In this document: positions 1 through 64,000 of the stretch, piece after piece
How the letters are laid out: the number at the start of each line of letters is the position of its first letter
Numbering within the stretch: position 1 is the stretch's first letter
NCBI GenBank assembly: GCA_001574975.1
Contig: KQ965757.1
Span: 198,037-262,036, forward strand
Length of the DNA: 64,000 nucleotides
Source: Gonapodya prolifera JEL478
Lineage: Eukaryota > Monoblepharomycota > Monoblepharidomycetes > Monoblepharidales > Gonapodyaceae
Reading direction: 5' to 3'
Translations under genes and position numbers: made by a program
The notes under the pieces: model-generated
The model's input: the letters and a program-made list of their open reading frames with translations, nothing else
Told to the model about the DNA's origin: nothing
The model's database searches: none

Positions 1-3000
1 TCAACCATATTTGCTTTGTGGATTTTCGGGGCGTCCGTTCCCGCGGGCATTGCCATGCGTCCTCACCATCGAGAACTTCCAACTTGAGGAACTCGTCAAG
101 GCAGTCCGTGATCGTGATCGCACCGGAAGCAGCTCGACGTGGAGGTCGTGCCGGTATGGGAAGTTGGAGGTACATGAATGTGTTAAAGGTGTAGGATTTC
201 TGGAGCAAAAGGAAACAATTGAAGCAACTTCGATAAACGCATCAATAGAACACAAGTTTGCTCACATGTCGGCAAGTCAAACATTCGAGTACGCTCCCGT
301 ACTGCCCCTGGAAATCTCTGACGATGATACTGTCGTTGGACCTCATATAGCGGTCCCACGCCCTTACAGCCTGCTGCCCCATAGGTAGCCTTGCCTCGGC
401 CTCCTCTTCACTCTTGGTCATGGGTGGAATCCGAACATTCCCAATCCGACCACGGTTGAGGTCCTCGTGCAGAGCATCCATAAGGAACGCAAGGAACTCC
501 TGCGAATCCTGCTGTTCGGTTCCCCGGAACTGGGGGGCGTGTTGACACACAGCATCCCGGAGGTCGTCGGGTACGAGGTACGTGAGATCGCCTCGCCAGA
601 GTTGCTGAACGAGCCCAGCGAAGCGCTCCGCAACAATACCGCCAGTCCCAAGGGAATTCGAGCGGTTCAGATCGCGTTTATAGCGACCGTCTAAGGGATG
701 TATGGCGAGTGGTGAGCATCATCTCACAGGTTTGAAAGTTCAGTAGGTACACTCACTCCTGAAATATGCCGCCAAAGGAACCGTCCCACTCAAGCACTGC
801 ACGGTCGAATTCATATAGCACGTATTCCCCATATTCTTCAACCCCGTCGTGCCCACATTCGCACTCGTCGGGTTCAACTCCCAGTTTTCGGGTCCAGGAC
901 CACCGAACCCGCCACCAGGTCGTACAGGAACAGCAGGAGCCGGCGCCGAGCCACCACCCCCACGAACATTGGGCGGCGATAACGGGCTGAAAAATCGCTG
1001 CTGGTGCCCGCCAGCACCAGGAGACGACGCCCTTGGCGCACGGAACGACTCGGCGTAGGGGCGTTCGAATGGCTTGGGAGGGATTAAGGGAGGTGGTTGA
1101 TTTTCTCTGGAGCCGCCCCGTTGTAGCGATCCATACGCCCCGGTAGCGGCGACGACGGGTGGAGAAGGGGGACGGAAAGGCGCCTGGAAGACGAGTCCCG
1201 CCGGACCAGAAGATTGTGCCCGTTGGGGAACGCGTGGCATAATTGATGTAGGACGGGTAAGGTCCGAGGGTTGAGGGGGGAGAGAGGGGAGAGCGGGTGG
1301 GTAGGACGACACTTGACCGCTCGGTGGGCGAGACAGTGGAAGTGCTGGGGCAGGGCCCGTGTCGAAACCGTAGGCGGCAGACGCACGGAGAGATGCGGTG
1401 CGCGGGGACGGGTTATTGATGGAAGGATCTACCGAACAGTTTGGTTCAGAATCCTTTCCCATACATCCCACTGGAAGTCGATCCTACTCACAATTGAACT
1501 CGAACCCAGCATAAGGGTCGTCGAAATCCCGAGTCCTCCCTCGCTCTTGCCCATACTCTTTCTCTGATCCTCTGCGAGAAGTGTTTGGTCGAGCCAGAGC
1601 GGCTGCCGGAGCTTGAATGTTCAAAGGAAGCGGTCGCAGGGGTTGATTCGCCCGGGGTGCTGGAGATTCGTACGCTTGAGGGTTGTAAGATTCTGCGAAC
1701 GAAGTGCCTCCGCCACCTCCGGGGCGTGAGGAGCGGTCGCTGGGATGTTTCGTAAGCTGCATATGGTGAGGTTCGTTCATGAGGAAACGAATCGTCCTCC
1801 CGTCGAACAGCAAAACATACATAGTCGGCAACCCCTCTCACGATACCATCTTGCGCCACCGCTGTCAGAGTCCAGCTCCCCTTGATGCCGATTCCTCCCC
1901 ATCCCTCGACACCTCGCTCGATGAAATCCAGCTCCTTCCCAGCGACTTGTTTCCGCCACCCCTCCCATCCTCCAGTGAGCATGACGGTCGCTGGGCGGTT
2001 CTTGGTCTCGAGCGGAGGTGCGCCCAGCCAGATTCCTAACGCGAGGTGAGCAAGCGACGGGTTGTTCGAGGGATCGGTGGAGTTGGAGTCCATGTAGACG
2101 ATGAGGCTGTAGTGGGGGAGCGTGGAGAAGGCGAGAAGGGATGGGTGGTTCGACGAAAGAGTGGCGGCGAAAAGTGCGAGGAGTGAGGGGTAGGTTAGCC
2201 TAGCGGGAGAAAAGACAATGGTTGTAAGTGCTGATCAAAGTTGACTGCAGGAAGAGCGGTCTCGCAAACTTCACACATCCGCCCTCCCAAATACTTGTGT
2301 CCCTCGCCTAAAGTGCTTTTTACTCACCCTTGCCCAACCCATCCAGGTTCTACCCGGACCGTCGCGCCTTTCTTCCATTCCTCCCCAACGTCCGTCTCCT
2401 TCTCATTCTTCGCCTCCCTCCCGGCACCGGCGACAACATTCCTCTTCCATCCGATGTGGCCCACGTCGTACTCCCCCGCCGGGCGCACGTCAAGAACAAG
2501 TATCCGAGGCGCGTTGGGACGAGAAAGGTACCCGTGTAAGCGAGATGGATCAATGGTCGGAGGAGCAGTGGGAGGAGGGGGTGGAGAGACCGCGGATGTG
2601 GGGGTGGAGTACAGGGAAGGGGAGTATGGGGTTGAACTCGACGGTAAGGGGGGAGAGAAAAGTGGGGGAGTAGCTAGCCCCGCCTTGGGTCCTGGTTTAA
2701 ATAGGTATTGCGATGAGAGACTGGAGAAAGCCGTGGTGCGCTTGCAGAACAGGGTAACTCACCGTTCATGTACTGTCCCTCAGCTTGGAAGCCAGCATTC
2801 GAGCTCCTCCCCAAGCCTCCTAGCGCCATGTCGATGTCCGCACCGGTGATCTCTTTTCTCTGCTCTCGCTGTGGTTGTTGCAAAGCACCACCGAGGCGCG
2901 GGGATGGTGACGAGCCGTTGAGTTTTGATGCGGATGAGGCTGGAGACACGAAAAGAGCAGGAGACTTGGAAGCTGCTTCCCGTGCTTTGTCAAGGGTTGA

Positions 3001-3571
3001 CCGCTGAACTTCCATTGACGCAATGACGTGGTCCACAGCGTACTTTGGGACGTAGGTGCAAAGGTGAGTGACCAGGCCTTCGAGCAAGTTCCGCCAGCGT
3101 GCTAACTACCTTCTTCACAGCTTCCAGATTCTTCATGTCGTGTGAGGAGCTTTTCAGCTTTCGCATCACTTCCGTTATAATGCTAAGTGCGTTTGGTACC
3201 AAAAGTAAGTCAGGAGTTACCCAGTGGAAACAGAAAGGGTTGTTGGTTGGTGTTTGAATTCAATCTGACAGCACGTCGGACACCCACTACATCCCGCTCA
3301 GATTTCCGACGTAGGCACCTTCAGTGTCGCCAACTTTCTCCTTTCTGCGGGCCTGATTCCGTGGGGTGGCGATTCGGATAGCAGATTGGGAAGTCAGGAT
3401 CCTTGTTGCCATCAAGCACAGAGAGAAGCCACCCACGTCCTCAAAAAACTTGGCCGCCTTATTCGCCCAGGCAGTGACGGAGAACTGCTTCGGGTCGATA
3501 TGGCGGAGTTGGTCTTCGGCTCGCGACACAAGTTCCGCGTTGGAGGGCACCGGCGAGGAAGAGGGCGGCAT
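1..3571 (-). CDS. DOA4: Ubiquitin-specific protease, Doa4/USP8 type (C-terminus outside window)
   Basis: Cysteine protease that removes ubiquitin from substrates; the Doa4/USP8 group works on endosomal cargo. Several exons read in order on the minus strand. The first (about 3571-3290, start MPPSSSPVPSN) and the next (3202-3090) give a helical N-terminal region. A rhodanese-like domain follows, with LDVRPAGEYDVGHIGW near 2480-2430 and its second half near 2160-1900, then a Pro/Ser-rich linker (1800-900). The USP domain opens with the Cys box GNTCYMNSTVQC near 840-800 and continues with QQDSQEFLAFLMDAL (530-470), ECLTCRHVS (about 260) and DCLDEFLKLEVLDG (110-60). The gene is cut before the His box. 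The second zinc-ribbon pair reads CPRE, so one expected Cys is absent. Helical N-terminus plus rhodanese plus USP is the Doa4/USP8 architecture. Exon borders are approximate, and the upstream Met at 3640 is also in frame. Confidence 0.85.
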
Positions 3572-3856
3572 AGCGGAAGCCACCGAAAGAGCCCGGTAAA
3601 GTGGATGGGTGTCTGCGAGCCCGGACCAACGCTCCCACACGGTGAAGTTTCTGAAGATTGCGTTGTGGGGTTTAGCCGAGATATTCTGGCGGGGTCAGCA
3701 ACCGAGCAAGTACACAAGGCCAACAAAGCGCAGAGTTATGCACCTGCTGTCGCCGTGATCCTGATTCCATATCTTTTGCAGCTTCATCCCAACAACATGA
3801 GGATTATATAGACAGTGTACATGCACTATTCACATATTATGTTTTAGTCTCCAACG

Positions 3857-7400
<3,544 letters not shown>

Positions 7401-7721
7401 CACACACAGGCGACTGGATGGTCTCAGCGCACGCTGTCCGAGGTGCAGTCTGTGCAGAGAAGCCGACTCGTAACAACGCGGCTTCGGTCAAGCCTTTGGG
7501 CAAATGTGAACTCCAGATGAACTCAAATCAGTACTCAATGACAATCAAATGTATATATACATAGGACTGCTTCGTGTGGTGTTCATCTCAAGGTGACATT
7601 CCGACCAAAATGGTTTTGGCACGCAGGCACCGAAGTGATCACGAAGTCTGCGGAACCAAAATCAGATTTCAGAAGATGTGAAATGGGATAGACAGAACAG
7701 GCTGTGGGATATCAGGCAAAC
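7401..7721. other. Intergenic, GFA1 5' flank
   Basis: This gap of about 320 bases between the GFA1 start and the next minus-strand reading frame should hold the GFA1 promoter. An A/T-rich stretch with tatatatac lies near 7552-7560. No gene was recognised. Confidence 0.4.
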
Positions 7722-8417
7722 TCACCCGCCAGAAACGAAAGTCTCCACCCAGGCACGGAGCTTTCCACCAAGACGACTGCTTCCTGTTTCAACTCCATTA
7801 CCCGCACGCGTTGTTTGAGTTCCTGATTCTCTGGGAGTTCCGTGAACCCTGCGCGAAATGTCGCACTTGCAACGGAACTCGTAAGCCATGACTGTTGCAG
7901 TCACGGATCCACATGTTCGCAGCAGGTGCGCAAGCTGTCGGACGGCTGCACGGTATGATACGACAAGATCATCCATATTGTCGTCCTCGAATGTGTCGTC
8001 TTCGCTGGAGTACGACACGACAACCTCACGGAGGCGGGGAAGGCATCCTTGCATGATTGCAGAGACAAGCTCGAGCAAGTCACGTCGCTGAAAGTTATCA
8101 AGAAATCCCAGCTCGAGCTTTTCAATATTGTTGTGGCGCTTGGCCGTGCCATCTGGGGTGCAGAACTGGAAATTGTTGAGGTGCACCGGTTCTCGACATG
8201 GAACCAGCAACTGCTGCAATGAGAAAATCGTTAAGTCTGACTGCGGGCGGCGTGAACATCGTCGCTGCAAATACAGACCATTCAGAATTGCCGAGTGAAT
8301 CTCGTGAAATCGTCGGCAGACCGGAGGGATATGGGTGTGGAATTCCCCATATCCGCTAGGAGAACCAGAGTGCGAATAAAAATTTCCTTGAACTGCAGTG
8401 TTTTCACACTTTCTCAC
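7722..8417 (-). CDS. Hypothetical protein, F-box/LRR-like fragment
   Basis: Open frame of 231 codons with no recognised family. Its middle has a regular leucine pattern, with IEKLELGFLDNFQRRDLLEL and then LPRLREVVVSYSSEDD. This resembles the leucine-rich C-terminal halves of the F-box proteins at 29082 and 34084. No F-box is seen at its N-terminus, so it may be a truncated copy or lack a first exon. It lies head to head with the decayed MYND gene at about 8575. Coding status is uncertain. Confidence 0.35.
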   Translation of the reverse strand: MRKCENTAVQGNFYSHSGSPSGYGEFHTHIPPVCRRFHEIHSAILNGLYLQRRCSRRPQSDLTIFSLQQLLVPCREPVHLNNFQFCTPDGTAKRHNNIEKLELGFLDNFQRRDLLELVSAIMQGCLPRLREVVVSYSSEDDTFEDDNMDDLVVSYRAAVRQLAHLLRTCGSVTATVMAYEFRCKCDISRRVHGTPRESGTQTTRAGNGVETGSSRLGGKLRAWVETFVSGG

Positions 8418-8574
8418 TCACCGACCAAAGCACATCCGAAACCCGCGATAAGAAACCCGACGACGCGGGCCAACTCGCTCGGCCATTGCTCTCTTCCCTC
8501 AAATTCTTCACTTTTTCTCCTTCCTCCACTCGCTTTCCGAGTCGCGACATGTCGGTGTTGGGTGCACCTGAGCA

Positions 8575-9390
8575 CCTGGCGAATGATGGAATCCCGTGAC
8601 GACGGATGCAGAAGGACTATTGGCGAGCTCACGAAACCCTGGATAGTCGCTAGGGATGTCCCTCGAAACCATCCTTTGTATGCGAAGTTGGTGAAGACTG
8701 GCAAAGATGGGCTTGCCAGTTTCTTCTCCTCCAAAGCGAACAACCCGGACCCGGAGCCGACGGCCCTGCAGTAGGATCTCTCCCTATTCCAAAAGAAAAT
8801 GGCCACACATCGAAAAGTCATGTCGGTCCTCCTGGCCAGCACTCTCGGCAGGATCTCGCGAAACACTGTTTGCCTGAAGATGCAAGGGAGTTTGACCCGT
8901 CCAAACCACATGATTTCATACTACATGATTTCATACTTCCTCAACAACGACCGCTGGATCGCGGCTCTTTGCAGGGTCGAGTCCATTGCCACCGTTCCGA
9001 TACCCAACATGAAGAATATATTGCTCCTGTGGCAGCGATTCGAGGCGTCCGAGGCGTCGCTGGAACTGGCATACGAAATCAAGTTTTCTCACTTCTGTGT
9101 TGAGGGAGGTGATACAGAGCGAGCTCGGGAAGAGCCCAATGATGCCCAGGCGTTTGTTCGCAATCGGCGGGACGAGATTAAAGTTCAGTGCTTCGAGATG
9201 GTCTGTGCAGCTGTGGGGTGTCTCAAACTCGCTCCAAAGAAGAAGTGCGGGCGGTGGATGATGGCCATGTACTGCGACGCTGAGTGCCAGAGAAAACATT
9301 AGGCGAGGCATAAAGCGGTGTGTAGGAAGGACTTTTGGAACGTGGAGGGCATACTGCCGACGGGGGACTGGCATTCAGAGCTGGTGTGAT
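8575..9390 (+). pseudogene. MYND zinc-finger family, decayed copy 1
   Basis: Five copies of one family occur in this window. This one keeps an N-terminal block (about 8580-8770, with DVPRNHPLYAKL), then a stop, then ATHRKVMSVLLAS from 8799. It ends in a MYND-like finger, VCAAVGCLKLAPKKKCGRW and then MAMYCDAECQRKH. TAG at 9301 stands where MYND domains have Trp in the HWxxHK motif; the following bases still read ARHKAVCRKDFWNV. One further zinc-ligand Cys is Trp (CGRW). The middle of the protein is much shorter than in copies 4 and 5. Family membership rests on alignment by eye with the other copies; function is unknown. Confidence 0.65.
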
Positions 9391-9699
9391 AACTAATGAA
9401 ACTCGATGGAGCTCCAGTTCACGCCAGTTGACGTGGATTTGAGAAGACGTCCAAGAGCGAATCGTACGGAGTACATTTAGCAGTTAATTATTTAGGTTCC
9501 ATCATTGATGCTGATACTGTGATTACAAATCCATTTCATAAGATAACATAAAACTTGAGATTCGCTTCAACGACAACAAATATTGAGACTCATGAGATCC
9601 ATAGATCCAAAGCGTCTCGGCACTGCAAGTACATAAATCCCTGGAGGAGTTGGTAAAGTTAGATCACCGACACCACTGTTTTGAATTCAATCGACCTCC

Positions 9700-11330
9700 G
9701 CAAACCCTTCAGACGCCGCTCCCTTCGCAACCAAGTAGTGGACTATTTCCGTCATCCCCATATTACCAGCCCGAGGCACGTAGAGTCCATCCTTCATGGT
9801 CACTATGATTCAAATCTGCTCCTGCTTCAACAAGTCTCTGAATGATCGGAAAGCGATTGCTGCGGGGTGTCTTCGAGTAGCTGACACATGCATTGTGCAA
9901 AGCATCGCAAATATTCTTAATGGTTGGACTGGGAGCGTTTTCCAAAAGTCGTTCAACAATTCCAACGTGACCCTCCCATACAGCAACATCAAGTGCTGAG
10001 GTGACGGAGTCCCGCGCCATTTCGTTTGGACTTGCCGCTCAATTGAGCAGAAGGCAGACAATGTCGGGTTGCTCCTCTGTCGAGGAGGTATTCGACATGA
10101 TGGAGCTTTCTCTGAACAATGCTTCGAACCATCACATTCTCTCTCCAGGGGTATGCGGCTGTGTGGCGGATGGCATCCAAATCCGCACCCAAACCAATCA
10201 AGTAGTCAGCCACATCCAAATAATCTCCTGCCAGTGCAGTCAGTCATGAGAGGAGTCGGGCTGGATACATTTGGATTAAATGTTTCAACAAGTGCGGACC
10301 AAGCACGTCGTTCACAGTGACCTCCCCAGATTCGATCAAATGCCTCACTTCGTCTAGTTCGCCTTTGTGGCATGCTAGAAGTAACTTCAAGGGCAATATT
10401 TGATTTTCAGTAAGGCCATGAAATCCGCAGGTCTCTGCCAAGAACGCAACGCAGTCCATACATTAATGCTGTGTGGCCGTCACTGTCCATCACCTGTCCG
10501 CGCCAAAAAACATTTCATGGTAGGGAGTGCATCACGAGGAGACTCGATCAAATCCTTCCCGTGCACCGCCTGCATCAAAAGAGTCCTCTACGAACGCTCC
10601 TCCCTTGCGTTCACATCATTGTTGAAATCCAAAATTGCAGCAAGGGCGACTTCGCAGCGATTGCGGGATGCATGAAACGAGAGGAACTTTTTGTGTCACA
10701 ATCCTGGATCATCCGAGTTCTTATCATGCTCAATAAGGAGTTTTAGTGCTACTCCCTGATTGCTCTGGATGGCCTCGTGTGGCAACAGGTAGTAAACGCG
10801 AGCTCCCCGGTCCAAGAGAAGGGGTACAATATCACAGTGTCCATGGATTACTGCCAGAAATAATGTACCTTCCGCACGTGGGAGTCCAGCCACAATAGCG
10901 TCCGCCACCACATCGTCCAAGTCAGAGTCAATGTGGTTGTAGAGGTCCAAGTTGGGATCCCCGCCTCTATCCAGCAAAAGCGTAACGAGGGCAAGATTCC
11001 ATGGCGACAAGCTCCGCAAAGAGGTGTGGTGTTAAGTTCTGGTTTGAATTACACCATGGCAGTTGGGGACGCTCCCCGATTGAGAAGACCTCCCACCACG
11101 TCCATTGTGGTCTCCGATAGGAATCGCCAAGTTTCTTCCAAGATCGCCTTATCCACGCCGCCGTATTTCTTTGTGCTTCTCATTGCGATGGAATTCGGTT
11201 CGGTGAGGAGGTGGAAGAGGTTTATGTTGAGACCCGAAGATGGTAGGGTCAGGCGATGCTCCGTAATGTCTTCAGCGATGCGACGGATTGTCTCGCGAGG
11301 TAGCAACTGGAGCGGAAACGGCGAGGCCAT
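9700..11330 (-). pseudogene. Ankyrin-repeat protein, decayed
   Basis: The start MASPFPLQLLPRETIRRI lies at 11330. An N-terminal region (about 95 residues, with LLTEPNSIAMRSTKKYG) is followed by ankyrin-type repeats: LVTLLLDRGGDPNLDLYNH (about 10990-10920), HCDIVPLLLDRGARVYYL (about 10830), GELDEVRHLIESGEVTVNDV (about 10330), DVADYLIGLGADLDAIRHTA (about 10215) and HVGIVERLLENAP (about 9950). The repeats lie in changing frames. TAA near 11049 follows SPTAMV, a frameshift follows it near 11010, and further frame changes and stops lie downstream. A second, shorter relic of the same N-terminal region lies at 58620-58990. Function would have been protein-protein interaction. Confidence 0.7.
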
Positions 11331-13099
11331 TCTATCGTCGGGTTTGTAGACTCTCCGGTAGTTGGACTTTGTCCTTGCCAGCCAATATATAATCTCAGAG
11401 AAGCGAACTATGGGGGTACAGCAGCACATAAAGACATGTACACAAGGATGTCACTCAATGACAACAAGAATTCAGTCGTCAGAAAGTGGCGAACCATGAG
11501 ACACGACATGGGTGTCTCCTTGCGGCAAAAATGTGATGGTTGCACAGATGGGTGACGTCACAGCATAATCACACGGGAGGTGGGAAAGCGAAACAAACTG
11601 CTCTTTTCGGTAGGTGGACATATTTCCGTGTTGACAAGACGAAAGTGTGGCCAGCGGAAGGTGCCAGGTGCAGGCAGGTGGTGATGAAAATGGTCAACCC
11701 CCCAAAGATGTATCATGCAAGTGCCGGGGCATGGTACCTATTGCTGCGCAGATTTCTTTGAGTCCCGCTTAGGGCAACTGTGCGTGGTAGATGACGCTGA
11801 GTAGACCACGTTTTCCCAAAAGCTGTCGCGCGCGCCGTCTCCAATCGCATCTTCGGGGAGTATGCCTATAGCATTAATGCACCCACACATAAAGAAAGGT
11901 ACGTGGCTCAGCCACAGCGTAAAATAAGGTGGGATGAATCGGTGACGCTGCATTTCGCGTTCACAAAATAGCACAGCTTCGGGAGTAGGCAAGGGATACA
12001 AAAAGAAACCAAGGAAAGCTTTCAGCAGCTTGTGCGTGAGAGGTACGAGGTGCGAAGTAAATCGTTATTGCGGAAGGAACACAAGAAATCGCTGAGCCCG
12101 GCGCCCGCTCGTCCAAGGGCACCAAAAAAGTAAGAGGAAGACCACTGCCTCAACAGACCGAATCACTTGCACGAATGATCTCTTTCCTCAATCACATTCG
12201 TAGTTCGTTAGCAGTTATCCGTTTGGAAGGGGCGGTGAGTCGGAGTGTGATGATGCAGTCTTATGTAATTGGAAGAAAGATGTTCCGTTGCGCGATCTTG
12301 AATCGGCTGGGCGATCGCACGGCATGGGGAAGGATTTGTGGAACTGGACGACGTTGCCCTTGATCACTCGTGACGTGTTTAAGCTAGTGATGTTATGCTG
12401 CTCCACTTTTCAAACACTGTTCGTATAGTTTGGCGAACAGAACAGGTCATTGTTTTATTTACGCCGATAACAGGGTGAAGCACAAGCCGTCAATAAAAAT
12501 GGAATGATTGGTGAAGGAATAATATCTACGGCGCCCACCTGTGCCAACGAACTCTTCTCGAATAAAGTTTCCAAACTGCTGAGTCATAACCTTGCATCAA
12601 ACAATCGCAACCCATTTCGGGAACAGATTGGGCTTATATATTGCTGACCAAGTATATTGTACGTCACGGCCCCTCTTGGCTTGATATCCCGAGGGGCAGG
12701 TACCTCGGCTGTTTTCTCTTGTTTGCTTGGTTCGGGCGGTCTTTGAGTTGGCCGCGGCTGAGTTTCTCCGTAAGGGATTACGCAAGGGGTGTGTCTGCCG
12801 CACGGCCTGGCCGAGAAATGGACGGGGGCGCACGCGAATCGGGCGAGTTGGGTGGAGAGAAGGAAAGGAAAAGTTGAGTAGAGTGTAGTGGGAGTAAATA
12901 CGAGACGAGAATAGAGTTCGGCGATTCCCTACTATATTGGGAGATATATACCGCCGACAGCTCAGGGTCGAGTCCGGACCGCACTTTGCTTGGAGGCTTC
13001 ACGTGGAAGGCTCTTAATATGTTCCCGATGCGAACGAGCTAGGAAGGAAAGAAGGTTAAGAGCTCCGGGCGCCAGACTCATCAGCACCAGAGGCAGAGA
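11331..13099. other. Intergenic region without recognised gene
   Basis: About 1.8 kb. Short open frames here show no recognisable family or codon pattern. One TGACGTCA palindrome lies at 11553-11560. The last 400 bases should contain the promoter and 5' leader of the Zn2Cys6 gene. Confidence 0.5.
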
Positions 13100-16083
13100 A
13101 TGAACGAGATGGGAGCGCACATGGAGAATCAACACACGCACACGCCGTCGTCGCCGCTGAGTGGAGCGGACAAGGATCGACAAGCACTGGAGACGTCGCC
13201 CAAACCGGTCTCGCGTGGTGCGCAGAAGAGAGTCTCGCGGGTGGGTCTCCTCTTCTTTCTCTTCTCCTTCACCAAACCCACACTGACACCCACACCGCTT
13301 TTTTCCTTCCCTCCCGCCCATCACACATCATCCATCGCAGGCCTGTGACTCCTGCAACGTCCGCAAACGACGCTGCGACAACGCAGTTCCCGTGTGTACT
13401 CAATGCCTGTAAGTCTCTTTCTCCCTTTCTCCCTTTCTCCCTTTCTCCCCCCTCCCTTCTCCCCCTCACTCTCTGACTGACGACTGACAATTACGCCTCC
13501 ACTCAGCACTGTCGGGGCAGACTGCACATACAACCGCCACGTGCGTAGGCGGGGACCGCCAAAGGGGTACTCGTTCACCCACTCGCGCAAAACTTCAACT
13601 TCGGGGTCGGGGTCGGCACGGAGAAATGCGCGAGGGACGCGGAGAAGGAGGCCGGCGTGGGAGGATAGTGACGAGGAAGAGGATGAGGAAAGCGTGGAGA
13701 GTGAGGAGAGCGACCACACAGAAGTGTCGTCTCCCTGCGCGGTTGCGGAACTGGCCGACACCGACGTGAAACCGAATGCTACTGGATCCCCCGCAAGCAC
13801 GGCCGTGGACTCCCTCTCTATCTTCCACCCCACGCCGTCTCCCACACTCGGTGCTGCTTCACCGCACCCAACCACGACCACACAATCATGCCAACCGACC
13901 TTCCATCCCGCCCACCACGTGCACCAGCCGCCGTTCCGCCCACACTCCGTACCACCACCGCACCTCAACATCCAAAGCCAATACCACCCGGCCGCCCTCC
14001 CCTCCTCCACCTCACTCATCAAATCATTCACACCCCTCTCCCTCCACCCATCCCTCCTCGCCCAGCTCTCGGCCACCGACATTGCGGGTTGGGACGTGGT
14101 TTACGCTAGTATCCTGGCAGCTGCCGCGGAACTGTGGGACGAGCCGAGCAGCAAGGGGTGGAGTTTGTTTACCTCGCCCGGGAGAAAGGAGGAACTTGTA
14201 GCGTGGGAAGGTGTGGTTCCGAAGATGGTACGTATATATCGGCGTTGTCGCTCGTACTCAAACCCCAGAGTAACTCACCACCCCCACCCACCACACAGAC
14301 GACTCTCCGACACAATCTCGCCGTGCTCTCCACGTACCTGCCCCCAGCCGTCCTTTCCACACCATGGGGCTCCGTCACCACCATATCGCCGATGTGGTCT
14401 CTCCACGACGGCTACCCACCAACTGCTGCCCCTGGGACGAACCCGGCGTTCGTGACCATTCCTACCGTTGGCGCGGCGTACGTGGCGATCCTCCACTGCG
14501 CAACCACGGCGTTCCTGCACTTCCCTCCCTCTCCGCGCTCCTCCACCTCCAACCCCACCTCCCACCCCTCACCCCCACCACCAACCTCGGCGTACCCATC
14601 CTTCTTCACCGCCCTCCACTCCACCACCCACCTAACCTCAATCCTCGCCACCATCCTCAGTCTCGCCCCATCCTCCATCCTCAACTTCCCGCCACACACC
14701 CCGGCGCTCCTCGCCCACGCCGGGCGCGTCCTGCTCGCGGGCCAGGGCGTGCCGGGCGCGGGTGTGAGGGAGCACACGAAGGCGGCGACGGCGGTGGTGG
14801 TAAAGGCGTTGCACGTGATGGCGGGGACGTACCCCGAGGCGGGGGTTGCCGCCGGGGAGCTTTTGCGGGAACTTGAGTCGGGCGCGGGCGTGGGGAGTGG
14901 CAATGTCGGCGTCAAGATGGAGGGCTCAACCTCAGGGGATACGTCCGGGCTCGCGCCTGGTCTCGGGCTTGGAGTCGGAGGTGGATTTGGAGCCGCCCAA
15001 GAGTACAAAATGGAGGGCGTAGGCGCGGGCGGTCTGGCGCCGATGTACCCGTTGGGGATGATCGCGGGACCCGCGCCGGCGTACTCCTCTTTTGGGCTCC
15101 CACTTCAGCTTGGGGGGGCAGGAGCGCCGGTCTCACCACTTTCGCCCACGACTCCCGTGTCGCCCTTCCCACCATCCCCTGCTTCTACGTCTCTACTGGG
15201 CGGATCAACGGGACTGGCTCAGGTTCAAGGCCACGCGCCCTTCTTCGGCACAACGACAGGATACTCGGCCGCGGGGCAGGGGCAATACGTGTTCTTCCCA
15301 ACCTCACCCACCGGCCATTCCTTCCCCACATACCCTTCCGCATGGCCCACCATCGCGCACGCGCATGCACAGGGCGTCGTGTCACCACAGGGATGGCAGT
15401 ATGCGCCATCGACTGCCGGACTCTCGCCACGCCCGACAATGACGTCTGTCGCGTCCGGCTACTCCGTGATGGGCATGACGGGTGCTTTTGTCGGCAGTGG
15501 TGTGCCCCAGACGTTGGGCCAACTCGCGCCGCACTACCGGCCGCCGCCTATGTACTCACCCCACGCGTCCAGTGCGTCGATCCACATGCAAAAGCCGGCT
15601 TTGCAGGACAGCCCCACACTCGCGCCTCCGCCTCCGCCGCCTGGAGCAGTGCCCCCCAGCGCAGCGCTCGCGATGGTAGCTGCAGAGCTGGGACTCGGTC
15701 TGGGCGCGGGTCTCGACATCAAACCATCCCCATCACTCGCTCTTCCTGCCGAACACCCCACCAACACCACCACCACCCTTTACGGGGCCCACCCGACCCT
15801 CTCGTCGTCCGACTACCAAGCCTACCCCAACTTCCCCATGATCCGCCCTCGCTCGGGCCCCATACCCTTCCTCACAAACGCGGCCAACATGAGCGACGTC
15901 GTGGTTGGGTTTGGGGATATGGGCGCCGGCGGTAGAAGTGGGAGTGTGGGTGGGAGTTTGGGAAAGACGAGCGTGGAAGGTGTCTTCTCGGACAGTGGCA
16001 GTGGCAGCTTTGCGGCGGTGTTGGATGGAGATGCGGTTCCTGTGACAGATTTCTTTCTGGAGGGAGAGTTTGGGATGGAGTAA
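13100..16083 (+). CDS. Zn2Cys6 (Gal4-type) transcription factor
   Basis: Nuclear DNA-binding regulator. Four exons fit without frame conflict: 13100-13240, 13341-13408, 13507-14227 and 14299-16083, giving 904 residues. The zinc cluster spans the first two introns and reads ACDSCNVRKRRCDNAVPVC, TQCL, then TVGADC. Spacing is C-x2-C-x6-C-x6-C-x2-C-x6-C, and it is followed by the basic linker RRRGPPKGY. An acidic Asp/Glu-Ser stretch lies near 13660-13720. A central region (14300-14880) has conserved-looking helices. The rest is rich in Gly, Pro, Ser and Thr, as expected of an activation region. No fungal-specific TF domain was identified with certainty. Target genes are unknown. The third exon boundary (PKM/TTLRHN) uses a GTACGT donor. 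Confidence 0.9.
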
Positions 16084-16685
16084 TGGGGTGGAGCAGCGGG
16101 AGGGAGAGGTGGTTGGCGGGACGTTTTTCCGGGCAAGAGGTCGTGAAAAAAATGGTTGAATGGGTAATGGACACAAGTCACAATAACAGTAGTAACACGT
16201 GTGGACACTCGTTACTCGTTACGGGACACGCATGTCGGGCGGCATCTTTCATTTTGTGGAGTGGTTTTCTCTCGTGACTTTTTAGTCTTCATTCATTTTG
16301 GGGCCTGCTCGCCCTTCCTATTGGATTCGCCTTCGTGATTTCGCTTTGAAAAAGCACCATACACCGGACTCTCGACTCTGCCGAGCGTAATGAATGCACT
16401 TTAATTGGAGAATGTTTTTCTTTGTTTTGTCTGCACTGTGCACTGTAACAGTAGAATTTGGAATGCAAATGTTTTTAAGATGTTCCAATGACCGGGACGC
16501 GAAGGTACCAATCTTTTCTCAAACAGTACTGGCAACAGCCATTTCACCAAAAAAAAAAAAAAAAAAAAAAACCTTCGAAACGGCCAGAAATATGACTTTC
16601 GGAGCAATGTGAAAAGATGTTATTACAAACCCCTTTCTGAATCAAACTATTTTTCCACTACGACGGATATTGAAACTCGAAACAC
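16084..16685. repeat. Intergenic with poly-A tract
   Basis: About 600 bases between the Zn2Cys6 gene and MYND copy 2. The only notable feature is a run of just over 20 A at about 16550-16571. It lies upstream of the MYND copy, so it is not a retrocopy tail of that copy. Confidence 0.6.
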
Positions 16686-17620
16686 ATGTCAAGGTATCAT
16701 TGCACCGCAACTAATGGTAAGGCCGCTTTTACATCACTGGTTCCCACAAAGAGCCACGTGGAGCTCGTTGGTCGGGGCTTGAACGTATTCGAACAAATTA
16801 TGTTCGAATACCGGGATACAGCTTGTACGGAGGTGGAAATCGCGACACACCGTAAAGTCATGAGCGTCCTCATGGCAAGCTCCTTCGGGAGAGAGCTTGC
16901 CTCGCTCGCGATTCACGACACCAGGGGGTTTGTCCCGGGGAGCAACATCGTCTCAATACTCACCCAAAGCGTGATCGGATCACGCTCGTTTCGCCACACG
17001 CTCGTTTCGCCAGATCATTTTCGAGCCAACGCTTCCCTTCTTTCACCTGCTTTAAGACATGGCGAGCTCTGGAATCCTCGCGGATTTGTGGCAGCGTCAG
17101 GGAAAGGTTCCGCGGCAAACCGACACCCCAAGCATTACGATATGTCTCATCCTTCTGCGGGCACTCATGCAAGATATGGACAGGGACACTGCGGCTCGGT
17201 ATCGAGAGCTTAAAAAAGCGCACAGTTTCAAATGTTTTGTCGTGAATGAAGGAGGCCAACGGCGTCGGTGATCTTGGAACAGATGTGGCTTCCCGGGCAT
17301 GGCAGACATTTAGGGCATCTGAGGTCGCACTGGACCTCTCTTATGGTTCGAATTTGGAAGTCTATGAGGGCTACACAAAAGACGGTGAACTTGAGTATAT
17401 GGATGGAATGCTGGAGGGCTGGCGCAAAGCAAAGGAAGACCACAAGGACATTTGCTTCGAATCAGTATGCGCAGCGGTGGGATGTACCAATCTCACCCCA
17501 ACGAAGAAGTGCAGGGGATGTCTCATGATCATATACTGCGGCATGGCCTGCCAGAAGAAACATTGAGCGAGGCATAAGGTCGTGTGTAGAAGGGACTTTT
17601 GGAACGTGGATGCCGTGCTA
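16686..17620 (+). pseudogene. MYND zinc-finger family, decayed copy 2
   Basis: Begins within the family's N-terminal block (LVGRGLNVFEQIMFEY). It then has EVEIATHRKVMSVLMASSFG, a frame change near 17000, and ITICLILLRALMQDMDRD near 17130. A second frame change leads to the last frame, which ends in the best-preserved finger of the set: VCAAVGCTNLTPTKKCRGC, then LMIIYCGMACQKKH. TGA at 17564 occupies the Trp position of HWxxHK, and the bases beyond still read ARHKVVCRRDFWNVD. All four ligands of the first two pairs are present. It lies in tandem with copy 3. Confidence 0.65.
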
Positions 17621-18079
17621 CCACTAGATGGGGTCAATTGGGTGCCCCAGGTGACCCCAAACCCTGTCGAGCTCCCGTTTGTGCCCGATGATGTGGATTA
17701 GGTTCTTAGATTGTACTGGGTGTGTAGCATAGGGAGCGAATGCTCCAATATGGTAGTACCGGAGAATTTTTGGGGTTTCTTTTTTTAATTGAGCACAAAA
17801 AGCTTTTCTGTCATTTGTACAATTGGATAACTGCAAAATAGCTTTTTACATAATGGAAATGCTCCCCGTCGTCCGGCGAACGCTGTCGGCTCTGAAACGA
17901 CGATTTCAGAAAGAGGGTGTTCAATTTAACCGTCACTATGTTGCCACGGTCCACCACACCCTCTTTGGCATCTCCCACCACGCCCCGTTCATTTCCTTTT
18001 CCACGGTGGAGAGTAAGCCGTTTGAATCTCTCGTCGACGGTTTCCCCACCCAATCCATCGCACGTCGATGGTGCGAGCA

Positions 18080-18990
18080 AGTGACAGTTACAGGCGGGCC
18101 ATGTGAGAGCTCTCAAGGAAGTGGATCGCAGCCAATTATGTCGCAGAGAACGGCGAGGGGCATGAGGAGCTCGTGAATGGGGACAGCCTCTACCTCATAT
18201 TCTACACGGAAGATAATTTAGAAGGGATCACGACGCCCGCGGCGAAGCTGGACATCGCAACGCATCTCAAAGTCATGAACGCCTTCTTTGCGAGTTGCTT
18301 TGGGAAGGAAGTGGCGCTCCACTGCCTTCCAGAAGATGTGTCCGAGTTTCTTTATGTTGACGACTTCCCATTACTCCTAAATCTCACAACCAGGTCCCGC
18401 GCCTTTCGAACGATTGTTCTTGAGCCATCAACAACTTTTTCCTCGTCTCATTGAGATATTCGTCTCGTGTATCCTCGCGGTGGATGTCATGCCAAATCAT
18501 GAAGGGGATTTTTCTCTCCAAATGACAGAAACTTTGTTTATCAGCGCCAGCAATTGGATCGCTATTCTTCGATCACTTATGCATGACATGAACAAGGAAG
18601 CTGCGATGCGGTACGATGGCATGAAAACAAAGCATCGGCAATTGGAACTTGTCGTAACAAAAGTAGAAAGGATCTGCAGATGCGACGCCAGCCCTCGCAA
18701 AACGAAAGACCTGTGGACGGAGTCCATTTTAACAGGGACAGCAATCGAATTCCTGTTTCATCTAAACTCAGAACTATACGAGGACATTCCTGAAAAGGAT
18801 TGGGATCCCACGCTGATGTTATTCCGCCAAGTTAAGGAATCGATGAAGTTAGATTCCTTTGAATCAGGGATGCACCAACCTCACCCCAAAGAAGAAGTGT
18901 GAGCGCTGTTGGATGTCGATGTACTGCGATGCTGCGTGCAGAAAAGACATTGGGCGAGGCACAAGGCCGTGTGCAGGAGAGATTTTGGGA
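18080..18990 (+). pseudogene. MYND zinc-finger family, decayed copy 3
   Basis: The N-terminal block is readable from about 18080 (DSYRRAM, a TGA, then ELSRKWIAANYVAEN). It continues through KLDIATHLKVMNAFFASCFG and LHCLPEDVSEFLYVDDFP. A frame change near 18420 leads into LFPRLIEIFVSCILAVDV and the rest of the domain. Near 18850-18960 the finger is split by frame changes. Its pieces read KKCERCWMSMYCDAAC, and one frame over QKRHWARHKAVCRRDF. This copy keeps TGG (Trp) at the position that is a stop codon in copies 1 and 2. Confidence 0.65.
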
Positions 18991-19174
18991 ACGTGTAGCG
19001 GACTAATCTAGATTCTGAATCTCGGAAATGGACAGCTGGTGCGAAGCTAGGAGACGTCAAACAATATTCTCTTGTGTTCGGGAGTTTATTTGTAGAGCAT
19101 ATATACATATTCCCGGGTAGTATTTAGTTGTTCGTTCATCAAGATGCAAGTTCTTCGGAGATGCTCAAAGGTGA

Positions 19175-20245
19175 TCAAACAACTGCGATCGCTGCGACAG
19201 CGGCAAGCACGAGCCCGAGAAGCGAGACCGCGACATTGCCAGCAGCTCCATTTCCTTGCGCCGACGAAGTGCCTGGCGACGTCGAGCCGGTGCTTGTGGC
19301 TGAAGAGGTTGAGGCGCGTGTCGTTGTTGATGCTTTGGATGTGGTGGTACGGCTGGCAGCTGAGGCTGAAGCAGGAAGCGAGGTGGGGGCTGGGGCCGCA
19401 GTCGTGGGATCGGCTGCTGGCGTAGCGTCGGGTGCGGCGGCGGATGTAGCAGGTGCGGGAGCAGCTGTGTGGTCAACAACGACCAAGCAGATTAGCGACC
19501 ATTCTCTTCCACAGAGAAAATCAGAATGCCTCACCACCGGTGCCACCGTTCTGCGTCACACATTGGTTTTTCGCTATGTCCCATTTGGTCACACCCTGAG
19601 CCTCCCTGTCGCACCCCGAGCAGAAGTTGACCGGTCCGTACTGATACACAAGAGCGCCATCTCCGAGGGTGGCGACAGGTCCGGTCAGCATGGAGTCAGA
19701 CGGGCAAATAGGGTACACGTCGGTGGGTGCGGTGGAAGTGGCGGGGTTGAGGGGGAACGTGCCGGCTCCGCAGCAGCAGCGGTATTTCGCGCCGCCCATG
19801 GCAGTGGGGGAGCTGGAGGAAAGTGTGAGCGACAATTGCAGACTTCTGGAAAGCCTGGTCCTCTTCTCACATGCAGCAGGCGCTGAACGACCAGGTTGGA
19901 GCGAGCGTGTAGTTTACGTTTGCGGTGAACGTCCCGTCGGCGATCGTGACACCGGCGCCAATGGTGCCGGATTGAGCACCAGACAGACCGAATGAGTATG
20001 TGATATCAAATTTCCCCTGATGTATCGAGTGGTTCCGACGCCATTTTTGACAGTGAGCAAAGAAGACGGCAAAAGAGGCACAAGCGGCTACACACCTCGT
20101 AAGTGTTGCCGGAACCAGTCACAGCAGCTTTACACTGGGCGTCGACAGCGGCAGCGTCCCAGGTGAGAGTGACTGCCTGGGCGGCGACGGAGCTGAAGAG
20201 CGAGCAGCCGAGCAGGGCGGCAGATAGGAGAAGACTGCGTAGCAT
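19175..20245 (-). CDS. Secreted CCC-motif protein, GPI-anchor-like tail (family member A)
   Basis: Unrecognised family. Exons 20245-20096, 20016-19871, 19812-19595 and 19464-19175 fit in phase, giving 267 residues. A signal peptide (MLRSLLLSAALLGCSLFSSV, ending AAQA) precedes a conserved core. The core contains LTWDAAAVDAQCKAAV, KFDITYSFGLSGAQSGTIGAG, NYTLAPTWSFSACCM and GGAKYRCCCGAG. After GPVNFCSGCDREAQ comes an Ala/Thr/Ser/Pro-rich linker. The protein ends in a hydrophobic tail (GNVAVSLLGLVLAAVAAIAV) like a GPI-attachment signal. Exons 1 and 2 have the same lengths (150 and 146 nt) and phases as in member C at 46060. It is predicted to sit at the cell surface or wall. It lies in tandem with broken member B. 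Confidence 0.75.
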
Positions 20246-20518
20246 CACGGCAATGGGACGATGATGAAGTGTTGAAAAGTGCGTAATCAGTGGCTCTTGG
20301 TTTCTGACACTCTGAAATGAGAGGCGGTATTGTGGCAGAGGTGAGGGAGCGATCATTTTTGCACGCTGGAGAAAAATCCCAACCGCCCTCAACCGCCCAC
20401 CACCGAATCATCAGATAGAATGAGCCATGCGTTTTTGTTTGAATGTTGAAGATTTTAGTTTTTCTCTAGAGCAAGAATACATATATCCGGACCTTCAGCT
20501 CATTTACCCCGTATACTA

Positions 20519-21450
20519 TCACGCCACTACAATTGCAACGACTGCAGACGCAACAAGGCCAAGCGCCGAGAGTGAAGTGCTGGCACCCACTCCATTGCCT
20601 TTGGGTGTTGATGAGGCAGTTGAGGTGGGGCTAGAAGCTAAAGCGGCTGCAGTCGCGGCAGCCGAAGGGCTTCCGCTAGCCCCAGCAGCTGTCGAGGAGC
20701 CTGAGCCACTGACAGTGGGTGCCGGAGCGGGAGGTGCTGAGACAAGGGCAACGTCTTCAGGCGGACCTTTCAATGAAAGGTACCTACGCAGAACTTACCT
20801 GCGGTGGAGCCTGCAGAGCGGTACGAGATGGGACCATTTTGGAACACCCCTTGTTCCATCTCCAAGGCTGGCAATGGGAGTCGTAAGGTCAGTGCCCGTG
20901 GGGCAAGCGGCGTATACATTGGTGGGGGAGGTCGACACGTTAGGAGTGATGGCGACGTTTGAAGCACCACAGCAGCAACGGAACTTGGGGCCGCCCGTAG
21001 CGGTTAGAGAGCTGCGGGGGAAGAGCGTGGTGGGTTTTAGAGAAAGCAGATATGGAAGTCTCCAGCGACCGCGACTCACATGCAGCAAGCGCCGAAGGAC
21101 CATACCGGAGCAAGGGTGTAGTTGACCATCGCAGAGTACGTTCCAGCAGTGACCGTTACACCAGATCCGATAGTACCCGATAACGCCCCCGACAGACCAG
21201 CGGAATACGTGATGTCAAATTTTCCCCAAAAGTTTGGTTCGGACGAGACAGCGCGTGAGCGGCAAACGACACTGAGAACAACGTGCATTCAGATCCATGC
21301 ATCGTATGTATTGCCAGAGCCAGTGACGGCGGCTCTGCATTGTGCATCCACCGCGGCAGCGTCCCAGGTGAGAGCGACTTGCTGAGCAGCGACAGCGGCA
21401 GCGCCAAAGGCAGCCAGAGCGAGGGCGAGGAGATTGCGAGTGTACTTCAT
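20519..21450 (-). pseudogene. Secreted CCC-motif protein, damaged member B
   Basis: Same order as member A: signal peptide from 21450 (MKYTRNLLALALAAFGAAAV), LTWDAAAVDAQCRAAV, KFDITYSAGLSGALSGTIGSG, NYTLAPVWSFGACCM, GGPKFRCCCGAS, an Ala/Ser-rich linker, and a hydrophobic tail (SALGLVASAVVAIVVA). The first intron's donor reads GAT/GCATGG instead of the GAT/GTATGG of member C. No acceptor AG lies next to the expected exon 2 start. One extra base near 20840 shifts the frame in the stretch that reads DGTEVFQNGP in member C. The gene is therefore probably non-functional, unless splicing avoids these sites. Confidence 0.7.
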
Positions 21451-22960
21451 GACTGATGTCGATTGTTCAGAGGTGTGGTTGTTTCGAATGGATGATGGCG
21501 GGGCCTTTTGAATTGCCGGGAGGATCCATTTTTGCTGGCCTGAAGAAAAATTGAACAGTTCAAGGGACCTCGGCAAAGTCATAAAGAGTCAATTATGTTT
21601 TTTCACATACCTAGCAAAAACAATGGCGGGGTGCTGTCTTCTGCGATGCCCTGCCGGAAAAGATGAACCGATCCACCGAATGACTTGCCAGGGTTCATTC
21701 CAGACTTTTTGCTGGGAAGACAGCGAGCGGTGCTCACTCCAATCAAATTTTAAATTTTTCATGAATACATCTAGCGGCGCGCCGAGAGTTATTCGCTGGT
21801 GCGGACTGTACCAGGTTCCACGATGTGTATGGAATTAATGCCACAATCAATTGGGGAATGGCACCAACGACAACGCGATAGTAGATACTCGGGTGCGGTG
21901 ATTGGTTGCTGGCAGCAGAGGGTCACCTAATGCACCATGTGTTGTAATTTTGAGAACCTCAAGAAGTACGGCTTAGGTAAACTGTATATGGGCGGCAGCT
22001 TTCACGGGTGATAGCTGAACCCTACAACGTACGTAGCAAGATATGTTGGTGGTCGGGCCCGTACTGCAATATCACGAAATACAGGTGGACTATGAGCAGC
22101 TGAAAGAAGCAGTGCCGGGATGAGGTTCGATGACCAATATGAGTGATCGAATTGGCGAGTACGCCTTGTGGAATCAATGAAATAATATTTGTCGTGAAGA
22201 GTAACAAAACAGATGTCTCGATTCTGATACAAGATTCCTAATTCCTTCCTTCAAAGGACAAAACTCTCGCCATCAACAAATGCATTGCTACAAGACTGTA
22301 CGAAGGGTAGCGGGGCAACAAGATAAATGAGTCACCTGCATTTGGGTCGGAGTAACCCGCGAACAGGGTACGGGGAAATCACGAAGGGGGTGCTGGGTCC
22401 GGCATCAGCGCGCATCAGGCGCGACAGGACACATCTGCGATCCTTCCGTGGATTGAGATGACACATTTCTCTGACAAAGTCACTCGTACTGGTTGAATGT
22501 TCCCGTTGTGGGTATAACGTCATGGTCAGATGCAAAGCACGAACGATATTGACTTGTCTTCATGGGACTTCTGAGTATTGACCCCTTCCAGTCGGAGGAG
22601 GGAAAGCTTAGCACCGCGAGACATCCGAAGCACTTCTCCTTGTTGCATCCTAGTATGTACCGCCATAAGGCAGTCGACGGAATCAGTCAATGACTTAACT
22701 CCCAACCCGCCAGACCCTTGTTTGCCCTGCTACCCTTGTCCACTCCCATTAAAAGCATACACGGCGTGCTTTTCCTCCACTCTAAATTGAGAACTCAAAG
22801 TCTATCCAACCCCAACAAAAAGTGAGTGTCGGCCTCCCAACCCCGTTTGGCTTGATCTTCGGGGTCTGTGACGTCCTTTCCGCTGTTCTCTAATAACGCC
22901 CTCTCATCCCCACCTTGGACATCATCGTCGTGGCCTCTTCCTCTCAGGCTCTAATCTGCG
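21451..22960. other. Intergenic region without recognised gene
   Basis: About 1.5 kb. Short open frames only, none with a recognisable motif. The right end leads into the signal-peptide-like start of the next element at 22961. Confidence 0.5.
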
Positions 22961-24660
22961 ATGCGGTCGTCTAGTTTCAACATTGTTGCAATTGCTATCC
23001 TCTTAAACTCTCCTGCCACCTCGACGGCATGACCCCTCCACTCCCGCCAATCCGAGGGAGAAACCTGCTCCCTTCTCATCAACCAGAAATGTTGAGTCGG
23101 ATCATCCGGGTGGGATGTATTCTGAGAGTACTTGGCAACCGTGACAGTCATTTACATATTTTATGTGACGGACTCTTCCTGTGACAACAGGTGTCGTAAC
23201 GCCACCAAACAACATTAAGCGTTGCCGCCAGTGTGATGTTGGTAAGTGCAGAACTGGTCGTCCCAAGAACTCTTCACTAAGGTCACTTCACATGTTGATT
23301 GTTTCGAAATGAACCAGGTTGGACCGGCTATAGTAACGACCACACCAAGACGCTGACGTGCAACACGGCCAAGAACTGAAACTCGCCGGGCACAAACTAC
23401 TCTTCTGGAAACCCGTACTGTCTTTGGAACTCTGCTACCCACCAGGCGTCGTGTGTCCAGTGCAAAACAAGTGAGTAAATGCGTCTCATCGGACCTTTAT
23501 TGTACGTTTTTTACGTGATATCTCTTAAGGTGCCGTACGCTGCAGCCCCACAGGCGTGAAGGAAACGTGTGAGAAAAATGCCTGGGTGGCGGACCTTTGC
23601 ACGGACCCGGTCTTCCCACTCTGCGTCCAAGGAGGGTCTGGCTTCGACACCATGGCAACCTGTCATTGCCAGAAAGGTGAGTTTGAAAGCCCATACAAAT
23701 GTGTCCTCTTTTGCCCCGCTCTTCTGGCGTCAGTGATCGACTGTTGTGCCTTGTGAATCATCAAGGTCTTCAACAATGCACCAGCGACGACACCGCTGTG
23801 AAACCTTGCAGCGATAGCGGAACTAGATGGAACACTAACGGCACCCGCGACGCCAGTTCCGACAACTACATCTGCCAGCAAGTCGTCGCCTACTCTGGGA
23901 CAGCTGGGTCTACTTAGTGCGCTTGCAAGACAGGTGAGTTACCACTTCTGACTTTGAGTAAAATCAGTGAGCAATATTCGATGTACTTGCAACTTTAGGG
24001 GACCCAAAATGCAGCGCAACGGGCGGCATCGAAACTTTCAATGCCGGAACTCCTTCACCACGGGATTGCCTTCTTGCGGCGCCGACGGCTCGAAGCTCAC
24101 GCAATGCGTGACGAGTGGCCATTTTGCGAGCTGTCAATGCGAGACTGGTGAGTTGAACGTCACAGCACGTTTTCTTGAGTATTTACTGTTTTGACGTTCA
24201 TCATGGGGCCATGATATCTTTCATTTAGGCGAATCCTATTGCACATCAACATTCAACATGCAACCACATCGGATCCGGTCGAATGATTTGCGTCGCGGAC
24301 GAGAGGTCGTTCACTCCCGGTGACTGCACCGGCGACCCGTTTGTCACTCTTCCTCATTGCTCTCGTCATCGTGTGGTTGTGCTCCAGGTCAGTAATCAAC
24401 CTGCTCTCTTTAATCCAATTCACGGACTTACGCGCTTCCTACAGGCATACTCGAGTGCCGAAACACCACCGTGCAGCAGTATGGCGGGCAAGGTGGGTGG
24501 ATGGATCTCAACGTTGCATAAGGTGAGTTTACTCGTGAAAACGACCAAAGTCATCGATCCGATAGTTCACTACACTCTTAGTTCCGGGCGTAGCATGCTC
24601 TGTCTGAGATCACGTACGGCAACCACATGTCGACTTGTAGTACTAATATTTTGAAATTTG
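22961..24660 (+). pseudogene. Modular Cys-rich membrane protein, decayed
   Basis: A signal-peptide-like start, MRSSSFNIVAIAILLNSPAT, lies at 22961. Then come repeated Cys-rich exons of 100-170 bases. Most end in a short C-x-C motif followed by a phase-1 GTGAGT-type donor: ATCHCQKG (about 23680), CACKTG (about 23930), ASCQCETG (about 24150). The last extracellular exon runs into a hydrophobic helix (LSLFLIALVIVWLCS, about 24345-24390). A basic tail, HTRVPKHHRAAVWRAR, follows. A TGA lies in NTAKN/NSPGTN (about 23379), a TAG after SGTAGST (about 23915), and at least two modules change frame. The original was probably a type I membrane protein with repeated extracellular modules. No named domain was recognised. 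Confidence 0.5.
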
Positions 24661-25097
24661 TTTCTATTTCCCAATTCTACGCGCAGATGTGCTAAATTAG
24701 CGGTTGTTATTCTAGAAAAACAGTAATGTTCACTCTTACTTCTCTCCGATACAATTTGAGTTGTTTCATCGGCTTGCGATGTGTGTTCCGGCTCCAATGA
24801 ACGACCTTTTGAGGTTTGCGAAAGGCCATGCTTTCAAAGACTCCGTTTCATTCAAAGTAAATACTGCTTGTGAACGGGGGAGGAGGGAAAAAGAGGGGAA
24901 AGAGAGGAAAGGCCTGTTGCAATCCGAAGTCTAAATTTTGCCACGTTTATTGTGCCGCCATCCACTCCCTTTCCCGCCAGAAAGCCCACCCTTTCTCCCC
25001 CTCTCTTTCCTCGACCACCACCCGCACTTCCCACTCTCCCTTCTAGTGGTCCCATCCCCATCCTCGCCATCACAGCTGAGTCTGACACCTCCTCCCG
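24661..25097. other. Intergenic, ARL1 5' flank
   Basis: About 440 bases with a purine-rich stretch near 24885-24910 and a pyrimidine-rich stretch near 24985-25050, just before the ARL1 start. These are typical of a fungal promoter or leader. No gene is seen. Confidence 0.4.
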
Positions 25098-26175
25098 ATG
25101 GGCATCTACTTTTCTAAGCTTTTCGAACGGCTATGGGGGAACAAGGAGGTCCGGATATTGATTTTGGGGCTTGATGGTCAGTGGCCTGCTGCTTGAGATG
25201 GAGCGGGACTGGAGAGTGGCGTGGGGAGGGGAGGGTTCGTGGCATCGGATGAATGTGGGGACTTGGACTGGACTGGGTATCGGTGATGTTTAGTGACTCT
25301 CATCGCCCGCTTCTCGACGAAAATCTGACGTTCTCTCTCGCTCTCCGACCCTCGCGTTACACAAAGGGGCCGGGAAGACGACGATTCTGTACCGCTTACA
25401 AATCGGGGAGGTGGTGACAACGATCCCCACTATTGGGTTCAACGTGGAGACTGTGACTTGGTACGTTGCTGATGGCGATATGTGGGGCTTGCGGCCTGCT
25501 GGGGCGAGCGGGGGAAGGACAATGAAAGGGCAAACGCTAACCGTTTCTTTGGACTCGCCACATTGCCACCGTCACGAACGTACCTTTTCGGACCACTCAC
25601 TCACCCGTGAATGTCACTATTTGGGCTATGCTTTTCGAACTCTTGTCTTGTCGACGCCTGGCTTGTCGTCGTACACCCACGGATACCATCTCCGATACTC
25701 CCTCACGGAATTCATCCCCTTCCCGCTCCACCCCACCCCACCTGTTCCTCTCCCCTCTCTCAAACAATCTCCACCGACCACTTCCTCTACTCCTCCCTCT
25801 TCTTCTCCGACACTTCCCACCGAACCCAGGAAAAATGTCAAATTCCAAGTCTGGGACCTGGGCGGACAAACCTCGATCCGCCCGTACTGGCGATGCTACT
25901 ACTCCAACACGGACGCCGTGATATACGTCGTAGACTCGGCGGACAAGGACCGGATCATGGTGTCCAAAGACGAGCTGATGGCGATGCTTGACGAGGAGGA
26001 GCTGCGGGACGCCGCGTTGCTGGTGTTGGCGAATAAACAGGACATTCCCGGCGCCATGTCGGCGGGCGAGATTACAGAGGTGTTTGGATTGGGACAGTTG
26101 AAAAGGAGGAGTTGGATGATTCAGAGGTGTTCGGCGGTTAAGGGGGAGGGCCTGACGGAAGGGATGGATTGGTGA
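25098..26175 (+). CDS. ARL1: ADP-ribosylation factor-like GTPase Arl1
   Basis: Small GTPase of the trans-Golgi that recruits golgin tethers. Exons 25098-25176, 25377-ish to 25460 (the acceptor puts the first base at 25367) and 25830-26175. The N-terminus [19 protein letters not shown] has the myristoylation Gly2. The P-loop GLDGAGKTT is formed across intron 1. Switch I reads [12 protein letters not shown]. Switch II reads [19 protein letters not shown], close to the Arl1 signature. NKQD (residues [10 protein letters not shown]) is the guanine-specificity motif. The frame reaches TGA directly after EGMDW. Arl1 proteins usually run about ten residues further, so a small last exon beyond a GTGAGT at 26174 is possible. 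Intron 2 is long, 369 bases. Confidence 0.9.
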
Positions 26176-26745
26176 GTGTTGTGGGGATGCGAATGGATAT
26201 GATGGCGGGGGGGCCCGTGGGGTGACGACGGGAGCTCCGTTGCGGAACTCGCGGAGGAGGGAACCCTAAACCTGCGGAATGATGGTCAGAAGAGGACGAA
26301 TGGGACCGCAAGCAACTGTCTACTCGTGCACTGGACCAAGATTGAAGGCGAGTGAGGTCGTGCGAAGGTTAGCGCGCGAGCCTGCTGGACGCAGATTGGA
26401 AGTAGAAGATGTGGAGTTCCTTCACCTCCCTGCCCCTCCTCCCCTCCCTGCCCGTTCGAGATCTCTTCCCATCATGAACTGACAAGAACCGTCTTGCTTT
26501 CGCTCTCTGTTGTTCTTCCCCATTTCCGTATGACTGCTTGTCACGAATATCTTCACCCTTCGGTCTGTTCATGACACACAAGGTTGGTATCGGCTATCAC
26601 CAAAGGATAGTGACGTTCTTTCTGTATTTAGACAGCACTGGATTTGTAAAATGTAGTTCTTGTATTCGAGCATTTCTTGTGGCAGAACTTTACATTTCGA
26701 ATTTATCCAGCCTCGGTCGACCTCACTCACAGAATCACTGGCACG

Positions 26746-27533
26746 ATGCGCGGAAGCATCTCACGGACAGTATCGTCGCTGACGGCACGCCCGCTGCTCC
26801 CGTCTTCCCTCGCCCCCACCCTGCTGTCGTTCGTCGCTCCTCCTCTGGCCCGTGCTCAATCCAAAAGTTCGAAAAAAGGCGAGTTGTCGCTCTCGCGAGG
26901 CATCGATTCCCCTCAAAGAAGAAAAGAAACACTAAATTGATTTCTTATCACGCAGGAGCCGCCAAAGTGAAGTCTGTCTCGTCGTCGGACAAGTCTGCAA
27001 ACGCGGCACCTATCGCCGTCCTCCCACTCCCTCCATCGCCCGAACCCATCCGCCTCCTCAACAAATCCATCCGCCGTACTGTCGACCTTGACTTCCGGAA
27101 ACGGTACGATCCTCCCGTGACGCCGGGACCAGGAGACCTACCCAACCTCCCGTCCCGCATGGACCTTTTCTCCCGGTCACACCCTGACCGCATCACGCCC
27201 GGATCCATCGTTCTCGTCGAGCAAGCGCAGTCGGTAACGCGCCCTGCTCGAACGACGTTTGCGGGCGTGGTCATCGCGATCAACCGGAACGGACTCGCCA
27301 CCAACTTCACGGTTCGCAACACGGTGCTCAAGACCGGGGTGGAGATGACGTTCCCGGCGTTCTCCCCGCTGGTCACCAAGATCACCGTGCTGGAGAAGGG
27401 GACCGGGTACCGGAGGGCCAAGCTGTATTACCTGCGAGACCGACCAAAGGTGTTCGAGAGGGTGGAGGACGTGAAGAAGAGGGCGTCTATCGCGGCGGCG
27501 GCGCGGGCGAAGCTTGCAGCACAGTCGGAGTAG
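26746..27533 (+). CDS. IMG1: Mitochondrial large-subunit ribosomal protein bL19m
   Basis: Component of the mitochondrial 54S ribosomal subunit. Exon 1 (26746-26878) encodes a basic, Ser/Leu-rich mitochondrial presequence (MRGSISRTVSSLTARPLLPS). Exon 2 (26956-27533) carries the bL19 domain, with PGSIVLVEQAQSVTRPARTT, then FAGVVIAINRNGLATNFTVR, GVEMTFPAFSPLVTKITVL and RAKLYYLRDRP. Joining needs a GC-AG intron: AAAAAAG/GCGAGT to CACGCAG/GAGCC. This keeps the frame through SSKKGAAKVKSV. About 236 residues, a usual size for fungal bL19m. No other GT donor in this stretch gives an in-frame join. Confidence 0.85.
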
Positions 27534-27966
27534 TCTTCGGTGGGATGGCAAGATGGTCGCATGTCTAGACTGTACAAAGTCCTGTACTATCTGAATGACA
27601 CGAGTGAAGTGTCGATTGCACGTCATTGTGTTCGAGAACTTGCGCTTTGATGCTCGCACGAAGTTTTTTTCTCAGGCGTCTAGATTTGTGTTAGTGTGGT
27701 AATTTGGTCGGAAGCAGCTGACACATCAAGTATGGCGCGTAAAGCACAAACGATGTTCCAAGGATGACATCAATCATCCACCCGAACCGAATCACAGCCA
27801 CTCGTCCAGCATCCCTTCACCAACTATTAACGAGCTTACACTTGGAACCAAGCCAAACCCGGTCAGTACCCTTCATCCAGGTTCCCGGCGCGCCTGCGCA
27901 TCCACCACTCCTTGGCAACGTCACCCCCGATCCTCTCAGGAACCGACTCTCTTACCATCCCCGATC

Positions 27967-28936
27967 GTGACTCCACCACCAGGCGTCATATCGCCCTTCG
28001 CGCCAGACTTCCCGCCAGGTCATGGCTTGGCGAGCACGACGCAAAGGGCGCGGGACGCACCGACGGCTTTGCCGGACCAGACGGGGGATTTTACTATGGG
28101 GAGACAGTACCCTCCGACTGACGGCAGTCAGTTTCCGGCTCAGTCGAGGTAAGTTCATTGTTTCCGGAGGTGTCGACCCTTCGTGTTTCATCATACTTCC
28201 TGCAATCAATCCCGGCGGCCAGCTGCGACCCCAGTCAGCATGGAGCACTTCCACCAAGCGAGAAAGGTGTTGAGCTGTCAACTGATCGAGTCAGCAACGT
28301 GCCTGGAAGTATTGTATTGCCGCCGAAAAAGTCTCACTCAAAAAGTCAAGTCGCTCTCATTTCGAGGACCCGAACCCAAGAACCGGAGGCAAACGCCCTC
28401 GCTCATATACGTTCCATTTTTCCGCTCTATCGCCGACGCCAACGGGAGGACGGAGAGCGAGCACTGGAAGTTTCTCACCGGTCGCGGACCGTGAGCAGGA
28501 GCCGTCGATTGACCCCAAGGCTGTAATGGGGACGGGAGAGCAAGAAGAGCAGGGCGAGAACGAAAGTGTGAAGAAGGCGAGAGTGTCAGCGTGTACAAAG
28601 GCCGATGAAGTATGCATGCTTGGTGGGTCATCTATGCGCATAGATGAAAACAGATATAACGAGCTCTAACGGTTTCCCTTCCCGCACCAAGACGCCATCG
28701 AGACCCACCTCAAAGACACTGGGGCAATATCGCTCAAGCTATCGGGCCTCACCGAAAAGCGCACGGCTGCGTCATCAGGTGGGGCAGTCTCAGGAGGAGG
28801 ATGGGTTTGGAAAGCGGGAGTGTGCGGGGCCGACACGCCGGGGAAAGGAGACGGTAGCTCGAGTGAGGATGAGTGGGAGACTGCGCCGGTGAAGGCGAAG
28901 GGGCGGGGCAGGTCGAAAGGGTCGGCTAGAGGATGA
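27967..28936 (+). CDS. Hypothetical protein, multi-exon, weakly supported
   Basis: A possible gene of four to five exons that I do not recognise. Parts are: a Pro-rich N-terminal exon ending QFPAQSR before a clear GTAAGT donor (about 28150); a helical stretch MEHFHQARKVLSCQLIESA (28241 on); an acidic linker KAVMGTGEQEEQGENESVKK (about 28530); and a last exon with HLKDTGAISLKLSGLTEKR and then a Ser/Glu/Gly-rich tail ending GRSKGSARG and TGA at 28934. The parts follow a fungal gene pattern with donors and acceptors, but the boundaries are by eye. Confidence 0.3.
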
Positions 28937-29081
28937 AGTGATGTCAAGATAAGGAAGTCCTTGCCGACACCCTGGAAGGTGAATAGTTGGCTTCTGTTAA
29001 TAACGACTGGAATGTATCGCTTGACTTTGGCATTCAAGTTTGAAGTTTATAGACAAACGAATGTGACCACAGCGAGCTAAA

Positions 29082-30377
29082 ATGGACACAATTCCTTCCG
29101 AGATCCTTGAATCCATCTTCCTCCTCCTTCCACCAAAGATATTCTTTCGCTTCATTCCATCCGTATGCCGTCGATGGCACGACGTCGCCCGCGTGGCTCT
29201 CGGCGACGACGGCCGTCTCACAGTTGACTGCCACTTGACCGTGCGGAAAAAGGTCGGGTGGAGCGTGATGGTGGAAGTGAAAGTCCGTGACGCGTTCGCG
29301 GTCGTGAATGACGTCGAGATGGAAGGAGTTCGCAAGGGGAACTGGTCGGGTGTCAAGGTGTTTGCGATGGTGGATGTGAGACAGTTGGGAGCGACATCCC
29401 CCGACGGGATTGTTCACGAAGTGGGGCGGCTTTATGATAGCAAAGGACTTCCTTTGTCGAGGATACGGTCCATTTCGGTGTCTTCGTGTCACCAGTACAC
29501 CGTCGGTCATTCGAAATGGCTAAAATCAGTGGCGAGCTCGCTCACCACATCGTTCCGCCCGGCGGCTCTGAATATAAGCTTCACAGACCTTGATCTTCTG
29601 GGAAGCTTGAAAGACTGTGTCTTTCACACGGTCAAGGCTCTTGGACTCTACGGCACTGGCTTCGACGAACAAACAAACTTCACAACCACCAGGGCTCTGT
29701 TCGAAATCTTCCCCTCCGTACAGACATTTCAGATGGACAGTGACGACTTGAGCAATACGTTTGCGACAGAGGCAGTCCTTGTAGCATCCGAAGCAGGGGT
29801 AGAAAAAGTGCCCTTGCACCCAGCCCCCTACGAAACCTCCGGCCCCTTGCAATCAGAACGATATCGGCTCAAAATGCTCCTATCACACTTTGGCCCCAGT
29901 CACAACTGTAGTCTGGACGTTTTCCCTGATCTCATGGTCTACTTTCCAGAGCTTGCGGAGATTGGGTTCGTCGAGATATCAAGCGATTCTTTCCGCGAAC
30001 TTCGCTATGGCTTGGAGGGGAGCTTAACACAAAGATTCCCCTCAATTCGCACAATCCACTTCCGTCTGGCGTCGTACGCTGTTCCTCCGGACATTCGCCA
30101 ACTCTCCGCGACATTTTCTGCGATAGCACATGCGTTCCCCTTTCTTCAGGAGATGACCCTTTCTTTCTACAAATGGGGTCCCAACTTCGACCATAGTTTT
30201 GTACGGCAGTTTGTGCTGCTCTCGCCTGTGCGACACGTCCGTCTTATTGGTCATTTGGACCACTTGTGGGAGACTCACCTCCACAGAGTGCTTGTAGGCT
30301 CTGGGAAGAGAATTTCGTGGGAGCGGGACTCTCCTTATATTGATTATTTTAACAGTGGTTTCAAGGGAGCCAAGTAG
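29082..30377 (+). CDS. F-box protein, intronless
   Basis: Single open frame of 431 residues. An N-terminal F-box spans residues 1-40 (IPSEILESIFLLLPPKIFFR, then FIPSVCRRWHDVARVAL). The rest has Leu/Val-rich strands suggestive of a divergent repeat fold (ALNISFTDLDLLGSLKDCV, PSIRTIHFRLASY, FPFLQEMTLSFYKWGP). F-box proteins bring substrates to SCF ubiquitin ligases by binding Skp1; the substrate is unknown. A similar intronless F-box gene of 463 residues lies at 34084-35475 on the other strand. Both belong to a loosely related family. Confidence 0.8.
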   Translation: MDTIPSEILESIFLLLPPKIFFRFIPSVCRRWHDVARVALGDDGRLTVDCHLTVRKKVGWSVMVEVKVRDAFAVVNDVEMEGVRKGNWSGVKVFAMVDVRQLGATSPDGIVHEVGRLYDSKGLPLSRIRSISVSSCHQYTVGHSKWLKSVASSLTTSFRPAALNISFTDLDLLGSLKDCVFHTVKALGLYGTGFDEQTNFTTTRALFEIFPSVQTFQMDSDDLSNTFATEAVLVASEAGVEKVPLHPAPYETSGPLQSERYRLKMLLSHFGPSHNCSLDVFPDLMVYFPELAEIGFVEISSDSFRELRYGLEGSLTQRFPSIRTIHFRLASYAVPPDIRQLSATFSAIAHAFPFLQEMTLSFYKWGPNFDHSFVRQFVLLSPVRHVRLIGHLDHLWETHLHRVLVGSGKRISWERDSPYIDYFNSGFKGAK

Positions 30378-30832
30378 TTTATAATTCATTTTTGTGACAG
30401 TTTCGACGGAGTCACAGTCTTCTACGTCGTGGCGTTGTGGAAAGGTCTCTCTGAAGGAGTGGAGTGAAACAAAGGCATGTTTTGGACGTCTTTGGGTCAC
30501 CACTTGGCCCACAGACATACTTCATGACCTGTCGCACAACACGAGTCGTCCTTTTCTAACAGAATCGCCGATCTATCGTCGGACACTTATGGACATGATA
30601 CCTATACCCTTAGTCGATATAAAATATTAATTACTGGCAACGCAGTTGGAAATCATCACTGGAATTCGTGTGAACTTCGTGTAATATTTTCAAAGGTGAT
30701 ACGAAAATCATGTTACAAAATTGTACAGATCAGAGGAAAACAAAGGCTTTGATTCTTCGTGAAAGTTGATTTGGATCTTCTTTCTGAGACGTGACACGTT
30801 CTTCCCCAGGACTGAGGTAATCTAGGAGTTCT
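30378..30832. other. Convergent intergenic region
   Basis: About 450 bases between the ends of the F-box gene and the WOPR gene. A/T-rich in its middle (30600-30720), consistent with two 3' ends. No gene seen. Confidence 0.5.
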
Positions 30833-33121
30833 TCAAGCACTGCTCCAGCTGACCTCGCGACGCTCCGGAACGTATTGCGGAAGATCCGACTTCTGGCTCG
30901 GCTGGCCATCAACGGGTTTGTTGTAACCGGGACGTCCAGGCCCATCCCACCGGTTTCCGGTGTCCGGAATGACGGGTGGATTCACAGTGGTGGACGAAGT
31001 GGGGCTTGGGTATGACTGCGACACGGGTCCGGTCTGGATCTTGGACAGTGGTGGCAAAACAAAGCCGCCTCCGCCGATTACGGGGCTGTCGCGTCTTTGA
31101 TGCTGGGAATGTGGAGATGGCGCAGCACTGGAAGTATCATTGTAGCCTCTCTCTCGGGGCTCGTACCGCGGGTAGCTCAGGTAGGCCGACGAGGAACGGC
31201 TTTGCGAGTCACTGATTGTTCCGGCCATGCCACTTGATGGTGGAGCGGTGGAGATTCCAATGCCGCTTCCGCTAGAGCTTTCCCTGTAGTGACCGAGGGG
31301 AGGCCTCGGGGGAGGAACAGCACCGGCAAGTGCAGTGGACAAGGAGGGAAGCGAGAAACTGGAGCTGTTTCCAGGCGCCAATGGAGGCGGAAGGCGCTGG
31401 TGCGGCGAGTCATACATCGACATGGACGAAGACGAAGACGAAGAAAGCGATTGATTGAGAGGAGGAGGTTCCATGGGGCGGCCCCCCTGCGCTCCTCCAG
31501 GACCATCCGGGAAAGAACTCCGACGAGCAATATCTTCGATGTGTGCCCTTCCCACAAACTGCTGACTGTCTTCGGAATATTTTCGGGAAGGAAAGTGTCC
31601 AGAATCTCCAGGATATGGACCAGAAGACGCGGGGTACGAGTGCTGGGCATTGCTGTTGTACGGGGGTACAGGCGGGTAATCGAGAGATGACGAAGGAGTG
31701 CGAGCAGGTGGATAAGGCATCGCGGGAGGGTATGGCTTGCCAGGGGAGGGAGCGGTTGAGTAGGAAGACGAGTTGCGGTAATAGTCGGAGGGGTATGGGC
31801 CTGAGCTTGGAGGGTAGCCACCGTGGGGCGGCATGCCTTGGTAGGCCGATGACTGTTCAGGCATACCGGAGTAAGACGACGTTCTCTGGTCGTCGTAACC
31901 GTAAGGAGCGTCATAACGACGTCGATCTTCAGTAACCGGCTCGCTGTACGGAGGATTTCCATATTCGTGCGAACGCTGAGGTGCATACTCCGATTGTCTG
32001 CCGTAGTTGTAGGGTCCACTTGGGTGAGACCTCATCGTCCTTTCGTGCGGAGCACCCCCGGGGCTGACTGGTGGCATGGATCCCCCTCGCACGTTAGCGT
32101 TTCCGGAATACGTCGAGGTGGTCGATAAGTGATGGGGATTTGGGTCTAAAATGCAAATATGAGCTTTATTTTAGAGAACGAAAAGTTAAGAGCGCGTACC
32201 GTTGTTCGATCCGTCTCGGACACCGGCATAGAGATCTCCGGTAGATCGAGCCTGCGACGTGGCCAGTCCACCCTGGGCCGATCCTTCCCGCAAAGAAGCA
32301 GAGCTTTGCATATTGTTGATCGAACTGATACCGGATGTGGCGTCGGCGACGAACTCTGGATACATCTCTGTCGGAATCGTCAGCCCAGACAGCGACGGCA
32401 TCTCGCTGGGCGTCTTGATCCTTGCTTCGCGAAGGTCGTCGACTGTGTAGTACGAAACAAGATGCTGTCTCTTGTTGTCGCCCGTGCAGATGGAGAGGGC
32501 CTTCTTGACCAAACCGCCTTCGATGAGCTGCGCGTCGACCGCACCCGAGTCTCTGCCTCGACCGCGGGGCTTCGAGTAGACTTCCTTGTAAAGCAAAAAG
32601 CTGCCGTGGATTCGGCTTGCGCTCCACGCCTTCCCGTCGGTCCAACGGCGAATTCCTGATTCCTCCTCGTCCCACACGAACACTGCACCCGAGCGAATGC
32701 AGTGGTGTCGTTCTGACTCTGAAAGACGACGCTGAACGCGCTTTAGCATGTTGAGGCGACAGGCTTCGAAGAGGAGAAGCGCGTCGTTGGTGGTCTGGGA
32801 GAAGATGGAGTAGTAGATTAGATGAACACCGTCACGATTGATCACAGTCAGCGCGAAAGAAGGTGGGTTAGAGTTCAATCACTATTTGTGATATGTAGAT
32901 GACCTTGCCAACTCTATGCTCCCCAAGAAATCGGCGACGAGCTAGACGATCCCCGATACGATGCTAGTTCGTTTGGGTCCATCGTAATTCCTTGAGTAAA
33001 ATCCCTCGGGGGAATCCCTTGTCTTCGTCCTCTCGTCCGTGCGTTCTCAATTCCATCGAGATGAGTCCCATCGGAGGATGATCGAGCTCACCTGGACGTA
33101 TCCAACAAAAGTGTGCATCAT
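30833..33121 (-). CDS. WOPR-domain (Gti1/Pac2/Wor1 family) transcriptional regulator
   Basis: Fungal DNA-binding regulator family that controls morphological switching, sporulation and effector expression. Three exons: 33121-33092 (MMHTFVGYVQ), 32794 to about 32200, and about 32145-30833. WOPRa reads TTNDALLLFEACRLNMLKRV, QRRLSESERHHCIRSGAVFV and WDEEESGIRRWTDGKAWSAS. WOPRb has GLVKKALSICTGDNKRQHLV, SYYTVDDLREARIKTPSE and IPTEMYPEF. The tiny first exon plus exon 2 gives the family's usual N-terminus, and the second junction (NN/D-PNPHHL) keeps frame. The last 430 residues are rich in Ser, Pro, Tyr and Gly, low in complexity, and probably act in activation or phase behaviour. A Glu/Asp-codon run (gaagac repeats) near 31424-31445 codes for serines on this strand. 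Start could be Met1 or Met2. Confidence 0.93.
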
Positions 33122-34083
33122 CGCTGATCAGGTGAGAAGGGATGGATGGATGGATGGGCCCGTCGAGCCGCGAGCGATGGAAAGTTGGGTTGCTCAAATT
33201 TGTGATGTGGTACCTTGGTGCGCGCCTCCGGCTCTAGATGAGTGAAGGCAGCAGACAAGGATGACATCCCCTTCGCAGATACCGAAGGACACTGTTCCCA
33301 AAATCCCGGGAACCCGGCCGCCAGGAAAGAATAGACATCGCCCAGACGACTATCGCTCAAGAACAACAGTCGAAGATGGGTTTTGGGACTTCCGCCGCCA
33401 AGTGTAGTGCGCCCACGCTGTTCCTCAGAGACCCTGCTAGGCGCCGGCCGCACCGAAAAAACACCAGCACACAGCTCGAAAGACTCACCACCAAACGTCA
33501 CTCCAACGTTGATGCGTTCTGGTTCCGTGACCTCGCCGTTCGAAGGCTGCGAAGAAGGCGATGGAAGGACAAGGTCGCAAGGGACACACAGGCGACCCAG
33601 TGAAGGCTGGTAGGACCGAGTAATCGAGTAAAGTCGTCGATAGGACTGGATCTGAAGCGACTGTGAGCGTTCTCCGTGGGGGGTTTTGCGCCCGTAACTC
33701 TAAACCCGATAAGTTTTTGGGTTTGGGGGTAAGGAGGCGCGAATTTTTCCCGGACTCCTAATGTCGACATAAATAAATACAGTACACTTTCTGCTCACAA
33801 AAAAGACATCGGAGGACAGAAATAGAGACACGGCAGTACCACTGGAAATGTAGTGCAAACTCTGTGATGAGGCTGACTAATGATACCGATAACCGTTTTA
33901 CACACTTTCGTAAGCAGCGGGAGAAATTATTCTAAGAACATGAGCTACTTCTTCTTAATACAAGGCGCTGAATGGTGGAACAAAAACTCTGTTGGTGCGG
34001 CAATAAAATTTTTGCTTCATCCCACAGCGGTGCAACCGGACCTCGTTCAGAGCCCTTTGCCCCAAGAAGAAGGTACAGACGCA
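33122..34083. other. Intergenic, WOPR 5' flank
   Basis: About 960 bases upstream of the WOPR gene and downstream of the second F-box gene. WOPR regulators usually have long leaders. Several short frames are present on both strands, but no family was recognised. Confidence 0.4.
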
Positions 34084-35475
34084 TCAAAACTCTTCGCCTA
34101 CTTCCACTTTCTTGCCCAGTCTATCACCAATCCCATGAATAGCAAGGAAAAACAGTCCCCAAGTATCCGAAACTTGCCGCGCTACCCCCTTCCCTTTCCG
34201 CAACAAGAGCTCAACATGATCCCCGACAAAGGTAATCCGTTTGGCAGGGAGGACGCTGAGCACCTCGTCCCACGCTGCAATCGCGCCCTGGACGTCAAAG
34301 AGTGGTTTGAATGGCGACTGAAGGGAAAGTCTGAACGAAACTGATTCCACCGCTGGGAAGTATCGCGCCACAGTATGGGAAAACGAAGCCAGAAGAGAAG
34401 TGGAGCCCATGTCGTTGCGGTACCATCGCGGGCAGATGGCAACGCTAAGGTCCCGGAGGTGTTCGTGAACCCAACCGTTTGGAGTGGGTGCAACGGTAAA
34501 TCCAGGGACGAGAAGCTCGGGTGCTACTGCCGCAAGGACACCCCAGTGATCATTGCTATCGTCGAAGAGGACCAAATCACCCAGGCCAGTGACGTTTGGG
34601 AACCGTGAAAGTAGCTGCGCCAGGACGATAGGCCAGGATGGGGTTGGCAGGTGGCAGTTGAACCCATGGGTTTGCAGCCGCAGGAGGGATTCTGGAGCCG
34701 AAAAGTGCTTGTAGTCTGCCACAGCCTGGAGCAGCTTTGTGTTGTGGCTATCCTGGTAGGTGCCTAAGCGGAGATTCCGAAGGTTTGGGAACACAACGAA
34801 TGGGTCCGCGAAAACAAGTTCCGAGGAACGCGATGCGCTTATCCAGTATATGGTCGCGTCCACCACGGAATGGACTGGTGGTAGGCCTTCCCGAATCCAA
34901 GTTGCGATCAAGTCCAGACTGAACATGACCGTCCTCAACGAGAACCTCGCCGAAAATTGCCTGGCGAAGCCCACAAGGGAGCCGCCTGCATTGCTCACGA
35001 CAGGGTTATTCACCGCCATGACATCCACCGCGGTGGGGACGGGGTCCAAACCACGCCGAATCAGCCGGACCCGAGGCGCGGAGCGGATCGTGGCATCCTC
35101 GACCACGCGAGCGAGGTTTTTGAAAATGGGAGTTGTGTGCAGGAGGTGGGAGGGAACGAAGAGCGATATTTTGGCGATCGCGAGCTTCGTTGCGGGTCGG
35201 GCCGACGGTGATTGTGGGTCGTATTCACCGCCAACGACGCCCCGGACGAGCTTGAACCGTTTGAACGGCCTCGTCACGACCGCTGTTACGGGCAGCTTGT
35301 CGTGCATGAGATCCGACACGGTGAGAGCAACTTCAACGGGAATCTTGGGGAGCGCGGATCGCGTGACTTCGTCCCAGTGACGGCAGACGGCGGCGACAGA
35401 GCCGAAAAATTCAAGAGGAGAGAGGTGGAAAAAGATTTGGAGGAGGAGCTCCGGGGGAAGCTGCGCGATCGACAT
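34084..35475 (-). CDS. F-box protein, intronless
   Basis: Single open frame of 463 residues. The N-terminal F-box (residues 1-42) reads MSIAQLPPELLLQIFFHLSP, then FFGSVAAVCRHWDEVTRSAL. The rest is Leu/Val-rich without a recognised substrate domain (VVFPNLRNLRLGTYQDSHN, LLSRFPNVTGLGDLVLFDDS, FPAVESVSFRLSLQSPF). It is predicted to be a substrate receptor of an SCF ubiquitin ligase. It is intact and looks like a distant paralogue of the gene at 29082. Confidence 0.8.
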   Translation of the reverse strand: MSIAQLPPELLLQIFFHLSPLEFFGSVAAVCRHWDEVTRSALPKIPVEVALTVSDLMHDKLPVTAVVTRPFKRFKLVRGVVGGEYDPQSPSARPATKLAIAKISLFVPSHLLHTTPIFKNLARVVEDATIRSAPRVRLIRRGLDPVPTAVDVMAVNNPVVSNAGGSLVGFARQFSARFSLRTVMFSLDLIATWIREGLPPVHSVVDATIYWISASRSSELVFADPFVVFPNLRNLRLGTYQDSHNTKLLQAVADYKHFSAPESLLRLQTHGFNCHLPTPSWPIVLAQLLSRFPNVTGLGDLVLFDDSNDHWGVLAAVAPELLVPGFTVAPTPNGWVHEHLRDLSVAICPRWYRNDMGSTSLLASFSHTVARYFPAVESVSFRLSLQSPFKPLFDVQGAIAAWDEVLSVLPAKRITFVGDHVELLLRKGKGVARQVSDTWGLFFLAIHGIGDRLGKKVEVGEEF

Positions 35476-35557
35476 GTTTGCGCGAAAACACTAAACTTGT
35501 CGTAACAAACACGACAAGTTGGCCCTTTTAATAATTTACAAGCCCCACTTCCACTCC

Positions 35558-37992
35558 TCACCCCATCTCTTTCACGACGCCCTCCACCTTCTCCAACTCC
35601 TTCCTCCCCGCGGGGACCCACACGACCTCCGCCCCACCCAAACCTCGCCCGACTCTGAGCAGCCCGTGGTCCAGAAACTCCCTGAGCTGCGTGCGGAACG
35701 TTTGCTCCGATGAGGCGAGGAATTGGTCCCGGCACAGACTGAACAGGTCCGAGAAGGGAATAGCGAAAGAAGGTGTGGGGTGCGTCGAGGCGGACGAGGA
35801 CGAAGGCACGCCGGGACGCCCGGGCCGGCGCGAGTTGAAACGCTTCTTGGACTGTTGGTCGTCGGAGTCGCCAGAGTCGTCGTCCTCGGGTGCGTCCTTT
35901 CGAGGTACGACGGTGTTAGATCTGCACGCCAAAAGTCCACACCACCACGTGTGCAGCGCTCACCTCATCCCCACCACCCTCTTCCCCACCACCACCACCC
36001 CCAACTCCACCGTCCATCTTCTCCATCATCGCCTTAACCGCGACCCCAAAAATCCTCCTCACATTCGCCTGCAAACTCCTCATCACCCACACCAACCCTT
36101 TCAACCCTTTGCCACCGGCGCCGATCTCTGGCGCCACAACACCCAACGACCCGACCACATCCCGTGCCTCGACATCGTACGGCTCAAACGTCGCGCAATC
36201 ATGCCACGCGAACCGAAACCGCGCGTGCTTGCGTCCGTCCCACAACAGCCCAGCCTCCACGTGGTCGACGGAGCAAGCCAAGTGAACGCAAGGAAATGCC
36301 GCAAGGTGGGACAGAACGTCCTGCGAGCGGTCGGAGCGAAGGCCGGGGGCATCGATGTTGTGCAGGACGATGTAGAGATGCGTGTAAGGGAGGGAGGGGT
36401 CCGGCTTGTCACCGAACCAGGATCGGAGGAGCGCGAGTTGGGCAGGGAGGGTTCGTGGGAGCTTCTTCCCAGAGCTCGTCAGGTGTGCCCGGCAGATCCC
36501 GTCCACGAGGTCCCCGACGACGGTCTTTACCGACACCCCGCTCTCGAACGCGTTAAAAATCGCCACGGGGCTCCCCGACGCCTTCCCCACATACTCCGCA
36601 AACTCGTTCAACAGCCCCCGCTTCGATCCGAACCCGTACACCGCGACCGAGAAACCCTGAAGCAGCTCATGGTGCCACTGCGGGAACTGCCTCGTGTGCC
36701 GACTCACGAGACGGGCTCGTTCCCGAGCGTGATTGGGCGGAACGAAGGGGAGGATGCGGGTATAGTCGGCGTGGGAGAGGGAGGGGAGGGACGCGAGGGT
36801 CGTGTTGGATGTGCGGTTTTTGATGGGTGTCGAGGAGGGGCCCGAGAGCTGGAAGTATCGCTCGTGCGCGGGTTGGGACGATACAAAGTCGTCGTCGTCC
36901 CCGTCGGTGGCCCGGCGCTCCTCCTCGTCCGCGCCCGACCCAGAATCGCTCTCCTCCTCGTCGCCGCTCTCGTTTTCGCCACTTCCGCTGTCCTCATCGC
37001 TTTCCTTGTCCTCCCCCACGTCCTCCTCGTCGCTCCCACCAACCGCATCGTACCCTACGACCCCAGCACTCCTCATCACGCGCTCGTTGCGTAACCTGCG
37101 CCGTTCACGCGAAAGTTCGGACCTGCTCAGCGCATTGTCGGTTACATTTTCGTCGATGTTTGTCGGGGGTTCCGCACCCGATAAACGGGATGAGATGCGC
37201 CGCGTCGGTTTGGTGGGTGTGGGGTCCTCGGCTGCCGGGCGGGGGGAAACTTTGGGCGGCGTGCGTACAGACCGGGAGAGCGGCGAGGGACCGGGACGGG
37301 GTTTGGTTCTCGTTGGAGTCTTTTTCGTCGGAGTCTCGGGCGCCGTTGCTGTGTCGTCAACAACTGGCGAGAACCGAACCCGCTTGACAGATTCGGGGGA
37401 TTGAGATGCACCCGGGGTGGACGGGGTCTTGCGTTTCGTGCCGGCAAAGGTGTATAGGACCCGGCCTAGGAGGGGTGCGCGGGTCGGTGAGTCGTATGAC
37501 GGGTCGCCAGAGAGTGCGACATCGCCGTCCAGTGGAAGAGCACCCCCGCTCCCCGTCCTTTTCCACTCCTCAGTACGCCTAAAGCTCGGCGACACGCTCA
37601 AAAGGTCCACATCGTCCCTCTCCTCCCTTGCCACCCGGGCCTTGCCCTCTTCATCGTCGTCAGCCTCCACGAGCCCCTCCCTGACTCTCCCACTCCGTCC
37701 ACCGGGTGAGCGAGACGACGGCGAGGCCTTGTACACTTTTCGCAGCTTGCGGCCAAGCTCGTGCGTGCGCGAGCGGTTGGCGAAGAGGATGGGGATTTGG
37801 TCCTCGGACTGATGTGAGTTGATTTGAGGACGTGGTTGGGGTATAGGGGTATGTGAGCTCGGAGAGTGGTGAGAAAGATACGAGCGAACGTACCTGGTAT
37901 GTGATTGGGATTCGTGTGGTGTGTGTCGTGGAGGGGATGTTTGGTTTGCAAGTGGGATGTTGTTTCCTCATGCCATCCTTGGCTGAAACCAT
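35558..37992 (-). CDS. ORC2: Origin recognition complex subunit 2
   Basis: Subunit of ORC, which marks replication origins and loads the MCM helicase. The main exon covers about 37815-35965; a last exon, about 35896-35558, joins at DE/DAPEDDD. An N-terminal exon ends RIPITYQ before a GTACGT donor and joins SEDQIPILFANRSRTHELGR. The N-terminal half is disordered, with Thr-Pro sites (TPTKKTPTRTKPRPGPSP) and acidic runs. The Orc2 core reads FPQWHHELLQGFSVAVYGFG and SKRGLLNEFAEYVGK, then LYIVLHNIDAPGLRSDRSQ, CVHLACSVDHVEAGLLWDG and FAWHDCATFEPYDVEARDVV. The last exon has the winged-helix-like end IPFSDLFSLCRDQFLASSEQ and REFLDHGLLRVGR. A Gly/Glu-rich run precedes the last intron. Starts at 38094, 37992 and 37971 are all in frame; I chose 37992. 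Confidence 0.92.
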
Positions 37993-38237
37993 CGGCGAGT
38001 GGTATAGAGTATTTCGAGCGAGGCTTGGGCGGGTGGAGACGGACCGTGGAGCACTCGCTGCAATGAAATGTGGGAAGGGGTCGAGATGGTTCAACCAGCT
38101 TCAAAGGACTCAAAATCAATCAACCGAGTCACACTAAAAGCATCCTTCATCTCCGAACCCGCACCGTCTTCCATTTACAAGTTTGAGAAGTGCTAATCGA
38201 TCTCTCAGCTACCTATTTCGACCCCACCCATCACATC

Positions 38238-39120
38238 ATGCCGCCGTTCCGAGCGAAAGACGTTCTGGCGATCATGGAAACAAAGGAGGACGGATACAGA
38301 CGCGCCATTGGACAGCTCTCAAAGGAGTGGATCGCCGCAAAGTCTGTCCCCAGGAACACAGAACGCTACGAGTTTCTGGTCTTTCAGGGCAAAGACATCT
38401 TCTCCACAATCGTCATGGAAGATACACGAGAGGAGCCCACTTCGTTCGCGGCGAAGCTGCACACCGCAACGCATCGCAAAGCTATGAGCGCCCTCGTTGC
38501 CAGCTCTTTCGGGAAGGAACTCGCATTCCACTGTCTTTGCAGAAGATGCGCCCAAGTTTACTCCTGTAACCGACCAGGAATTCCTTCTCCATTGCACCCT
38601 CAATTCACGCGCATTTCGCAGGATTATTCTTGAGCCGTCGCTCGGACTCTTTCCGCGTCTCGTTGACATAGTGGTGTCCAGAATATTCGCAGAGATGGGT
38701 AACAGTGGAGAATGGTTTTTACTGCCAAGGTTGGATCGCACCGGTCCATTGAGTGCCACCAATTTGATCACGATTCTCCGAGCGCTCCTTCTAGACATGG
38801 ACAAGGAAGATGCAGCCCGGTGGGGCCGCATAAAAAGAAATCATCAGCTCTTACAGTTGGTCTCGGGCAAACTACAACAGATGATTTGCTCTCGCGATTC
38901 TCCTCTCCTTGATGAATTCAAAGCATGGGTGGAGTTCAGGGAAACCGATATTGCGGCGGACGTAACTTTTGGTTTAGAGTCTGATCTGACATTGGAGATG
39001 GAAGAAAAGTATCGGGATTACTTGCTAGAGAAGTTGCCCGCAAAGAAGGAACAATTCAAACGGAACTTTCTGGAATTGGTGTGCGCAGCAATGAGATGCG
39101 TCAACCTCAATGCGAACCTT
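38238..39120 (+). pseudogene. MYND zinc-finger family, copy 4, finger lost
   Basis: The most complete copy. The start MPPFRAKDVLAIMETKEDGY lies at 38238. The frame runs to about 38540 (ALVASSFGKELAFHC), where one extra base (CTTTGCAGAAG against CTTCCAGAAG in copy 3) shifts the frame. The second frame continues through EDAPKFTPVTDQEFLLHCTL, FRRIILEPSLGLFPRLVDIV and LTLEMEEKYRDYLLEKLPAK to FLELVCAAMRCVNLN. The zinc finger should follow. Instead the sequence turns at about 39118 into repeat-array sequence. The last residues before the stop (ICGAWMWGA) come from the repeat, not from a finger. Confidence 0.7.
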
Positions 39121-42100
39121 CGTATATGCGGTGCCTGGATGTGGGGTGCCTAAAAGTTTTGGGAGACCTCGACGTCGCATGTCGACCAGTTCAACTTTAC
39201 GACTCCGCACATCGCAGACTGCAGTCACCATGTGTGTCACTCAAAACGCTCTTATCAGAGACTGGTAAGAGGTCTGGTCACCCACAGAGATTGGTTTGAG
39301 GGCATGGGTCTGTTAATGTGTGTCACTCAAAACGCTCTTATCAGAGACGGGTAAGAAGTCTGGTCACCTACAGAGATTGGTTTGAGGGCATGGGCTGTTA
39401 TCTCCACCTTCCAGTACCCCAATTGCTTGTCACAACGGACCGCGAACGTCTCTACCTATCGCACGACACAACACAACACTTTCGCACCTCTTGTGTGCCA
39501 ACATTGTGACGTCACCATTTACCACAGTCATCACCTTTTTGCCGCTTGTAGACGCTCACGTTGATTCTCATGGTTCGTCAACTTAAGGCAATAGCTCTTA
39601 GGTCGTTTCTAATGTGAACTCCATGTATACATGTCTTCGTGTGCTGTTATGCCTCCGCAGTTTGCTCCTCTGAAAATTATGAATATTTTGCCACGCCTTG
39701 TACATCGCTCTGAAATGGAGCAGTATTCTTTCCCCTCCTCTCAAATTTTTCTATCCCATGTCTACACGCAAAATGTGCCTTTTATGAATGCCACCAGCCA
39801 CATGCGGTACGCCGCGTCACCCAACCATTCAACTATACTTTTCGCCGCGGCATGAGCACAGAACAACGCACAACAGTGTGCGCGTGCATTGATGCTGCAG
39901 GCGAGTTGATTTGTTGAGATTGCGACTGGGTATGCGGTGCCTGGAGCATGATGAAGTGCCAACTGTATTTTTGGCATCCCTGGTCAACGACCACTTCACC
40001 TCGTTCCACCAATTGAAGTTGCCATAAAGTAAATACGTCCATCAAAGCACCCTTCGCAGAGACTGGTGCGAGCTGGGGTCAATTACATGAAATTTTCCCG
40101 GGAGCGAGTGCGGTGGCCAGGAACGTTGCCAAATGGCACCACCAGCTTCAACCACCCCATGCGTGACCAGAACTGTATGGGAGCATCTGTACCACTGCGT
40201 ACGAGATGAGTTTCAAATTTCACCTCCCAGGTGGTTATTCCGTGACGTCACCCTTTTGTCGCAGGCTCACAGAGATAGAAGTTTTGTGCCGCAAAGAGAC
40301 ACCCATGCTGATTTTCATGGTTTGTCAATGTCAGTCAGCGAATTCCTTCCCGCAATATGATGATCTCCTTGGGTACCTGTGTTGTTGTACTATTATACCC
40401 TCATAGTGCTTCTCGGACAATTTTGAAGCTGTTTTTGCCACACCTTGTGCTTCACTCTCCATTCTGCATGTGATGCTGACGGTGACAATTCGGCATCTTG
40501 GATGCTTTTCACCAAGAAGCAGTATTGTATCAAAAGACCAGAGCATACTCACGTCACCCTTCCTTTCCCTTTACGCTTTTCACGAATGGACACGCAGCAC
40601 ACCGGATCACCCACTCATCCCACCATATTTTCCTCCGTGGCGTCAGCCACGCACGTCTTTGTGCACGTGTGTTGATGCTGCAGGCGAGACATGTGTTTGA
40701 ATGTAGTGCTGAGTGCACGGTGTTGGGAGACGGTGCGGTTACTTTTTTCTGCTACCCTCGACCACACCTCACCCCACGATCCTGGGCATTAGGGTTGCAC
40801 TACACGTCTCTCAAATCACTCCTCGCAGAGGCTGGCGCGAGGTCTGGTCACGTACAGAGATATTTTGGGGGCGACGGTTTAGGGTGTGGTGCGGCCTGCG
40901 GGCTTGATTGCCACCATCTAGCACCACCCCCGTTGGCATCCGTAAACAACCACGGCAACATTGTTACCTACCATACACGACATTTAGCTTCACTTTTTTA
41001 CCTTGCATGTAGTTTTAATGTGACGTCACCGTTAGCCGAGCCATCACATTTTTGCTGCACGTGGACGTTACCCATGCTTTTATGACCCCATGGTTTGCTT
41101 CCCTGACAAATACAAAGTCTTTTTTGCCATGTAATGTGCTGCACTCTACATTCGTGAGCCAGGCTCACGCAGGCATTTTTCACCAGTAGCCCTCTGCTGA
41201 CCATTGATACTCACTCACCCCACCATACTTTCTGCCGTGGGTTGAGCTACGTGCTACGTCGTGCACGTACATCAACCTCGCAGTCAAATGGCCACTCGTG
41301 TAAGTTTGTACACAGTGCTTGCACACTGCGCGACAGAATCAAAAGACTCACCTTCACGTTGCAATTTTCATCCATTCCTGACTTTTCCTCCGTTTGCAAA
41401 TTTTTCTATGTATCCCTTGCCCAGGCGCGAAACAGTGCATTTCATGATTTCATCAATGTGCAACGCCTCGTCAAACACCTGTTCAACCATATTTTGCGCC
41501 GCGTGTGACCGAGCGCACGCACGACTTTATGCATGTACATTGATGCCACAGGAGACCTTCTGATTTTCTGGGGATTTGAGTCACTGTAAGACTGCATGCG
41601 CGGTGGCTGGTCGAGACGTCGACGAACTTTGATACCCGTCTTCGCACGTTGCAATCGCGAAACCCAGCGAAGCACTCTCCGCGGAGACTGGAGAAAGGTC
41701 TTGTCGACCACAGAAAATTTTTAGGGTCACGAGTATGGTGCGGAACAGCTTCAACCACCCCAATCGCCTTCTCAAGCTTTTTGGGAACATCTACCATCAT
41801 GACCGACCACATTACGGATAACGTTTTGTTTTGCTTTCTTAACTCCCCTGTGGTTGTACTGTGACGTCACCCATAATTAGCCAGAGCCACCACATTTTTT
41901 GCTGCGCGTAGACATCATATGTTGATTCACATAATTCGTCAGGTTCGGGCAATCGTACACTCATTATGGAAGGGTTATATCACCTGCTTGTGAGCGTTTT
42001 GTCCAAATGTTTTGCTTCCCTGGCAATTACAAACGTTTTGTCATGTCTTGTGCTTCACTTTGCATTCCGTAAGTCTTGGCTGATGAAGGCAAGTTCCCAC

Positions 42101-45100
42101 TCTATTGCACTGGCGACCAGGACACAATGTTATCTCACATGTGCAGTGCACTGCTGACGTCACCCTTCCGCTCCCTCTTGCCTTTCGCGCATGCTTGCAC
42201 CGCTTTTCCCCATTTTTCCGCCACGGTGACTGCCCCCATAGTTTGGTTCTCTGTCATTTATAACTAACTTTTTACCGCGCCACGCGTTTTGCACTATATT
42301 CTGTAAGAGAGGGTGATGCTACCAGGAAACCGTGCTTGTAGATGGCGTGTGTAACAGCTGTTGGGAAAACTTGGTTGATTCACCAACACCCACATGCACG
42401 CCTCTCAAAGCAATTGCTGCGTAGACGGGTGACATATCCTCGCACTTGCATGATATATTTTATTGAGGGGTTGATCTGGTGTTGAATTTTTTCCCCACCA
42501 CTGCCTCCCATCCCAACTCATAACCGGACATCAGGACACATATCTACCCGCAAGACACACTATCCGATTTACTTTTCCGCCCCTGTGGAGTTACCAGTGA
42601 CATTACCTGTTTGCCACAGCCATAAGTTTTGCAACACACTGTGGCAGAACTGACACTCAGTCCGTCAACCTCCTGGGATATGTCCGAAGGGTAAGTAGCA
42701 GCGCGGGACTGGAGAGAGAGTGGGCGGTGATATGATCTAGAGAGAAGGTAGGGATGTGATGTATTGGTCTTGTTTGAATATGAGACTGTCTGACTGTGCG
42801 CCCAGATAAATGCTACCTGAATGCTACCTTATCGCCCCATACTACCCGACGGCTTTACTGGTGGACTAACCCATTACGAGTGTTAGTTCCACTACAACAC
42901 AGACACCTATGCTGATTTGCATGGCTTGTCACCTTCCAGTAAGAGACCTCCCAGAGTTTACATGCTCTTGTGCTACTTCTAACCCAAGGGCCAAAGATTG
43001 CTTCTCTGACAATAATTTTTTGCCACGTCTTGTGGCTCACTTTACCTTCTGAAAGTTGAGCTGATACAGGCAAAGGTGGGATGCTGATCTGGGGGCAGTG
43101 TTTCTTCGGATGCACAGTGTTCTCAATTTGTAGACTGCTCCCTTTGTGCCTTTCATGAATGCAATATGCGACACACCACGTCGCACACTTGTTCCACCGT
43201 ATTTTCCGCCGCGGCATAGGCAACACATTATTTTGTGTCTGTGCATTAATCTCGCAAGCGACGAGCGTTGTTGGATATTGGACTGGGTAGGCAGTGCCTG
43301 GAGACGGGGTGCCAACTTTTGTTCGGCAACACTGGTTGACACCCAATTCACTGTGATCCACGACTCTGTACACTGCATTTGGCTTATAGGTATCTCAAAA
43401 CACTCTCTGCAGAGACGGGTACTAGGTGTGGTCGCTGACAGAAATGTTTTCCGGGGCACGGGTCTGGTGCCTCACATCGTCGCCACCAATACCCAATTTG
43501 CCGACGCTCAAAAAACATCTCTACCCCTCACACACGACATTGATCATCTTCTTACCTCCGTGTTACTACGCTGTGACGTCACCTATGTGCCGCAGCCATC
43601 ACATTTTTGCTGCACGAAGACACCCACGCTGATATTCAAGGCTTGTCACTTTCTGGCAAGCGCGCCCTTCATTATGTTGGCTGGGTGACCTCCTTGTGTA
43701 CATGTGCTCTTATGTCATTATACCTTCAGAGTTTGGTTATCTGAATATCGAACTTTTGCCGCATTCACGCTTGCTCTTCATTCTGTAAGCCAGGCTGATG
43801 AAAGCAAACATCGTCATCAAGGAACTGCTGACGTGAGAGCAATATTCTTTTCTCTCCTCGAAATTTTCCTATCCCATGTCCACGCTCGAAACAGTGCCTT
43901 TCATGAATACCACAGGCGGCACGCCGCATCATCCACTCAGTTCACAAAATTTTGCAGCATGAGCCACGCACGACTTTTTGAGTGCGCATTGGTGCCGCAG
44001 GCGAGACGGGTTTCAAAGTGGTGACCCTGTACTCTATGGAGGCACGACAACATTTTGTGTTCCCTTCCTGGTCAGAGCCTGGCTCGAGTTGTTGTCATCC
44101 ACAGAACTTTTTGGATGGCGCTGGTATGTTGTGGCACATTGCCACCATCATCTCAACCACCCCAGTTGACACTTGTGGCAATGCGGGAACATCCCCACCT
44201 GTCACGCACAACGTCCTAAGCGCTGTCTCCACTCTCGCAGGATCACCTCTGCCCATTGAATGCACCATTTGTTTCATTTCCCAACCTCCCATGTAGGAAC
44301 ACCGTGACGCCAGCCATTTACCATATCCATGACATTTTCTGTCGCTTGTAGACGCTCACGTTGACTTTCATGGTTTGTCACTTTCAGGCAGTAGCTCTAA
44401 GATGGTTTCTAATGTGAACTCCATGTATACATGTGCTGTTGTGCTAATATGCCCTCGTACTTTGCCTCTTCTTCAATTGTGAATAATTTGCCTCGTCTTG
44501 TGCTTCACACTGCATTCTGTGAGTCAAGCCAGCGCAAGCAAGGTCCTTCCTTACTGCTTTGCTGAGCACGGGGCAGTGCTGCCCTCAGGCACAGTGGACT
44601 ACTCACGTTGCCCTTCCGTTCCCTCTGTGCTTTTCGCGAATGCCCCATGCGGCGCAACGGGTCACCCACACATTTCACCATATTTGTGTCGTGGCTGGGC
44701 GAAGTACAGTTATGTGCGTGTGCATTAAAGCTACAGGGAAGCGTCTTAACGGCTGACGCTGTTCTTGGAGATGGCGCGCGGCAAGTACAAATTTTCGGAA
44801 AACTTGGTCGATTCACCTTCATCAACTACTCCACACCCACAAATTGAAGTGTGATTTACTTCTTTCCAAACACTCGCCCGCGGGGACACGTACCATGTCA
44901 CGGCATTTGCATTATACATTTCCGGGGGGCGGTGTGAAGTGTTGTCATCTCCACCATCCACCATCCGATTGGTAGCGCCAGAGCCCACATCACGGGATCG
45001 TCTCTACCTATTGCACAACATTTTTTTTATTTCACGTTCCCACGTCCTCCCTGGTGTACATTGTGACGTCACCTCTTTGCCTCCGAGGTCGCATTTTTGC

Positions 45101-45280
45101 CGCATACACTCACGCTGATTAATCTTAAAGGTTGTCACTGTCTGGCAAGCCCATTTCCGCGTGAAAGGATAACTGTCTCATGTACATGCTTTCTTGTCGA
45201 ATCATGTCACCCACTCATCCCACCATATTTTCCGCTGCGGCATGAGACACGCATGACTTTGTGCACGTGCATCAACTAGT
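39118..45280. repeat. Degenerate long-period tandem repeat array (about 8 units of 0.67-0.99 kb)
   Basis: The same blocks recur in the same order. Block 1, around a TGACGTCA palindrome, is followed by a stretch like catcacatttttgctgcacg: 39507, 40243, 41021, 41862, about 42598 (degenerate), 43574, about 44305 (degenerate) and 45064. Block 2 resembles cacccactcatcccaccata and is followed by cacgcacgactttgtgcacg: about 39815, 40608, 41210, 41480, 43185, 43928, 44665 and 45207. Block 3 resembles tctcaaaacactctctgcag and is followed by gagac-ggt: about 39240, 39326, 40047, 40812, 41662, 42405, 43392 and 44865. Spacing is about 0.72-0.99 kb. Units differ by many substitutions and indels, so the array is old. 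No gene family was recognised in any frame. Confidence 0.8.
39230..39401. repeat. 86-bp direct duplication
   Basis: Bases 39230-39315 and 39316-39401 are near-identical head-to-tail copies (period 86), with only a few differences. The duplicated stretch is block 3 of the long-period array. It is far younger than the array as a whole. Confidence 0.9.
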
Positions 45281-46059
45281 CGAGTGGCTCTGTGCAAATC
45301 TCGGTTTTATTCAAAGTTTCTGGCGGCGTCACGAATACCTCACCATCTCCACTGGCATTCTCTCGATGCACCTGGCCACGATCGCCCCCCGCCCATCCAC
45401 CTGAGTCCGCCTGCTCGCGCGGGAACGGCAAGCTTGTGCGTGAGTGATACAAACGGCTTGAAAAGTTTGTCTCGGAGGTAACGTATTGGAGATGTCCGGG
45501 GTTTGTGCTGTTCAAGGGCATCCAACTCACAAGCGAAGAGTTTTGTCACGAGGTGCGAAAGCGTGCAAGTGTTCTGGTGGCGCCTGAGCGCATCTGGGCG
45601 CCGAAAATCACTTCTGAATCGCGCACAGTGTTGCGCCCGAGATGCTGGAAGACGCACTGAGGCAGATGTAGCAAGGTCCTGTGCGAGACCGCGGGCTCAA
45701 GCTACATGCAGTTTTGTCATTCAAGCCTCAGTGCGATATTGCCCAAAGATCCAAATACTATTTCAACGAACACCCCGCGCTGATGTTTCTTGTCACCAAG
45801 TGTGCTCGAAAACTCAGTCAATTCTATAACTGCAATTATTTGTGAATGAACTGTGGTATGAGCACAATTTTGCGGGGTCGCAAACGTAATTTTGGTACAT
45901 CAAGCATGCGTAGCGGGTCATCTTAAGCCTTCGCTTGATTGGTTTTCGTCATTTTTACCTCGCTCAGCCCCTCTCCCTGAGGACGCACACTCAAAAGCCT
46001 CACCCTCTCTCTCCTTCAAAAGCCCACACACTTTCCCCACTCACAACTCACTCACACCG
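45281..46059. other. Intergenic region; possible C2H2-finger relic
   Basis: About 780 bases between the repeat array and the CCC-family gene. On the minus strand near 45600-45540 the frame reads FRRPDALRRHQNTC, which resembles the end of a C2H2 zinc finger (compare FARLDALRRHESTC at 47144-47255). The first Cys pair is not intact and no full gene is visible. The last 100 bases hold the leader of the gene at 46060. Confidence 0.3.
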
Positions 46060-46782
46060 ATGCAGACCAAGCGCGCTCTCCTCGCTCTCGCCATCGCAGC
46101 TTTCGGCGCCTCCGCCGTCGCAGCCGACCAAGTCACGCTCACATGGCACCCAGAGACGGTCGACGCCCAATGCAGGGCCGCCGTCGTCCAGTCGGGTAAC
46201 ACCTACGATGTATGGTTCTTCAGCTCCACTTCTCACCTGTCTGCCTTTGTCGCCTGACGTTGGTGCGCTCGTTACAAGGGCACGTTCGATATCACGTACT
46301 CGTTCGGCGTGTCTGGTGCCGCGTCCGGCACTATCGGCAGCGGGGTCGCCATCAGCTCCGGGTCCTTTGATGCGGCTGTGAACTACACTCTGGGACCCGT
46401 GTGGACCTTCAGCGCTTGCTGCATGTGAGTCGCGCGCCGCGCTGGCTTGTGCCAATTCCCCGCCCCCTCACCAACATGCGCCTTCCGCCATCTGCCACAT
46501 AGCTCCCCCACCGCGCAAGGCGGTCCCAAGTTCCGCTGCTGCTGCAGTGCGCCGCTCGTGGCAGTATCCCCCGCGACGGTGATTGCGCCGGAAAACATCT
46601 ACCCCGACTGCCCAGCCGGCACGAACACGACCACCCCCCTTGCGACGCTTGAAGACGGGACCGAGGTGTTCCAGAACGGGCCCATTTCGTACTGCGCGGC
46701 ACCGGAGGCTGCTGATGATGGAGCGGATGGCGATGACTGTGCAGACGAAACAGAGGAGGGAGACGCGAACGAATCGGCTTGA
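46060..46782 (+). CDS. Secreted CCC-motif protein (family member C)
   Basis: Exons 46060-46209, 46279-46424 and 46503-46782 fit in phase, giving 191 residues. Signal peptide MQTKRALLALAIAAFGASAV (ending AADQ). The core matches members A and B: DAQCRAAVVQSGNTYD, TFDITYSFGVSGAASGTIGSG, NYTLGPVWTFSACCM and GGPKFRCCCSAP. It then reads EVFQNGPISYC. Instead of the Ala/Ser-rich linker and hydrophobic tail, it ends in an acidic stretch (DDGADGDDCADETEEGDANE). It is therefore predicted to be released rather than GPI-anchored. Function unknown; extracellular. Confidence 0.75.
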
Positions 46783-47143
46783 AGAACGACATGATGGCAC
46801 AAGAAGTCCTTTTGGAGAATCTGATACCTTTGTGATTAACCATGACAAAAACGAATAGTAATATGGAAAATTGTTCCCGACTGACTCAGCACTGATTGGA
46901 CGAAGTGTAGCAATCACTGGGGTGAGGACAGACTTTACACCTGTCACTGCGTTCTTCTCCCTCCGCGTCTAATATCAGTGCAAACCACTCTCAAAACATG
47001 CAACGTGGAGGTAGGAAGCAGTGCTTGATCCCACGAAAAAACCAACAACCAGCCCAATCTGAATTCACATTCGCTCGGTCGATGCATCCAACCACCACCT
47101 CCACCGCCATCCCACGAACATCTCATACCACCGGCGGCCGTCG
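46783..47143. other. Convergent intergenic region
   Basis: About 360 bases between the 3' ends of the CCC-family gene and the C2H2 gene. Nothing recognised. Confidence 0.5.
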
Positions 47144-48531
47144 TTACGCCTTAGGGCAAGTACTCTCGTGCCGCCGAAGCGCATCCAACCTCGCAAAGCC
47201 CTTGCCGCATTTGTCACATATGTGGGGTTTGACACGGCTGTGGATTCGTTCGTGTCTGGTGGGGTAGGGGGGGTGATGGTTAGTTTGATGAAAGGGAGGG
47301 GAAGGGAGGGAAGTGAACGGGAAAGGAGGGACTTACCTGGAAAGATCGTGTTTGCGCCCGAATGCCATTTTGCAGTCCTCGCAGATGTAGGGTCGTTCGC
47401 CTGTGTGACTAGAGGGTTCGGTTTCAGGTGGCAGGTGCGTCGACCAACCCACGCCAAAGACGGTCATAAAAAACATAGCAACGTCAGTCAGTCAATACTC
47501 AGCACATGTCCACCTCTCCACGCTCCAAACTCACGTCACGATATGGCTCGCCATATTATGCGCTCGCGTGGCCGTTCGCCCGCACCCTTTGTACGGGCAC
47601 GTGTATATCTTGCCCTCGCCCTTGGTGTCGGTGTCGGGCGAAGACGAGGCGGCGATGGCAGCCTTCGTTTTAGGCACCTCGTCGTTGTCCGAGTTCCACG
47701 GGTCTGTTTTGGGGTGTGGAGGTGGGTTGGAGTGGGTGGGGAGGTCGGAGGTGGTAAGAGGTGGAGATAGGAAGACGGCGGTGGTGGGGTCAGTGGGGAA
47801 GTCTGGTGTGGCGACTTCGAGCAGTGTGGAGATGGGTGTGCAGCGGGTTCGACCGAACGTAGAGTCTGGCCCAAAGGCTGGTGGCTCCAGGGACTCTCGC
47901 TCGACGCAGATTTGATGCTCAAACGTGGAGTGAATGTGGGTGTCGTCTCTGGGAGCCGTGAGTACAGTTTCGTACAAAGGTGAAAGCTGAAATGCGAGGA
48001 TAATGTTGTCGGTAGTATTTTTCCAACGACATAAGGCTCCTTCTCGAGGCAAACGAGCCAAACGCTGACACACACACCTTCGCGCGCCTCCTGTGATACT
48101 CCAAGGATTGCGCCGGTTTGACATACGCGTTCCAGGCCTTGTCCGCCGTTTCGTCCAATTCACCCGCCATTGACGTCCTCCCAACGACAGCCGGAAGGGG
48201 ACACTGAGGCATCATATCAATCGACGGATTCCAGGCCTCCCGCTCCCTCAACGCAGCCTCGGCGATGGACAGTTGCTTGTAGAGTTCTTCCGCCGACCAT
48301 TTCGCTCGCACGCTCGGAGGGTTGATGGGTTCTCTCCCCGTGCGTCTCCTCTTGCGTGGTTGTAGGGAAAGTAATTCTGGGTCGTGGACCGTCTGATTGT
48401 CGGTGGAAAGGTGGCAGGTTTGAGGGGGAATGCGGCGCATGCAAGGTTTGAGGGAACATCCGGAAAACGAGCGGCGCAACGCGACAACACACCTTGAGCA
48501 TGTATCCGTCTCTCGATGATGCGCTCGGCAT
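47144..48531 (-). CDS. C2H2 zinc-finger transcription factor
   Basis: Nuclear regulator with three adjacent fingers split by introns at matching positions. Finger 1: YTCPYKGCGRTATRAHNMAS, then HIVTH. Finger 2: HTGERPYICEDCKMAFGRKH, then DLSRHERIH. Finger 3: HICDKCGKGFARLDALRRHE, then STC, so its last ligand is Cys. The stop follows at 47144. Exons 47408-47337 and 47255-47144 are exact; joins at IVT/HTG and SR/HER keep frame. Upstream exons carry RKRRRTGREP (a possible nuclear localisation signal), a helical stretch WSAEELYKQLSIAEAALRER, and a Ser/Thr/Pro-rich region before the fingers. The RAHN/RKHD finger pattern resembles the Crz1 and Azf1 groups. Start chosen at MPSASSRDGYMLK (48531); an upstream Met at 48657 is in frame. 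Confidence 0.8.
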
Positions 48532-50730
48532 CGTTTCGCGTGGCAGCGCGTCGGTGTTGGCAGGGGAAGAGCGGAAGGCGAAAAATGTCCTGCGGACACC
48601 CTCACAAGCCATCACAAGCCACATTCGAGCCACACTCTGACCTTCCGAATCGAGCACACCTTATTCCGCTGATCAGGTAAACGTTGAGCTGCTCCCTCTG
48701 GAGTACAAAGTCGTGGACGTACTTCAGGGCGAGCGAAGTGGGATTACGGAAAATGGTTACTGCTATCTACTGTGGGTTTATCCGCCACATGCAAGTGTGT
48801 ATATCGCATTGGGTTCAACCATCAAATTTTTCAAAGATTTAGCTTCCACGCTATTCTTTCTCCTTGGAAATATCATACCGATTCCAGTGTGGCTACTCCA
48901 TCAGGTGGTATAACTGAGACATTGACATTCAATGCAATGAAATTTCGAAATTGGAGCTTTAGTGTTTTGTAGCTCGCATGAATTTTCCGGCCAATTTACG
49001 CTGTGAGTTGGAATCCATCACAATTCGATCAGATTTCCAATGTCTTTTTACCCTCATCGCGAACCTTCGAGGCACCTTTTATAGGCCTCGATACCCCGCC
49101 GCACCGCCGCAAATCTTCGAGTTGTTGCCACTCTCCGAGCTTCCAAAGTACATTCACTACGCTGCTGGGAATCCATCTTCGAAGACCTGCCGAGGATAAA
49201 CACGTTCAGAAAGACCTTGACGCGATACTAGAGGATGATGATGGCGGATTGAAAACCTCAGTACCTCACTTGAATCTCGTTTTCCTCCTCTTTTCCGGGT
49301 CGACGTTCAGCTCGTCCCCCTGTCAAGCACCCACCCACATCGACCACCGCACCCCTCCCGCCCCGCGGCGCCGACGTGGCTCAGTAAATGGGCTCGCAGA
49401 CTCGCTACAACGAGCGCAAGAACCTCCCGCCTGGGTTTCGCGCCATTGACGATTGGGAGGAAGAGGGCGAGAGGCGACGGATCCGAAGACGCAGGGGTGA
49501 AGGAAGTGAAGAGCGTTGGCCAGGACGTGTGAAGTGTAGATTTGCAGAGTTAAAGACTGTAGGATGTTCCGAAAATGACGGGAAAAGGTGAAGTTTTCTA
49601 AAGGCTTCTAAATGACGTCAATTGTGCCGGGTGCGAATGACCGCGCGCTTTTAGCTTCATTTGGATACTAGAGAGCCAGAAAAGTCCTGAAACATCTTAC
49701 CACTAATAACTTCTGTTCAATCGTGGTTCTGCTGTTGGTGTTTTTGGGTGCTGAAGTGACCGAAAGCAGCTTGACGTGTGGCGTCAAATGCAAATGTCCC
49801 GATGTCTTTGTATGGTGCTAACTCCCACTCTTTCTCCGTGTCTCAAGAGCCAACTTGACGCATCCTTGGAGACGTTGAGCTTTCCCGTGAGCTGAGATGA
49901 TTCCGCTGACTTTTTGGGCAACACCAAGCAATTCGGTTAAGCAACCGGAACGCGCAAGGTGGAGTGGGAAAATTCATTTAGGCGCATCAGACCCCACAAC
50001 GTGGCAGGGCACCTGCGCCGGAACCCGATTATGCAATCCAGAGCTGTTTGGGTTTAGCATCGTCCATTCTAAAAGCACGCGTAGGCACGGCAAACCCAAG
50101 TGGCAAATCTTCGGTCTCACCCAACCCACGTCCCACATCGACAAACCAGCAGTTCTTGCCCACAGCCATGTCTTGACTTGCCTGTCTACGGGCCCGTGGA
50201 TTTCACGCGTCAGTGCGTTTCACGGGCAGATCTCGGCATCACTGCTGATGGGGCAACCTCGCTTGGAACTGCCTGGAGTGTGGTTGCCCCGTTGGTAGTA
50301 GTCCCAAAGGCTCGCGGTTGGGGCGTAATTGACCTCCTTCTTGAGTTCTTGAAGTTGCTGAATCCTGTTGCGGGCACGCAAAACGCGAAGACGGTTAGCT
50401 TGACTCATTCTATTTGGTATTCCAGAATGCATCTATGTCGCGTCGAAACACGACAGCGGGTTGCCCAAGCAAATTTCTCAATTCTCCCGCAATTTAGTTA
50501 TATATGGATATTGGAGATATTGCTGGAGATGGAAAGTTCGCATAGACTGCACTTTTGATATTTACCAAGGACATCAACTCTTCCTCCGTAACCCGTTTTA
50601 GAATTATGTTGTATGTTTTTCGTCATGCAAATATTTTTAAATAGCTCTAGAGTAAGGTTACTTGATGTCGCAAAGTCCAAAAGTCCATACGTTTGCATAT
50701 TGCTGGGTTACTGGTGCTCTCATTTTTCTA
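48532..50730. other. Intergenic region without recognised gene
   Basis: About 2.2 kb. Short frames only. One TGACGTCA lies at 49613-49620. I saw no family motif and no similarity to the repeat array beyond that octamer. Confidence 0.5.
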
Positions 50731-51700
50731 TCAAGCACCGATCCCACTTGGGAACCACGTGCTGCAAGCCCTGTTTTAAAGAATCGAAGCAATAGGTCAT
50801 TTAGTGAGATTAATAGGTTGACCGGAATGGACAACTCACCATGCGGTCCAGTCGGAGTAGTCCTGACTCGTCATTTTCACCCCGCTTGTATACGCAGCGT
50901 AAATGGTATCGCAGCTGCGCGTTCCAGAGCTACCGATTCCACCCGGCCAGTCTGGTACGAATAAATCTGGCGTGAGCTTGTGCGGTGATGCTTTGAAAAC
51001 GAAGTGCACTCACAGGTACTGCACGACCAAGCCGCCCAATCGGCAAAGTCCTGGCTCGTCATCGCGACGCCACTGACGTAAGCAGCGTGTATGGTGTCGC
51101 ATGTCCGAGTTGAAGGCGGAGGGGGCGGGGGAGGTGGAGGGGCAGTCGGAGGGGCAGAACCAATGCCGGAGGGGAACCCTGTGGAATGGAAAAAGAAAGG
51201 AGGAGCGCGATCATGGCGCAATGTGAGTCACGATGTAGAACAGTCGTGACTCCGAGGGACGCTCTTACAAGTTTTGCAGGACCTAGGTGAAGACAACGGT
51301 GTCAATGTTTTGAACAACTGAAGATATTTTTGTTCAGTTGCTAAATCTGATGGACGCTTACCAGGTATTCCAGTTCGCATAATCTTCACTCGAAAGCACA
51401 CCACCAGACGTGTATGCTTGATAAATAGCATCGCATGTCGTCTTTGGCTGCCCGATTCCATTGGGGAACCCTATTAAACAGAGTTTTGTTTCGTCACTAC
51501 TAAGAAAGAAGCAGAGAGACCAAAGACTATGAAAGCTTACAGGTATTACAGGACCTTTGTAGGAACAAAGTGAGCGAAGACCACCTGGCAACGATCAAAC
51601 AGAGACATACCAAGTAGTCCAGTCGCTGTAGTCTGCCGAAGTGAGTGGCGTTCCGGCAAGATACGCCGCGTAGATCGTGTCACATGAACGCTGTACAACG
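50731..51700 (-). repeat. Repeated two-cysteine modules and 14-nt micro-exons
   Basis: Four modules at the C-terminus of the Agd3-like protein. Consensus: WFP-x-GIG, short linker, CD-x-I-x2-AY-x2-G-x4-S-x-D-[YF]-x2-W-x2-W-[SA]C-x-T. Exons: module 1 about 51690-51600, module 2 51480-51362, module 3 51178-51014, module 4 50951-50840, and the end exon 50770-50731 (ACSTWFPSGIGA, stop). The W-SC-x-T part is on separate 14-nt exons at 51541-51554 and 51269-51282 after modules 1 and 2. It is fused into the exon in module 3 and into the last exon after module 4. Phases are consistent throughout. Each module offers two Cys and several aromatic residues. No known domain was recognised; glycan binding is a guess. 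Confidence 0.8.
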
Positions 51701-54700
51701 ACCGTGGTCGTTTTCAATGTCGTCGTGCGTCTTGTTGTCGATGTGGTGACCCTGATCAAGGTCGTAGTCGTCAACCGTGTGGTGCTTGTGGCCCTTGTGG
51801 TTGTGGTTGAGGGTCTCGCTGTTGTGGTGGATGATCGGGGCGTTGAAGTTGATGCTCTCGCAGTCGTAGCTGTGGCACTCGTCGAGGTAATTGTAGAACT
51901 TGTTGTCGGCAGTTTCGTTTGAGAGGTGCCGGTAGTTTCTCTGTTTGTAGTGATCGAAGTTGTCACAGCCGGCGTCGAGGTTGCGGCTGTTGAACTGGTT
52001 GTCTTCACGCCTTCCGTGGTTTGTGTTATTGTAGTTGACGGCGTTACAGTGGTCACTTCAATCGTTTGCGTGGCTGACGTAGTTAAACTTGCAGCGTTTT
52101 GTCAGTCTTCATGTTGAGTCCGCGGCGAAAAAAGAAATATCTTACGTTGCTATTGTTTCGCTAGAAGAGGAGTGTCGATTGAATGAAAGCAGCCTAACCT
52201 GAGATTGCAGTTCAACAACGTACCTAGATGTCGCGGTTGCTTCGGTGGAGGTCTCCGTGGTTATTCGCGTCTCTGAAGTGCTCACAGAGGTGGTGGGTGT
52301 CTCTGAAGTCGTCGCGGTGGTTGTGGGTGTTTCTGACGTGGTCGCAGAGGTTGTAACCGTTTCTGACGTGGTTGCGGAGGTTGTGAGTGTTTCTGACGTC
52401 GTAGCGGAGGTTGTGGCTGTTTCTGAAGTTGTAGCGGAAGTTGTGACTGTCTGTGAGGTTGTCGCGGAGGTCGTGGCCGTTTCTGAAGTGGTAGCGCTGG
52501 TTGTGGGAGTCTCTGAAGTGGTTACGGTGCTCGTGGGAGTCTCTGAAGTAGTAGCGGAGGTTGTAGCCGTTTCCGAGGTGGTCATCGACGTTGATGAGGT
52601 TGTTCTTGCAGAAGACATTAATGTGAGATGGGAGCGGGGCAGTCGAACAACTGCAGGGCCAGGACTCACGAAGTTGATGCAGTGGTGGTGCTTCTGGAAG
52701 GAAGTTGTAAGTCAGAATCGTCCTCAAACATTGAGCCCGCGCTGTTTTGGAACCAATTCAAATACTCACGTCGAAAATGACGTTACGGCCACATTGGGGC
52801 TCGAGCTAGCAAAGAGTTGTTCATGCGATGACCTGTTAAAATCATTAAATAGACTCACAACACGATAGGTTCACTCAAAGTGACTGTCTGGGTGGTTCCA
52901 GGACTGGTCGACACGACAATTGTCTGAAAAAGTCTGGTCAGCACGTTCACCTTGGAAGGTGGAGTGAAAACCAACCGCAAAATCATTGCCAATCTTCTCG
53001 ATAGTCTGCCCTGGTGCCGCGGCAACGCTCGCAGGCACCGTGATCCGCACAATGCAAGTCCCCGTACTTTGGATATAAATACTTCGTATCGAGCTTGTGC
53101 CAGTATCGTCGTTGACAAGGTCGTACGAAACGGTTACTCCACACGCTTCTCGAGTCCTGCGTTCAGTGTAGAGGTCGTACAAAACATCTCCCTTCAAGCT
53201 GAACGAGGTAGTAAAGTTTCGTTGGGCGAGGGTGCAGAAGACAACTGGATAGCAAATAGCATGAAGAATCACCTAACGACAGGCCAGTCAACCAGCTTAA
53301 GGTACTCGGATAGAACTTTCTCCATCCACTATAGTGGGGAAGCGGTTCAGTTCTTGGTTCTTTTACAACTTCCAAACTTTCGACACCCACCTGGGCAAGA
53401 ACACCCAAGTTACCTGTGTAACCCCCAACGGTAACGGAAGGCATATCAGTGGTTCTTAAGTTCGCTTGATGGAACATGATCGGGTCGTGCCTAATAGACA
53501 TGAACAACTGGAGCTGCCGCGCTCCTTCTCGTTCGAGGATTTGTGACCATCTGCAGTGCGCAAACAAAATGCTATAATAATAAAATCGATCCTTTTCTCT
53601 TCGCGCTGACTCACGATGAAAGGCCCAGAGTTTGATTGTACATAACCTAGGCAGGTTACAGGGAACATCATTGGTTGCTATGACGATAAACAAGGTTTCC
53701 GTTTGTTCAACCCACATTGTACACGTATTCGATTTCAGTGGGAAGCGTGCAGTGATAGTATACGTGACATGGCCACCTGGTGAAATGCAACTTTTGTCGG
53801 CAACGATCAGTTGGATGGATTAGAGACCACACTAGTTACCTTGGAATGACGGTGTATCCCGCATAGTTTGACGATGCCGCGGTGGAAGTCCAGAACTGGT
53901 AAGGATTGGAAGGGGTAATCGCGGGTCTGGTGCGGCGTGATGAGCTATCAATTACCGAGAAGTATGTGGTAAATTACGTACCTGGAGTTGTCTCCAACGA
54001 CACCAATTATACCAAAGTCGGTCAGCGCTTTCAAAGCCCACTCTTGAACGATAAAGTAGCGATGAGACAACGAAACGAAACACACAGAATGGGCGCTTAC
54101 CGTTATGAAGGCCACTGATTTGTGGAGTGACCATTGTTTTATTACTCCAGTAGGACATACCCAGTAAGTTGAGGTACGAAGGTCCGGCCATTTTGTAGTT
54201 CACGGAGAGCTCTGGGCGGTAGTCAAGAGTTAGTCGCGAGCAAGTTTGAACAAGATGAAAGAAATATATAAGTCGCACCGTTCTGAATATCCGAAAGGGA
54301 TATATTGTCAAAATTTTCGTGCTGTTCACAGTCACCATAGGACGATTTCAATGAAAATTAACTTTGAGGGGCGGGCGGTGGTAACTCATACCGTGAAAGT
54401 GTGCGACGTCCAGGTAAAAGTTCCGCTTGGGATTGTAGCAGATGCTCCGCCAACGGCAGTTAGCGATTTAAAAAGCGAGTCCCCCTGAAGATTCGCCGTG
54501 GTCCAGCTTGTCGAAAAAGTTTTGGGCCATCCTGGAGTAAGTGTTATGATGTGTGAGAATCCCTCATAGAGGAACCGCAATGTAGCGGCTGTACTTACGG
54601 ACTTCTCCAGGTGCTCCCGCAGGCTTTATGAACTCTACGTCCACGTATCGCTCTGTGTCGACATCAATAAAGTAATCTGTCGTAGTCGCAATTTGCTCGA

Positions 54701-56250
54701 GAATTCCGTTCCCGTTGAAGGCGAACTCCAACTTGAAGGAACTGCCTGCGGGCAACCTGGAGTTCAGGTTTGTCTGCCAGGCTGCGACGGCCTGAAGGTC
54801 TGCAAACTTGACGCGATAATTGTACGAAGCCGTGGTCTGCGTCGGCGATGTCTCGGTTGTCACTTGTGGGACAGCCAGTCAGTTGGTACAACCTATTTCA
54901 AAGATTCCCCAACTTACAGAACAAGTCATCCACTTGACCCAGAAGGATAGTGCGCCTCCATCCTGGTAGGAGGCCACGCATTCCCCAGGCCAACCACATG
55001 TGGTCCAGCCAAAGGGACGTGGAACTGGTCAGTCGACACGAGAGATGAGTTGCGTGGTATACTCTGTTGGTGAGACGCCCATTCATACCTCCACCATCCG
55101 AAACTCGTGAAAAAGCGCATGGCTTCACGTCCACTGCAAAATATCCGCTCTTCAGCTGATCGATTCCCTCACCCAGAAGTATCCGTGAGTCACTCACTCA
55201 GTGTACTGCACGACGACGCAAACAATTGAGGTCGAGGTGAAGCTTGCGCTGGGAGCTAAAGTGGCGCAGGTGGTGACGTTTGCGATATTGGACGGGAGCG
55301 GAGTGTACAGGTTCGCGGGGTCTGAGGGGAATGGAAGAACATGCAGCTTAGATGAAGAGCTCGACGAGAAAACATTGCACTCACAGTGATATAGTCCAGT
55401 GGTATCCAAAGTTCCGGTGCTTTTCATGTGGGCGAGGGCGGCAAATTGTTCAACAATTGATATGCTCTGAATCTCGCTTGTTCCTCCAAGCGCGACCGTG
55501 CCCTCCGAGGGGGTGGGGTAGTCGTTGAGAATGATACGACGAACCGAGTATGTTCGCTCATACGATTCGATCTGGGTAATCAGTTCGAATTGAAAGGGTT
55601 GTGTTGTTTAACATTCGTATGAAGCAAGCACAAAGACGTACGTAAGCCCACTGGGATGCAGAAATCGCTGACTCGTATAGTCCAGAAGTGCTATTATACT
55701 GCAACAACGGCGAACCGTGGGTGAATAAGAGGGACGTTCAGACACTGAACCTTCGGCTGAACCCACATATACCAAAGAAGTAGATGTGAGGACAATCATA
55801 GAATATTTCGGATTGCCAGTCGCATCCAAAAGAGGAATGTCGCCACTGTATCCAGATTGAGGAATCGAGATTGTGTCCCAAGGAATCTCGTAGCCATTGA
55901 AAGTGGCTTCGGGCGCTACGGGGAACGAGACACGAAAACTATCAGCATACGAAAGAGCTCAAGTGGTAAATGATCATCGCGAGGGGATCCAAAGGGGGAC
56001 TGGGTGTGGCTTGCGGGGGTGAGTATCCCCGTCCGTCCCAAAATCCACAGCTAAAAGCAGGCCTAAAAGCGGGCCAAAAAGCAAATGCGGGGGACCACGA
56101 ACCATCCTCGCCACCGTTAGATGTGGTTAAGATAAGGGCACGGTGACCAATACGGGTGGTAACCGCAGAAATCCCGGAAACTGCGAGGAGAAGAAGAAAG
56201 GCAAGGATGGTTCCCGATCTTCCGATAACTGTCGGAGGAGAAGTTCCCAT
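50731..56250 (-). CDS. Agd3-like extracellular polysaccharide deacetylase (CE18 type) with Ser/Thr stalk and repeated Cys modules
   Basis: Agd3 deacetylates galactosaminogalactan in Aspergillus; this relative should act on an amino-sugar polymer outside the cell. About 20 exons. The signal anchor is MGTSPPTVIGRSGTILAFLL. The N-terminal region resembles the Agd3 carbohydrate-binding part (FNGYEIPWDTISIPQSGYSG, ERTYSVRRIILNDYPTPSEG). The catalytic part has LWLDHMWLAWGMRGLLPGWR, ILLGQVDDLF (Asp-Asp), AAWQTNLNSRLPAGSSFKLE and FAFNGNGILEQI. SHTFT joins HENFDN across an intron (the His-x3-His metal site). It continues with TMVTPQISGLHN, EWALKALTDFGIIGVVGDNS and IRHDPIMFHQANLRTTDMPS. A Ser/Thr-rich stalk with 10-residue repeats follows (about 52800-51700). 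The tail has four modules that contain CD-x-I-x2-AY. The stop is at 50731. Every splice junction I checked keeps frame, so the gene looks functional. Confidence 0.88.
52245..52600. repeat. 30-bp coding tandem repeat (Ser/Thr stalk)
   Basis: About a dozen 30-bp units on the minus strand encode a 10-residue repeat of the type ETPTTSATTS inside the Agd3-like gene. Units vary mainly at the second residue after Glu (Ala, Pro, Val, Leu). Such stalks are normally heavily O-mannosylated and extend the catalytic domain from the wall. Confidence 0.9.
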
Positions 56251-56741
56251 TCTGCAACCTCTCGCAGTGAGCGTCGGAGAGGGTCGCGGTGCAAAGGAGA
56301 CCGCAACGATTTGGAGGAATTTGCCCGGGTCCGGAACACTTCATATGGAATTAGGACACTTAAAGTTACAGGCAGCCCACCCAAATTTGGATAAAAATTT
56401 TGAAGCACATTGTTTGCTCTTAAAATATTCCAAGTCTACCTGCCTTGTCATCGAGGAAAGTAAAACACTGCATAAAATAGCGCTAAAAGGTGGAAAAGTA
56501 AGAAAGCGATGGTGATTTCGACAACCGAACCGCCACATGTGGCGTCAAAAGTTCTTGCATTTTCCGTTTCAAAACCCACCCGATTATCGGTAGTCAAAAG
56601 GGACCCTAAGATCAATCACCGTGTACTTAAAAGAGTGCAGGATCTGTTCCGTTACCCCAAAACGTCAAACAGTAAAGACATCAGTGAGTCGATAAGCCGA
56701 AGAGGCGAGGGTCATCCGCAGAGACTGCTTCCCCCCCCCTC
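56251..56741. promoter_or_regulatory. Shared divergent promoter region
   Basis: About 490 bases separate the start codons of the minus-strand Agd3-like gene and the plus-strand esterase. Any promoter for either gene must lie here or in its near flanks, so co-regulation is plausible. A stretch of eight C precedes the esterase start (about 56732). No specific operator was recognised. Confidence 0.5.
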
Positions 56742-57731
56742 TTGCCCGCCGACATTGCGGAGGGCCCACTGCGGATCCGTGGTCGGTTGATGCACACTAG
56801 CAAAGCCTGCCAATTATTTTGTGCGTCAACCCCAATGACTGAATTCGATAAGGGCGGGCAGCGGGGCATCTTCCACCGAGACAATGATTCGCGTGAAGGC
56901 TTCTTCCACACATACGACAGCCTGGCTCTTCCCGATGCCGAACCTCACAAAGTCCACATATTTCTGCCGAACAACTACGAATCATCGTCCATTCGCCTTC
57001 CCGTTCTGTACTGCTATGACGGAAACACAACATTCTGGCCCGGAGGCGCATTTGGAAGGAACTGGCGGCTCAGCCAGATCATCAGCTGGCTGTGGGGCGA
57101 GGGCTCACTCCAACCACTCATGATCGTCGCCGTGCACCCTCGCGACCGCGAACGTGAGTACACCCACGTCGAATGGGCTCCAGGACGGGCGCATGGCGGC
57201 CTCGAGGCGAACGCTGCATGGATGGCGAACGGGTTGAAACCGTGGGTGGACGCGAACTACCGCACAGCTCCCGAACCTCACCGAACGACCATCATGGGAT
57301 CGAGCCACGGTGGCCTTGCTGCTTTCTACACGGCAGTGGCCCATCCGGAAAGTTTCGGGCAGTGCGTAGCATACTCGCCGTCATTCTGGGTGGGCCAGAG
57401 CTACCCGCGACTCCTCGTCGCTGGAACGACGGGGATGGTAGCCTGCGGGAGACCGCACGTGCTTGATGCAGTGAAGCGCCCTGCAAGCGGGACGCCTGCC
57501 CCAAGACTGTGCATAAAGTGGGGCGGACGGACCGACGGCGGGTTCCACAACTGGTTTGTAGAGCGATGGGCAGCGGAGACTTCGAAAATGACGGTCGATA
57601 CTCTGCAGAAGGAGTGGGGGTATGTTCTTGGTGTCAATCTCTTCGCCGAAGAAGATCCGCAAGGTGAACATTCCGAGCAAACGTGGGGGAGATGGATACC
57701 GGAGTCGCTCAAGATATTTTATAGCAGCTAA
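56742..57731 (+). CDS. Putative esterase, alpha/beta-hydrolase (esterase D/Fes type)
   Basis: Intronless frame of 329 residues; a start at MTEFDKGG (about 56838) is also possible. Esterase-family features: VHIFLPNNYESSSIRLPVLY and CYDGNTTFWPGG, then LMIVAVHPRDREREYTHVEW. The nucleophile elbow is GSSHGG (Ser about residue 192). SESFGQ-type sequence follows (PESFGQCVAYSPSFW), and a late His in GGFHNWFVERW is the likely third triad member. No clear signal peptide, so it is probably cytosolic. The family hydrolyses carboxylic esters, including siderophores and acylated sugars. It sits head to head with the Agd3-like gene. Absence of introns among intron-rich neighbours could mean horizontal origin, but the two F-box genes are also intronless. 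Confidence 0.8.
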   Translation: MPADIAEGPLRIRGRLMHTSKACQLFCASTPMTEFDKGGQRGIFHRDNDSREGFFHTYDSLALPDAEPHKVHIFLPNNYESSSIRLPVLYCYDGNTTFWPGGAFGRNWRLSQIISWLWGEGSLQPLMIVAVHPRDREREYTHVEWAPGRAHGGLEANAAWMANGLKPWVDANYRTAPEPHRTTIMGSSHGGLAAFYTAVAHPESFGQCVAYSPSFWVGQSYPRLLVAGTTGMVACGRPHVLDAVKRPASGTPAPRLCIKWGGRTDGGFHNWFVERWAAETSKMTVDTLQKEWGYVLGVNLFAEEDPQGEHSEQTWGRWIPESLKIFYSS

Positions 57732-57851
57732 GTTGCATAATGTATTAATGCAGGGCGCGCTCTGTCCGTTTAAGTGAGAATGCGGTACTTTCGAACATTC
57801 TGAAGTGCGAGCCGTTGGGTACTGAAGGAATAGGGTCATCGAATTCGTGTA

Positions 57852-58413
57852 TCATACAGCCCCTTCAACGTTCAAATAAAATGCTTCAACCCCGAAACCG
57901 CGCTTATTGCTCTGGCAGTCTCCGTCGCGCATAAACATCCGCCCCACTGCCACCCCCCGAATCATCGCAGACACCAGAGTACCCGTGGAATTAGCCTACA
58001 AGAGTAGCATATTGATCATGTCAGAGAGGGCACGGCCGGTACCCACACATCACCAACTCCGACTCAACACTCACAGTACTCTTCGACCTCTTACCGAACT
58101 GCTGCTCGCAGTAATCCGTCGTGTCACAGTGGGTGATGCGGCCGTTCACGAAGCCGAGAGACTGGAGTTTGACCTCAGGCGGCATAACGTCGTCCGAAGG
58201 CCTGTAGTCCGGTTTCAGAAAAGAAGTGCGTAAATGGTTGGGGTGTGATGTCGATCGCCGAAACCGTCAACAGACAGACTCACATTGCTGGCCGTTGGGG
58301 CACGCATCTCCGCATCCTCTTCCCGTGACGAGAGTAATTTTTGCCTGCGAGGGCACGGTGAGAGCTACCAGGATAGCAAGCACGAGGAACAGAAAGAAGG
58401 TAAGTTTGGCCAT
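57852..58413 (-). CDS. Small secreted Cys-containing protein, unrecognised
   Basis: Signal peptide MAKLTFFLFLVLAILVALTV (then PSQA) starts at 58413. The mature N-terminus reads KITLVTGRGCGDACPNGQQ. A second exon reads PSDDVMPPEVKLQSLGFVNG and then RITHCDTTDYCEQQFG. A third reads ANSTGTLVSAMIRGVAVGRM and DGDCQSNKRGF, with TGA at 57852. The second junction (KST/ANST) keeps frame with GTGAGT and TTGTAG. The first needs a GA/GTCTGT donor to stay in frame, so that boundary is less certain. The product would be near 130 residues. Small secreted Cys-bearing proteins of fungi often act as effectors or wall proteins; no function is assigned here. Confidence 0.5.
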
Positions 58414-58619
58414 CGAATCGGCTAGGTTTTGGGACCCGGTGATGGCTTGTTTTGCACAGAGTGGGGTATCTTGATAAGTCGTTTTGGTGTGGTCGCAGGT
58501 TACCTGTCATTACCTGAAAGTGGGTTTGCGGTCCGCTTTCATCCAGTGTTGTTGGGCATTCGTTTGCAAAAACGTAGCTCCTGTCCGCCCCGAGCCTCCC
58601 GTTACCCACAATTCGGGTG

Positions 58620-58990
58620 TATCCGCTAGGTTTTATTGAGAACTGGGCTTCCAGGAGAGGCGCAGTGTCGCCTGTTACGTTGCTTCGGAGGTGTGACGTG
58701 ATGCGTCTTGTACCTAAGGGACCTCCCACGACGACTCGGAGAACTTCCACCACGTCCAAGGTGGTTTCCCATGCCCATGGAAGTCGCCGAGTCTTTTCCA
58801 AGAGCGCCTCGCCTGCGCTGCCGAATTTGTTGGGGGTTCCCGTTGCAATGGAATTCGCGTCGTGCAGGATGTGCAAGTGATGTCGCTGAGAGCGCCGGCG
58901 CCGGAAGATGGAAGACCGAGACGATGATCTTTCATATCTTCCGCGAGGCAAAGGATGGTGAGGTAAATTCTTCAGGAAGAGAATCCCGAT
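58620..58990 (-). pseudogene. Relic of the ankyrin gene N-terminal region
   Basis: Matches the start of the ankyrin gene at 11330. In one frame it reads LPREDMKDHRLGLPSSGAGA (compare RIAEDITEHRLTLPSSGLN). In the next frame it reads DANSIATGTPNKFGSAGEAL, then LEKTRRLPWAWETTLDVVEV (compare EPNSIAMRSTKKYGGVDKAI, then LEETWRFLSETTMDVVGG). It has at least one frame change, and no ankyrin repeats remain. Its left end fades near 58620 and its right end abuts MYND copy 5 at about 59000-59020. Confidence 0.65.
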
Positions 58991-59019
58991 CTTCTCCTTC
59001 ATGAAGCCTGTCAATCCGA

Positions 59020-59744
59020 TCAGTGGTGTCTAAACCAAATGCCAATGCCACTGCAATATCCTTTTCCATGAAATTCTGCCACACTGGATCTATTCCAGGA
59101 GGGCCTGAGGTCACAGGTCCGCTGCAGTCCTCGAAAGACACGTTTCAAGTGTTGATGATTCCTTTTCATGTTGAGCCACTGTCGTGCAGATTCCTTTTCC
59201 ATCTCTAGTATGAGTGCCCCAAGAATCTTGATCCAATTGGCGTCGTCACGACCTTGCGTTGGCCGCAAGAACGTCGCCTCTCCCCGTGTTTCAATTTCTG
59301 CGAGGATTCTGGAGACCAATATCTCAATGAAACGCGGAAAGAGTCCGAGCGTCGGCTCAAGAATAATTCTTCGAAAGGCGCGGGAATTTCGCGTACCAGG
59401 GAGGAGGAATGGGAAGTTGAAAGGACGAAACTCGGACGGATCTTCTGGAAGGAGGTTGAAAGCCAGTTCCTTCCCAGCAAAGCTGGCAAAGAGGGCGCTC
59501 GTGACTTTGTGGTGCGTTGCGGCGTCCAGCTTCGCCGCGAGCGATGAGGTGTCCTTTTTCCAGTCAAGGAGGATGTGATTAAAAGCGATTTTCGCTCGAC
59601 CTGCCAAGTCCTCGTAGCGGAAGCTGTTCCTCGGGACGGATTGGCGGCGACCCAGTACTTGGAGAATTCTCCGATGGCGCGCCTGTATCCGTCCTCCTCT
59701 ATTTCCGTCATCGCCAAAACGTCCCTCGCTCGCAGCTCCGACAT
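59020..59744 (-). pseudogene. MYND zinc-finger family, truncated copy 5
   Basis: The start MSELRARDVLAMTEIEEDGY (59744) matches copy 4. After FSKYWVAAN one base is missing near 59650. The next frame continues SVPRNSFRYEDLAGRAKIAF, LDAATHHKVTSALFASFAG, LAFNLLPEDPSEFRPFNFPF and FRRIILEPTLGLFPRFIEIL, as far as EKESARQWLNMKRNHQHLKR. It ends near 59020, so the zinc finger is missing. The ankyrin relic begins immediately beyond. Confidence 0.7.
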
Positions 59745-59991
59745 GATGTGACGAGGGGAGTCCGAACGGAGGGAGGGGAGACAACGAGGAGCCCTTTGTC
59801 AGCGGAGAAGGGTAATGGTGCGGGCTCAGAGACAAAGAATGAACTGGCTGGGTTGATTTTTCGGTTGAATTCATCTCTTCCCTCCTGGTATCGCTCATTC
59901 AATTATTGTTGTGGTAAATTACAGAATAAAGCAGGTATGAAATGCGACAGCCCTTCAACACTAACCGGCTGGCATTCCAGATCCGAACGAC

Positions 59992-62942
59992 TCATTCCCT
60001 GCCAAGTCCCCCATCGACGCCTCCAAACTTCTTTCCATCATAACACCACGTCCGCACCGTCCCGTCCTCGCCACAACTCGCCGCTACTCCTCTCTTTTCA
60101 GACCACGCGGCACGGTATACGATCCCTCGGTGCCCTCGAAGTCGCTGGAGGACCTCCCCGGATGCTGCGTCCCACAGGTGCAGCGCGCCGTCTTCGGAGC
60201 CGCCGGCGATGAGGGACCCGTTGGAGCCGCCGAATGAGGCGCGGAGAAAGTTCTTGGAAGTATTTTGATGGCCTCGAGGAATGTCAGACGATAAGTACGC
60301 AACCCCGGCAGAAGCACCCACACACACAAAGCAGCAACGGCCGAGTGAACGAACCTTTAAACTTCCTTATCGGTCTCCCCGCCCTGATATCCCACAACCT
60401 GTTTGAGTTATCTTTGCACCCACTCAACAAATTCACGCCTTTAGCGTCCATCTCCACACTCGTAACCTCTCCCAAGTTGCCCTCCAGCGTCTTGACGCAA
60501 ACCCCACTCACAACGTCCCAGAACCGGACCGTGGCGTCCTTGGATCCCGAAACGAGCAAGTTTCCGAGAGGGTTGAACACGCAGCGAGAGACGGACAGGT
60601 GGTGACCCGTGAATGCCCGCACGACTTTGCCGGTAGGGACGTCGTGCAGGCGGATGGTGCGGTCGTAGCCGCATGCGACGAGGTAGGACTTGCAGGACCA
60701 TCAGTAGGGTTATCACATGAACGAAGTCGGTGATGTTGCTCTCTGCGCTTACTCCGGATGGATGGAAGTCTAGCGAATAAACGTCTGCCGTTGATGCCTC
60801 AAGAGTTGTCAGGCAGTCAAAATTCAAGCTCCTGAGGTTCCAGAGCTACAATTGGTTATCAATGGTCCGTTCCTGGTCAATCGACTTCTGATCCATCCGT
60901 TGCGACGGACTCACCTTCACAGTTCCATCTCCAGACCCGCTCGCCGCGACCGTCCCGTCCGCATTCGAAGCCACGTCCCACACCCGCGACTTGTGCCCCT
61001 CCAGAATCCCCACGCACTCGGTCGTGTCGGCGTCCCATATTCGGACCGTGTTGTCCCTGAAAACGTACAGCAACATTCCCATGATGCGCAACTGAGATAA
61101 AATTACACGCAGGGACGTTGACTCACCCGCCACCACTCAAAAGCCATCGATCGTCCTCCCCAGCAAAGGCGACGCACTTGACGTTGTTCGTGTGTCCCTC
61201 GAAGACCAGCTTCTGCGAGTTGGGCACCACGAACGACGCGTAGTCCTCCAGAAGCCTGGCGGTTAATCGTTCGCCAACGTCAATTTACGTTCGCGCAGCC
61301 ACACCGCACGAACAAAACACTCACGACGACACATTCGGCGACCGTCTCGGATGGTACGGCGAGAACTCCACTTGGTACGCCACGGCCTGGCGCAGCATGC
61401 TGACGAGCCGGCGGTCGGGAACTTCGGGGAGAGGATTGTCTCGACCAGCTGCGAGGGGGTCCACGTGTGTTAAGGATGTGAGGCAATTGAGGACAGGTGC
61501 GGGAACGTGCCTATGAGTTTCAACTCGTTGTCCCCGAAATCAAGCATGCGCTGGAATCGCTCGACGAGTTGGTCCCTGCCGACGTCCCCAATTAATTTCA
61601 TTTACTACAAAAGCGTGCCTGTACTCCACTCGCGAGCACTCCTCACCTCGACGACATCGTCACACCCTCCCACTCCTTCAACGTCCCATCCCCTCCACCT
61701 CCCGCCGGCCCACCGATGGCGGCGTTGGTCACGACGTCGTGCACGGACCGAGCGGTGAGGAGGTAGCACAGGTTGCGGAATTCGGAGGGGGTAGTTTGGA
61801 ACGATTCAAGCGGTTTTAGGCGTTTGGTGAGGAGGGAGAAGGCCTGGCGTTGATAGGGGTGATGCGTTTGAGTGAATAGCTGACGACGTACACGACACAA
61901 CCCCCCACTCCCGACAGCCTCGGTCTGCGCCTAGCGGCGCTTGGGCCTCGGGCTCGCTGCGCTCGACCCCCAACCCCTACCTTTTGATGTTCCTTAGCCT
62001 CTATAAGCTCCAAATACTGCTGCTTATACAGCGCGTACTGGAACGCTCTGAACACCTGCCCGTTCTTCTGCAGCGTCTGCACGAGACTCGCGGCGGCAGC
62101 CTTGGCTTGCGCGTTCGCGCTCGACGTGCTCGCGGATACGTGCAGACTCCCGGCGGCGGATATGGGTGTGGGGCCGGAAGATTGCGCCTGCGAGGGCGTG
62201 GAGGTGGGGCCGGCGCCGTTGGGTGCCGAGGAGGTCGAGGGTGGGGTTGAGAGAAGCATTCGGTCGATTTCCTGCCAATCGCCCTCTTCAAACGAGTTTC
62301 TCCCATCATTACAACGCGGAGCGTTTCCAGAAACGGAAGAGAACGTACCAAGCAGGAGCCGTTTGAACTTCCTTGCCTCCTGCGACTGCTCCTGCATCTC
62401 AAGCGTCTTCATGTTGGACTCGTCGATGACGGTCTGCATGGAGAGGTAGTAGTTTTCGTCGCGGAGGTATTGGATGATCATGCGGAGGATGTCCTGCGAA
62501 CGGTTTGTTGGGGTACCATACCCAAGTACTGATTGAATCCACACAATAGATGTCCTGCCATCACCGCACGCTCACCTCTTTAATCTTGGGATCGTTTTCG
62601 TCAAAGATGTCATCCGTGGGCTTGATGTGTGCCCGCGGTGGGCGCGACGAGACCACATTCTCTGCGCGCTCCAATACCCTGCCCACACGCGCCGAGTGGA
62701 GACGTCAGGTTACTGCCATCCACATTTTCCGACCGAATCCACCGCGTGCTCACGTTATTTGCGTCTGTGAGAGCTGTTGGCTCACCCGCCGAGGGACGGA
62801 AAGTGGTCGTTCGCCGACCGTGAAGAGCGTTCGGCGGGCTGGAGATTGGACAGGGAGTTTCGAAGGTGCGTAAGGCCAGAGGAGAAGTGCGAGTGAGGGT
62901 GCGGGACGACTCACGCGGCGTGTCTGTGGTGGGTTGGTCCAT
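59992..62942 (-). CDS. LisH-domain WD40-repeat protein
   Basis: Probable scaffold of a protein complex. Exon 1 encodes MDQPTTDTPP and later exons PAERSSRSANDHFPSLGG and LERAENVVSSRPPRAHIKPT. Then comes a LisH motif, DILRMIIQYLRDENYYLSMQ. A CTLH-like helical region reads QVFRAFQYALYKQQYLELIE, then AFSLLTKRLKPLESFQTTP and FRNLCYLLTARSV. A further conserved stretch reads VPDRRLVSMLRQAVAYQVEF. About seven WD repeats follow: LVFEGHTNNVKCVAFAGEDD, DNTVRIWDADTTECVGILEG, GYDRTIRLHDVPTGKVVRAF, SGSKDATVRFWDVVSG, GCKDNSNRLWDIRAGRPIRK, GGSEDGALHLWDAASGEVLQ and SCGEDGTVRTWCYDGKKFGG. More than ten introns. The layout resembles SMU1- and WDR26-type proteins, but I cannot name an orthologue. All joins that I checked keep frame. 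Confidence 0.85.
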
Positions 62943-63032
62943 GAGAGGGGAATTTTGGTGCAGCTGTGGTGGGCGGGTGAATTTGGGAGGGTAAAATCCT
63001 CTTTGTCAGAGCACTCCAGGGTAAAGGGAAAT

Positions 63033-63398
63033 TCAACAAACGCGCCTCCACCGCCGGTCCTTCCACGCGCTGACTATTTCCGACCCAATCACCGTCGCCG
63101 AATACCCAATATAGGTGCCAAGCTCGAGAGCGTCCTTGGCTTGTTATCTCGAATCACTTTGCGGATGAGCACGGCTTTTTCGTCGCCCCGGGACATGTGC
63201 CAGTGGTTGTCCCAGCCGACTACACGGCGGCAAAAAAAAAAGGATTAATGAACACACGTCTGGTGTGCTTGATGAAGAGATCAACTCACGTTTGTCCATC
63301 ACGTCAACGACACTCTGCGCATTGCCTGGAGTCACCTGAAGCTTGACTTGCTCCAGGATCACTTCGTGAACTCGACTCTTGGATGGGTCTTCCATCAT
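63033..63398 (-). pseudogene. Catechol-O-methyltransferase-like relic, truncated
   Basis: An N-terminal exon, from MMEDPSKSRVHEVILEQVKL with TPGNAQSVVDVMDK, joins over an intron (about 63290-63225) to GWDNHWHMSRGDEKAVLIRK, then VIRDNKPRT. COMT enzymes have the same order: GNAQSV, then a short loop, then a helix and the SAM-binding motif LELGxYxGYSA. Here the motif is present (LELGTYIGYSATVIG, about 63128-63085) but one base out of frame with the preceding part. After SEIVSAWK a stop follows at 63033. Only about the first third of the enzyme remains. Substrate of the ancestral enzyme is unknown. Confidence 0.7.
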
Positions 63399-64000
63399 TT
63401 GATCCGCGGTACAGGTGTGCTGGAGATCTTTTTGTCCGTGGCCTGTTGTCCCCGCGTGCAGAGGGACAAAATAGAACCGAAAGGGGCAACGTGCGTTCAT
63501 CGAACCTGGCATACCCTGAACGTCCCCCAGAGCCTTCTGGAACTCATAGCGGAGTCGTTGGACTACTTTAAATCGCATTGCGGCATTTATTGGTCAGTGT
63601 AGCAAAGACAAACCCGCTCAATGATAAACATTGATGCGCCGGAGAGCGAGCTCGAGCGAATTAAAATTGGAGTTCCAGAAATAACCAGCGACATTGCAAT
63701 GGCAGTGAATATTATGTACCAGATTCAATGAATGGAGCGGATTCGTTCGCCAAAATGTCGACATGTCGACAAGAGAAGACAGCACCCACTCTGAAACCTG
63801 ATTAGAATCGTTCTTTCTGACGAGCAAGTAGCAAGCGAGGTTTGCTGTACGTGAGAGCTGAGGGAGATAATGAACATCGCTCAACTGTACAAGACTGAAT
63901 TCTGTCCAAGTAAAGACGCAATCGAGGGCAAGGCACGTCGTGGCTTTATACCACTGTGACTGCAGTGAGAAAACGCTCCTTAAATACCCCAAGTAGGAAA
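63399..64000. other. Window end, no supported gene
   Basis: A minus-strand open frame of 124 codons (63992-63618) reads with some leucine-rich character but matches no family I recognise. It may be the edge of a gene outside the window. Confidence 0.3.

Follow-up and report, generated by a model that had tools for sequence, protein, structure and literature searches.

A predicted Agd3-type deacetylase gene of Gonapodya prolifera ends in a Ser/Thr-rich stalk and four copies of a two-cysteine module that recurs across the genome

Agd3 of Aspergillus fumigatus is part of the galactosaminogalactan cluster, and the roles given to its residues are those of base for D377, of metal ligands for D378, H510 and H514, and of acid for H668, with R613 named alongside them (PMC7229062). 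In the part of that paper used here, the account of its domains closes with a beta-sandwich at residue 806, and neither a stalk nor modules are mentioned beyond it (PMC7229062). We compared this enzyme with a gene of Gonapodya prolifera that lies in a window of 64,000 nucleotides (the whole stretch of DNA analysed) and occupies 50731..56250 on the minus strand. The spliced model, built from GT-AG sites, phase and homology, has 30 exons and encodes 1163 amino acids; it reads from 56250 to 50731 in one frame with consistent phases, its sole stop being the end of the gene. The introns are GT-AG and 52-90 bp long, the first being exceptional at 187 bp, and the N-terminus of the product looks, by eye, like a signal peptide. 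With this gene as its training set, a home-made gene finder likewise joined the catalytic and module exons, though it differed from the spliced model in detail, missing for example the true gene end. On the plus strand of the window, the divergent neighbour (56688-57731) is an open frame whose product matches the esterase domain PF00756 (E 2.5e-23).

The catalytic part begins with a predicted CBM87 domain (residues 37-248; 54985..56142 on the minus strand, introns included, exons 1-7; PF25116, E 2.6e-46), followed by a CE18 deacetylase domain (residues 264-629; 53129..54939, same strand, introns included, exons 7-18; PF25115, E 2.8e-92). The latter scores 310 bits with the family profile (Agd3_CE) against a curated cut-off of 27.6. 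Agd3 of A. fumigatus (PDB ID: 6nwz) is the only strong relative of solved structure (E 1.1e-97), and the alignment extends over chain residues 28-682 of 684. The two proteins have CE18 in common and, by profile match, CBM87, and when positions are counted by hand with a chain offset of 122 they are identical at D377, D378, H510, H514, R613, Y620, M666 and H668. By the same count, W344 of the Trp pair used for binding by CBM87 is common to both, whereas W292 of Agd3 is a Tyr in the Gonapodya protein. The original prediction had likened the catalytic part to Agd3 and offered CE18 as the family to test, and the family profile and the structural relative both support this assignment. Judged by its sequence, the gene is an Agd3-type deacetylase with its catalytic residues kept, and de-N-acetylation of galactosaminogalactan is the predicted activity. 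It is one of 16 Agd3-type CE18 loci found in its own genome (hand-counted from 56 matches), a large set for one genome.

Behind the enzyme stands a Ser/Thr-rich stalk of 284 residues (51691..52804, minus strand), of which 64% are Ser or Thr and none is Cys, and then four modules on the same strand. Module 1 (residues 987-1024; 51451..51690) and module 2 (residues 1029-1065; 51159..51438) each have two introns inside, while module 3 (residues 1083-1120; 50932..51107), which has the variant ending YWPGGIG, and module 4 (residues 1125-1162; 50737..50919), which lies at the protein end, each have one. All are 37-38 residues long, have two Cys, and run from [RK]-[TS]-C-D-x-I to W-x-C-x-T-W-[FY]-P-x-G-I-G; the array starts after the stalk with C-D-T-I-Y and ends in WFPSGIGA and the stop. 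A single open frame (ORF 51595-52101) covers the last part of the stalk and continues through module 1 as far as its second Trp. The architecture originally proposed, a Ser/Thr stalk and four repeated two-Cys modules after the enzyme, is therefore recovered in the spliced model, and its coordinates were right (stalk 52804-51691 and modules 51690-50737 on the minus strand, with the last codon ending at 50731). Its register, with WFP first, has to be shifted, as WFPxGIG closes the module and the array opens with C-D-T-I-Y; introns inside the codons of W27, the second conserved Trp, and of W32, the Trp of W-F-P, had made the exons seem shifted units, so that WFPxGIG was taken as the start. The description of the protein as a wall enzyme finds no support in its end, GIGA, where no GPI-type hydrophobic end is seen by eye.

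The modules are beyond chance, as a query with module 2, whose last residue follows the unspliced DNA and is not that of the spliced model, matches other contigs with E down to 7.1e-9. In the 47.6 Mb of the genome this query finds at least 98 places at E<=10, and two further modules used as queries gave zero new contigs. A profile search of 29 fetched regions and the window yielded 127 distinct module exon hits on 25 contigs, which fall into 34 clusters (same strand, gap below 1.2 kb) with 1 to 9 hits in each. The tail had first been presented as a novelty of Agd3; the module is instead genome-wide and is found at only one of the 16 CE18 loci, the nearest cluster being more than 45 kb from any of the other 15. 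The module set numbered 113, was reduced to 107 by dropping overlapping loci and to 76 near-complete modules by a completeness filter, and includes some from uncertain gene models. W27, C29 and G36 are invariant in all 76 near-complete modules, and C3 and W24 (74 of 76), D4 and D20 (73) and W32 (72) are nearly so. At L021, L024, L027 and L037 the first module often comes after an R-Q step (RRQ, PRQ, KRQ), suggesting a clipped N-terminus. A radial-spoke protein in the genome marks a flagellate.

That the module fitted no known domain, as was first stated, holds within Pfam, NCBIfam and the PDB, where sequence searches of the modules gave no convincing match. A Pfam scan of 43 modules (max_evalue 10, HMMER filters on) listed no match at E<=10 to CBM1 (PF00734), to CBM10/fungal dockerin (PF02013) or to LysM (PF01476). 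DUF5419 matched a two-module piece with E 0.00085, but over 14 residues only and below the cut-off, and in the larger scan it was listed for just one of the 43 modules (E 0.13), and it was rejected. VPg, mRNA_decap_C, DUF4875, NorB and DUF7249 were all below the Pfam cut-off and none was listed in the 43-module scan, and PDB matches to the interleukin-11 receptor (E >=0.22) and ECXA (E 0.87) were gone when a profile was used as query. No relative of the module was found in a viral set searched with one pattern or in prokaryote genomes searched for close relatives, both sets being without fungi, and among the titles and abstract openings listed in literature searches none describes such a module. 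For a contiguous 35-residue exon of the window, modelled from a four-row alignment and lacking WFPxGIG, AlphaFold2 predicts helices at 7-16 and 22-30 (mean pLDDT 79.4, pTM 0.45); a Foldseek search with this model gave a single match, with E 9.8.

A carbohydrate enzyme over the Pfam cut-off accompanies 18 of the 34 clusters, or 21 when weaker matches are added. Those over the cut-off are GH45 (six), GH7 (three), CE4 (two), and one each of CE8, GH18, GH135, GH5, GH16, GH26 and CE18; the weaker ones are a second GH5 just under the cut-off (L027), a GH16-like match below it (L011), and what appears by eye to be a copy (L021) of the GH26 gene (L024). The module lies upstream of GH45 on the same strand at all six loci found (241-453 bp) and of GH7 at all three (334-859 bp). 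GH7 and GH45 in other fungi often carry CBM1. CBM1 itself was found at 26 places in this genome, none of them on the contigs of the GH7 and GH45 loci, and the only module cluster near one is that of L019, where a CBM1-type sequence comes just before three modules and GH16, a locus that the gene finder split into two genes. The GH45 genes, each of which has between 2 and 9 modules, form two groups of three (L015, L022 and L023; C33 and C65) that look like mutual copies.

Beyond the window, genes were modelled with a simple finder, first trained on the CE18 gene alone, which in places joins or splits neighbours, and most of the enzyme links there rest on it. For one GH7 locus (C202) the fusion is independent of the splice model, since two modules, a Ser/Thr stalk and the GH7 sequence lie in a single uninterrupted reading frame. 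A similar example is found on C74, where a module end and a GH135 domain lie in a common open frame. The GH135 (spherulin-4) enzyme of L009:6028-7107 is preceded by two modules, and GH135 has modules at one of the six loci found. Like CE18, GH135 acts on galactosaminogalactan in Aspergillus.

The other 16 clusters have no carbohydrate enzyme over the cut-off, and 13 of them have none even weakly. At L034:6216-8501, modules and a stalk stand before IMPa-type peptidase domains (PF18650, PF18642). Three further loci combine TNFR/ephrin-receptor-like Cys-rich repeats with a stalk and modules, the repeats being over the Pfam cut-off in L013 and assigned by eye in L016 and L028. A receptor kinase was considered for L013 and L028 and rejected, as by eye a stop closes each array and the frame that resembles a kinase lies downstream of it; two pieces of this frame in L028 matched no Pfam family. 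Two loci (L012:1491-6583 and L017:1-5572) appear to encode adhesin-like stalk proteins with a short Cys-rich head, a very long Ser/Thr stretch and 3-4 modules, where head and tail are separate gene-finder models that we read as one protein; the head of L012 matched no Pfam family. Of the rest, L010 has a lamin-tail match below the cut-off, L026 has no Pfam match, nor has L018, which like L030 was given no type, and the remaining three are L036 and two clusters on L020.

The positions of introns within the modules bear on the origin of the tail. Among 107 modules, 39 have a phase 2 intron that splits the W27 codon and 31 a phase 1 intron that splits the W32 codon, and any other position occurs at most 9 times. 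The window gene and L017 have the same intron pattern in modules 1-3, both lacking the W27 intron in module 3, and have in common the YWPGGIG ending of that module; module 4 has the W27 intron in both, and the L017 model diverges thereafter. Module 3 of the window gene is 87% identical to module 3 of L017 and 84% to L012, and among the tails compared that of the CE18 gene most resembles those of these two stalk proteins. The CE18 gene probably gained its tail from a stalk-protein gene by 3′ exon shuffling, a direction that we infer from these similarities.

What the tail does can be approached through its partners. We consider it rather more probable than otherwise that this is a new, exon-shuffled module of carbohydrate-binding type, used in the way of CBM1, and that the tail is a polysaccharide tether. 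The module of 38 residues would be a helical hairpin closed by a putative Cys3-Cys29 disulphide, with an aromatic W-[FY]-P strip after the hairpin, and would act in carbohydrate binding as a small module whose family is outside the libraries searched (Pfam, NCBIfam, PDB). Arrays of 1-9 such modules, often behind Ser/Thr- or Pro-rich linkers, would hold secreted enzymes on insoluble polysaccharide, as CBM1 does in other fungi. Since none of the GH7 and GH45 loci found lacks the module, the ligand is probably cellulose or another glucan of plant or fungal walls. In the CE18 gene, the stalk and four modules would tether the CE18/CBM87 deacetylase to a surface, where it may strip acetyl groups from an amino-sugar polymer. 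The suggestion of a glycan-binding unit in the original prediction thus gains support from the partners (9 of 9 GH7 and GH45 loci), while binding itself stays at the level of a suggestion. Several points are counterweights: the partner enzymes act on different polymers, nearly half of the clusters are without a carbohydrate enzyme over the cut-off, one CE18 and one GH135 locus are the sole members of their sets with modules, and the helices are predicted for a piece without WFPxGIG, with a low pTM and one fold match of no weight.

The main rival of polysaccharide binding is a docking unit whose tandem modules bind a scaffold protein and so build an extracellular complex, as the dockerins of anaerobic fungi do. 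That the arrays, in tandem, stand next to enzymes of unrelated kinds and also next to non-enzymes (the IMPa-type peptidase, the TNFR-like repeats and the stalk proteins) would suit such a role, as would the finding that a search of the genome, run without a positive control and so not proof of absence, gave no match to the CBM10 dockerin. However, the number of hits varies from 1 to 9 between clusters and the strong conservation of Trp is typical of glycan binding, and we regard docking as unlikely. The same low probability attaches to a role confined to the fungus itself, in which the tail holds secreted proteins in its own wall or mucilage and does nothing on food polymers. That role would account for C-terminal tails of stalk and modules on proteins without a recognised enzyme and for modules on CE18 and GH135, Agd3 being in the galactosaminogalactan cluster of Aspergillus (PMC7229062), but it is at odds with the module at every GH7 and GH45 locus found. 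It is very unlikely that the module is a shrunken, chitin-binding LysM, a relation that is not supported even though LysM domains are present in the genome (16 matches over the cut-off) and hhalign against nine LysM sequences of the genome aligns columns 1-37 of the module to columns 8-41 of LysM and brings both Cys into register. The score was 10.8; when the columns of the LysM profile were shuffled, 4 of 60 profiles reached it in either local run, and 10 of 60 reached the score of a global run. The first LysM strand (YTVxxGD) is absent from the modules, and LysM was listed for none of the 43. Elsewhere in the genome, L038 holds a LysM-repeat gene with eight matches over the cut-off within about 2.4 kb.

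If polysaccharide binding by the module is confirmed, an early-diverging fungal lineage would have a new family of binding modules at all the GH7 and GH45 loci detected, and there would be a new means of studying the way in which these fungi grip plant matter. It is through small binding modules that secreted enzymes are directed to their place of action, and the natural fusions of module and enzyme are a ready set for ligand tests.

Among known systems, LysM has two helices, as is predicted for the module, and Cys at similar places, but the comparison of their profiles is not significant. The CBM10 dockerins of fungi are likewise about 40 residues long, in tandem and on diverse secreted enzymes, whereas the module has two Cys only and no sequence match to them. 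One bolder picture, which we hold to be quite improbable, is of an aerobic zoosporic fungus with its own enzyme shuttle: a two-Cys module peculiar to its lineage, with no kinship to CBM1 or dockerins, would have been exon-shuffled onto GH7 and GH45 cellulases and adhesin-like stalk proteins and would gather these proteins on one shared surface or scaffold, in a system that would parallel the cellulosome of rumen fungi but have arisen independently. CBM1 has no sequence match to the module, and its two or three Cys pairs and its fold of strands differ from the single pair and the predicted helices here. Both, however, are shorter than 40 residues, combine Cys with aromatic residues, and are carried on many unrelated wall enzymes.
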